Part shown: positions 1-40,236 of the stretch, in pieces
Layout: each line of letters opens with the position of its first letter
Numbering within the stretch: position 1 is the first letter of the stretch
Source: Bacteroidales bacterium
GTDB taxonomy: Bacteria; Bacteroidota; Bacteroidia; Bacteroidales; UBA3824
DNA: 40,236 nucleotides
Direction: 5' to 3'
NCBI GenBank assembly: GCA_017417315.1
Contig: JAFPZK010000004.1
Location: 1-40,236, forward strand
Position numbers and translations under genes: made by a program
The notes under the pieces: model-generated
The model's database searches: none
What the model was told of the DNA's origin: nothing
The model's input: only the letters and a program-made list of their open reading frames with translations

Positions 1-1
1 G

Positions 2-463
2 ATTTCGCAGGAACTCCGCCACGCCATCGACAAGCACACCCGCGAACTCATCGTCTCAAACATCGAATTGCTCTTGAATTATTGTCTGAGGTTTTACGAC
101 CGTCAGTTCATCACCCGCGAGGAAATCAACCACGAAATTGTGAAAAAATTTGAGAAACTTCTCCGCGAATACATCACACAAAAGGCTGAGTCAGAGGGCA
201 TTCCGTCGGTGGCATATTTCGCCGAAAAATGCAGCCTCACGCCCGGATATTTTGGCGAATTGGTAAAGACCGAGACCGGCAAGACGGCGCAGGATTTCAT
301 CGGCGATGCCATCGTAAAACGTGCCAAGGAACTCCTCAACACGCCTTCAATCAGCATTTCGGAAGTGGCTTATACCCTCGGCTTCGGCTATCCGCAGCAT
401 TTTGTGAGGTTTTTTAAGCGGAAGACCGGCAAGACACCGACAGAGTATCGTGCGGCAGCATAA
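2..463 (+). CDS. AraC-family transcriptional regulator, C-terminal part (5' end outside window)
   Basis: The frame is open from the first bases, so the true start lies upstream and only about 153 C-terminal residues are visible. They form a complete AraC/XylS DNA-binding domain with two helix-turn-helix units: one around VAYFAEKCSLTPGYFGELVK, the second around ISEVAYTLGFGYPQHFVRFF, ending in the family-typical RKTGKTPTEYR. Such proteins normally carry an N-terminal cupin-like sensing domain and activate nearby enzyme or efflux genes. It converges on the BspA-like gene, with a hairpin between the two stops. A scrambled inverted copy of parts of this gene lies near 27.6 kb. Family assignment is firm; the regulated target is unknown. 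Confidence 0.9.
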   Translation: MSQELRHAIDKHTRELIVSNIELLLNYCLRFYDRQFITREEINHEIVKKFEKLLREYITQKAESEGIPSVAYFAEKCSLTPGYFGELVKTETGKTAQDFIGDAIVKRAKELLNTPSISISEVAYTLGFGYPQHFVRFFKRKTGKTPTEYRAAA

Positions 464-469
464 AAAAAT

Positions 470-516
470 AACAAACCACGAAAAACACTAAAAATTAGCG
501 GTTTTCGTGTTTTGTT
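470..516. terminator. Bidirectional terminator between convergent AraC and BspA-like genes
   Basis: Fifteen-base arms at 470-484 (AACAAACCACGAAAA) and 502-516 pair with one mismatch. A-rich sequence lies on the left and T-rich on the right, so it can terminate both convergent genes. The same hairpin, with perfect arms, is present at 27528-27574 in the inverted copy. Confidence 0.75.
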
Positions 517-526
517 GTTTAAAAAA

Positions 527-1717
527 TTATTTCTTCGTAAAATATCCGGGGAGTTCTTTACCACCGTCGATTTGGGCGTATTGAGTGTCAATTTTTGATT
601 CGTCATATTTAGTTCCTTGTCCGCCGATAAGGTTTATGCAATCTTTAAACATTTCAAGACCGTCCGTTTTTTTGTTAATCTTCCAACCTTGACCAATATA
701 AATGGTTTTAAGGTTTTTGCTTCCGTTAAACATACAAGACATAAACGCTACTTTTCCCGTATTAAACCCGCTTAAATCAAGGCTTGTAATAAGAGGACAA
801 GCACTAAACATATAACTCATATCCGTTACTTTTTCTGTTTTAAATTTGCTGACATCAAGGCTCGTAATAAGAGAACAATTCAAAAACATATAACTCATAT
901 CCGTTACTTTTTCCGTATTGAATCCGCTGACATCAATGCTCGTAATTGAGGAACAATCCTTAAACATACCGGACATATTTGTAACGTTTTGAGTGTTGAA
1001 ACCGCTAACATTAACGCTTGTAAGTTTTTTACAATTACAGAACATATTAGACATATTTGTAACGTTTTGAGTATTAAACCCTTTTACATCAAGACTCGTT
1101 AGAAGTTGACAATCTCTGAACATATCACTCATATCCGTTACTTTTTCAGTATTGAACCGACTTACATCAAGGCTCGTCAGGTTTTTACAACCCAAAAACA
1201 TATTAGACATATTGGTAACTTTTTGAGTGTTGAATCCGCTGATATCAAGATTTGTAATGTGTTTACAATCTCTAAACATATTAGACATGTTTGTAACGTT
1301 TTGAGTATTTAATCCGCTGACATCAAGGCTCGTAAGTCTTTGACAATTAGAAAACATATCTTCCATATCCGTAACGTTTTCAGTATTAAGATATTCTTTC
1401 ATGCCAATGATGGATTTGAGTTCCGCGCAATCCTTAAACCAACTTTTACAACTTTTTGGACGATATTTCTTAAAGGACTCGTCAAAAACAACTGTATATA
1501 AGTCCCATTTTTGATACCATTCCTTAATATTTTTTACCTGACTAAATTCATAATCATAAGTTCTTTCCACATCATACGCACCTTGGGGTTTGTTGCTACC
1601 GTAGTAAAAAGTCAAAGTTCTGTCTTTGAAAACAGCGTATGCCTCTTCTTTAACTGATTGAGCCATTGTGTATAACGGCAAGAGAAGCATTAAAGCGAAT
1701 ACAGTTTTTAATTTCAT
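527..1717 (-). CDS. BspA-like secreted leucine-rich-repeat protein (DUF285 type)
   Basis: The protein has 396 residues from the ATG at 1717, chosen because it opens a clear signal peptide (MKLKTVFALMLLLPLYTMAQ); the frame upstream of it has no such feature. After about 100 unique residues comes one partial and then eight full 26-residue repeats of the form LTSLDVSGFNTQNVTNMSNMF-x5, the DUF285/BspA-like class found in surface proteins of Bacteroidota, Firmicutes and mycoplasmas. A short C-terminal segment ends in GYFTKK and has no recognisable type IX sorting domain. Repeats are 78 bases long and very similar in DNA, so the gene can expand or contract by recombination. These proteins are generally thought to mediate surface binding; the ligand here is unknown. 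A decayed fragment of the same gene lies at 27238-27516. Confidence 0.88.
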   Translation of the reverse strand: MKLKTVFALMLLLPLYTMAQSVKEEAYAVFKDRTLTFYYGSNKPQGAYDVERTYDYEFSQVKNIKEWYQKWDLYTVVFDESFKKYRPKSCKSWFKDCAELKSIIGMKEYLNTENVTDMEDMFSNCQRLTSLDVSGLNTQNVTNMSNMFRDCKHITNLDISGFNTQKVTNMSNMFLGCKNLTSLDVSRFNTEKVTDMSDMFRDCQLLTSLDVKGFNTQNVTNMSNMFCNCKKLTSVNVSGFNTQNVTNMSGMFKDCSSITSIDVSGFNTEKVTDMSYMFLNCSLITSLDVSKFKTEKVTDMSYMFSACPLITSLDLSGFNTGKVAFMSCMFNGSKNLKTIYIGQGWKINKKTDGLEMFKDCINLIGGQGTKYDESKIDTQYAQIDGGKELPGYFTKK

Positions 1718-2004
1718 GATGTATTGTATTTTTAAATTATTTTCTACAAAAATAAGATTTTTTTTTGTAATTTTTGTAGTTTTGTGTAGAAAATATTTTT
1801 TTTTGACAGATTGATTATTAATTGTAAATTTGCAAAGAATAATAATCAAAATTGGTACAACGGTCAAAGACGTATACGAACACAACAAAAGTGGCGTGAT
1901 AGAGGTGTGATGCATCGGTTGGAGCAAGCGCCAAGCAAAGCACGATGTGAAGTTTGAGGTGGTGGAGTAATTGCAGAAAGAAATTTCTCTAAACTGATTA
2001 AACA

Positions 2005-2036
2005 CAGCCGTCCGAACAATTCAATCCGGACGGCTG
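2005..2036. terminator. Rho-independent-type hairpin downstream of hydrolase pseudogene
   Basis: Perfect 10-base arms CAGCCGTCCG (2005-2014) and CGGACGGCTG (2027-2036) enclose a 12-base loop, with weakly T-rich sequence on both sides. It sits just after the stop of the minus-strand hydrolase remnant. Between it and the BspA-like start (1718-2004) I see only AT-rich leader sequence, including TATTTTTG at 1754-1747 on the minus strand, and no gene. Confidence 0.7.
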
Positions 2037-2043
2037 GTTTTGA

Positions 2044-2635
2044 TTAATCGTAATTCTTGTGTGCTTGGTTGATGAACGCTAATGCTTCGTCGGCAACACG
2101 TTCGGGAGTGTCGATTTCCATAAGGTGTTTCTCGCCGTTGAGGATTGTGAAATGACAACCTTTCGTTACACGCCAAATGTACATATTCGACGTGTAATAG
2201 TCGTTCATAAGCGGATCTTCCGAGCCGAACATATAACCGATGGGAACGGTTGCGTTGCGAAGGTCGCGTTCGCAGTCGTCGAGCGAATCCCAAATTTTTT
2301 CGGGGTGTGCGGCGTATTTGGGATTTGCCCACATAATGAAACTTCTTAATGCCCATCTTTACGGCAAAATCATAAACGTCTTTGCCCCACTGACGTGTCC
2401 AATGCACGCCGCCGTCGGTGTCGAAAATGTCGGCATTGCCGTCGAAACGCATCACGATACCATAAACGTGGTAACGCTGCGCCAAAATCTCCAACACGGG
2501 CATAAAAGTGTGGAAAAAGAATGCACCGCTGATTAACACTTCCTCGTTTTGTGTGCCGAGTTCGCAGTAGGTGATTTCTGCACCGTTGTCTAATACAAGG
2601 CTCTTAGCCTCGCCATTGATTTTGTTTGCTTCCAT
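2044..2635 (-). pseudogene. Alpha/beta hydrolase, internally deleted and frameshifted
   Basis: The first part (ATG at 2635, MEANKINGEAKSLVLDNGAE...) runs for about 100 residues to KKFHYVGKS, the strand just before the nucleophile elbow of an alpha/beta hydrolase. The continuation is in another frame: ANPKYAAHPEKIWDSL to AHKNYD*, the C-terminal third with the GSEDPL acid strand and GEKHLMEIDTPE histidine region. The join is near 2335-2345. The segment that should hold the G-x-S-x-G nucleophile and the lid is missing, about 80 residues by comparison with the usual length, and the frames do not match. This is a dead enzyme remnant. It starts 3 bases from the divergent truncated AraC gene, leaving no promoter between them, which points to a second deletion there. 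Confidence 0.8.
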
Positions 2636-2637
2636 AG

Positions 2638-3366
2638 TTGACGATTTTTCAGCCGTACCAACTCTCAGAAGGACGTTTTGTAAGGGTAACGGGAGGTAAT
2701 GCGCGAATTTTGGCAAACCTCAAAATGTACGACCTCAATGTCGGGACGGTAATCTGTCTGCCACCCGCTGCAATCATTGAGTATCAAAGTATTAGCGACG
2801 ATTTCAAGATTCAGGCATTTAGTTACGAAACTATGCCCAAGCCTTTTGGTTTCGACAATGTTACGGTTTTAAGGCTCAACGAAACCGACTTTGTCCGCAC
2901 CGGCGACTATATCAACCTTATGAAAAAAGTGTTAGGCAAAGACACCTATTCTATCCGCACGTTACAACTACTTCAAACTGCACTTTTCAACGACCTTCAT
3001 CATATTCAAAACGTTGAAATTCAGCAACAAAACGTTGATAAAAAAGGCTCGCGTGCCGAAGAAGTTTTCAATCGGTTTATAGATTTGGTCAACGAATTTG
3101 GGGCTCAACACCGCCGCATAGATTTTTACGCCGATAAACTATTTCTATCGCCAAACCGTCTGAGTACCGTCATCAAAAATTACAGTAATCAGACTGTGAT
3201 GGATTGGATAAACCGTCAGACGATTTTGCAGGCAAAAATACTTTTAAAACATTCAGGCCTAATGGTTTACGAAATTGCCACCCGTCTTAATTTTCAGGAA
3301 TCAACGGCATTTGTGAGGTTTTTTAAATCGCAAACCGGAGTAACGCCAATGGAGTATCGGGAATGA
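2638..3366 (+). CDS. AraC-family regulator, apparently 5'-truncated
   Basis: The open frame can start at TTG 2638 (242 residues). Residues about 8-75 resemble the inner part of the cupin-like sensor domain (SEGRFVRVTGGNARI, VICLPPAAIIEYQSISDDF). The last 100 residues are a complete AraC helix-turn-helix domain ending FKSQTGVTPMEYRE. Full-length relatives such as the gene at 37418 are near 298 residues and begin about 45-50 residues earlier. Here the frame abuts the start of the divergent hydrolase remnant with no ATG, ribosome site or promoter. It probably lost its 5' end in the same rearrangement that damaged the hydrolase. The DNA-binding domain is intact; whether it is expressed is doubtful. 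Confidence 0.65.
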   Translation: MTIFQPYQLSEGRFVRVTGGNARILANLKMYDLNVGTVICLPPAAIIEYQSISDDFKIQAFSYETMPKPFGFDNVTVLRLNETDFVRTGDYINLMKKVLGKDTYSIRTLQLLQTALFNDLHHIQNVEIQQQNVDKKGSRAEEVFNRFIDLVNEFGAQHRRIDFYADKLFLSPNRLSTVIKNYSNQTVMDWINRQTILQAKILLKHSGLMVYEIATRLNFQESTAFVRFFKSQTGVTPMEYRE

Positions 3367-3450
3367 GGCGGAAAGTTTTTCGGTTATAGTTATTAAATTT
3401 TATAAAGAAAATAGTATCTTTGCAGAGAAATCAATAATTCTGCGAACATT

Positions 3451-3507
3451 ATGAACATCTACCTCAATCCCGACTACAAAGGTTTTAAAGAAACTTTTGT
3501 GGATTAA
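3451..3507 (+). pseudogene. 18-codon stub of an AAA-ATPase/PD-(D/E)XK gene
   Basis: The ATG at 3451 encodes MNIYLNPDYKGFKETFVD and then a stop. This matches the typical opening (MxIYLNPxxxGF) of Bacteroidota AAA-ATPase-like proteins with a C-terminal nuclease-fold domain, a family represented in full at 38603. A Bacteroidota-type promoter element (TATCTTTG, about 3415-3422) lies upstream, so the remnant keeps its promoter and first codons while the rest has been deleted. The assignment rests on a short motif. Confidence 0.5.
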
Positions 3508-3569
3508 GGCATATTTTTTTGCGAAAACAATAATTCTTTATAATTTTGTACTTGAAACAAAACAGTATT

Positions 3570-4927
3570 TATGAACGAAGAGAGAGCCTTAAAAATAATT
3601 CAGACCGGCAGACGGCGAGCATTGAGTTCAAACGCTGTGGCAATGGTATCTCACAAGATACCTACGAGACGGTGTGCGCCTTCCTGAACCGTTTTGGCGG
3701 CGAATTTTTTTTGGGCGTTGAGGATGACGGCGCAATCTCAGGAATACCCGAAGCCGCAATCCCTCAGACGATTAAGAATTTGTAAACGTTACTACAAATC
3801 CGAATATTTTTTCGCCGACTGTCTGCATCAATCCCGAAATTGTTGATATAAAAGGCAAGAAAATATTGTATGTCAGGGTGATACCAAGTTCGGAGGTTCA
3901 TAAGTACAAAAACGTTGTTTACGACCGCGCAGGTGATGCCGACATCAAATGCAGCACCACCAACGGCATTGCGCAGATGTATATCCGCAAGCAAAATGTC
4001 TTCACCGAAAAGAAGATTTATAAGTACGTCAAGCCCGAACATCTGCGGCTCGATTTGCTGAGGCTCTGCCGTCAGAGGGCTATCAACAAGCGTTTCGACC
4101 ATCCGTGGAAGGATATGGACGATATGGATTTGCTGCGCAGTGCAAAACTTTATTCTCAGGATTTTGCCACGGGCGAACAGGGGTTCAACCTTGCCGCCGT
4201 GATGCTTTTGGGCAGGGACGAAGTGATTGGGTCAATTCTGCCCGCGTACAAGACCGATGCAATTCTAAGAGTAAGAAACATAGACCGTTACGACGACCGT
4301 CTGATTGTTAACACCAACCTCATTGAGAGTTTTGACTTGCTGATGGGTTTTGCGCAAAAACACCTTTGGGACAAGTTTTATCTTGATGAGTATCAGCACA
4401 ATGTGAGCGTCCGCGACAAAATAGCCCGCGAAATGTTGGCTAATACGTTGATTCACAGAGAATATTCAAGCCCGTACATTGCAAAATTCATCATCGAGAA
4501 AAGCAAAATGTACACTGAAAACGCCTTAGGCAACGCCGACGAACTTGGTTCAGGCACTCGCAATCTCTTTAAATACACCAAAATTTATTCGTCAACAAAC
4601 CCTGAACTGTTTGAGGATGATATATTTAAGAGCGTTGTGCCGTTTGATTTCGATGAAGAAGCAAACGATATTATTGAAAATGAAGAATTATTAATTAGTA
4701 ATAAGGATAAATACGAACTGAAACCAATTCAAAACCAAATTATTGATTTGATAAAACACAAACCTCAAATATCATATTTGGAAATTGCAGAAACATTAAA
4801 TAAATCTCGTAGTGGTATTGCAAACCATATACAAATATTGCAACATTTGGGCATTTTGATTCGCGAAGGTTCAGACAAGAAAGGGATTTGGAAAATTGTT
4901 TCTTTTGGCAACAATGGGACTAATTGA
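3570..4927 (+). pseudogene. AlbA_2 / HATPase_c_4 ATP-binding protein with two frameshifts
   Basis: The natural start is ATG 3570 (MNEERALKIIQTG). Reading then needs a one-base shift near 3607 to reach TASIEFKRCGNGISQDTYET, and another near 3781 (AATTTG where AATTTTG would restore the frame) to join IPQTIKN to FVNVTTNPNIFSP. From there the frame is open to 4927. Order: AlbA_2 (Schlafen-type DNA-binding) domain, central region, a HATPase_c_4-like segment (ANTLIHREYSSPYIAKF, ADELGSGTRNLFKYTKIY), then a winged-helix domain (SYLEIAETLNKSRSGIANHI). Relatives usually have about 30 residues between YTEN and ADELGSG; here there are only three (ALG), so a conserved part of the ATP-binding fold also appears deleted. 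The family is often annotated as an ATP-binding regulator or RecG-like protein; its role is not settled. Either a pseudogene or, for the two shifts, sequence errors. Confidence 0.75.
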
Positions 4928-4936
4928 AGACTATTA

Positions 4937-5050
4937 ATTAGACTGTAAAAATGGACTGTAAACTCATTGCGGTATGTTGTATTCAAATGTCGTTACAAAA
5001 TTAGACTGTAAAAGTGGACTGTAAATGGACTGATAGTGGACTGTAAATAT
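4937..5050 (+). repeat. 26-base direct repeat and GGACTGTAAA motifs in a gene-free stretch
   Basis: ATTAGACTGTAAAA followed by RTGGACTGTAAA occurs at 4937-4962 and 5000-5025 (one mismatch), and GGACTGTAAA recurs at 5038-5047. The surrounding gap (4928-5220) has no convincing gene. Two short open stretches, ending TAKEVG* on the plus strand near 5217 and KMKGEIEVEG* on the minus strand near 5054, look like C-terminal scraps of unidentified genes. Confidence 0.55.
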
Positions 5051-5220
5051 TTACCCTTCCACCTCTATCTCGCCCTTCATCTTGTATTTTACTATAATGG
5101 CGATGTAAGCATATCCCGAATCTGTGGGCATTAGAACTCAATCAACCCGACTACATCCTGCGTGTATTGCTCGGCGTGATTGGCGTGAGTGTAAAGACGG
5201 CGAAAGAGGTGGGATAAAAC

Positions 5221-5264
5221 AATCCCCGCGCCGATGCAATCAAAATCACATCTGCGCGGGGATT
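5221..5264 (-). terminator. Terminator of the aldo/keto reductase gene
   Basis: Perfect 11-base arms AATCCCCGCGC (5221-5231) and GCGCGGGGATT (5254-5264) enclose a 22-base loop and are followed on the minus strand by GTTTTAT. It lies 65 bases after the reductase stop. Confidence 0.7.
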
Positions 5265-5326
5265 GTCAACTGTCAATTGTCAACTGTCAATTGTCAACTG
5301 TCAACTGTCAATTGTCAATTGTCAAT
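5264..5326. repeat. Heptamer tandem repeat, nine units of TGTCAAY
   Basis: Nine contiguous 7-base units (TGTCAAC or TGTCAAT, in the order C,T,C,T,C,C,T,T,T) fill the space between the reductase stop codon and its terminator. On the minus strand the unit reads RTTGACA. Similar short-unit arrays are, from memory, common in Bacteroidota intergenic DNA. It is too short-unit and spacer-free to be a CRISPR. Confidence 0.9.
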
Positions 5327-5328
5327 TA

Positions 5329-6177
5329 TTATCCATAATTCTCAATCAGATACTTCACGAAATTCATGTCGGCGAAGTTGATTGTGCCGGTGTCGTGTTG
5401 GTTCATTGTGGCGATTTGAGCCATTTCGTCAGCGGTGAGTGTGAAGTCAAAGATGTTGAAGTTCTGAATCATACGCTCCTTGTGGGTGGATTTGGGAATG
5501 GCAACAATGCCGCGCTGAGTGAGCCAACGGAGGGCAACCTGCGACGCCGTCTTGCCGTATTTTGCGCCGATTTTGCCCAAAAGTTCGCTCTTGATGATGC
5601 CGTCAACGCCCTGTCCGCCGAGCGGTCCCCAAGCCATTATGCGGCAGTTGGTTTCGTTGAGGAGGGGTTCGATGCCGCGTTGCTGAATCATTGCGTTGCA
5701 CTGCAATTGGTTGACCATCGGCTTTACGTCAACATAGTGCTGAAAATCGAAGTACCTCGCTTCCTGAAAGTTAGACACGCCGATTGCACGCACTTTGCCG
5801 TCCTTGTACGCCTTTTCCATTGCCCGCCACGTGCCGAAAACGTCGCCGTAAGCCTGATGAATCAATAGGAGGTCGATGTAGTCGGTCTGCAACTTTTTGA
5901 GGCTCTCGTCGATGGATTTTGCGGCTTTTTCCTCGCCCGAATTGCTAATCCAAACTTTGGTAACGATGAAAAGTTCGTCGCGCTTGATGCCCGATTTCTT
6001 GACAGCCTCGCCCACGCCCTCTTCGTTGGCGTATGCCTGAGCGGTGTCTATCAGACGGTAACCAACTGATAGAGCGTCGGTTACACAGCGTTCACATTCC
6101 TGCGGATTTACTTGGAACACTCCGTATCCCAAGAGCGGCATTTCCACGCCGTTGGAGAGTTTTATGTGTCTTTCCAT
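5329..6177 (-). CDS. Aldo/keto reductase
   Basis: 282 residues, the usual length for a short-chain aldo/keto reductase of the 2,5-diketo-gluconate reductase/prostaglandin F synthase type. It should reduce carbonyl substrates with NADPH in the cytoplasm. The catalytic tetrad is visible: Asp44 and Tyr49 in RLIDTAQAYANEEGVG, Lys74 in IVTKVW, His107 in LLLIHQAYGD. The cofactor-binding end is seen in GIVAIPKSTHKERMIQN. ATG 6177 begins MERHIKLSNGVEMPLLGYG, the standard opening. It stands alone, transcribed from the promoter/operator at 6232-6268. Codons are richer in G/C than those of the tilS-to-glycosyltransferase block. The substrate cannot be told from sequence. Confidence 0.93.
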   Translation of the reverse strand: MERHIKLSNGVEMPLLGYGVFQVNPQECERCVTDALSVGYRLIDTAQAYANEEGVGEAVKKSGIKRDELFIVTKVWISNSGEEKAAKSIDESLKKLQTDYIDLLLIHQAYGDVFGTWRAMEKAYKDGKVRAIGVSNFQEARYFDFQHYVDVKPMVNQLQCNAMIQQRGIEPLLNETNCRIMAWGPLGGQGVDGIIKSELLGKIGAKYGKTASQVALRWLTQRGIVAIPKSTHKERMIQNFNIFDFTLTADEMAQIATMNQHDTGTINFADMNFVKYLIENYG

Positions 6178-6231
6178 ATTTGTAGGGTGTTAAAAATTTT
6201 TACGTTGCAAAATTGGCAATAATAACAGCGA

Positions 6232-6268
6232 TAAAGGTATATATTTTTCGGAAAATATTACCAAAATT
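6232..6268 (-). promoter_or_regulatory. Promoter and candidate AraC operator of the reductase gene
   Basis: On the minus strand, TACCTTTA (6239-6232) fits the Bacteroidota -7 element. About 20 bases upstream is the 20-base element CGGAAAATATTACCAAAATT (plus strand, 6249-6268). The element together with the spacer ATAAAGGTATATATTTTTCGG is nearly identical at 29385-29423, in front of a different operon, which suggests a shared regulator. Confidence 0.65.
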
Positions 6269-6349
6269 TAGGGAAATAATGGTATTAAAACAACTTAGTA
6301 CAAAGATAAAAAATCTTTGCAAGATGTCAAAAAAAAATGTTAATTTCCC

Positions 6350-7345
6350 CTATTCTATAATCTTTATCACAACCGGCAAATGGTCTGAAAAACCGCCTTC
6401 GTATTTGTAACCGTAAAACGTTCGCCACGGGTGCGGATTGCCGCGCTCGTCGGTTTTCAACATAAAATCCTGCTTGAAAGGCTCTACAAAAAGTTTATGC
6501 TTTTTGAGCAATCCGCCCGAAACTATCACTTGGTCTAAAATGCCGTAATCTTCATGAAAATTATACGTCCACAAGCCTTTTTCATATTGAAGCGAATATG
6601 ACAGATTATAAAGCGTATGCGGTAAGGCTTCTGACAAATCCGTTTTCGCTTTCAACCCTTCCGTCAACGAATTGTCAGATGGCATATCGTTGAAATCTCC
6701 TATGCAAAGAATTTGTGCATTAGGATCTATGTCAAAAACCGAATCCGTTGAAAATCTGAGCCTTAACGCCGCCTGAAAACGTAGTTTTTCTGTTTGAGCA
6801 TGTCCTCCGAAGCGCGAGGGCCAATGATTGACAAAAATATGCAAAGTATCTTGCTTGCCTAAAATTTTGCCTTTTACGTACAAAATGTCCCGCGAAAAGT
6901 ATGTTGTATCTTCAAATTTTATTCGTAAAGTGTTAGTATCCAAAATCTTAAAGGTTTCGGGATTGTAGATGACAGCGCAGTCTATTCCTCGGCGGTCAGA
7001 GCCGTCGCGGTGAAAAATCCTATAACCTGCCTCTGAAAGCGGAGGACGGCTGATTAAATCTTCTAAAACTTTTCTGTTTTCTATTTCACAAACGCCGATA
7101 ATATCGGGAAAAGTTTCTAAATCCACTGCGCTGATTACTTGTCTGAGATGTTTTAATTTTTCCCTGTAACGTCTTGACGACCAATTCTTTGCTCCTTTCG
7201 GAGAGTATTCGTCGTCCCGAGTGAGAGGATTGTCTATGGTGTCAAAAAGATTTTCCATATTATAAAACATGACAGTAAAGTTTTGTTGACCGAAAGTCGT
7301 TAAAAACGAAAAAAATAATATAACGACAAAAAAAATGTTTTTCAT
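6350..7345 (-). CDS. Secreted endonuclease/exonuclease/phosphatase (EEP) family protein
   Basis: 331 residues from ATG 7345, chosen because it gives a signal peptide (MKNIFFVVILFFSFLTTFGQ); longer versions of the frame overlap the divergent gene. EEP-fold motifs appear in order: MFYNMENLFDT (metal-binding Asn/Glu strand), PDIIGVCEIEN (metal-binding Glu), DGSDRRGIDCAVIYNP, FVNHWPSRFGG (catalytic His), CIGDFNDMPSDNS (Asp/Asn pair), ILDQVIVS, and terminal SDHLPVVIKI (Asp-His). It is a metal-dependent phosphodiesterase or phosphatase placed outside the inner membrane. Bacteroidota relatives are annotated only as endonuclease/exonuclease/phosphatase. DNA, nucleotides, inositol phosphates or lipids are all possible substrates. 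Confidence 0.88.
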   Translation of the reverse strand: MKNIFFVVILFFSFLTTFGQQNFTVMFYNMENLFDTIDNPLTRDDEYSPKGAKNWSSRRYREKLKHLRQVISAVDLETFPDIIGVCEIENRKVLEDLISRPPLSEAGYRIFHRDGSDRRGIDCAVIYNPETFKILDTNTLRIKFEDTTYFSRDILYVKGKILGKQDTLHIFVNHWPSRFGGHAQTEKLRFQAALRLRFSTDSVFDIDPNAQILCIGDFNDMPSDNSLTEGLKAKTDLSEALPHTLYNLSYSLQYEKGLWTYNFHEDYGILDQVIVSGGLLKKHKLFVEPFKQDFMLKTDERGNPHPWRTFYGYKYEGGFSDHLPVVIKIIE

Positions 7346-7391
7346 AACTTTTTTTTCTTTAATTTTGCGAATATACCTTAAACCTGATTTT

Positions 7392-9401
7392 ATGTCACGT
7401 AATTTATTAATTTTCATATTACTATGTTTGGTTGAACCGCTTTTTGCGCAAGAAAAGACGGATATTTTCGCTCCGGATTTTTCCTCTGACGAAAAAAATA
7501 TTTTTTCTTCCGGAGAAAAAATTTCCGGACGTTTGTATCTCGGCGACGGTAATCCGTATAACATTGCAACAATTTTTAAGCCATTAAACTGCAAAAAATA
7601 CAAAATATCCGCCGACATACGTTTTGAAAAAGGCAACCAAAGACGGTGTTACGGACTTATTTTCGAGGCCTCCGGCGTTGAAAATTCCAACGTGTTTTTA
7701 GTCAGTGCATCGGGGTATTTTTTGACGGGTTATTTTGTTGACGGCAAGTTTACGGCACATTCAGATTGGCAGGAAACCGAATTTTTGAAAACGGGGATTT
7801 CTAACCGTTTAGAAATATCCCGCGACAACAATTTAACGTACTTTTATATCAACGAACATCTTGTTTATAGTACAGCGAGAACTCAGAATTATGGTTTTCA
7901 ACACGGTTACATTATAAAAAACGATGTTGAAATTTCGTCCGATTATTTTATGATAACTTCCGTAAAAGAGAAGTTTGTTTTTGAAACCCCGAAAACACTG
8001 CTTTCTGGCGTAAATTCAAAATATTCCGAAATTGCGCCCTTAGAAAGTGATGACGGCAAAGTTTTGTACTTTTCCCGTATGTACGACCCCGACAATTACG
8101 GTGAAGATGACGATTGCGATATATGGTTTTCGAGAAAAGAAGGCGATTATTTTTCTGAACCTCAACATTTTCCGTACAAGATTAATAGTCCCTTGGTCAA
8201 TGCCGTTATCCGCACCGATGATTATAACCGAACATTGTATATCGAGGGCGTTTATGACGAGACCGGCAAACAAATATCTTCTAACGGAATTTCAGTAACG
8301 ACAAAAATTTCGGAACAATATTGGTCAACACCGAAAAAGCTTGAAATCGTTAATTTTTATAACAAAAACCGCCACGGAACGTATACTTTCAGTCCTGATT
8401 TTAAGGTTTTGATTCTTTCGGTGGAGCGGGACGGCGGTTTGGGCGGTTTGGATTTATACGTCAGTTTTCTTCTTCCTGACGGCAGATATTCAGAGCCGAA
8501 AAATCTCGGAAAACCGCTTAATACCGACCTTGATGACGGTACGCCTTTTTTTTCGCCTGACGGTAAAATGCTGTATTTCAGCAGTTACGGACATAAGGGC
8601 TTCGGAAGTTCCGACATTTTTGTTTCAAAACGTCTCTCAGATAATTTTTTGGAATGGAGCGACCCCGAAAATCTCGGCTCAATGGTAAATTCTAAAAATT
8701 GGGAAGCATATTTCAGCATTTCGTCTGATTTCAAAACTGCGTATTTTGTCTCAAACGACAATCCTGATTTTGACGAAAACATTTATTCGATACTTTTGCC
8801 GGAGATTCTTGAACCGAGAAAAGACGTTTTTTTGACTTTGACTATTGTTGACAAGATTTCGAAAGAGCCGGTAAATGCTCACGTTCATTTAAAAACTGCA
8901 AGTCAGACAACGAAAATCACGGCAAAAAGAGGTGCATACGTTATCAATACGGGAGGTTTTTCTTTTGAGGTTGACATTTCGAGCGAAAATTATAGAAGTG
9001 CTTCGGCAGTTTTTAAAACTCCGCTTACATCTGACACTACTTTAACGATAGAACTTCTACCGGTAAGATACCCGTTGAAAACAATTTCGTTTTATTTTCA
9101 GACGGCGTTTTTGCCGCTTGACGGTTATCCCGAATTGGACAGACTTGCTGAATTTCTTGAACAAAATTCCGGCTTTACGGTTTTGTTATGCGGACACACC
9201 GAAAGAGGTGACACGGAATTTTCACGTAAACTTGCTCTTAACCGTGCAAACTCTGTCAAACAATACCTTGTTAATAAAGGCGTTAAGGCCTCGCGTATCA
9301 GATGCAAAGGTTTTTCAGGCACGCAGCCCTTAACTTACGGAACCTCGGAAACTGAACGCGCCCAAAACCGTAGGGTTGAAGTATATTTGACCGCACCTTA
9401 A
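7392..9401 (+). CDS. OmpA-family outer-membrane protein with PD40-type propeller repeats
   Basis: 669 residues from ATG 7392, which opens a signal peptide (MSRNLLIFILLCLVEPLFAQ). After an N-terminal domain that may be a concanavalin-like sandwich comes a beta-propeller built of PD40/WD40-like blades (GKVLYFSRMYDPDNYGEDD, GTPFFSPDGKMLYFSSYG, FGSSDIFVSKR). Then follow a short carboxypeptidase-regulatory-like sandwich (KEPVNAHVHLK) and a C-terminal OmpA peptidoglycan-binding domain (LLCGHTERGDTEFSRKLALN, VKASRIRCKGFSG, ERAQNRRVEVYL). This architecture is frequent in Bacteroidota envelope proteins that link the outer membrane to peptidoglycan, including some near type IX secretion genes. A TAATTTTG promoter element at 7360-7367 lies inside the 46-base divergent gap. 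Its stop overlaps the convergent guaD stop. Confidence 0.88.
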   Translation: MSRNLLIFILLCLVEPLFAQEKTDIFAPDFSSDEKNIFSSGEKISGRLYLGDGNPYNIATIFKPLNCKKYKISADIRFEKGNQRRCYGLIFEASGVENSNVFLVSASGYFLTGYFVDGKFTAHSDWQETEFLKTGISNRLEISRDNNLTYFYINEHLVYSTARTQNYGFQHGYIIKNDVEISSDYFMITSVKEKFVFETPKTLLSGVNSKYSEIAPLESDDGKVLYFSRMYDPDNYGEDDDCDIWFSRKEGDYFSEPQHFPYKINSPLVNAVIRTDDYNRTLYIEGVYDETGKQISSNGISVTTKISEQYWSTPKKLEIVNFYNKNRHGTYTFSPDFKVLILSVERDGGLGGLDLYVSFLLPDGRYSEPKNLGKPLNTDLDDGTPFFSPDGKMLYFSSYGHKGFGSSDIFVSKRLSDNFLEWSDPENLGSMVNSKNWEAYFSISSDFKTAYFVSNDNPDFDENIYSILLPEILEPRKDVFLTLTIVDKISKEPVNAHVHLKTASQTTKITAKRGAYVINTGGFSFEVDISSENYRSASAVFKTPLTSDTTLTIELLPVRYPLKTISFYFQTAFLPLDGYPELDRLAEFLEQNSGFTVLLCGHTERGDTEFSRKLALNRANSVKQYLVNKGVKASRIRCKGFSGTQPLTYGTSETERAQNRRVEVYLTAP

Positions 9402-9862
9402 TAATCGGTTTTATTTTCGGTTTTGAGCCAAATGTCAAAAACTTTTCTGCCTTCTTCCTGTAAAAAGTTGAGGGCGGGAATTTTGCGTTTTGTCTTTTCT
9501 ATTTCCAACTCTTTGTAAATAAAGTCGTCATCAAAACCACCGTATGCTGCATCATCTTTGGTTGCTGCATAATAGATTTTGTCGATGTGTGCCCAGTAAA
9601 TTGCGCTCAGACACATCGGACAAGGCTCTGTTGAGGAATAAATTTCGCAGCCTTCAAGAACGAAAGTGCCGAGTTTTTTGCATGCTTGTCTTATGCAGTT
9701 GACCTCTGCATGAGCCGTCGGGTCAAGGTCTTTTGTGACCGAGTTTGAAGTCTCGGCAATTATTTCGCCGTCTTTTACGATAACCGCGCCGAAAGGTCCT
9801 CCGAGATTTTCAATGCTTTGTTTTGCAAGGTCTATTGCCCGTTTTAAAAATTTTTCTTCCAT
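9398..9862 (-). CDS. guaD: Guanine deaminase (CDA-fold)
   Basis: 154 residues. Zinc-site motifs of the cytidine-deaminase fold are complete: His51-Ala-Glu53 (DPTAHAEVNCIR) and Cys81-Pro-Met-Cys84 (STEPCPMCLSAIYWA). GGPFGAVIVKDGEIIAE at the start and GGFDDDFIYKELE near the end match the guanine deaminase GuaD of Bacillus subtilis rather than tRNA adenosine deaminase. It converts guanine to xanthine in purine salvage. The start is ATG 9862, 15 bases after the predicted transcription start from TATATTTG (9891-9884). It overlaps the stop of the convergent OmpA gene by 4 bases. A different nucleobase preference cannot be excluded. Confidence 0.87.
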   Translation of the reverse strand: MEEKFLKRAIDLAKQSIENLGGPFGAVIVKDGEIIAETSNSVTKDLDPTAHAEVNCIRQACKKLGTFVLEGCEIYSSTEPCPMCLSAIYWAHIDKIYYAATKDDAAYGGFDDDFIYKELEIEKTKRKIPALNFLQEEGRKVFDIWLKTENKTDY

Positions 9863-9880
9863 TTTTTCTCTGTTTTATAA

Positions 9881-9912
9881 TTGCAAATATAGAAAAAAGT
9901 TTTTTATTTTTG
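9881..9912. promoter_or_regulatory. Divergent guaD / tilS promoters
   Basis: The minus strand carries TATATTTG (9891-9884) for guaD. The plus strand carries TATTTTTG (9905-9912) with TTG at 9881-9883 for tilS, 21 bases apart. Both fit the Bacteroidota sigma-factor consensus and they overlap within 32 bases, so the two genes may compete for polymerase. Confidence 0.55.
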
Positions 9913-9931
9913 TGATTTTTTTTCAAAAACT

Positions 9932-11257
9932 ATGCTACAAAAATTTTTAAGATTCATTTCTCAAAACCGTCTTTTTGACAAGGACAACGACAAAATCCTG
10001 CTTGCAGTCAGCGGCGGAACGGACTCTGTTGTGATGTGTGATTTGTCGTTTCATGCGGGCTTAAAATTTGCAATCTGTCATATAAATTTTAATCTTCGGG
10101 GCGAGGATTCCGTTGAAGATGAGCTGTTTGTAAGAGGTTTAGCCTCAAAATACGGCGTTGAAATTTTCGTTAAAAGTTTTAACACTTTGCAGTACGCTGA
10201 AAAGACCAAACAGTCCGTTGAAATGGCTGCGCGTGAACTCCGTTACGGGGAATTTGAGCGGATTATGAATACCGAAGGTTTTGATTATACCGCCGTTGCA
10301 CATCAAAAAGACGATGCCGTTGAGACTTTTTTCTTAAATCTTTTGCGCGGTTCGTCGATTCGCGGTCTGACGGGAATTAAGATGAAAAATAACAGAATTA
10401 TCCGTCCGCTTTTGTGTTTTTCAAGACGTGAAATTTTGCAGTATATTGAGGATAACCGTTTGAGTTTCAGGCTTGACAAAACCAATCTTGAAACCGAGTT
10501 TTCACGAAATAAAATCCGTAACGAAATCCTTCCGCTTTTTGAAGAAATCAATCCGTCGTTTAAGGATAACGCAGCTTTGAGCCTCAAATTTCTTTCGGGC
10601 GTAAAGACGATTTATGAAGATGTTATCGCGAAAAAGAAAAGCGAAATTTTGTCGGACAATATTGTAAAAATTTCTGACATTTTGGATTTTATTGAGCCAG
10701 AAACTCTGCTTTTTGAAATTACTTCGGAATATGGTTTCAATCGTGTTCAGTGTTCAGAAATTTTCAGGACGTTTTCTTCTGACGGCAGCGGCAAAGTTTT
10801 TTACAGTCCGTCGCATAAAATTTTGAAAGATAGAAACACTTTGATTATCAGCGAAATAAACGAGCCTTTGGCAATATTCACGGAAATTAAAGAAGATGAC
10901 ATTAATAGAGGAATAAAAGTTTTTGATAAAGGCAGGCTTAAATTTTCGGTTATCACAAAAGATGATTTTTCACCTGTTAGGGACAATAAAACGGTGTATT
11001 TTGATTTGGAGAAACTTGTTTTTCCTTTGGAGATTTCGCCTTGGCATTTAGGTGATTTTTTTGTTCCTTTCGGTGGAAAATTCAAGAAAAAATTGAGTGA
11101 TTTTTTTGTTGATAACAAATTGAGTGTTAACGCAAAACAAAACGTCAGGCTTTTGAAATCACAAGGGAAAATTATATGGATTATCGGTATGCGTGCCTCG
11201 TCTTTGTTCAAAGTGGGCGGTTCAACGAAAAAAATTTTGAAAATAGAAGTTGAATAA
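9932..11257 (+). CDS. tilS: tRNA(Ile)-lysidine synthase
   Basis: 441 residues. The ATP-pyrophosphatase P-loop SGGTDS is at residues 27-32 in the canonical context KILLAVSGGTDSVVM. It is followed by the family motifs FAICHINFNLRGEDSVED, AARELRYGEFERI, AVAHQKDDAVETFFLNLLRGS, RPLLCFSRREILQYI and EFSRNKIRNEILPLFEEINPS. The C-terminal TilS domain (KKLSDFFVDNKLS... IWIIGMRAS) is present. The enzyme lysidinylates C34 of the tRNA(Ile) that reads AUA and is essential. Start ATG 9932 lies 20 bases after a good promoter. Confidence 0.96.
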   Translation: MLQKFLRFISQNRLFDKDNDKILLAVSGGTDSVVMCDLSFHAGLKFAICHINFNLRGEDSVEDELFVRGLASKYGVEIFVKSFNTLQYAEKTKQSVEMAARELRYGEFERIMNTEGFDYTAVAHQKDDAVETFFLNLLRGSSIRGLTGIKMKNNRIIRPLLCFSRREILQYIEDNRLSFRLDKTNLETEFSRNKIRNEILPLFEEINPSFKDNAALSLKFLSGVKTIYEDVIAKKKSEILSDNIVKISDILDFIEPETLLFEITSEYGFNRVQCSEIFRTFSSDGSGKVFYSPSHKILKDRNTLIISEINEPLAIFTEIKEDDINRGIKVFDKGRLKFSVITKDDFSPVRDNKTVYFDLEKLVFPLEISPWHLGDFFVPFGGKFKKKLSDFFVDNKLSVNAKQNVRLLKSQGKIIWIIGMRASSLFKVGGSTKKILKIEVE

Positions 11258-11278
11258 TCAAAAATATTATTACTTTTG
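11250..11278 (+). promoter_or_regulatory. Promoter for the membrane/coiled-coil gene
   Basis: TTG (11250-11252) and TACTTTTG (11271-11278) are separated by 18 bases and lie about 23 bases before ATG 11302, so this gene need not depend on tilS transcription. Confidence 0.5.
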
Positions 11279-11301
11279 CGTATCTTAAAATTTAGAAAAG
11301 T

Positions 11302-12045
11302 ATGGCAAAGATTTTTTATGCAATAGGCGGACTTTTGATTGTAGGAGGATTGGTTGGATACCTTCTCGGAAACAGTTTTTTAGGTCCCGTAATTTCTGGA
11401 ATAGGCGTTGTGTCGCTTTTAGTAACGTTTTTCGCGAAAAGTCTCATTGATGCGGGTAAAAATCCGGACATTCCTTCAATGCCGGAGGGTAACAAATCCA
11501 TTGAAATGAAAATCAATCAGGCAATTTCGGCTGCAAGGCAAAACAAATTTAAGGCCGAAAGCGAAATCCGCAGGCTCACCGCTTGGAGCAATGACGCTAT
11601 TTTCACAACTTATAAACCTGAGTTTGAAAAAGTTAAAGCGGATTACAAAAAAGATTCGCTGCTTGAAAACTATGACGAAATCCGTGAAAAATTTTCAGTA
11701 AACCTCTCGTTTGAAACTATGGAAAAATGCGATTCTATCGTTAAGGATTATGAACAAAAAATTAACGGTTATAAAGAAAGAATCGAAGTTTTTGAAAAAC
11801 AGGAGCAGGAATACATCGTCTTAAAAGACAAAATGAAAGCCCTGAAACAGCATGAAAAAATGATGAACAAACTTGAAAGTCATAGTCAAAAACTTGAAGC
11901 GGCAACGGACAAAGAATCGCAGTCAATCGTAGCCGGCGATTACGATTTTTCACAACTTACGATGACCTCCATTGAGCAGGAAGTTGCTGAAAAAGAGTTG
12001 TATTTCAAGGAGTTGGACAAAATTAATTATGAACTAAAACAATAA
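11302..12045 (+). CDS. Membrane-anchored coiled-coil protein of unknown function
   Basis: 247 residues. The first about 50 hold two hydrophobic segments (IGGLLIVGGLVGYLLG and VISGIGVVSLLVTFFA) separated by a short turn, an inner-membrane hairpin. The rest is charged and helical (KIDQA-type stretches, VKDYEQKINGYKERIEVFEK, EYIVLKDKMKALKQHEKMM) and is predicted coiled coil in the cytoplasm. No catalytic motif is seen. It lies between tilS and tpiA with its own promoter. I do not recognise the family. Confidence 0.8.
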   Translation: MAKIFYAIGGLLIVGGLVGYLLGNSFLGPVISGIGVVSLLVTFFAKSLIDAGKNPDIPSMPEGNKSIEMKINQAISAARQNKFKAESEIRRLTAWSNDAIFTTYKPEFEKVKADYKKDSLLENYDEIREKFSVNLSFETMEKCDSIVKDYEQKINGYKERIEVFEKQEQEYIVLKDKMKALKQHEKMMNKLESHSQKLEAATDKESQSIVAGDYDFSQLTMTSIEQEVAEKELYFKELDKINYELKQ

Positions 12046-12080
12046 AATTTTATTTTTTTTTAACATATATAAATTAAAAA

Positions 12081-12848
12081 ATGAGAAAGTTAATAGTAGC
12101 AGGCAACTGGAAGATGAATACTTCGGTTGCAGAGGGTGTTGAACTCGCAAAAAAAGTAAGTGCATACGCACAGCAGAAAAACCTTCCGGCAGGAAAACAA
12201 ATCGTAATTGCTCCGCCTTTTACACATTTGGCTTCTGTTGCTCAGGTTATTGATGCAAACAAAGTAATTCTTGCCGCTCAGGATTGCGCCGCAACCAAAA
12301 ACGGTGCTTATACCGGCGAAGTTTCGGCTTCTATGCTCAAAGGTATCGGTGTTAAAGCCGTTATACTCGGACACTCTGAACGCAGACAATATTTCAAAGA
12401 GAATTCTGAAATTCTTTTGAAAAAAATTAAACTCGCTTTGGAAGAAGGCTTGGACGTAATTTTCTGCGTAGGTGAAACCAAAGATCAGAGAGAAGCAGGT
12501 GCAAATCTCTATTTCAACGTTATCAAAGCACAACTCGTTGACACTGTTTTCACTTTGACAAAAGAAGAATTTGCTAAAATCGTTATCGCTTACGAACCGG
12601 TTTGGGCTATCGGAACGGGTCTTACCGCTACTCCCGAACAAGCACAAGAAATTCACGAATTTATTCGTAAAGAAGTTGCTGCTAATTTCGGACAGCAAGT
12701 TGCAGACGACACCACAATTCTTTACGGCGGAAGTTGCAAGGCTTCTAACGCAGCAGAAATCTTCGCTAAAAAAGACGTTGACGGCGGACTTATCGGCGGT
12801 GCGGCTTTGAAGGCTGATGATTTCGGCAAAATTATTGACGCTCGTTAA
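12081..12848 (+). CDS. tpiA: Triosephosphate isomerase
   Basis: 255 residues, full length. It interconverts dihydroxyacetone phosphate and glyceraldehyde 3-phosphate in glycolysis. All signature elements are present: GNWKMN with the substrate-binding Asn/Lys near residue 12, AVILGHSERRQYF with the catalytic His, IVIAYEPVWAIGTG with the catalytic Glu (the PROSITE TIM motif), the phosphate-binding YGGSCKASNAAEI, and GGLIGGAAL. Start ATG 12081 begins MRKLIVAGNWKMN. A strong terminator follows at 12870. Transcription is separate from the next gene. Confidence 0.98.
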   Translation: MRKLIVAGNWKMNTSVAEGVELAKKVSAYAQQKNLPAGKQIVIAPPFTHLASVAQVIDANKVILAAQDCAATKNGAYTGEVSASMLKGIGVKAVILGHSERRQYFKENSEILLKKIKLALEEGLDVIFCVGETKDQREAGANLYFNVIKAQLVDTVFTLTKEEFAKIVIAYEPVWAIGTGLTATPEQAQEIHEFIRKEVAANFGQQVADDTTILYGGSCKASNAAEIFAKKDVDGGLIGGAALKADDFGKIIDAR

Positions 12849-12869
12849 TTTTATTCAACATTTTTTTAT

Positions 12870-12893
12870 AGAGACGTTGCTTGCAACGTCTCT
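12870..12893 (+). terminator. tpiA terminator
   Basis: AGAGACGTTGC (12870-12880) pairs with GCAACGTCTCT (12883-12893); the closed form is about nine pairs with a six-base loop. A long T tract follows (12899-12907). Confidence 0.85.
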
Positions 12894-12924
12894 TTCGTAT
12901 TTTTTTTAACCAAAAAATTTTATC

Positions 12925-15900
12925 ATGAAATTCTTGAAACAAATACTTTTATCCTTAGTATTTTTAGTTTTTTCCATATCTGTTTTTGCGCAGGGCGGCG
13001 ATGTTTTTACCGCTAATGCCGACTTGTCGAAACAAGTGGAAAGTTTTATTTCAGCAAAAACTACCGAAAACAAGGAAGAGGTCAAAAAGTTTACCGACAA
13101 ACTTCAAACCGGTGTTTTTCCGCAAGCGCAGTTAGAAAACATCGTCTCGTTGATGAACCTTTACGTCAAAAAAAGGGCTAATCCTGCACCTCACATGGTC
13201 AATCTTATTAAAACAATCGGGGCTTTTTGGGCTAAAAACCGCTCTAATGATTTTGCTTCATGGCATGCGTATTTGACCAAGATGATGGGACAGCAGAATC
13301 TCCCTGTTTCAAGAATTAATGAAGTTGTTGTTTTTACTTATAATCTTTTGGCTTACAACAGTTTGGAAATGATTGGTAACAAAAACTGGTATCTTTCGTC
13401 TTCAAACTACAAAATGAATTTTCTTTTAAGCGATAACGGTGAAGATATTATCACAGTTACTTCTGAGGGAACAGACCTCAGATGCCGTGAAAAAGACGAT
13501 TCCACACTGGTCATCTATTCAACCACAGGTGTTTATGACGCCAAAAATCATGTGTGGAAAGGTAAAAAAGGCAGAGTGGATTGGCGTAGAGGCAATCTGT
13601 CGCCCGACAGCATTTATGCCGAACTTTCTGATTATACCATTGACACAAAAGGCGACCATTATTCAGCCGACAACATAATTTTTTATAACAAAAAGTTTTT
13701 TAAGACCGGTCTCAAAGGCTCGCTTGAAGACAAAGTTGTTTTGGCGGGAACGGGAGAGAAGGCTCGTTATCCTCAGTTTAAGGGTAGCGAGTATGATTTG
13801 GAACTTCCTAACTTTATCGACGGTGTTGATTATAGAGGCGGTTATTCGCAAAGCGGAGTTATATTTACCGGTACTGCTCTTAATGATTCAGTAGGGCTTG
13901 CGCATCTTATTTTTAAGCGTGCCGGAAAGCCTTTTATTGATGCTGCAACCTCTAATGTGGTTTTCGGTTCGAGCAAACTTGAAAGTAAGTCGGTACGTAT
14001 AACCATTAATATAGCCGATACGGTTATTGAACATCCCGGCGTAAGACTTAAATACAATGGCGAAACGGGAGAATTGGTACTTTATAAATTTAATGCTCAC
14101 GGTTTGGAAGAAGCAAAATATACGGATTATTATCACAGACTTTTCATTGATGTCAATCAGATAGAATGGCAGCGTGAGGATACGATGTTGTTTTTTGCGA
14201 CAAGACCCGCTGCTCCTGTTGATTACGCGCTTTTTCAGTCTATTGATTATTTTTCGCCTGCCGAGTATAACGAGATGCAGGGAAGAGCGGCGATGCACCC
14301 GTTGATTTTGTTGAAAAAATATTGGGCAGAAGAACTTCAAGGCAATATATCAGCATATTCGATGAAGAGCCTTCAAAAATTTATTATGACAACTACCGGT
14401 ACGACATTAGCGGAAACGCAGGTGCATCAAATTCTGTTGAGACTCTCTTTCGGCGGATTTATTGAGTATGACACTAAGACTAAAACTATATATAGGTTCA
14501 ATCAGAAACTTTTTGATTGGATTAGTATGAACACCGGCGACAGGGATTATTCGGATATTTCCATGCAATCTTCGTGCGGCAGAGATTGTATTAATGCGGA
14601 ACTTAATCTTAATGATAACAAACTTACGATTTATAATGTTGCGAAGGTTGACCTTTCGCAGAGACGCCGCGTAAGAATTTTGCCAGATAGTGCGATTACC
14701 GTTTCGAGAAATCTTTATGTTGATTTCAGGGGTAAAGTTCAGGCCGGTTTAGTTGATGTATACGGGAAGGATTTTAATTTCGACTACACGAAATTTATGC
14801 TCAATATTAATAAAGCCGATTCAATGGCTATATTGTCAGTCGGAAAAACTCAGGACGGAAAAAAAGCCAAAATTGATTCTGTACGTTCTGTGCTTGAACA
14901 CATAGTCGGTTTTATCAACATTGACCGTCCTAATAATAAATCGGGTTACAATAAGAAAATTAAAACGCCCGACAATTTTTATCCTATGTTGACAACCACC
15001 GACACCTCTTACGTATATTACGACAGATTGGTTTCAAAATATTATGAAAGGGATATATTCCACATGACGATTTATCCTTTTAAATTGGACAGTCTTAACT
15101 CTATACAACTTAGCAGCATAAAAGAAAAAGCAAAGGGTGAATTTGTTTCAGGAATTTTTCCCGTTTTGAAAGTTCCGCTTACCGTTCAGCCGGATTTATC
15201 ACTCGGTTTTGTGCGTGAAACCTCAAAAGAAGGTATGAATTTGTTTAACGGCAAGGCTGTTTTTTACTCTCTTATAGCACTTAATGCAAGAGGTCTTAAC
15301 GGAGACGGAGATATTCATTACCTGACTTCCGTAGCAAAATCCAAGCAGTTTATTTTCTATCCTGACTCTGTTTACGGAGACTGTTTTAGCGTTAACATAA
15401 AAGGCGTAAAAGCGTCAGAAATCGGTCAGATAAAAGATGTAAAGACCGAATATCCGAATGTTTATTCTGATACGGTGGAACTTTATTGGAAACCTCATGA
15501 CGATATTTTCTCTGTCGTAACTCAGGATATGCCGTTAAAACTTTACGACAAATCCGTTGCTTTTTACGGTAAATTGGATTTAATGCCTATCAAGATGGAG
15601 GCTCAGGGCGAAATGCTTTTAAACGGCGACGGCTTGTTTTCGGATTATTTTTCGTTGAAAAACATTACTTTTTCCGCCGATAGTGCCGTGTTGTGCAATT
15701 TTGACGAAAAACGTCCCGACGACAATATGGGACATTTTTATACCGACCGTTATAATGCAAGTTATGACTTGGCGGCAAAGTATGCACAGTTTATTTCATG
15801 TAATGATTGGGCAAAATTTGTTTACTTCCCGAATCATAAATATAAACAAAGAACCGACTTTTTCAGATACGACCTTGCAGGACATTCTTTTGAGTTCGGA

Positions 15901-17727
15901 AAAGATTTGAGGCATTATGATAAAAAGTTGATTGTCAATACAGAAGCCGAGTTGGATCAACTTAAACTTAAAAATCCGAATCCTTCTATGAAACCGCTCG
16001 TAACGGGAGTAACGTTTGTGTCTTACAAAGATACTTTGATGTTTCCGGCGCAGTCTTCTTCCTTTGAGAACGCTAATGATGTGATTCACGTTAACGAGCC
16101 GGGTATCATTGAGGTTGTTGATTCCAAAATCGATCCTATCGGCATAATTAACATTAACAAAGGCGGTGATATTGACCGATTTGAAAATGCCCTTATAACG
16201 GCAAATTTTGATTCGCTTTATCACAAAATAATGAATACTTCGGTTAAAATTCGCGACAAGTATTATTTTAAAGCCAAAGGTGGTCAATATGAGTACGTTA
16301 ACGAGTCAAAAGATGTTTCGTTCCTCAACCTTGACTCTTTGGAAGTTAGGTTGATAAAACTTGATACGGCTGCTTCTGCGCCCAAAGTTCGGGTTTCGTT
16401 CGGTATCGGTTCTATTGGTCAGGAAGAAAACTTTATGCTTTCTAAGCAGTATGCTTTTTCAGGAAAATACTCGTTTATGGGTCTGACAAAGGGTATAACC
16501 TTCAACGGTTTTGCATATATCCGTCAGAATTGCGACACAACGGTTATGCCGTTTAAGTTTGAGGGTAACCTTGACCCCGACCATATTATCTTCCCGATTT
16601 CAGAACGTGTTATGGACACGGCTAAAAACCGTCTTTACACAGGATTCTTCTTCAACGAGGAGTCTAAAAAACTTTACTCCGTATTTATGGGTAAAAAACA
16701 TAATGCTGAGGACGTAGCCGTTCTTACCGCAAACCGTGGTTTGGATTATTTGGTAGATAAAAATCTTTACGAGGTAGCACCGCCTAAACGGTTGGCAGAT
16801 CCTTTTGTTAACGAAAATTATGTGGCATTTTTGCAAAGAAATTGTAATATAGTAGGAGAGGGGTCTATTAATCCTAATATCAATGTTGACCCGTTGCAGG
16901 TGGTATTGAAAGGTTTTATAACTGACGACAGGGATTTGAAGACGGTTTCGCTTGATGTTATTTCTACGGTCAATTTTGTTATAAAGCAGGATTTCGTGAA
17001 AATGATGGCTGACGATATTTTGGGCGGTGAAAGTTTGACTCCGGTAGATTTGACGGACAGCATTGTTCAGAGAAAACTCGGTATGCTCTGCGGTCGTGAT
17101 ACTTTGTCACGAATTATGAAGGATTATACTTCTACGGGTGTAATTTCTAAAATTCCGGCTTCGCTTTCAAAGACTTTTGTCTTTACGCATTTGTCTTTGA
17201 AGTATGATACGCTTTATCATTCTTACCGTTCGCTCGGCAGAATCGGTGTTGCATATATCGGCGAGAAGGCTGTTAACAGGTTTATGGAAGGCAAGGTCGA
17301 AATTATTTCCAATAAGAAAAAAGGCGACCAAATAACGATTTATCTTGAACCTGAAAGAGGTAAGTGGTATTACTTCAATTATAGTATGGGTATGTTGTAT
17401 TGTCTGTCTTCTAACGCGGAGTTCAATGATAAGATTGTCAACATGAAAGAAAAAGACCGTTCAATGAAATTGAAGGGCGTTGATTATCAGTATCTTGTTG
17501 CTAACGATGAGGCGAAAATCAAGTTTGTGAGGTCGTTCAGTAATGCTGCTCCCGTTCCTGTGGACAACGATTTGGACGATTTTGAAAAGAATATCGAATC
17601 CGAAAATCAAGGCGGTGATGAAACGGAAGTTAAGTCGGAAGAAAAAACATCAGAACCGACTGAACCTCAGCAGCCTCAGCAGCCTGTAAAAGAGGAGGAA
17701 GAAGAACAAGATTTTATTGACGAATAG
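12925..17727 (+). CDS. 1600-residue secreted protein of unknown function
   Basis: ATG 12925 opens a signal peptide (MKFLKQILLSLVFLVFSISV, cleavage after FAQ), so the protein is exported. Residues 25-130 are helical. Most of the rest alternates short beta-like strands with turns, including repeated stretches such as GVYDAKNHVWKGKKGRVDW and GVRLKYNGETGELVLYK. There is a small helical insert near residues 480-530 (TTTGTTLAETQVHQILLRL). The last 45 residues are a Glu/Pro/Gln-rich tail ending KEEEEEQDFIDE. No enzyme motif, transmembrane barrel end or sorting domain is evident. The strand-rich layout suggests a long beta-sandwich or beta-helix periplasmic or outer-membrane protein. It lies 2 bases before rsmE, so the two are probably co-transcribed. 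Likely a conserved Bacteroidota orphan; I cannot name it. Confidence 0.85.
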   Translation: MKFLKQILLSLVFLVFSISVFAQGGDVFTANADLSKQVESFISAKTTENKEEVKKFTDKLQTGVFPQAQLENIVSLMNLYVKKRANPAPHMVNLIKTIGAFWAKNRSNDFASWHAYLTKMMGQQNLPVSRINEVVVFTYNLLAYNSLEMIGNKNWYLSSSNYKMNFLLSDNGEDIITVTSEGTDLRCREKDDSTLVIYSTTGVYDAKNHVWKGKKGRVDWRRGNLSPDSIYAELSDYTIDTKGDHYSADNIIFYNKKFFKTGLKGSLEDKVVLAGTGEKARYPQFKGSEYDLELPNFIDGVDYRGGYSQSGVIFTGTALNDSVGLAHLIFKRAGKPFIDAATSNVVFGSSKLESKSVRITINIADTVIEHPGVRLKYNGETGELVLYKFNAHGLEEAKYTDYYHRLFIDVNQIEWQREDTMLFFATRPAAPVDYALFQSIDYFSPAEYNEMQGRAAMHPLILLKKYWAEELQGNISAYSMKSLQKFIMTTTGTTLAETQVHQILLRLSFGGFIEYDTKTKTIYRFNQKLFDWISMNTGDRDYSDISMQSSCGRDCINAELNLNDNKLTIYNVAKVDLSQRRRVRILPDSAITVSRNLYVDFRGKVQAGLVDVYGKDFNFDYTKFMLNINKADSMAILSVGKTQDGKKAKIDSVRSVLEHIVGFINIDRPNNKSGYNKKIKTPDNFYPMLTTTDTSYVYYDRLVSKYYERDIFHMTIYPFKLDSLNSIQLSSIKEKAKGEFVSGIFPVLKVPLTVQPDLSLGFVRETSKEGMNLFNGKAVFYSLIALNARGLNGDGDIHYLTSVAKSKQFIFYPDSVYGDCFSVNIKGVKASEIGQIKDVKTEYPNVYSDTVELYWKPHDDIFSVVTQDMPLKLYDKSVAFYGKLDLMPIKMEAQGEMLLNGDGLFSDYFSLKNITFSADSAVLCNFDEKRPDDNMGHFYTDRYNASYDLAAKYAQFISCNDWAKFVYFPNHKYKQRTDFFRYDLAGHSFEFGKDLRHYDKKLIVNTEAELDQLKLKNPNPSMKPLVTGVTFVSYKDTLMFPAQSSSFENANDVIHVNEPGIIEVVDSKIDPIGIININKGGDIDRFENALITANFDSLYHKIMNTSVKIRDKYYFKAKGGQYEYVNESKDVSFLNLDSLEVRLIKLDTAASAPKVRVSFGIGSIGQEENFMLSKQYAFSGKYSFMGLTKGITFNGFAYIRQNCDTTVMPFKFEGNLDPDHIIFPISERVMDTAKNRLYTGFFFNEESKKLYSVFMGKKHNAEDVAVLTANRGLDYLVDKNLYEVAPPKRLADPFVNENYVAFLQRNCNIVGEGSINPNINVDPLQVVLKGFITDDRDLKTVSLDVISTVNFVIKQDFVKMMADDILGGESLTPVDLTDSIVQRKLGMLCGRDTLSRIMKDYTSTGVISKIPASLSKTFVFTHLSLKYDTLYHSYRSLGRIGVAYIGEKAVNRFMEGKVEIISNKKKGDQITIYLEPERGKWYYFNYSMGMLYCLSSNAEFNDKIVNMKEKDRSMKLKGVDYQYLVANDEAKIKFVRSFSNAAPVPVDNDLDDFEKNIESENQGGDETEVKSEEKTSEPTEPQQPQQPVKEEEEEQDFIDE

Positions 17728-17729
17728 AG

Positions 17730-18467
17730 ATGAAAGAAAATCTTCATATTTTTTACGTGCCGGAGGCTGCGACTGCCTCTGCCGGCACACTTATATATTT
17801 AAGTGAGGAAGAGGCTGCACATTGCAGCCGTGTTTTAAGACTAAAAACCTCGGACTTTATAACCGTCATTGACGGCAAAGGCAAGATGTACACGGCGCAA
17901 CTGTCAGAGTGTCGTAAAGATACGGTCTCGGCAGTGATAACGGAAGTTTTTACTGACGTTTATCAGTGTCCTTATTACAATCATATCGGCATTGCGCCGA
18001 CAAAAAACATAGACCGTTTTGAATGGTTTGTTGAAAAGGCGGCGGAGTTTGGTATCGACGAAATCACGCCGCTTCTTTGTCAACACAGCGAAAGAAAAGT
18101 TTTGAAATTAGACCGTGTGGAAAAAATCCTCGTTTCTGCTATAAAACAAAGCGGAAACGCTGTTATGCCGAAATTAAACCCGCTGACACCTTTTGACAGT
18201 TTTATGAAAAACGTTGCCGCTGAGAGTGCCGTAAAACTTATTGCGCATTGTGAAAGTGGTATGGAAAAAGTTTTTTTCGGGAACGCCGTCAAAAAAGCAG
18301 AACGTTCAATTACTTTAATTGGTCCGGAGGGAGATTTTTCGTTAGAAGAAATCGCTTTGGCGTTAAAGTCGGGGTTCAAAGCCGTAACTCTCGGACAGAC
18401 AAGGCTTAGGACAGAAACAGCCGGAGTTTCGGTTTGTGCATTTTTGTCGTGCATTAATAATTCGTAG
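17730..18467 (+). CDS. rsmE: 16S rRNA (uracil(1498)-N(3))-methyltransferase
   Basis: 245 residues. It has the SPOUT-class fold with the trefoil-knot SAM motifs LIGPEGDFSLEEIALA and VTLGQTRLRTETAGV near the C-terminus. EEAAHCSRVLRLKTSDFITV is the N-terminal RNA-binding domain and CQHSERKVLKLDRVEKIL the central motif. It methylates U1498 of 16S rRNA. Start ATG 17730 lies 2 bases after the stop of the large secreted protein, implying translational coupling or one transcript. Confidence 0.95.
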   Translation: MKENLHIFYVPEAATASAGTLIYLSEEEAAHCSRVLRLKTSDFITVIDGKGKMYTAQLSECRKDTVSAVITEVFTDVYQCPYYNHIGIAPTKNIDRFEWFVEKAAEFGIDEITPLLCQHSERKVLKLDRVEKILVSAIKQSGNAVMPKLNPLTPFDSFMKNVAAESAVKLIAHCESGMEKVFFGNAVKKAERSITLIGPEGDFSLEEIALALKSGFKAVTLGQTRLRTETAGVSVCAFLSCINNS

Positions 18468-18551
18468 AAAAAAAGTGTAAAAAAATTTGCGGAAAAAAAA
18501 TTATTGCGTTATTTTTAGCAAAAATTTTTTAACCTATAATTTAATAACAAC

Positions 18552-19091
18552 ATGGATATTCAAGCAATTATTAAACAAGTACTCTCTTTGGCAGACCTTG
18601 TTATCAAAAATCCTTCTACCTCGGTTAAATCTTCGGGTATTGACCTTTCAAGTTTGATTCAGATGGCGGGCGGACTTTTAGGCGGCTCTAATTCAGGACA
18701 GCAACAATCTTCGGGCGGCTCGGCATTAGGTTCTATTTTGGGCGGCGTAGTAGCTTCGGGTGCCTTAGGCGGACTTTTAGGCGGCAGTAACAGCAATCAG
18801 CAGCAACAACAGCAGGAATCGTCAGCAGGCTCGGCACTCGGCTCTATTCTCGGCAGCGCAATATCTTCGGGAGCATTAGGCGGACTTTTAGGTGGCGGCT
18901 CACAACAACAGCAAAGTCAGCAACAGTCTTCGGGCGGTCTCGGAGATTTGCTCGGACAACTGACTTCAAGGGCAGGAACGATTACGAATATGCTTAACGG
19001 CTCTAATTCGTCAAACCTTTCGTCAGACCAAAAAACAAACCTCGGCGATGTATTAAATATTGTCAATATCGCAAAAGGGTTTATTAAATAA
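18552..19091 (+). CDS. Gly/Ser/Gln-rich glycine-zipper protein
   Basis: 179 residues with a folded-looking N-terminus (MDIQAIIKQVLSLADLVIKN), a low-complexity centre and a helical C-terminus (GDVLNIVNIAKGFIK). The centre has two near-identical repeats of about 43 residues: Q-rich, then SALGSILG, then ASGALGGLLGG, so hydrophobic GxxxG-type glycine zippers alternate with polar Q/S/G linkers. There is no signal peptide. Such sequences can self-assemble or insert into membranes. The gene stands alone after rsmE and ends in a strong terminator. No family recognised. Confidence 0.8.
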   Translation: MDIQAIIKQVLSLADLVIKNPSTSVKSSGIDLSSLIQMAGGLLGGSNSGQQQSSGGSALGSILGGVVASGALGGLLGGSNSNQQQQQQESSAGSALGSILGSAISSGALGGLLGGGSQQQQSQQQSSGGLGDLLGQLTSRAGTITNMLNGSNSSNLSSDQKTNLGDVLNIVNIAKGFIK

Positions 19092-19104
19092 ACAAAATAT
19101 GTAG

Positions 19105-19146
19105 CGGGATTTTTTTTGACTTTTAATCAAAAAGAATCCCGTTTTT
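19105..19146 (+). terminator. Terminator of the glycine-zipper gene
   Basis: CGGGATT... at 19105 pairs with ...AATCCCG ending at 19141, extended through an A/T-rich stem (TTTTTGA with TCAAAAA), and is followed by TTTTT. Confidence 0.85.
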
Positions 19147-19206
19147 AGTTTTTTATTCTCTTTGTACCTTTCTTTTTAGAAAAAAAATGCAAAATTTCAT
19201 TTTCGA

Positions 19207-19237
19207 TTGGTTGATAATTCTAAAACCTTTATCTTTG
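19207..19237 (+). promoter_or_regulatory. cysK promoter
   Basis: TTGG at 19207-19210 and TATCTTTG at 19230-19237, about 20 bases apart, form a near-consensus Bacteroidota promoter about 47 bases before the cysK start. Confidence 0.65.
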
Positions 19238-19284
19238 TATCGTTATTTAAAAATTTAGAATGTTAAACTAAAAACTATAAGAAA

Positions 19285-20220
19285 ATGAGTAAAATTATCG
19301 AAAGCACATTGGATTTAATCGGCAAAACGCCGCTTCTTCATCTTAACAAGTATACCGCAAAAGCGGACGTTAAAGATGTTAACATTTATGCAAAACTCGA
19401 ATATCTTAACCTTTCGGGTTCGGTAAAAGACAGAATCGCTCTGGCGATGATTGAAGATGCCGAAAAGAAAGGTCTTTTGAAACCGGGTGCAACAATCATT
19501 GAACCGACCTCTGGAAATACCGGTATCGGACTTGCTGCCGTTGCAGCCGCAAAAGGTTATAGGGCTATTTTAACGCTTCCCGAAACAATGAGCGTTGAAC
19601 GCAGAACACTTCTTAAAGCATACGGTGCTGAAATCGTCCTCACCGAAGGCGCAAAAGGTATGAAAGGCGCAATCGCAAAAGCAGACGAACTCAACAAAGA
19701 AATTGAAGGCTCAATAATTCTCGGACAATTTGTCAACCCCGCTAACCCCGCAATTCATAGGGCTACAACCGGTCCTGAAATTTGGGACCAAACTGACGGA
19801 AAAGTCGATATTTTTGTCGCAGGTGTCGGTACGGGCGGTACTTTGACGGGAGTAGGAGAATATTTGAAATCTCAAAACCCGAATGTAAAAGTCGTTGCCG
19901 TAGAACCCGCAACATCGCCCGTTTTGTCGAAAGGCACAGCAGGTGCGCATAAAATTCAAGGTATCGGCGCAGGTTTTGTGCCAGAGACTTTGAACACGAA
20001 AATTTATGACGAGGTTATCGCAATAGAAAATGAAGATGCTTTCAAAGAAGGCAGAGAGTTTGCCGTAAGCGAAGGTGTTTTGGTCGGAATTTCTTCCGGT
20101 GCGGCACTTAAAGCAGCCGTTATTTTGGCTCAAAGACCTGAAAACAAAGGCAAAAATATCGTTGTTCTTCTTCCTGATTCAGGCGACAGATATTTGTCAA
20201 CTCCGCTCTTCCAAGGTTAA
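19285..20220 (+). CDS. cysK: Cysteine synthase A (O-acetylserine sulfhydrylase)
   Basis: 311 residues, full length. This PLP enzyme makes L-cysteine from O-acetylserine and sulfide. The PLP lysine lies in [11 protein letters not shown], the substrate loop is [12 protein letters not shown], the phosphate-binding loop is [15 protein letters not shown], and the PLP-ring serine region is [12 protein letters not shown]. The start is ATG 19285 ([20 protein letters not shown]). It is monocistronic, between its own promoter and a strong terminator. Confidence 0.96.
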
Positions 20221-20236
20221 AAATAGTATATAAAAA

Positions 20237-20288
20237 TTGCCGGACATACTACATTAAAAAAACCGTAGTATTGTCCGGCAATTTTTTT
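20237..20288 (+). terminator. cysK terminator
   Basis: A 16-base arm (20237-20252, TTGCCGGACATACTAC) pairs with 20265-20281 with one bulged T and is followed by eight T. It separates cysK from the gldH operon. Confidence 0.9.
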
Positions 20289-20298
20289 TGCCGTTTTG

Positions 20299-20330
20299 TT
20301 TGGCAGTTTGAGTTTATAACATTAAATTTG
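20299..20330 (+). promoter_or_regulatory. Promoter of the gldH-trmB operon
   Basis: TTTG (20299-20302) and TAAATTTG (20323-20330) are spaced by 20 bases, close to the Bacteroidota consensus, and lie 21 bases before the gldH start. Confidence 0.65.
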
Positions 20331-20351
20331 CAGTGTAAAAAACATACGGTT

Positions 20352-20825
20352 ATGAGAAAATTTCTATTGATTTTAACGGCTGCTTTTCTGACCGTCTCTT
20401 GCAATAGGGACAGAATTTACGGCGAGATGACTGACATTCCTGATATGGTTTGGGATATGAACAAAATCGCTAAATTTGAAGTCCCTGTTGAAGACATCAA
20501 CACTCCGTACAATATTAAAGTGGAGTTGAGAGTGGTTGATTTTTATCAGTTCAGCAATTTGTATCTTTTTTTGCGGACTGAATCTCCGTCTAAAAAAACT
20601 CTCGCGGATACCTTGGAATGTATACTTTATGACGACAAAGGTAATTCGCTGACTAACTCTAAAATGCGTTTCGGCGAGTTGGAAGATTACGAATTTACTT
20701 TCAAGGAAAGCGTAAAATTTGCAGAAAAAGGCGTTTATACCTTTTACATTCAGCACGGAATGAGGCTCGAACAATTGCCGTTTGTAAAAGAAATAGGATT
20801 AACCGTAGAAAAACTTAAAGAATAA
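20352..20825 (+). CDS. gldH: GldH-family lipoprotein
   Basis: 157 residues from ATG 20352; an in-frame extension upstream would start inside the cysK terminator and is rejected. The lipobox TVSC puts the lipidated Cys at residue 17. The body matches the gliding-motility lipoprotein GldH family: YNIKVELRVVDFYQFSNLYL, TLADTLECILYDDKGN, FAEKGVYTFYIQHGMRLEQL. GldH was defined in Flavobacterium gliding. Homologues are widespread in non-gliding Bacteroidales, where the role is unclear. It lies 1 base before trmB and heads a four-gene run. Confidence 0.82.
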   Translation: MRKFLLILTAAFLTVSCNRDRIYGEMTDIPDMVWDMNKIAKFEVPVEDINTPYNIKVELRVVDFYQFSNLYLFLRTESPSKKTLADTLECILYDDKGNSLTNSKMRFGELEDYEFTFKESVKFAEKGVYTFYIQHGMRLEQLPFVKEIGLTVEKLKE

Positions 20826-20826
20826 T

Positions 20827-21531
20827 ATGTCAAAGAACAAACTTGAAAAATTTGCACAAATGGCTGAATTTAAGAATGTTATTCAGCCGGAAGATATAAA
20901 GGACGAAAATTTCGGATTAAAAGGTTTTTGGGCGGAGAAGTTTTTTAAAAATTCTCAACCTATAACGCTTGAACTCGGTTGCGGCAAAGGAGAATACACC
21001 GTCGGTTTAGGCTCGGTTACGCCTGAAAAAAATTTTATCGGTGTTGACATAAAAGGCGCGAGAATTTACACCGGCGCAAAAGCCGCCTTGGAAAACGGTT
21101 ACGAAAACGTCGGCTTTTTGCGTACCCGAATTGATATGATTGACAATTTTTTTGCTCAGGACGAGGTTTCGGAAGTGTGGATAACATTTCCCGACCCTCA
21201 GCCTAAAAAACAAAACAAAAGGCTTACAAGTGCGTATTTCTTGAATCTTTACCGTAGAATTTTGAAAGACGGTGCGTTAATACGCCTTAAAACCGACAGC
21301 CGTCTGCTGCATTTTTACACCTTGGAACTCTTGAAACAGAACAACATAACGCCGAGAGTTCATACTGACGATTTGTATGCTTCTAATTGTCTTGACAGCA
21401 CCTCGTTGTCTATAAAAACTTATTACGAAAAACAGTTTTTGGCAGAGGGTAAAAAAATCACATATCTTGATTTCGTTTTTGATAAAAACAAAGAGTTTAT
21501 AGAGATTCCGAAATTTGTTTTTGAACAATAA
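20827..21531 (+). CDS. trmB: tRNA (guanine-N7-)-methyltransferase
   Basis: 234 residues. This SAM-dependent enzyme makes m7G46 in tRNA. Class I motifs: LELGCGKGEYTVGL (SAM), FIGVDIKGARIYTGAK (acidic loop) and the TrmB signature VWITFPDPQPKKQNKRLT. The start ATG 20827 follows the gldH stop by one base. The last base of its stop codon is the first base of the next start codon. Confidence 0.95.
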   Translation: MSKNKLEKFAQMAEFKNVIQPEDIKDENFGLKGFWAEKFFKNSQPITLELGCGKGEYTVGLGSVTPEKNFIGVDIKGARIYTGAKAALENGYENVGFLRTRIDMIDNFFAQDEVSEVWITFPDPQPKKQNKRLTSAYFLNLYRRILKDGALIRLKTDSRLLHFYTLELLKQNNITPRVHTDDLYASNCLDSTSLSIKTYYEKQFLAEGKKITYLDFVFDKNKEFIEIPKFVFEQ

Positions 21532-22679
21532 TGGAGGTAAAAAAAGGGATAAATATATTCGGAAAACTATCGTCGCTGCTAAAAAAAATAAACCTTACGG
21601 TAACTATTCTTTTGGTGTTATCGACATTGTTTTCATATAGTTCGATGGTTTTGAGTCCGGCGAAATACACTCTCCTACCCGCTTTGGCGGGAATGGCTTT
21701 TCCGTATATTTTAATTGTTGACGTTTTGTATGCCTTGTTGCTGATTTTAACCAAAAAATGGACTTCGCTTTTGATGATTGCCGTTATTGCAGGAGGGTAC
21801 AAAATGATTGATTTCACAGTTCAGTTAAACCCTCTGAATTATATCGACGATTTTTCGAAAGAAGACTCCTCGTTTAGTTTTATGTCGTTCAACGTCAGGT
21901 TGTTAGACCGTTATAATTGGATTGACAGCAAAGGCGGCACAAAAAATAAAATTTTTGAATTCTTGAAATACGAAAGCCCTGACATCGTATGTTTTCAGGA
22001 GTTTTTCAACAACTCAAAAGACAGCGTTACAAATGCCGATTTAATCAGCGGAATACTTCAAACGCCATACGTTATAAGGGATTATGATTCTTCGGACACA
22101 GACCATAAAACGGATAAAGGGTATATTGTATTTTCAAAATACAAAATTTTCAACAAGCGTCATATTTTTGATTTCACGGGAAATCTTATCGGAATGAGTG
22201 TTGATGCGGACGTTTACGGCAAAAAAGCCAGAATTTTTAATGTCCACTTAAAATCAATAAAACTCGGTTATGACGACTACGATTTTATTGACAAAATAGA
22301 AAATACTAACAATAAAGAAAAAATTTCGGGTTGGGGGAATATTTTTTCCAAAATGTCTTCGGCATATAAAATCCGTGTAAAACAGGCAGTTATGATTGAT
22401 TCGCTGATTTCATTATCGCCGTATCCGGTGATTTTGTGCGGAGATTTCAACGAGCCGCCGGCCTCGTATACGTATTGGCATATACGACACGGTTTTAAGG
22501 ACGCTTTTTGCGAATCGGGAACGGGTTTCGGCGGAACGATGAGGGTAAAATTCTTGACTTTTAGAATAGATTATATTCTTCATTCTCAAAAACTTAGCAG
22601 CAAGAGATTCCGTACTCATACCGAAAACTTGTCAGACCATTATCCTATAAGTTGTAAATTCAAATTTTTTGAAGAATGA
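21531..22679 (+). CDS. Membrane-anchored EEP-family phosphohydrolase
   Basis: 382 residues. Three hydrophobic segments lie in the first about 105 residues (VTILLVLSTLFSYSSMVL, PALAGMAFPYILIVDVLYALLLIL, SLLMIAVIAGGY), followed by a C-terminal EEP catalytic domain. Its motifs are FSFMSFNVRLL, DIVCFQEFF (metal Glu), FNVHLKS (His), VILCGDFNEPPASY (Asp/Asn) and LSDHYPISC (Asp-His). The catalytic domain probably faces the periplasm. It is fused by a 1-base overlap to trmB and a 4-base overlap to the glycosyltransferase, so the three are co-translated. The arrangement with three N-terminal helices is common in Bacteroidota; the substrate is unknown. Confidence 0.88.
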   Translation: MEVKKGINIFGKLSSLLKKINLTVTILLVLSTLFSYSSMVLSPAKYTLLPALAGMAFPYILIVDVLYALLLILTKKWTSLLMIAVIAGGYKMIDFTVQLNPLNYIDDFSKEDSSFSFMSFNVRLLDRYNWIDSKGGTKNKIFEFLKYESPDIVCFQEFFNNSKDSVTNADLISGILQTPYVIRDYDSSDTDHKTDKGYIVFSKYKIFNKRHIFDFTGNLIGMSVDADVYGKKARIFNVHLKSIKLGYDDYDFIDKIENTNNKEKISGWGNIFSKMSSAYKIRVKQAVMIDSLISLSPYPVILCGDFNEPPASYTYWHIRHGFKDAFCESGTGFGGTMRVKFLTFRIDYILHSQKLSSKRFRTHTENLSDHYPISCKFKFFEE

Positions 22680-23749
22680 TTTTTTTTCTATCGGTCTCGA
22701 CGGTTTATTTTCTTCTCGTGTTGGTTTGCTGTCTTTGTTTTTACCGTTATAAAACTTCTGAAAATAAGGATTATGACGTAAAAATTTACGTTCTTGTTTC
22801 CGCCAAAAACGAGGCTGAAAACATTGAAAAATTTTTACATTGTATTGAAAATCAGAGTTTTAAAAATTTTACTTTGGTTTTGATTGACGATAATTCTTCG
22901 GACTCAACTTTTGAAAAAGCCTCGGCATACGGCTTAAAAAATCTCGTTTTGAAAAAAAATCCGTTTTCCGGTAAAAAATCCGCTTTGAAATACGGCTTAG
23001 AATTTTGCTCGGGAGAATACGTTTTTTTGACCGATGCGGATTGTTTTCCTGAAAAAGACTGGCTTAAAACGTTGGTTTCAACCATGAAAACTCACAATGC
23101 GGACATGGTGCTTGCGCCGGTGATTATAACGGCCTCTGATTCTGAAAAACGTTTTCAACGCCTTTGGCAGGCGGAAGGTTTTTCGTTTATAACCGTAACT
23201 GCGGGGACGTGTATTTCAGGGCTTCCGGTGATGAGTAACGGCGGCAATATCGGTTATAAAACGGAGTTTTTTAAGAATAACATTTTGGGGCTTAATGCGG
23301 CTTACTCTTCGGGCGACGATATGTTTATGTTGGAGACGGCTCAAAAAATGAAGAAAAAAATCGTTTACGCAAAACTTCCGTCAGCGGTTGTTGAAACACA
23401 AGGCGTTGAAACGATGAAAGCACTGTTTAATCAGCGGTCGAGATGGGTGAGTAAAACGGGCGGTTACAGAGATTTTTTTACGTTGTTTTTTGCTGCAATA
23501 GTCTTTTTTGCGAACATCGACATCATTGCTTTAACGGTGCTTTCGGCGTTGAAAATCGTGAATTTTCAGACGTTTTTGATAGCGTTTTTTTCAAAGTTTT
23601 TGGTTGACTTTTTATCCGTTGAAATTCCTTCAAGATATTACAACCGCCCGCAAAATTTTTCGGATATTTTTATTTTGGCTTTGGTATATCCTTATTATGT
23701 TTTCGGGGCGGTGTTTATGTATTTTGTAAAGGGTTTTAAGTGGAAATAG
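22676..23749 (+). CDS. Family 2 glycosyltransferase, membrane-bound
   Basis: 357 residues. An N-terminal helix (residues 4-22) is followed by a GT-A domain with YVLVSAKNEAENI, LVLIDDNSSDST (nucleotide binding), FLTDADCFP (the metal-binding DxD equivalent), SGDDMFML (acceptor/catalytic acid) and QRSRWVSK (the QxxRW motif of processive transferases). Three or more C-terminal membrane helices follow. This pattern resembles hyaluronan/cellulose-synthase-like and N-glycosyltransferase membrane enzymes that add sugars to lipid or polysaccharide acceptors. The start overlaps the preceding stop (ATGA). It is the last gene of the gldH run. Confidence 0.9.
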   Translation: MIFFLSVSTVYFLLVLVCCLCFYRYKTSENKDYDVKIYVLVSAKNEAENIEKFLHCIENQSFKNFTLVLIDDNSSDSTFEKASAYGLKNLVLKKNPFSGKKSALKYGLEFCSGEYVFLTDADCFPEKDWLKTLVSTMKTHNADMVLAPVIITASDSEKRFQRLWQAEGFSFITVTAGTCISGLPVMSNGGNIGYKTEFFKNNILGLNAAYSSGDDMFMLETAQKMKKKIVYAKLPSAVVETQGVETMKALFNQRSRWVSKTGGYRDFFTLFFAAIVFFANIDIIALTVLSALKIVNFQTFLIAFFSKFLVDFLSVEIPSRYYNRPQNFSDIFILALVYPYYVFGAVFMYFVKGFKWK

Positions 23750-23757
23750 TTTTTTTT

Positions 23758-23834
23758 ACCCGAAAGTGTCATTTTTGTCCCCAAAAAATTACCCGAAAGT
23801 GTCATTTTTTTTCGAAAAATTTTATATATTTTTG
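23758..23834 (+). promoter_or_regulatory. Repeated ACCCGAAAGTGTCATTTTT motif and promoter before the FISUMP locus
   Basis: The 19-base motif occurs at 23758-23776 and again at 23791-23809. The second copy lies inside a 54-base block (23781-23834) that ends in the promoter element TATTTTTG (23827-23834). That block is repeated without any change at 26870-26923. Position and repetition suggest an operator plus promoter for the downstream lipoprotein gene. Confidence 0.65.
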
Positions 23835-23926
23835 TGGAGGAAATTTCTCTCGGGAGTTTTCTTAGAAAAATACTTTTGCGCAAAAAGTTATTTTATTTTT
23901 ATTTTTAACAATTATTTTTTTTACAC

Positions 23927-24931
23927 ATGAAAAAAATTTACAAATTTTCAGCGGTTGCAACTATGGCAGTTGCAATGCTGTGCGGCACGGCGTGCCAAGA
24001 GGAAGAAGAAGTAAAAGTTTCAAATGAAACCATTACAAATGTCGTTGTTAACAAAGATTCCGTTTTGACTGTTGACGGGAAAAGAATGGAGTGGAAGTTT
24101 TCATTACCAGAACGGAAAAAGTCAATTTCAAAAGGAATCCTTTATGGAAGAGACTACTATAACGAATTAGCAGATACATGTAAAAAGTTCTACGGAAAGA
24201 ATTATGAGTTATTCAAAACCATAACATATACTCATAAAAGGAAAAATGGAACTCAACAAAAACATAACATACAACTCATGCGTGTTGATAGAAAAACAGA
24301 ACCGGGTAAATACTTCTATGTAATGGTTTATAATTTAGACGTAGAATTAGATACAGCATGTTGGGCATACGGAGAAACTAAAAATATATTATACACATAT
24401 AATGCCACTAAATACGGCAGATTATACACGTGGGATGCAGCAAATGCATTAGCAAAAAAAATCTCAATTGTATTGAACAATAGACGCGTGCATGCAAGAT
24501 TAATGTCAAAACAGGATATTGAGGATATTATGGAATGTGGTAACGCCGGCTATTACGGATACACAATAGATGACAATATAGATGCTCCTGAACATGAAGA
24601 TATTGGTTTGCAGTTCAATTATTATGATGTCTTCATAGGCGGTTTAGATGGACCTACTTATGATGAGGAACCTGATTATTCACGCGGTGCAAGAAACCTC
24701 GGTGGATTTAGAAATACAGTTGCAAATGAGTATTATTTTAATAATTGGTACGAAAACTTAAATCAAGTAGGAATGTATTGGTTAAAAGATGCTTATTTCC
24801 CTGAATATTCTGATTGCCATGGAATATTTGTTGTTGATTATAATAATGATAATAATTATGCAGTATCTTGCCAGGTAGATCATTTGAATCAATATGGTTT
24901 TTCTGTACGTTATGTTTTTGAACCCAAATAA
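23927..24931 (+). CDS. FISUMP-like lipoprotein
   Basis: 334 residues. The signal peptide has a lipobox (GTAC, lipidated Cys23) followed by an acidic EEEEE-like run. The C-terminal half resembles the Fibrobacter succinogenes major paralogous domain (TIGR02145): YNATKYGRLYTWDAANALA, a long variable middle, NLGGFRN, QVGMYWLKD, and the ending YGFSVRYVF in place of the usual YSVRCV. The usual GWHLPS motif is replaced by VHARLMSKQDIEDIM, so this is a divergent member. It is likely an outer-membrane surface lipoprotein of unknown ligand. A2-base gap separates it from the next gene, and a decayed copy lies at 26955-27160. Confidence 0.72.
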   Translation: MKKIYKFSAVATMAVAMLCGTACQEEEEVKVSNETITNVVVNKDSVLTVDGKRMEWKFSLPERKKSISKGILYGRDYYNELADTCKKFYGKNYELFKTITYTHKRKNGTQQKHNIQLMRVDRKTEPGKYFYVMVYNLDVELDTACWAYGETKNILYTYNATKYGRLYTWDAANALAKKISIVLNNRRVHARLMSKQDIEDIMECGNAGYYGYTIDDNIDAPEHEDIGLQFNYYDVFIGGLDGPTYDEEPDYSRGARNLGGFRNTVANEYYFNNWYENLNQVGMYWLKDAYFPEYSDCHGIFVVDYNNDNNYAVSCQVDHLNQYGFSVRYVFEPK

Positions 24932-24932
24932 T

Positions 24933-26072
24933 ATGAAACACTACAATATTTTTTTTATTAAGACCGCATTTCTTTTTGCGGTCTTAATTTGTTGCAGCCA
25001 CTCCAATGCTCAGGAATATAATAATTGGTTATTAGAAGACGGAAATATTTTGAATTTTAATACAAATCCGCCAAGCATTGATAAAATTGATTTTGATAAT
25101 CGCAAAGGTAATTTTTCCTTATCGGATAATAACGGAAAATTACTACTTTACGGAGGAAAACTCACCCCCAAAAATAATAATAGTAATTTATCGAATTATG
25201 TGATAAAGAATAATAAAAATCAAACACTTGTATCCTTTCCTTCCGTAAATATCAGAAATGCAATAAGTTGCAAATCTGTTACTGGCAATGCGTCATATTA
25301 TGCAGCAATAATTTACAACGAATCAAAGACATTAAGATATGCTATGAGATTATACAGATTCGATAATAACGGAGTATTACGGGATTCGTTAATCTCAAAA
25401 GATGTAAATCATTCTCATATTGCTTGGTTTATGCCACAAGATAACGGTGATGTTATTTTTTTTTGTTACATACACACAAACAAAACTATCGAATCATATA
25501 AATTATCAAAAGATATAATAAAAAAAACACATACATACAATATTAAATTACCTGTACGAAACGAACTTTCGGAAATATCACACATAATCCCGTTAAAAAA
25601 CGGTAACAAAATTATTGTATTATCACAAATATATTGTTTTATTATGAATTACGATATAAACACAGAAAATATTTCTTTATCGAAAGAAATTAACGGTTTT
25701 GATAATGGCGATGCAATTGCCTTATCAGAAAATGATAAATATTTAATTGCAACAAAAGGTGATAAAAATAAATTAATACGTTACAAATTATCGGATGACT
25801 TTGATTTTGATAACGGAGAAACAATTTATGAATATAAAGACTATTATGTCAATGATATTCAATTAGGAGAAGACGGGAAATTATATGTACTACAAAACAA
25901 TAATACTATCAAATTCATTGACGGCATAGAAACAGATAATATTACTGTCGGAAAAATTGATGGAGTAATTGAATCAAATTCAAAAATACATTTTCCAAAA
26001 ATTCCGAGAATTATTGAAACCAAATCCGCCCCTTGTCCCGAAACAGAAAAACCGAAAATTATTTGCGAATGA
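24933..26072 (+). CDS. Secreted propeller-like protein of unknown function
   Basis: 379 residues from ATG 24933, which opens a signal peptide (MKHYNIFFIKTAFLFAVLIC, cleavage near SNAQ). The mature start YNNWLLEDGNILNFNTNPPS followed by SLSDNNGKLLLYGG resembles the N-terminal blades of Bacteroidota surface proteins that begin NxWYFGxxAGxDFN...SDxNGNLLFYT. Repeating blade-like units follow (GDAIALSENDKYLIATKG, VNDIQLGEDGKLYVLQNN). There is no C-terminal sorting domain; it ends in a short Pro/Cys/Glu-rich tail. The AT-rich codon use is more extreme than that of its neighbours. Probably co-expressed with the upstream lipoprotein, subject to the hairpin inside its signal-peptide region. Confidence 0.75.
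   Translation: MKHYNIFFIKTAFLFAVLICCSHSNAQEYNNWLLEDGNILNFNTNPPSIDKIDFDNRKGNFSLSDNNGKLLLYGGKLTPKNNNSNLSNYVIKNNKNQTLVSFPSVNIRNAISCKSVTGNASYYAAIIYNESKTLRYAMRLYRFDNNGVLRDSLISKDVNHSHIAWFMPQDNGDVIFFCYIHTNKTIESYKLSKDIIKKTHTYNIKLPVRNELSEISHIIPLKNGNKIIVLSQIYCFIMNYDINTENISLSKEINGFDNGDAIALSENDKYLIATKGDKNKLIRYKLSDDFDFDNGETIYEYKDYYVNDIQLGEDGKLYVLQNNNTIKFIDGIETDNITVGKIDGVIESNSKIHFPKIPRIIETKSAPCPETEKPKIICE
24957..24988 (+). terminator. Terminator-like hairpin inside the signal-peptide codons
   Basis: Perfect 12-base arms ATTAAGACCGCA (24957-24968) and TGCGGTCTTAAT (24977-24988) enclose an eight-base T-rich loop and are followed by TTGTT. It begins 26 bases after the lipoprotein stop and within codons 9-19 of the next gene. 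The same hairpin is retained in the decayed copy at 27183-27214. It could terminate or attenuate between the two genes. Confidence 0.7.
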
Positions 26073-26125
26073 AAAAAATTCTTTATACTTTCGCGCTATG
26101 AAAATAAACCTCAGCGAACTAAAAA

Positions 26126-26869
26126 ATGGACAAAGAAATACAAGATTTTTTCACTGCACCTAATTTGCTGCTTACAACAAACCCGCAAGAAAAAATAAAT
26201 GTTAAAGCGGATTTGAAACTCTCAGAGGCTGTCAGCCGGATTTTGGGCTGCGGCATTTATGTGGCAGACTACACAAAAAACGAAGTGGTCTATATCTCCG
26301 AAAACATCGCAAAAATGTGCGGACTTCCGTACAAAGAAATAACAGCGGAAAACTGCGGTCTCTATTTAAAACATGTCCCCGACAGCGATTATAAAATGCT
26401 TTTGGAAATCAACGGGGCTGTTTTTTCGCTGTTTAAAACAATGACGGACGAAGAAATTTTAAAATGCTGTGTTTCATATAATTTTCACATAAACCATCTT
26501 CTTCTTCACCAAAGTTTTACGCCAATAGCAGTAGACAACGGATTTGTAAGGCTCGGACTTTTTGTCCTGACATTATCGTCAGAAAACAAACTCGGTCATA
26601 TAGTTTTGCAACAGAAAAACTCCAAAACGTTTTACGAATACTCTTTGGAAAAACACGTCTGGATACCACAGGAAAAGATAACGCTTTCCGAAACCGAAAA
26701 ACGGATACTCTGTCTTTCGGCGCAAGGACGTACAGAAGACGAGATTGCCGGACTTCTTTGCAAATCTTCGGACAGCATCAAATATCATAAAAAAGTACTT
26801 TTCAAAAAACTCAATGTCAGCAACATCACAGAAGCATTAATTTATGCAATAAACAACAGATTTTTTTAA
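26126..26869 (+). CDS. PAS-LuxR family transcriptional regulator
   Basis: 247 residues. Residues about 28-140 form a PAS-like sensor (ILGCGIYVADYTKNEVVYIS, followed by MCGLPYKEITAENCG). Residues about 186-247 form a LuxR/GerE helix-turn-helix (LSETEKRILCLSAQGRTEDE, then KSSDSIKYHKKVLFKKLNVS). There is no receiver domain and no autoinducer-binding domain. A possible promoter (TACTTTCG) is about 30 bases upstream. Its stop codon is directly followed by the 54-base repeat that also precedes the FISUMP gene, so it is physically part of that unit and may control it. Confidence 0.85.
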   Translation: MDKEIQDFFTAPNLLLTTNPQEKINVKADLKLSEAVSRILGCGIYVADYTKNEVVYISENIAKMCGLPYKEITAENCGLYLKHVPDSDYKMLLEINGAVFSLFKTMTDEEILKCCVSYNFHINHLLLHQSFTPIAVDNGFVRLGLFVLTLSSENKLGHIVLQQKNSKTFYEYSLEKHVWIPQEKITLSETEKRILCLSAQGRTEDEIAGLLCKSSDSIKYHKKVLFKKLNVSNITEALIYAINNRFF

Positions 26870-26923
26870 CCAAAAAATTACCCGAAAGTGTCATTTTTTT
26901 TCGAAAAATTTTATATATTTTTG
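26870..26923 (+). repeat. 54-base direct repeat, second copy (promoter block)
   Basis: Identical over 54 bases to 23781-23834, including the ACCCGAAAGTGTCATTTTT motif (26880-26898) and the TATTTTTG promoter element. It starts on the base after the LuxR stop codon and now drives only a decayed gene copy. Confidence 0.9.
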
Positions 26924-26954
26924 AGGCGGAAAGAAAACGCATTAATTTAGAACA

Positions 26955-27160
26955 ATGGAAAGAAAACAGATATTATACACATATAATGCCACTCAATACG
27001 GCAGATTATACACGTGGGATGCTGCAAATGCATTAGCAAAAAAAATCTCAATTGTATTGAACAATAGACGTGTACATGCAAGATTGATGTCAAATCTTGT
27101 CAGGTAGATCATTTGAATCAATATGGTTTCTCTGTACGTTATGTGTTTGAACCCAAATAA
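26955..27160 (+). pseudogene. Decayed copy of the FISUMP-like lipoprotein gene
   Basis: From 26970 the DNA matches 24386-24510 closely (YNATQYGRLYTWDAANALA). It then jumps, at MS(K)-NLV near 27095, to the last about 65 bases of the gene (QVDHLNQYGFSVRYVFEPK), which is out of frame. An ATG at 26955 gives a 50-codon frame that stops at 27107. About 350 bases of the middle and all of the signal-peptide region are missing. Confidence 0.85.
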
Positions 27161-27161
27161 T

Positions 27162-27224
27162 ATGAAACATTACAAATCCCTTATTAAGACCGCATTTCTT
27201 TTTGCGGTCTTAATTTGTGTATAA
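27162..27224 (+). pseudogene. Decayed start of the propeller-like gene, with its hairpin
   Basis: ATGAAACATTACAAA matches the start of the gene at 24933. The signal-peptide codons IKTAFLFAVLIC and the hairpin arms (27183-27194, 27203-27214) are kept. A stop then follows (TAA at 27222-27224) and the sequence passes directly into the BspA-like fragment. Confidence 0.8.
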
Positions 27225-27237
27225 GTTCTAACGCCCA

Positions 27238-27516
27238 AGAGATTGTCAACTCCTATCGAGTCTTGATGTAAAAGGGTTTAATACGGGAAAAGTAGCGTTT
27301 ATGTCTTGTATGTTTAACGGAAGCAAAAACCTTAAAACCATTTATATTGGTCAAGGATGGAAGATTAGCAAAAAAACGGACGGTCTTGAAATGTTTAAAG
27401 ATTGCATAAACCTTACCGGCGGACAAGGAACTAAATATGACGAATCAAAAATTGACACTCAATACGCCCGAATCGACGGCGGTAAGGGACTCCCCGGATA
27501 TTTTACGAAGAAATAA
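27238..27516 (+). pseudogene. Fragment of the BspA-like protein gene
   Basis: In frame from 27238: RDCQLLSSLDVKGFNT (repeats 3-4 of the gene at 527-1717), then directly GKVAFMSCMFNGSKN (last repeat) and the complete C-terminus to GYFTKK. The 71 C-terminal residues differ from the intact gene at four positions. There is no start codon or signal peptide; repeats 5-7 and the N-terminus are missing. Orientation is opposite to the intact gene. Confidence 0.88.
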
Positions 27517-27527
27517 TTTTTTTAAAC

Positions 27528-27574
27528 AACAAACCACGAAAACTGTTAATTTTTAGTGCTTTTCGTGGTTTGTT
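27528..27574. terminator. Duplicated bidirectional terminator
   Basis: Perfect 15-base arms at 27528-27542 and 27560-27574 with A-rich and T-rich flanks. It is the counterpart of the hairpin at 470-516 and may now terminate the hydrolase operon on the minus strand. Confidence 0.8.
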
Positions 27575-27579
27575 ATTTT

Positions 27580-27650
27580 TTACGCCGCACTCCTGAACTC
27601 TGTCGGTTTTTCACAACTTCGTGGTTGATTTCCTCGCGGGTGATGAACGA
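27580..27650 (-). pseudogene. Scrambled fragment of an AraC-family gene
   Basis: On the minus strand, 27650-27609 repeats bases 107-148 of the window (FITREEINHE codons). It then jumps to the last nine codons of the same gene (PTEFRSAA*), in another frame. About 290 bases of the DNA-binding domain are deleted. Together with the BspA fragment it forms an inverted partial copy of the left edge of the window. Confidence 0.85.
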
Positions 27651-27703
27651 TAGTCTGTTCGGGAGCAAAAAATGTTACGGTCATCTCGTCAAAAATAGTT
27701 GGT

Positions 27704-28801
27704 TTATTTCAAATTTTCATTGAAAAACTCAGCCATCTTGTCGTAGGGTATGGCGTTTATCTTGTTGTCGTAGAGGTCGGTGTGGACGGCTCCGGGGATT
27801 ATCAGAAGTTCCTTGTTGCCGATTTTCGAGCTCTTACCGTCGGGATTCGTGCCTGTCATTTTTTCGAAGGCGTACTCGCTGAAATAGCGGCTGTGGGCTT
27901 TTTCGCCGTGAATCAACAGCACGGGACTTTCGATTTCGTTAGCCCAACAGAGAAGGTTTTGATTGAGAAACGACTGACAGCCGATGACGTTCCAACCGTC
28001 ATTGGAATTGCCGCTGCGCTTGTGGTAGCCGCGAGGAGTTTTGTAATAGTCGTAATAATCCTTCACAAACCACGGCGCGTCGTCGGGCAAGGGGTCGATA
28101 ACTCCGCCTGCACGTTTGTAACTGCCTGAACGATAATCTTCTGTACGTTGTGCGGCGATGGCACAGCGTTTTTCCATACGTTGTGCGGGAGTGTTTTCGC
28201 TGCCGAAATAACCCTCAACTGTCACCTTGCTCATATCGTACATTGTTGAGGCTACTGTCGCCTTGATTCTCGGGTCGATGGCGGCTGCGTTGACAGCCAT
28301 TCCGCCCCAACCGCAAACGCCTATGATTCCGATTTTTTCGGGGTCAACGTTGTCCTGAACCGAAAGAAAATCCACTGCCGCAAGAAAATCCTCGGTGTTG
28401 ATGTCGGGCGACGCCATTCTGCGAGGTTCGCCGCCGCTCTCACCCGTAAACGAGGGGTCGAAGGCGATGGTCAGAAATCCGCGTTCTGCCATTGTCTGCG
28501 CATAAAGTCCTGAGGTCTGTTCCTTTACCGCGCCGAAAGGTCCGCAGACAGCGATTGCGGGCAGAGACGCTAAATTTTGCGTCTTTACGATTGGCGTGTA
28601 CATATCGGCTACGAGTGTGATGCCGTAACGGTTGTGGAAGGTTACTTTCTTGTGGCTGACTTTGTCGGACTTAGGGAACACCTTGTCCCATTCCTGAGTG
28701 AGTGTAAGTGTCTGTTCCATTGTATTTTCTGTTTTAATTTGATTGCTGCACGAAGACAACAGTCCGCAAGCAATAACTGCTGTTAGTATTAGATTTTTCA
28801 T
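27704..28801 (-). CDS. Alpha/beta hydrolase lipoprotein with cysteine nucleophile elbow
   Basis: 365 residues. The lipobox (LLSSC, Cys18) predicts an outer-membrane or periplasmic lipoprotein. The hydrolase core matches the YcjY/dienelactone-hydrolase-like group: PAIAVCGPFGAVKEQTSGLY, FDPSFTGESGGEPR, the elbow GIIGVCGWGGMAVNAAA, then SPVLLIHGEKAHSRYFS and IPGAVHTDLYD with the catalytic His. The expected nucleophile position is Cys (G-V-C-G), not Ser, as in dienelactone hydrolases. An internal ATG (MEQTLTLTQEWDKVFPKSDK) matches the start of cytoplasmic relatives, so the lipoprotein leader may be a lineage-specific addition. It lies 13 bases after the cyclophilin-like gene and is probably in one operon with it. 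Confidence 0.9.
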   Translation of the reverse strand: MKNLILTAVIACGLLSSCSNQIKTENTMEQTLTLTQEWDKVFPKSDKVSHKKVTFHNRYGITLVADMYTPIVKTQNLASLPAIAVCGPFGAVKEQTSGLYAQTMAERGFLTIAFDPSFTGESGGEPRRMASPDINTEDFLAAVDFLSVQDNVDPEKIGIIGVCGWGGMAVNAAAIDPRIKATVASTMYDMSKVTVEGYFGSENTPAQRMEKRCAIAAQRTEDYRSGSYKRAGGVIDPLPDDAPWFVKDYYDYYKTPRGYHKRSGNSNDGWNVIGCQSFLNQNLLCWANEIESPVLLIHGEKAHSRYFSEYAFEKMTGTNPDGKSSKIGNKELLIIPGAVHTDLYDNKINAIPYDKMAEFFNENLK

Positions 28802-28814
28802 ATAATTATGATAG

Positions 28815-29330
28815 TTATTTTATCTCCAATTTCACCTCAATCTCCCCGTCGCCGAGAAAATCCAAAAGTTCTTCTTTGCTGATATTCTGTATCTTGGCAA
28901 TCCGTGTGAAATTCCACGTGTTTTTGCCGTAATAGATGCAGAGGTTGTTGCCTTGGTAGAGGATGATGTCGCCCGGCTCGGTTGTGATTTGTTCGTTGTT
29001 TTGCGGAAACGACTGACCGAGGTCGCCCACCTTTTCAAAATCGCCATAATCGTGTGCCTGATAGGTGATTGGCGATTTTTTGAGAGCCGAGGCGAGTGCT
29101 TCCGCGCTGCTGTTTTGGGCAAAATCCGCCGTCAACGACTTGCCGCCGACCGTGATAATTAGTTTTTGTGTCATCGATTCGTCTTCTTTTTGGTTATTAT
29201 CATCTTGTTGATTGTCAGTTTCTTGATTGATGATATTTTGAGGGTCAACAGGTTGCGGCTCGTCGTCCTTAGACCCACAAGCAATTACCGCAAACATCAT
29301 CACCAAAAATATCAATAGTATTTTTTTCAT
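28815..29330 (-). CDS. Cyclophilin-like fold lipoprotein
   Basis: 171 residues. The lipobox AVIAC puts the lipidated Cys at residue 18. A polar Asp/Gln/Asn/Glu linker (residues 20-52) follows, then a domain of about 115 residues matching the cyclophilin-like family (PF18050 type): LIITVGGKSLTADFAQNSSA, ALASALKKSPITYQAHDYGD, EPGDIILYQGNNLCIYYG, NFTRIAKIQN, and the ending GEIEVKLEI. Family members have the fold but are not shown to be prolyl isomerases. In Bacteroidota and Firmicutes they often sit beside reductase and hydrolase genes under AraC or similar regulators. It is the first gene of a two-gene operon behind the promoter/operator at 29387-29423. Confidence 0.88.
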   Translation of the reverse strand: MKKILLIFLVMMFAVIACGSKDDEPQPVDPQNIINQETDNQQDDNNQKEDESMTQKLIITVGGKSLTADFAQNSSAEALASALKKSPITYQAHDYGDFEKVGDLGQSFPQNNEQITTEPGDIILYQGNNLCIYYGKNTWNFTRIAKIQNISKEELLDFLGDGEIEVKLEIK

Positions 29331-29386
29331 AGCGTGAAAAATTTAATGGTTTAACTACGCTGCAAAATTGCTGACAATTCTCGGCA

Positions 29387-29423
29387 TAAAGGTATATATT
29401 TTTCGGGAAAAATTACCAAAATT
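29387..29423 (-). promoter_or_regulatory. Promoter and candidate AraC operator of the cyclophilin-like/hydrolase operon
   Basis: The -7-like TACCTTTA (minus strand 29394-29387) and the 20-base element CGGGAAAAATTACCAAAATT (29404-29423) keep the same spacing as in front of the aldo/keto reductase (6232-6268). Identity continues through the spacer, while the flanking genes are unrelated. Confidence 0.65.
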
Positions 29424-29482
29424 GCGGGTGGGGAGGTAATGGAAAGCGGACGATGTATGAGTGGAAGTTGTGGAATGAAAAA

Positions 29483-30436
29483 TTAAAACCTTATACCAAA
29501 GTCGAAATGTGCATTAAAATTCATTATATCGACCGACAATGACTCTTCGTTGCCAAACTGATGAATTGTCATCACTCCGTTTATCGAAATGTAATAGCGC
29601 GAAAAATTGTAAACAGCGGAAAGTCGACTCGTGGCGATGAAACCCATATCAATTTTGTCAATGGTTTCTGTTTGTCCTTCAAACTTGAAATTACTTTTGT
29701 TGCTTGAAGCAATCATCGGTATCACCGACAAATGAATAAGCCATTTGTCTTTCAGGATAAAATTGTAGCCGTAGCCTACGCCAAGTGACAAAGATTTCTG
29801 TTTCATCAATGTAGTTGACAAAGAGTTCTCCGTTTCGCTATAAAGTGCCGAAAAACCGAATAATAGACTTCCGCACGGTTTGCGCTGAAAAAAACCGCTC
29901 GTCAATGCGGCGGGATAAGAGAATTTTTTGTTGTTGTAAACGTAATAAAGGTCGGTAGAAGCCATTTTTTGCGAAAGAGTGTCGCTGATTTTCTCAGTTG
30001 ATAAATTAGCATTGACAACTTCGCCGCCCACTCTTCCTGATTTCAGATACGATATTTCGCCGCCTATAATTCGTCCATAGTAATGGAAACTGAATTTTTT
30101 AGCCTCATTGGTCTTGCTGTTTTCGTTGGCATATTTCGGGGAAAAAGAATATCCGCCGCCTATACCCAAATAAGAGAATTTTAAGCCGACGGATATTTTG
30201 TCGTATGTGGTGAAATCGGCTTTGTAATTGTCTGTCTTCCACGAAATTTGACTTTGACCGTTCTCTGCAAACACCTGTGCGTTAAAACGTTGCGCAGGAC
30301 GTTCAACATAATTGGTGTCGTATTTCGCCTTATTGTACATCGCGTGCAGTTTGTTGTTCATAAATTGAACAACACCCTCTTGCGCCATGCAAACCGCTGA
30401 AAAAAAGATGGTTATAATTGTAAAAACAATTTTCAT
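29483..30436 (-). CDS. DUF4421-family predicted outer-membrane protein
   Basis: 317 residues from ATG 30436, which opens the signal peptide MKIVFTIITIFFSAVCMAQ; a start eight codons earlier would spoil it. Amphipathic strands alternate (ISVGLKFSYLGIGGGYSFSP, LSLGVGYGYNFILKDKWLIH, AHFDFGIRF) and the chain ends in an aromatic residue, as expected of an outer-membrane beta-barrel. The layout matches DUF4421. Function unknown. The promoter element TAAATTTG (minus strand 30465-30458) lies just before it, overlapping the end of the upstream gene region. Confidence 0.82.
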   Translation of the reverse strand: MKIVFTIITIFFSAVCMAQEGVVQFMNNKLHAMYNKAKYDTNYVERPAQRFNAQVFAENGQSQISWKTDNYKADFTTYDKISVGLKFSYLGIGGGYSFSPKYANENSKTNEAKKFSFHYYGRIIGGEISYLKSGRVGGEVVNANLSTEKISDTLSQKMASTDLYYVYNNKKFSYPAALTSGFFQRKPCGSLLFGFSALYSETENSLSTTLMKQKSLSLGVGYGYNFILKDKWLIHLSVIPMIASSNKSNFKFEGQTETIDKIDMGFIATSRLSAVYNFSRYYISINGVMTIHQFGNEESLSVDIMNFNAHFDFGIRF

Positions 30437-30471
30437 TTTAGCGTACTTAAAACAATGCAAATTTAAGCAAA

Positions 30472-30999
30472 TTATTGGTTTATTTCTATGAGTTTTATTA
30501 TGTCAGTAATAATCTGTTTTTCTTTGTACCATTTACGTTTTTTGAATTCGAATTTCATATCTTTATCAAGGTTGATAACAAACGGCAAATCAATAGAATA
30601 CAGATTTTTAAAACCTTCTTTCGAGAGATAACAGCGGTAACGTCCTTTGTACAAATTCTTTTCTGTTACGATGAATAGTTTTTCTGTCGGGGATGAATAA
30701 ATAATCCGCTCGTAACATTGAATTTTGATACGTTCAACAATAATCGGCGTTTTGGAATAAACGGTAAACAAAAATGCCACGGAATCATTTTCCGACGAAA
30801 TAGTGAAATCTCCTAACAACGGATTTTTAATTCCGTTAGTTTTCATTGCCGGAATTTCATGCGGTTTTATAAAAAACACATTGTCGTTGCCGACAGTTTT
30901 GGAGATATAACGTTCTGAAATGTCCTGAGCAAACGTTATGTTACACACCAAAAATGTCAGAATTAATAACCAAACGAAACGGAAACGGCATTTTACCAT
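30472..30999 (-). CDS. Secreted protein of unknown function
   Basis: 175 residues from ATG 30999, chosen because it opens a signal peptide (MVKCRFRFVWLLILTFLVCN, cleavage near TFAQ). An alternative ATG at 31041 overlaps the TRL-like stop and would allow translational coupling. The mature part is beta-rich (ISSENDSVAFLFTVYSKTPI, RYRCYLSKEGFKNLYSID) with a basic C-terminus (FEFKKRKWYKEKQI). It probably belongs to one transcript with the TRL-like gene. No family recognised. Confidence 0.72.
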   Translation of the reverse strand: MVKCRFRFVWLLILTFLVCNITFAQDISERYISKTVGNDNVFFIKPHEIPAMKTNGIKNPLLGDFTISSENDSVAFLFTVYSKTPIIVERIKIQCYERIIYSSPTEKLFIVTEKNLYKGRYRCYLSKEGFKNLYSIDLPFVINLDKDMKFEFKKRKWYKEKQIITDIIKLIEINQ

Positions 31000-31030
31000 T
31001 TCCGTTGTTTTTGTGTTAAATATATTCGGA

Positions 31031-31348
31031 TTATTCACCATATACTATTGTTTCGTATTGAGCGAAAATACCGAGAACACTTTTTTGATGTTGGTCAATA
31101 TGGCTGATTTTTTTAATACCGCCATTTTGAGCGGCTGCATCAATGCTTGCATCACCGGTGAGAACCCAACCCATAATGTTGGTTGCTGACGATTGACCGA
31201 CTTTTTTGCCGAGAGTGTTAGAATTTGCCGTAACACCGGTTTTAATATCGGTGAAGAACTGACCTTTGCCGCAAGATGTAGACACAGCGGCACAACTTGA
31301 CATCAACATTGCAGTTGCTGCCAAGGCTACGAATGTAACTTTTTTCAT
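31031..31348 (-). CDS. TRL-like family lipoprotein
   Basis: 105 residues. The lipobox MSSC puts the lipidated Cys at residue 19. The small body (GQFFTDIKTGVTANSNTLGK, GWVLTGDASIDAAAQNGGI, KISHIDQHQKSVLGIFAQYE) matches the TRL-like family (PF13146 type) of small bacterial lipoproteins. The family name comes from a tRNA-associated locus, but no tRNA gene is seen here. It is preceded by an approximately 200-base leader with a promoter (31562-31593) and a terminator-like hairpin (31389-31425). Start ATG 31348 is set by the signal peptide. Confidence 0.85.
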   Translation of the reverse strand: MKKVTFVALAATAMLMSSCAAVSTSCGKGQFFTDIKTGVTANSNTLGKKVGQSSATNIMGWVLTGDASIDAAAQNGGIKKISHIDQHQKSVLGIFAQYETIVYGE

Positions 31349-31388
31349 TTTAAAATTGATAAAAAATTTGATTAAATTAAACAAAAAA

Positions 31389-31425
31389 ATCCCGTGCAGA
31401 AATTCATAAAAATTCCGCACGGGAT
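31389..31425 (-). terminator. Terminator-like hairpin in the TRL-like gene leader
   Basis: Perfect 9-base arms ATCCCGTGC (minus strand 31425-31417) and GCACGGGAT (31397-31389) are followed on that strand by a run of T. It lies about 41-77 bases before the TRL-like start and downstream of the promoter, so it should attenuate the gene or end a short RNA. Confidence 0.75.
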
Positions 31426-31561
31426 ATACTAATATTTTGAATACAAAAAAGATGAAAAACTTAGAGAGTAAAGTATATTTTACCCCCCCTATAAAATTTT
31501 ATCATTTTGTTGTATTTATGTATCATTTTTATATTAGACTGAGTTGTTTAAATTGACGGTG

Positions 31562-31593
31562 CAAAGATAATGAAAGTTTTTTGTATTATCAAA
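31562..31593 (-). promoter_or_regulatory. Promoter of the TRL-like gene leader
   Basis: On the minus strand, TTTG (31593-31590) and TATCTTTG (31569-31562) are 20 bases apart, an excellent match to the Bacteroidota consensus. Transcription would start near 31555. Confidence 0.7.
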
Positions 31594-31693
31594 AAAATTT
31601 TTTTGCCAATTACCGAAAATCTGATTACCTTTCCCCAAACAATTCAATCCATCTTGATTATGAGCCAATTTATAGACTACGGTGATAGCGATT

Positions 31694-31834
31694 TCAGAAC
31701 CACCTCTTCCTCAGCCATTCCCTCACCGGCAAATCGTATAAGGCTATGCCGATGGCGATTACGAAGATGCTGACGGCAAAAGTAGTGATTTTTTCGGGAT
31801 TTGCAAATGCCTGTCGGGAAAAGTTACCAAAATT
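31694..31834 (-). pseudogene. C-terminal scrap of an acyltransferase-3-like gene, with an operator copy
   Basis: A minus-strand frame reads QAFANPEKITTFAVSIFVIA, then ALYDLPVREWLRKRWF and a stop at 31694. This is the typical last helix and tail (LYDxPVRxWL) of membrane acyltransferases. There is no start or catalytic domain. At its upstream edge is the 20-base element CGGGAAAAGTTACCAAAATT (31815-31834), here joined directly to coding scrap next to the TolC stop. The rest of the gap 31426-31561 is AT-rich leader. Confidence 0.55.
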
Positions 31835-31837
31835 TCG

Positions 31838-33184
31838 TCATTCACCCCCTGACAACCGCCATTCTGCCTCGCTGATTTTGAGCCCGGAGAAGGCTTCGGT
31901 GTAGCGGTCGCGGCTCTGTTGGAAAAGAAGTTGCGCTTCGAGAAGGTCTGACATCTTGCAGACTCCGGCGGCGTAACTGTCGCGTAAAAGCCGGAGGTTT
32001 TCTTCGGCTTGATTGATGCTCAAACGGGCAATTTCGAGTTGCTGACGCGCCTGAGTAACTCCGTTCCAAGCCTTATGAATGCGGATTTTCAAAAGTTCGG
32101 CATTGTCGGAAAGTTGGTCTTCGGCTTTCTGACGGTTGATTTCAGCGCGGCGGACGGCGTGCGAACCGCCCCACCAATCTGAAATCGGAACTTGTACCGT
32201 GGCGAATACCATTCCGAAAGTGCGGTCGTTGTCCAGCAGATTGTGATAATTGTAACCCGCACCAACGGCAACCGAGGGCAGATTTTTGCCGAGTTCTGAT
32301 TTTTTTTGAAGGTCGGCGGCACGCACCTGTTTTTCAAGCAACTTATATTCCGTAGTGGCTGCAACAGCCCTGTTTTGGTCGTCCGATGGCGTGAAAACCG
32401 TCAGCGAATCAACGTAAGAAAGCGCGAAAGCCGTGTCAGAAAGTCCGCAATATTGAGCCAAAACCATTTTCAAAAGCGAAATTCCGTTTTGAAGTTTTAC
32501 GCGCTGCGAGGATATTTCACCTTGGCGGATTTGAATTTGCAAAAGGTCGTTCCGTACCGCAACTCCCGCATTTACAGCGGTTTCTACATTGCCGCTGACA
32601 TTGCTCAAAAGCGAATCTACGGCATCTATGGTGCGGCTTTTTTCTTCAAGCGAAACCAATTGCCAAAAATATTCATCGGTGGTTTTAACCACCTGTTTTT
32701 CTGATAGTTGCAACTGCAATTCACTGACTTCTTCACCGATTTTGGCAAGGCGGTTGCCGTTAAGAATCCGTCCGCCCGCAAAAACCGGCTGAACGGCTGT
32801 TACAGAGCCGATTACGCCGTCTTTCATCATCGCAACGGTGATTGGGTTTGCAAGGGCGGCAAGAGCCTCAGGCGGAAAACTCTGTTGAAGCACAGAACCC
32901 AATTCCTGCGGCATCATTTCCGACGGATTTATCTGAGTTTCAGCCATTTCGCGGCTTGCGTTGAACCAAACTCCCGTTGCGCTCACGCTCGGAAAATACT
33001 TTGTGAATGCCTCTTTGCGTTGCTCTCGTGCCGCCTCGATGTCGTAACGCGCCGCCTTCACCGACGAATTGTTCACAAGTGCCGAATCTCGCAGTTGTTG
33101 CAATGTATAAACAGTCTGACCATCAGCATTTTGTGATGTCAAAACCAAAGAAAACAATATGATTGATAATGCAATATTTTTCAT
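31838..33184 (-). CDS. TolC-family outer-membrane efflux channel
   Basis: 448 residues from ATG 33184, which opens a signal peptide (MKNIALSIILFSLVLTSQNA, cleavage near DGQ). Two outer-membrane-factor repeats are visible: YTLQQLRDSALVNNSSVKAA starts the first, and a helical hairpin with SELGKNLPSVAVGAGYNYHN starts the second, which ends in EENLRLLRDSYAAGVCKMSD. It should form the trimeric tunnel that takes substrates from the RND pump across the outer membrane. It lies 17 bases after the permease stop, as the third gene of the operon. Confidence 0.93.
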   Translation of the reverse strand: MKNIALSIILFSLVLTSQNADGQTVYTLQQLRDSALVNNSSVKAARYDIEAAREQRKEAFTKYFPSVSATGVWFNASREMAETQINPSEMMPQELGSVLQQSFPPEALAALANPITVAMMKDGVIGSVTAVQPVFAGGRILNGNRLAKIGEEVSELQLQLSEKQVVKTTDEYFWQLVSLEEKSRTIDAVDSLLSNVSGNVETAVNAGVAVRNDLLQIQIRQGEISSQRVKLQNGISLLKMVLAQYCGLSDTAFALSYVDSLTVFTPSDDQNRAVAATTEYKLLEKQVRAADLQKKSELGKNLPSVAVGAGYNYHNLLDNDRTFGMVFATVQVPISDWWGGSHAVRRAEINRQKAEDQLSDNAELLKIRIHKAWNGVTQARQQLEIARLSINQAEENLRLLRDSYAAGVCKMSDLLEAQLLFQQSRDRYTEAFSGLKISEAEWRLSGGE

Positions 33185-33201
33185 AACTATTTGAATTTTC
33201 G

Positions 33202-36200
33202 TTAATTTTTTCCATTCACCTTCCAATACACCACGGGCAGCATTGTTACCGCCAAAATCAACGCACCGATGCCGCCTGCAAAGATGGTTACGCCTACGGG
33301 CATCCAAAACGACGATTGCGCAATTATCATAGGAACTACGCCTACCGCAGTGGTTGCCGTAGTGAGAAAAATCGGCACCATACGCCTTTTGCCCGCGTCG
33401 TATGCCGCACTGCGGACGCTCGCACCAGTTGAGGCTATCGTGTCGGCGTGTTCAAAAATCAGGATTTCGTTGCGCATAATCATTCCCATAAGCGTTATCA
33501 AGCCGAATATTGATGTCAGTCCTAACGCCCTGTCCATCAAGCCCAAACCTATCAGCGCCCCCGGAATCATCAGCGACAACGCCGCCATACAGATAACCGT
33601 GATGCCGTACCGCTTGAAATTGAACAAAAGGAAGAAAAAAACTATCAACATCGCTATCACAATGCCCCAAAATATCTGCGGAAGGGCTTCGTCGCCATAT
33701 TCCAACTCACCGCCCGTCTCGCACCTAACGCCCTGAGGAATAGCGGTTTCTGTCTTCATTATTTGGTCGATGCGCTTTTCTACGGGCGCGGTGAAAACTC
33801 CGGGCGCAAACTGCGCTTTTACCGTTATGCAACGCTCGCCGCCCCGGTGCATTATCCGAGAAAGACTCCATCTCGGCTCCACTTTTGCAATTTGCCTTAA
33901 CGGTATCGATGACGATTTGCCGCCCGTCTGCGAGAGCAATGTCTGCGGCGAGGCAACACCGATGTTTTCAATGTCGGAAAATGTCAACGGCGTTTTGTCA
34001 CAGACAGTTATGCCGAGTTCGTAACCGTCTTCCCAAATGCTGCCCGCCTGAATTTCGCCCGTGGCGGCGGCAAGTGCGAGAGTGGTAGTTGCCCGCGAAA
34101 AGCCCATATGTGCCGTTGCAACAGGGTCGGGACTAATCTCAATTAACGGAAAATAACCGTTGAAATCGTTATGAACCCACTCAATTTCAGGTATTTGGCG
34201 CATCTTGTCCTCCAATCTTAACGCGGCGGCAAGTAGAGAATCGATGTCATCGCCGTAAAAACGGTATTCCAACTCGTCAACTTCCAAATAATCAAGCCGT
34301 TTGAACTTGACATACGCCTCGGGAAACGTCTCTGAAAACATCGTCTGATATTCGTTCAAAACCTCCAACGCCGCCTTGTCGGAAACTACATTTACAATCA
34401 TCTGCGCAAAATTTTTGCCCGCCATCTGCGGTGCGTATGCGTCCATAAACCTCGGCGACGAACAGCCTATGAATGAGGTGATTTTCGTTATCCTTTCGTC
34501 CGTTTCCATAACGTGCCTCAGCGAATCCGCCACCGTCCGCGCCTGTGCGATTCCATTGCCCTCGGGCAGAAAAATTTCCACCGCAAATTGGTCGCGGTCG
34601 GCGTAAGGAAAAAGCCTGATTTTGAGTTGCGGGGCGATAAGCGTGGAAAGCATTATCACCACTATTCCGCAAATTATTGTAAACCAAGGTCTTTTGAACG
34701 TAAACGCCAACACTCTGTCGTAAAACTTCTGAACGTTTTTGGTTATGACGTTGCCGTCGGTCTTGACAGTTCCGGGCTTGATGATTCTCACTTCGAGAAA
34801 CGGAATCACCGTTACGGCAAGCAAAAGCGAGACCATCAGGTTGATTGTTATCGTCAGCGGAAAATCTTTCAAAGCGTCGTGAAAAGTGCCTTTCATCGTT
34901 ATCAAAAACGGAAAGAAAATAGCACAAATACAGATAGTTGCGAGCAGCATTGGCATAAAATACTGCGCCGCCGACTTCAATGCCGCCTCTTTCGGCTCAA
35001 AACCCTTGCCGAGGTACTCCAAATAGCCGTCGATGACCACGATTGAATTGTCAACAATCATTCCCAAAACCACAATCAGGGCAGCGAGGGTGACGATGTT
35101 GAGTTCGATTCCCGCCAAATACATCACTGCCACCGACACAAACGTGCTCAGGGGTATCGTAACAGCCGCCACCACAGCCGACCGCAGCGGAAATAGCACC
35201 ATCATCACCAAAATTATCACTGCCATCGAAATCAGCAAATCGCGCAAAAACGAATTTATGCTCGTTGCAACAACTTTGGGCTTGTCGGCTATGCGGGTGA
35301 TTTTTACATCGTTAGGAAGGACGTTGAGGCGGAAGTCGTCAAGCACCTTGTCCACATCTTCGCCGTACTGAACCACATTGTTGCCGGGCGTCATCTCCAT
35401 CGACAGAAGCACGCAGGGGTGTCCGTCCTGTTCGATACACGGCTCATCGGGTGGATATTCGCGGACTACATCGGCAATGTCGCCAATGCGGACGGTTTTG
35501 CCCGAGACAGGGTCGCTGAAAATGATTTGGTTGGCGATTTCCTCCTCGCTGTTGTTGAACGGTGAAACGTGTATAGGTGTCTGATTGTCAGCGGTATTGA
35601 TTGCTCCTCCCGTAGTCGTCAGCCCCTGCGCCTGCAACTGCGACAGCAAAAACTGTTGCCCTATTCCGTATGCCTCCAAACGGCGGCGGTCGATGTAAAT
35701 TGAAATCCGCTCCTTCTGTTCGCCGTAAAGGTTGACGTTTGCCACCGAGGGAATACGGCGCAGACGGTCGGAAAGATCGTCGGCGTAACTCTTTAATTCT
35801 CTGTAATTTCGCTGTGCGCTTTCAACGGCGATGAGCAATGCCGAAGTGTTACCGAAATCGTCGTTGACTACCAAAGCCAAGACCCCTGACGGCAATTGCA
35901 TCTTAAAATTGTTGACACCGTGCTTGATTTTGCTCCAAACCTCGTCCTTGTTGTTGATATTGTCGTTGAGTTTTACAAGTACGATTGACATTCCGTTTTG
36001 CGATGTAGATACGGTTTTTTCGCGGTTGACTTCCGAAAAAGTGAACAAGTAACGCTCCAAAGGTTTTGTAACCTGTTGTTCTATTTCCTCGCTTGTTGCG
36101 CCCGGATAGACAGCCGCCACAACTCCCTGACGGATAACCACGTGCGGAAATTCGTCCTTGGGCATAACATACATTCCGTAAATGCCCGCCACAAACAGAA

Positions 36201-36270
36201 TACCCACAATCAATAGCGAAATTGAATAATGTTTCAGCGGCCATTTCAGCCAATTCATTTTGTTTTCCAT
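33202..36270 (-). CDS. RND efflux transporter, permease subunit (AcrB/HAE family)
   Basis: 1022 residues, standard AcrB-like length. N-terminal helix (HYSISLLIVGILFVAGIYGM), two periplasmic porter halves, and helices in the 1+5+1+5 pattern. The proton-relay helix 4 reads VVLGMIVDNSIVVIDG: one Asp of the usual pair is kept, the second is Asn. The helix-10 Lys of AcrB is replaced by Arg in MGMIMRNEILIFEHAD. The start is ATG 36270 (MENKMNWLKWPLKHYSISLL), 2 bases after the fusion-protein stop; a TTG two codons earlier is less likely. It is driven by proton motive force and exports drugs, bile acids or similar compounds; the substrate is not predictable. Confidence 0.94.
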   Translation of the reverse strand: MENKMNWLKWPLKHYSISLLIVGILFVAGIYGMYVMPKDEFPHVVIRQGVVAAVYPGATSEEIEQQVTKPLERYLFTFSEVNREKTVSTSQNGMSIVLVKLNDNINNKDEVWSKIKHGVNNFKMQLPSGVLALVVNDDFGNTSALLIAVESAQRNYRELKSYADDLSDRLRRIPSVANVNLYGEQKERISIYIDRRRLEAYGIGQQFLLSQLQAQGLTTTGGAINTADNQTPIHVSPFNNSEEEIANQIIFSDPVSGKTVRIGDIADVVREYPPDEPCIEQDGHPCVLLSMEMTPGNNVVQYGEDVDKVLDDFRLNVLPNDVKITRIADKPKVVATSINSFLRDLLISMAVIILVMMVLFPLRSAVVAAVTIPLSTFVSVAVMYLAGIELNIVTLAALIVVLGMIVDNSIVVIDGYLEYLGKGFEPKEAALKSAAQYFMPMLLATICICAIFFPFLITMKGTFHDALKDFPLTITINLMVSLLLAVTVIPFLEVRIIKPGTVKTDGNVITKNVQKFYDRVLAFTFKRPWFTIICGIVVIMLSTLIAPQLKIRLFPYADRDQFAVEIFLPEGNGIAQARTVADSLRHVMETDERITKITSFIGCSSPRFMDAYAPQMAGKNFAQMIVNVVSDKAALEVLNEYQTMFSETFPEAYVKFKRLDYLEVDELEYRFYGDDIDSLLAAALRLEDKMRQIPEIEWVHNDFNGYFPLIEISPDPVATAHMGFSRATTTLALAAATGEIQAGSIWEDGYELGITVCDKTPLTFSDIENIGVASPQTLLSQTGGKSSSIPLRQIAKVEPRWSLSRIMHRGGERCITVKAQFAPGVFTAPVEKRIDQIMKTETAIPQGVRCETGGELEYGDEALPQIFWGIVIAMLIVFFFLLFNFKRYGITVICMAALSLMIPGALIGLGLMDRALGLTSIFGLITLMGMIMRNEILIFEHADTIASTGASVRSAAYDAGKRRMVPIFLTTATTAVGVVPMIIAQSSFWMPVGVTIFAGGIGALILAVTMLPVVYWKVNGKN

Positions 36271-36272
36271 AA

Positions 36273-37292
36273 TCAATAAACCACTTTTGAGCCTTCGCCT
36301 AATTTTTGATAACCTTCTGTAACAATGATACTTCCTGCGGTGATTCCGCTTGTGATTTCAATCCGGTTGCCGTGGAGAGAGCCGGTGGTGACGGTGGTGC
36401 GCACGGCCGTTTTTTCCTGCGATATTGTCCACACGAACAACCGTCCGTCAAAACCTTTCTGAACCGCCGTAACGGGCAGAGTGATAACGTTTTGGCTGTC
36501 AGAACCCGAAATTAAGAAACTTACCTCCGCCGCCATTCCGGGCAGGAGTTTGTGGTTGGGGTTCGGGACGTTGATTCTGACATCGTAAGTATGCGTAAGT
36601 GCGTCAGCCACAATGCCTTTTTCGATTTTTCCGCCGTTGGTCTGAGCATTTGCGGCGGCAACGGTGATTGAAGTTTTGGTGTCGGCGTTGATGTCCGAAA
36701 TTTCCTTTTCGGGAACTGACACTTTTATCTTGACGGTGTTGATGTCGAGGATAGTTGCCACGGGTTGCGAGGGCAGTGCGGTTTCGCCTGCGGACAACGA
36801 TTTTTTGCCGATGATTCCGTTTTGAGGTGCTTTCAACTGACAGTCTTCGAGGTTTTTGCGGGCAGCGTCGAGTTGCGACTTGGCCTGAGCGGTCTTGCTG
36901 ACAACCTCCACCCACTGAACCTCCGACATTGAGCCTTTGTCGTGAAGTTGCTTGTAACGTGCGAGAGCGTCCTCAGCCTGCGAAACGGCGGCTTCCGAGG
37001 CTGCGAGTACGTTACGTGCCTGAGTGTCGTCGATTTGCGCAATCAACTGACCTTTAACTACTTGCTGACCTTCGTTAACGGCGACAGTCTTGACCGTTCC
37101 CATAGTTGTAAAACTAACGGCAACGGCTTGATTCTCTTCCACGATGCCGGTATAAGGGCGTTGTGAAGGGTTTGTACCTGTGCCTGCGGTCTCGGTTTTG
37201 ACCCTTACGGGCGGGATTTCGCGGTGTTGCTGTTGCTTGCCGCAACTCATTGCAACAGCGGCGATTATTAACAAAAAGAGTGTTTTTCTCAT
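36273..37292 (-). CDS. RND efflux periplasmic adaptor (membrane fusion lipoprotein)
   Basis: 339 residues. The lipobox (VAMSC, Cys17) anchors it in the inner membrane. A barrel-sandwich lipoyl domain (AVNEGQQVVKGQLIAQIDDT and QLKAPQNGIIGKKSLSAGET) brackets a helical hairpin (residues about 95-150). Beta-barrel and membrane-proximal domains follow (VSVPEKEISDINADTKTSIT, HKLLPGMAAEVSFL, VITEGYQKLGEG). It bridges the RND permease and the TolC channel. First gene of the operon, reading from the promoter TATCTTTG (minus strand 37324-37317). Confidence 0.94.
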   Translation of the reverse strand: MRKTLFLLIIAAVAMSCGKQQQHREIPPVRVKTETAGTGTNPSQRPYTGIVEENQAVAVSFTTMGTVKTVAVNEGQQVVKGQLIAQIDDTQARNVLAASEAAVSQAEDALARYKQLHDKGSMSEVQWVEVVSKTAQAKSQLDAARKNLEDCQLKAPQNGIIGKKSLSAGETALPSQPVATILDINTVKIKVSVPEKEISDINADTKTSITVAAANAQTNGGKIEKGIVADALTHTYDVRINVPNPNHKLLPGMAAEVSFLISGSDSQNVITLPVTAVQKGFDGRLFVWTISQEKTAVRTTVTTGSLHGNRIEITSGITAGSIIVTEGYQKLGEGSKVVY

Positions 37293-37417
37293 TTTTTTAT
37301 TTGATTAATTACGCCGCAAAGATAAAGTATTTTCAAACAAAATTTATTTTCGATTTTTCGGGAAAAATGTGCGGTTTTACGTTTTTATTTTGTAACTTTG
37401 CGCAAAAGTCCAAAATT
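37293..37417. promoter_or_regulatory. Divergent efflux / araC control region
   Basis: The 125-base gap contains TATCTTTG on the minus strand (37324-37317) for the efflux operon and TAACTTTG on the plus strand (37393-37400) for the regulator. Between them TTTTTCGGGAAAAATG (about 37357-37372) resembles half of the 20-base operator found at 6249 and 29404, so it is a candidate site for the AraC protein. Confidence 0.6.
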
Positions 37418-38314
37418 ATGCACCAAGAAGAAGTTTCCATACAGTCACTTATCAACAGCGATAGTGTTACGGTCAGTTACAGCGGCAACGACCTTGTAAT
37501 AATTGATGATATTCAAGAGTTTGCGGCTTTTGGGGCGGCACATCTGTCTCTCAACGGAATTGCTGTATGCACAAGCGGCAAGGTTTCGGGCAGTATGAAC
37601 GGCAAAAGTATCGAAATTACTAAAAATCAGATTGTTATCATACCCAAAAATGTCATTATCACCGATATTATGTTCAGCCCCGATTTCAAATTGAAGGCAA
37701 TGTTTCTCGCGGACGAAGTTTTGCAGAGTTTTTTGCGCGAAAAAATCAGCATTTGGAACGAAACGATGTACATCTACCGCAACAATGTCTTTACGCTTGA
37801 AGATGAAGATGTTATGTTTTACGAGCATTTTTACAGTATGCTGAAACTCATTTTGGAACGCGGCAAAGGCCGTCTTTATTATCACGAGATTGTAGAATCG
37901 TTGCTCAGGACGGCAATGTTAGGACTTTGCAGCGAGTTGAAACAGAGGTATTTGGATTCGTCTATTGCGACTACCAAAACCGTTAGGTCGTCGCCGTCGG
38001 TCTATTTTCAAAAGTTTCTCGATCTTCTTAATTCCGACACCGTGCGCCGAAGTGTGGAATTTTACGCCCGCCAACTTTGCATTACACCTAAATACCTTTC
38101 GTGGGTGTGCAAGTCGATTTCGGGCAAGACGGCGTTGGAATGGATAACGGCGCAGATGTTGGAAAAAATCCGCTATTACCTCACCGACACCGACCTGACA
38201 ATCAAAGAGATATGCGAAATTCTCGCTTTTCCAAACCCGTCGTTTTTCGGCAAGTATGTCAAGGAACATTTTGGCACTACACCGGCAAAATTGAGGAGAA
38301 AAAAGGGGAGGTGA
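37418..38314 (+). CDS. AraC-family transcriptional regulator, divergent from efflux operon
   Basis: 298 residues from ATG 37418 (MHQEEVSIQSLINSDSVTVS); longer in-frame starts run through the promoter and are rejected. The N-terminal about 150 residues form a cupin-like sensor (HLSLNGIAVCTSGKVSGSMN, IVIIPKNVIITDIMFSPDFK). The C-terminal 100 hold two helix-turn-helices (VEFYARQLCITPKYLSWVCK and DLTIKEICEILAFPNPSFFG) and end FGTTPAKLRRKKGR. Location and orientation make it the likely local regulator of the efflux operon, and possibly of the other genes sharing the 20-base element. The effector is unknown. Confidence 0.93.
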   Translation: MHQEEVSIQSLINSDSVTVSYSGNDLVIIDDIQEFAAFGAAHLSLNGIAVCTSGKVSGSMNGKSIEITKNQIVIIPKNVIITDIMFSPDFKLKAMFLADEVLQSFLREKISIWNETMYIYRNNVFTLEDEDVMFYEHFYSMLKLILERGKGRLYYHEIVESLLRTAMLGLCSELKQRYLDSSIATTKTVRSSPSVYFQKFLDLLNSDTVRRSVEFYARQLCITPKYLSWVCKSISGKTALEWITAQMLEKIRYYLTDTDLTIKEICEILAFPNPSFFGKYVKEHFGTTPAKLRRKKGR

Positions 38315-38357
38315 GCCGTTGCATTTACGCCGCATAATTCGCTGATTTTTTTGGGAA

Positions 38358-38444
38358 TTATCCCAACCTTTTGTTGTCGTTCCAATCGCCGAAAAGGTTG
38401 CCCTTCTTGGTTTCGTCGATAAAGGTTATGATTGCTTTTTTCAT
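38358..38444 (-). pseudogene. 28-codon remnant behind an operator
   Basis: ATG 38444 encodes MKKAIITFIDETKKGNLFGD and eight more residues, then stops. The short length, the position behind a copy of the 20-base element (38515-38534) and the abrupt end suggest the 5' stub of a deleted gene. The parent family cannot be told. A genuine small protein is possible. Confidence 0.4.
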
Positions 38445-38514
38445 AGTCGTAAATGTTTTAAATTCAACGACACAAAAATAACGGTTCTCAAACTGAAAAC
38501 CGTTACCTTAATTT

Positions 38515-38534
38515 CGGAAAGTGTTACCAAGATT
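38515..38534 (-). promoter_or_regulatory. Fourth copy of the 20-base candidate operator
   Basis: CGGAAAGTGTTACCAAGATT on the plus strand, in the same orientation relative to the minus-strand stub as the copies before the reductase and cyclophilin-like genes. A second GGTAAC box, on the minus strand near 38503-38508, lies just downstream. Confidence 0.55.
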
Positions 38535-38602
38535 TTGGATATTTTTTTCTGTTTTTGACAAAAATGTTGTAACTTTGTCCCCGAACAATAAAAACGAAAA
38601 TT

Positions 38603-40236
38603 ATGCTCAGACGGCTTCCATACGGCGAGACGGATTACGTGACCATCCGCAAAGAAAACTCCTATTATGTCGATAAGACGGCGTTCATTCCCTACTTTGA
38701 AGATGCCGCCAAATACATTATGTTCCTGCGTCCGAGACGGTTTGGCAAAAGCCTGTTTCTCAATACGTTGTCGGCATATTACGACATTTTGAGAAAGGAA
38801 CAGTTTGAACAGAACTTTTCGGGGCTCTACGTCTATGACCATCCCACGCCGAGGCAGGGACAGTATATGATTTTGAAGTTCAATTTTTCCACAGTCAACA
38901 GCAAGATTGAAAATGTAGAAACATCGTTCAATTCAAAAACTTGCAGGACAATAAGTCAGTTTGTAGATAAATACAAAGAATTTTTGCCCGAAAATACAGA
39001 CGAGTTGATGTCGGAAGCAAACGGCAAATGCGATGAAATGTTAGATGTACTTATCACGTTGACTGAACATTCCCGGTACAAAACCTACATTATGATTGAC
39101 GAGTACGACAACTTTGCCAACACATTGTTTTCCACCGATGAGGAAGCATATAAGAAACTGACGCACGGCGACGGCTTTTTCCGTCTGTTTTTCAACGTCT
39201 TGAAACGGATGACCACCGACAACGAGGCACCTGTCGAAAGGATTTTCATAACGGGAGTTTCGCCTTTGACGTTGAGCGACGTTACAAGCGGGTTCAACAT
39301 TGCAAAAAACTTGTCAATAGAGGCAATTCCAAACGATGTGATGGGCTTTTCTGAAAGCGATGTCCGTGCGATGTTGGAATATTACCGCAAGGAAACAGGC
39401 GTTTTCAAACATTCTGATGATGAACTGATTGCGACAATGAGGACGCACTACGACAATTATTGTTTTTCATCAGAAATGATTGAAGATGAAAGGGTTTTCA
39501 ATTCGGATATGGTGTTGTATTTCGTTGACAAATACATATCTTCAAAAGGCAAAATCCCCGAAAAACTCATCGACCCGAATGTCTCCACCGACTATTTCAA
39601 GATGGAGAAAATGGTGAAAATAGAACAAAATTTCGGCGAAAAGTCGCGGATTATCCTCGATATCGTTAACACCGGAAGAACATATTTTGAACTCAATCCC
39701 GAGTTTGCCATTGCGGAACTTTCTAAGGCAAGCAATCTGAAAAGTTTGCTTTTCTATATGGGGTTGTTGAGTTTTGGTGTTGATAGCGATGGAATACCGT
39801 GTTTTGTAGTCCCAAACGACACTGTAAGGCAACAATATTGCCGATATTTGGAGGTGTGCTATTCAAGAGGATTGGGTTGGCGCACCGATATTCCAAAGTT
39901 GGATTCTCTTTGGGAGCAACTCGTTTTCAAAGGCGACTGCAAGCCGTTCATCTCATACATTGCATCGGTAATCGACGAAAACTCCGCCGTCAGGGACTTT
40001 GACGACAAGGGCGAATCGTTTGTTAAGGGATTCTTCTTGGCGCATTTCTGCAAGAGTTCGAGTTTCATCACCTACACCGAACAGGAGGCTGACCACGGTT
40101 TTGCCGATATGTACCTCGAACCGCTCGGCTACAAACGCCACGCCTATATGATTGAACTCAAATATTGCAAGAAAAACGCCCCCGATTCAGAGGTTGAAAC
40201 CAAGAAAGCCGACGCCAAAGTCCAACTTCAAAAATA
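38603..40236 (+). CDS. AAA-ATPase-like protein with PD-(D/E)XK domain, 3' end outside window
   Basis: 544 codons are open from ATG 38603 (MLRRLPYGETDYVTIRKENS) to the window end without a stop. The N-terminal AAA-ATPase-like domain has the Walker A variant RPRRFGKS (residues 43-50) after YYVDKTAFIP, Walker B YIMIDEYDNF, and FITGVSPLTLSDVTSGFNI. A helical middle follows. Near the end, GFADMYLEP and AYMIELKYCKK give the Asp...Glu-x-Lys core of a PD-(D/E)XK nuclease-fold domain (PF08011 type). This family is highly expanded in Bacteroidales, and its function is unknown; mobile-element-like spread has been suggested. A promoter element TAACTTTG lies at 38570-38577. Only the last part of the nuclease domain is missing. 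Confidence 0.88.
   Translation, partial: MLRRLPYGETDYVTIRKENSYYVDKTAFIPYFEDAAKYIMFLRPRRFGKSLFLNTLSAYYDILRKEQFEQNFSGLYVYDHPTPRQGQYMILKFNFSTVNSKIENVETSFNSKTCRTISQFVDKYKEFLPENTDELMSEANGKCDEMLDVLITLTEHSRYKTYIMIDEYDNFANTLFSTDEEAYKKLTHGDGFFRLFFNVLKRMTTDNEAPVERIFITGVSPLTLSDVTSGFNIAKNLSIEAIPNDVMGFSESDVRAMLEYYRKETGVFKHSDDELIATMRTHYDNYCFSSEMIEDERVFNSDMVLYFVDKYISSKGKIPEKLIDPNVSTDYFKMEKMVKIEQNFGEKSRIILDIVNTGRTYFELNPEFAIAELSKASNLKSLLFYMGLLSFGVDSDGIPCFVVPNDTVRQQYCRYLEVCYSRGLGWRTDIPKLDSLWEQLVFKGDCKPFISYIASVIDENSAVRDFDDKGESFVKGFFLAHFCKSSSFITYTEQEADHGFADMYLEPLGYKRHAYMIELKYCKKNAPDSEVETKKADAKVQLQK

Follow-up and report, generated by a model that had tools for sequence, protein, structure and literature searches.

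What is a stretch of 54 bases doing when it stands, without a single difference, at both ends of a three-gene unit? The window, by which we mean the whole stretch analysed here (40,236 nucleotides of the Bacteroidales bacterium contig JAFPZK010000004.1), carries such a pair in direct orientation, and the enclosed genes code in this order for a lipoprotein, a beta-propeller protein and a PAS-LuxR regulator (Table 1). The preliminary description postulated a former tandem array which can expand or excise by recombination between the copies, and suggested that the regulator could act on the shared block. It was right about the exact identity, about the gene order, and about the position of the second copy, which begins at 26870, the base next to the LuxR stop codon (26867-26869). 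The sequence favours a promoter cassette over a recombination site as the reading of the block: it is likely an operator plus a promoter, predicted to be bound by the adjacent PAS-LuxR in order to switch on the lipoprotein-propeller operon, and likely one of a family of such modules in the genus.

Table 1. Features of the unit and its surroundings, in window positions.
Feature	Position	Strand	Basis
Flanking glycosyltransferase gene, anchor of the insertion site	22676..23749	+	
Distal operator A, TTACCCGAAAGTGTCA; 2 mismatches to TTACCCNAAAGGGTAA	23756..23771	+	sequence
Block 1, first 54-base copy (proximal operator, 22-nt spacer, -7 box)	23781..23834	+	sequence comparison
Proximal operator B, TTACCCGAAAGTGTCA, 33 bp from operator A	23789..23804	+	motif search, spacing analysis
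Predicted Bacteroidota -7 box, TATTTTTG (TAnnTTTG), 22 nt past operator B	23827..23834	+	spacing analysis
Possible second -7 box, TACTTTTG, within the leader	23871..23878	+	word comparison with C8, C25, C17
Lipoprotein of 334 aa, predicted at the cell surface; diverges from the other members of its FISUMP-like family	23927..24931	+	
Beta-propeller protein, 379 aa, predicted secreted	24933..26072	+	
Tract about 98% identical to species G004 (propeller 3' end and LuxR), beside genes 69-87% identical	25991..26869	+	
Near -7 box, TACTTTCG, ahead of LuxR	26086..26093	+	sequence
PAS-LuxR transcriptional regulator, 247 aa	26126..26869	+	profile scans, predicted structure
Block 2, second 54-base copy, directly 3' of the LuxR stop; one operator only	26870..26923	+	sequence comparison
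Block 2 operator, 22 nt ahead of the -7 box at 26916-26923	26878..26893	+	motif search, spacing analysis
Lipoprotein-gene relic in two pieces: 26958-27094 matches lipoprotein DNA 24374-24510 (93%), 27094-27175 matches 24865-24946 (95%)	26958..27175	+	sequence comparison
Relic of the propeller signal-peptide region, 100% to 24955-24992 (38 bases)	27181..27218	+	
Remnant of a PARCEL/DUF285 gene (3' end), 95% to 784-463 (minus strand)	27259..27581	+	

The identical cores lie within a longer repeat (family D3, 23771-23843 and 26860-26932, 93%). When the 3.94-Mb genome was searched with an 80-base query starting at 23781, the two window copies were returned together with an 83% match on C48, which sits behind a LuxR paralogue, a 26-base piece on C25, which precedes a lipoprotein-propeller operon, and nothing more, so that this genome has no dispersed copies of the block lacking these genes. 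Within each genome the two blocks have bases in common that vary from one genome to the next. The end of the window and the end of contig C20 have exactly 141 bases in common, which suggests an assembly word longer than the repeat and makes an assembly artefact unlikely.

The Bacteroidota -7 box has the consensus TAnnTTTG, and the block contains a 16-bp palindrome, TTACCCGAAAGTGTCA, placed 22 nt ahead of such a box. Each of the three sites in the window is two mismatches off a perfect palindrome, and the half-site of the palindromes is T[TG]AC[CA]C. Exact TTACCCNAAAGGGTAA has four occurrences in the genome, every one ahead of a lipoprotein-propeller operon. The block or the palindrome is found upstream of such operons at four places (the window, C8, C25 and C48) and directly 3' of a LuxR gene at two (the window and C48). 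Words of TACTTTTG recur ahead of the operator-linked operons on C8 and C25 and of an ffh-like gene on C17; an RNA leader (ACTTTTTGCGCAAAAAG after the promoter) was rejected, as part of it precedes the C17 gene and reads as a second -7 box. Besides the block, the LuxR gene may have a promoter of its own at the near -7 box.

The class of site is associated with the LuxR family in the genus. The relatives listed amount to 36 matches, 30 of them with loci; the count at stop codons was made on 26 genes (25 from the genus and one from G047), with six near-duplicate and two incomplete rows left out, among them L055, which carries the site. An operator-class site lies within 100 nt past the stop in 14 of the 26 LuxR genes as against 10 of 248 other genes (p=1e-10), the motif having been defined after inspection of these same loci. 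Of the 10 control hits, two are the window's own blocks and another two are comparable sites from the G010 LuxR locus; L050, one of the 14, resembles an unrelated repeat. The distance to the promoter was counted for 21 sites behind LuxR genes, repeat-like sites being left out (including a distal one at L059, 54 nt). Ten lie 22 or 23 nt ahead of TAnnTTTG, seven lie 43-59 nt ahead of the box, which fits distal partners, and four have no box within 60 nt; none is found at other distances. The loci L056, L065 and L066 match at the distal distance only. LuxR homologues are thus not consistently found away from the site, and the suggestion that the regulator acts on the shared block is probable, given this association and the fixed distance to the -7 box.

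Similar sites are found ahead of some of the lipoprotein genes. An operator lies within 200 nt upstream in 10 of 30 entries, or 9 of 29 when a gene entered twice is counted once, as compared to 2 of 139 control windows, one repeat-like match being left out; the remaining 20 of the 29 genes, that on C21 of the same genome included, have no recognisable operator. The lipoprotein gene is followed by a propeller gene in 25 of the 30 entries (25/29). The name FISUMP given to the lipoprotein holds for the family, which resembles the FISUMP-domain proteins (TIGR02145 / PF09603) in that 9 of 10 members match TIGR02145 at E <= 0.1 (best 2.7e-9), but not for the window's own protein, which fails to reach E 0.1. 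A literature search on 'FISUMP' gave no paper; the full name of the family does occur in the literature. The predicted model of the propeller (pTM 0.81) is nearly all beta past the signal peptide and has the repeated four-strand blades of a beta-propeller, and its structural matches include 1l0q, a YVTN propeller/PKD surface-layer protein, and the Bacteroides lipoprotein BT2095. PKD domains are present in some propeller paralogues. A tight co-occurrence of LuxR and lipoprotein in the genus was also considered and given up, the coupling across 18 genomes being weak only (both families in 10, LuxR only in 4, lipoprotein only in 1, neither in 3). The PADLOC defence models gave no match for lipoprotein or propeller, and an anti-phage defence system was rejected with one weak match, of LuxR to CARF3 (E 0.00057, residues 153-230). 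No homologue that would indicate a phage origin was confirmed among viral contigs.

The C-terminal GerE/LuxR helix-turn-helix of the regulator is recognised in the window protein (PF00196, E 2.9e-10) and in 15 of 15 family members. Sequence profiles detect the PAS domain weakly: Pfam PAS scores E 0.029 for the regulator of the window, and at a cut-off of 0.01 three of the 15 members match. By structure, VqmA and EL222 are among the best matches of the LuxR model (pLDDT 86), the top ones being 3clo from B. thetaiotaomicron and then VqmA, and judged on this model the protein has an N-terminal PAS domain. Among the Pfam families matched at E 0.01 by the 15 members there is no autoinducer-binding domain, and a LuxR receptor for acyl-homoserine lactones was rejected on this ground.

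Could the block instead be the recombination site of a small mobile or phase-variable unit which excises, expands and inverts, its promoter content being incidental? The identical, directly oriented copies that flank the unit would fit, and related species do show rearrangements: in G004 the unit is inverted, its junction falling on the same base next to the glycosyltransferase gene, in G014 it is reduced to a relic in which the promoter is fused to the final propeller codons, and in G007 it is absent. Inversion, however, requires inverted copies and these are direct, the fusion in G014 is not a product of recombination between blocks, and the core of operator, spacer and box is found without duplication, for example on C8 and C25. 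Neither the ORFs enclosed by the copies nor those adjoining them include a recognisable recombinase or transposase (six window proteins scanned); the enclosed ones are the lipoprotein, the propeller and LuxR, and the neighbours are the glycosyltransferase and, by eye, a hydrolase-like gene. We consider this explanation unlikely. The former tandem array itself stands as far as two units are concerned: the decayed copies of the first two genes after block 2 are real, with matches of 93%, 95% and 100%, and the two-unit array is present both in the window and in G004. The next relic has its source outside the unit, in the minus-strand PARCEL/DUF285 gene at 527-2005. Expansion or excision through the 54-base copies is not supported, because the changes between species do not fit recombination from block to block and because a role as operator plus promoter would be an ordinary reason for the block to be conserved.

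In the comparison with G004, 8 of 91 four-fold sites in the LuxR gene differ (0.088) as against 0.34-0.47 in six neighbouring genes, which points to a recent exchange of LuxR, and not of its neighbours, between the two species. The labels trmB, cysK, ffh, psd, cdsA and 'hydrolase' were assigned by eye from the sequences.

A second alternative makes LuxR a mere neighbour and assigns the sites to a different, common regulator or to an architectural protein. It is in keeping with the 28 of 30 exact 14-mer loci that have no strong LuxR-family match within ~1.5 kb and with the 12 of 26 LuxR genes that have no operator-class site within 100 nt. Across 393 genomes there are 57 occurrences of the exact 14-mer (51 of them outside the genus), mostly away from LuxR, and 19 of a reversed control. 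Of the 30 exact TACCCGAAAGGGTA loci inspected in the order, two (L193, L196) adjoin a member of the family, and a third, L180, gives weak LuxR matches only. What argues against this explanation is that site and LuxR are found together in separate lineages and in differing arrangements, behind LuxR in the genus, before it in lake Bacteroidales and between divergent genes in L193, and that Muribaculaceae and relatives have the site at the promoters of LuxR and its neighbours; we regard it as improbable.

The data from outside the genus are of unequal weight. Of 31 LuxR loci from other Bacteroidales (Muribaculaceae, Segatella; relatives not removed), 17 have twin sites with a spacing of 38-39 bp, against a mean of 0.0 in 20 resamplings of the sequence; L190, a twin located outside the LuxR loci, has no LuxR in view. 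Among 469 loosely matched sites, counted on both strands with relatives not removed, 39 lie at 22 nt, 2 at 23 and 0-11 at every other distance. A perfect CTACCCGAAAGGGTAG stands about 45 nt ahead of the start of a LuxR ~30% identical (L164, L165), the distance from box to palindrome in L164 being 10 nt and not 22. An operator behind LuxR was rejected as a rule for all Bacteroidales, since it is found for only 2 of 23 LuxR genes (8 of 123 other genes), and one of the two is an ORF piece of L162 from within the genus. Upstream of LuxR a first comparison was not significant (4/21 vs 14/116). A widened half-site, picked after the tested sequences had been seen, gave a marginal difference (8/20 vs 22/116, p=0.045), and with one mismatch allowed 9/20 vs 29/116 (p=0.10); many hits among these controls are neighbours of LuxR bearing the same sites. 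Because the first comparison was not significant and the widened half-site was chosen afterwards, we put the weight on resampling and spacing.

We consider it highly improbable that, instead of being operators, the palindromes act in RNA as hairpins or as terminators for LuxR: they often lie right past LuxR stops as inverted repeats followed by T-rich DNA, but like sites precede operons with no LuxR before them (C8, C25), the L193 site lies between divergent genes, the frequent 22-23-nt distance to a promoter box is not needed by a terminator, and an Rfam scan of 22500-28000 yielded one chance-level match only.

For the operator-plus-promoter cassette we propose that a LuxR dimer would contact both half-sites of each palindrome. 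The proximal site would be centred near -43 from the expected start, a usual place for an activator, and it is from this position alone that we infer activation rather than repression; the distal site, 33 bp upstream, would assist the proximal one, and the PAS domain would sense a signal. Where a LuxR gene abuts such a promoter at its 3' end, it would switch on the unit that follows. In the window LuxR could possibly drive its own unit as well, giving a positive loop notwithstanding its putative own promoter. Conserved gene ends would permit the exchange of genes, LuxR being swapped and the neighbours not, and the 54-base identity would reflect function together with homogenisation between copies inside a genome.

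Three known regulators are of interest for comparison. VqmA, the quorum-sensing receptor of Vibrio cholerae and phage VP882, likewise combines a PAS sensor with a GerE-type DNA-binding domain. As the next structural match after 3clo it has a whole-chain TM-score of ~0.3, so the domain arrangement differs, and it senses DPO and controls the small RNA VqmR, whereas the predicted target of the window LuxR is the adjoining surface-protein operon. VqmA binds a palindrome, GG-N6-CC, at a promoter which it activates (PMC8284805), the half-site found here being T[TG]AC[CA]C. The Streptomyces PAS-LuxR proteins (PimM and relatives) bind a 16-bp palindrome, CTVGGGAWWTCCCBAG, in the -35 region (PMC9774167). 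Like the site in the window it is 16 bp long and has G/C triplets around an A/T centre, but the window arms are reversed (CCC-N4-GGG); PimM and its relatives moreover target antibiotic genes, not surface proteins, in another phylum. The LuxR-domain regulator 3clo is the best fold match among solved structures (TM-score ~0.4-0.5) and also a profile match, but the records consulted name neither operator nor function. Among the literature matches listed, no title concerns such a regulator-operator system; most subscription journals lie outside the search.

Outside the genus the LuxR family is often found beside a ThiF enzyme, and some loci add an acyltransferase weakly like an autoinducer synthase, which makes the family with these two enzymes a candidate signalling circuit. 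A wider reading, which we put forward as speculative and rather doubtful, is an undescribed cell-to-cell signalling circuit of Bacteroidales in which a PAS-LuxR receptor, the N-acyl (autoinducer-synthase-like) enzyme and the ThiF activating enzyme would share one twin-palindrome code; rumen species would have copied the receptor-operator pair many times, placing separate surface-protein operons under the signal, and the window would hold one such copy. LuxR homologues occur in the cultivated gut bacteria Segatella copri and Leyella stercorea, where a twin-site promoter precedes an outer-membrane gene encoded on the other strand, past LuxR and the ThiF-like gene (L131, L133). The finding thus joins a DNA code (palindromes of T[TG]AC[CA]C, often paired, the near one 22-23 nt ahead of a -7 box) with a regulator family that can be named, with surface proteins as its predicted targets, and with homologues in gut species that are in culture. 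The code is testable, as a like site and distance recur beside many LuxR relatives in gut Bacteroidales, and the regulator gene has been exchanged between species separately from the surface genes next to it.

The window is a complete contig of 40,236 bases from a genome of 3.94 Mb, and where relatives of its genus carry a name, they are Bacteroidales MAGs, mainly from the guts of sheep, goat, yak and deer. The preliminary description postulated two identical 54-base copies followed by decayed copies of the first two genes, and both statements hold. The repeat extends from 8 bases 5' of one palindrome to the final base of a predicted -7 box (TATTTTTG), with 22 nt between palindrome and box in both copies; the palindrome occurs three times in the window and reads TTACCCGAAAGTGTCA. 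The remains 3' of the second block are pieces of the lipoprotein gene and a piece of the signal-peptide region of the propeller gene, whose signal-peptide codons form a perfect 12-bp hairpin (ATTAAGACCGCA...TGCGGTCTTAAT). Less expected is what comes after these relics, a copy of the 3' end of a PARCEL/DUF285 gene whose parent lies about 25 kb away in the opposite orientation.

Features surrounding the repeat unit in the window
Feature	Position	Strand	Remark
PARCEL/DUF285 surface protein gene	527-2005	minus	eight TIGR02167 stretches
Copy of the 3' end of the PARCEL/DUF285 gene	27259-27581	plus	95% to parent 527-2005
Hairpin-bearing signal-peptide region	24955-24992 and 27181-27218		identical in both window copies; also in related genome G004

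Outside the window's own genome, homologues of the LuxR gene were found in 13 of 17 genomes of the genus and, among a further 41 genomes of the order, in 1. Among 26 distinct LuxR genes for which downstream sequence is available, 25 of them from the genus, 14 have a palindrome akin to that of the block within 100 nt after the stop codon; for other genes the figure is 10 of 248. The motif was defined from the same loci in which it was counted. The sequence of the site differs among paralogues (TTACCCGAAAGGGTAA, GTACCCGAAAGGGTAC, TACCCCAAATGGGGTA, TCCCCCAAAAGTGGTA, CTACCCCTAAGGGTAT), unlike its geometry, which differs little. Of 21 sites behind LuxR genes, 10 are separated from a TAnnTTTG box by 22 or 23 nt and 7 by 43-59 nt, which fits distal partners; the other 4 lack a box in the next 60 nt, and no further distance occurs. 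This spacing was noticed after the motif had been defined, and the box is no part of that definition. Three LuxR genes (L056, L065, L066) match at the distal site only. Upstream of lipoprotein genes 10 sites were found, 5 at 22-23 nt, 2 at 55-56 nt and 3 without a perfect box. Many LuxR paralogues and many lipoprotein genes have no site. A tandem pair of family LuxR genes (L082 8739-10233, genome G001) has an operator behind neither gene, and one LuxR clade is without operators (L096 7167-7907, L074, L076); the L096 gene adjoins an apparent ribosomal protein operon.

Elsewhere in the window's genome, relatives of the block mark lipoprotein-propeller operons. Four copies of the perfect palindrome, allowing any base at one loop position, are present: two on contig C48 and one each on C8 and C25. 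The two on C48 (TTACCCGAAAGGGTAA) begin 8 nt past the stop of a LuxR paralogue which is 56% identical to the window LuxR and has no block upstream; they are followed by a promoter, a lipoprotein-gene relic, and propeller, lipoprotein, lipoprotein and propeller genes. Those on C8 and C25 precede lipoprotein-propeller operons, with no LuxR of the window's family nearby. A search of 393 genomes of the order gave 57 occurrences of the exact 14-mer TACCCGAAAGGGTA, 6 of them in the genus, compared to 19 for the reversed control. Of 30 such loci examined, 2 adjoin a family LuxR, with weak matches at a third, so the word by itself does not prove that a site is a LuxR target.

Outside the genus, LuxR homologues are 28-39% identical (Muribaculaceae, Segatella, Leyella and others), and in these the site does not follow the gene. 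Instead, twin sites of a wider form, TTAC[AC]C-N4-G[GT]GTAA, lie 38-39 bp apart at cluster promoters, before the LuxR gene, an outer-membrane beta-barrel gene or an acyltransferase gene; a neighbouring ThiF-family gene usually has one matched site, sometimes two. At least one twin is present in 17 of 31 LuxR loci and in none of 20 resamplings, and since several of the loci are from close relatives the 17 do not amount to 17 independent events. By comparison, in 25 genus loci fetched through other genes twins occur only at the blocks of the window and of G004, and 2 of 30 order-wide palindrome loci have a twin, L193 beside a LuxR and L190 not. At L190 (G046:C8, at the contig start) the palindromes are 40 bp apart with no family LuxR in view, and the contig end is close. 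With both strands counted, a loose match gave 469 sites outside the genus, of which 39 lie 22 nt before a box and 2 lie 23 nt before it. Two lake MAGs carry a perfect palindrome about 45 nt upstream of where a LuxR gene starts; the two LuxR proteins share about 30% identity with that of the window and 88% with each other, and were counted once. In one of these MAGs (L164) the box is 10 nt from the palindrome, not 22. A conserved cluster of acyltransferase, PAS-LuxR and ThiF enzyme was seen in Muribaculaceae and related MAGs (L148, L150, L151, L153, L154, L157), with twins at a spacing of 38-39 bp upstream of the acyltransferase and LuxR genes and one matched site upstream of ThiF. This cluster is a candidate signalling circuit on the basis of weak profile matches of the acyltransferase (FeeM, E 0.002; autoinducer synthase, E 0.005; one protein scanned, below Pfam's cut-offs).

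Turnover of the unit was compared between genomes having the same flanking pair, a glycosyltransferase and a phosphatidylserine-decarboxylase-like gene, and the gap between these is a turnover spot (window 23750, L077, L112, L115). G007 has about 60 nt between the flanking genes and no unit, G014 retains just a block and the propeller gene's final codons, and G004 carries, in inverted orientation compared with the window, a block, lipoprotein, propeller, LuxR, double block and propeller. In the window's genome the decarboxylase-like gene is on contig C20, whose end (L120 6003-6143) is identical to the right end of the window (40096-40236) over exactly 141 bases, so the two may be neighbours joined by a longer insertion. 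Between the window's genome and G004 the LuxR gene and the final ~80 bases of the propeller gene are ~98% identical. In LuxR 16 of 744 bases differ, and 8 of 91 four-fold sites, compared to 0.34-0.47 in six other genes of the two loci, among them the lipoprotein and propeller genes; on this sequence comparison there was a recent exchange of LuxR that left out its neighbours, its upstream breakpoint falling within the conserved tail of the propeller genes. The bases after the box of block 2, AGGC, agree between the species, so the two-unit array seems to predate the species split. In each genome both blocks have the same spacer variant (CGAAAAATTTTATATA in the window, CGATTTTTTTTATATA in G004), and the copies thus appear to have been homogenised within each genome.

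The GerE domain of the LuxR protein is certain and its PAS domain was assigned from a predicted structure, while a domain search found no AHL-type autoinducer-binding domain in the family; by domain content it is not an AHL receptor. A predicted model (pTM 0.81) supports the beta-propeller fold. Nine of ten members of the lipoprotein family are FISUMP-like, the window's protein being too diverged for the call. A protein search with the lipoprotein gave 50 relatives, of which the few with an organism name are Bacteroidales MAGs, and its gene travels with the propeller gene in 25 of 30 entries.

From these sequences, positions and statistics we infer binding by the LuxR protein, activation, a positive loop and a signal. 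A PAS-LuxR dimer would bind the proximal palindrome, whose centre lies 30 nt upstream of the -7 box (near -43), and would recruit polymerase, and the distal palindrome would add cooperativity. The place of the LuxR gene, third after block 1 and directly 5' of block 2, points to a positive loop in the window, unless an approximate -7 box (26086-26093) gives the gene its own promoter. The protein would work like VqmA or PimM, one-component PAS-LuxR regulators whose targets are short palindromes close to the promoter (PMC8284805, PMC9774167). The variant suggested here would differ in its predicted operator directly behind the regulator gene, in having cell-surface proteins as predicted targets, in an apparently separate exchange of the regulator from its neighbours, and in the many predicted paralogous regulator-operator pairs, with diverged operators, which would have been amplified in one genus.
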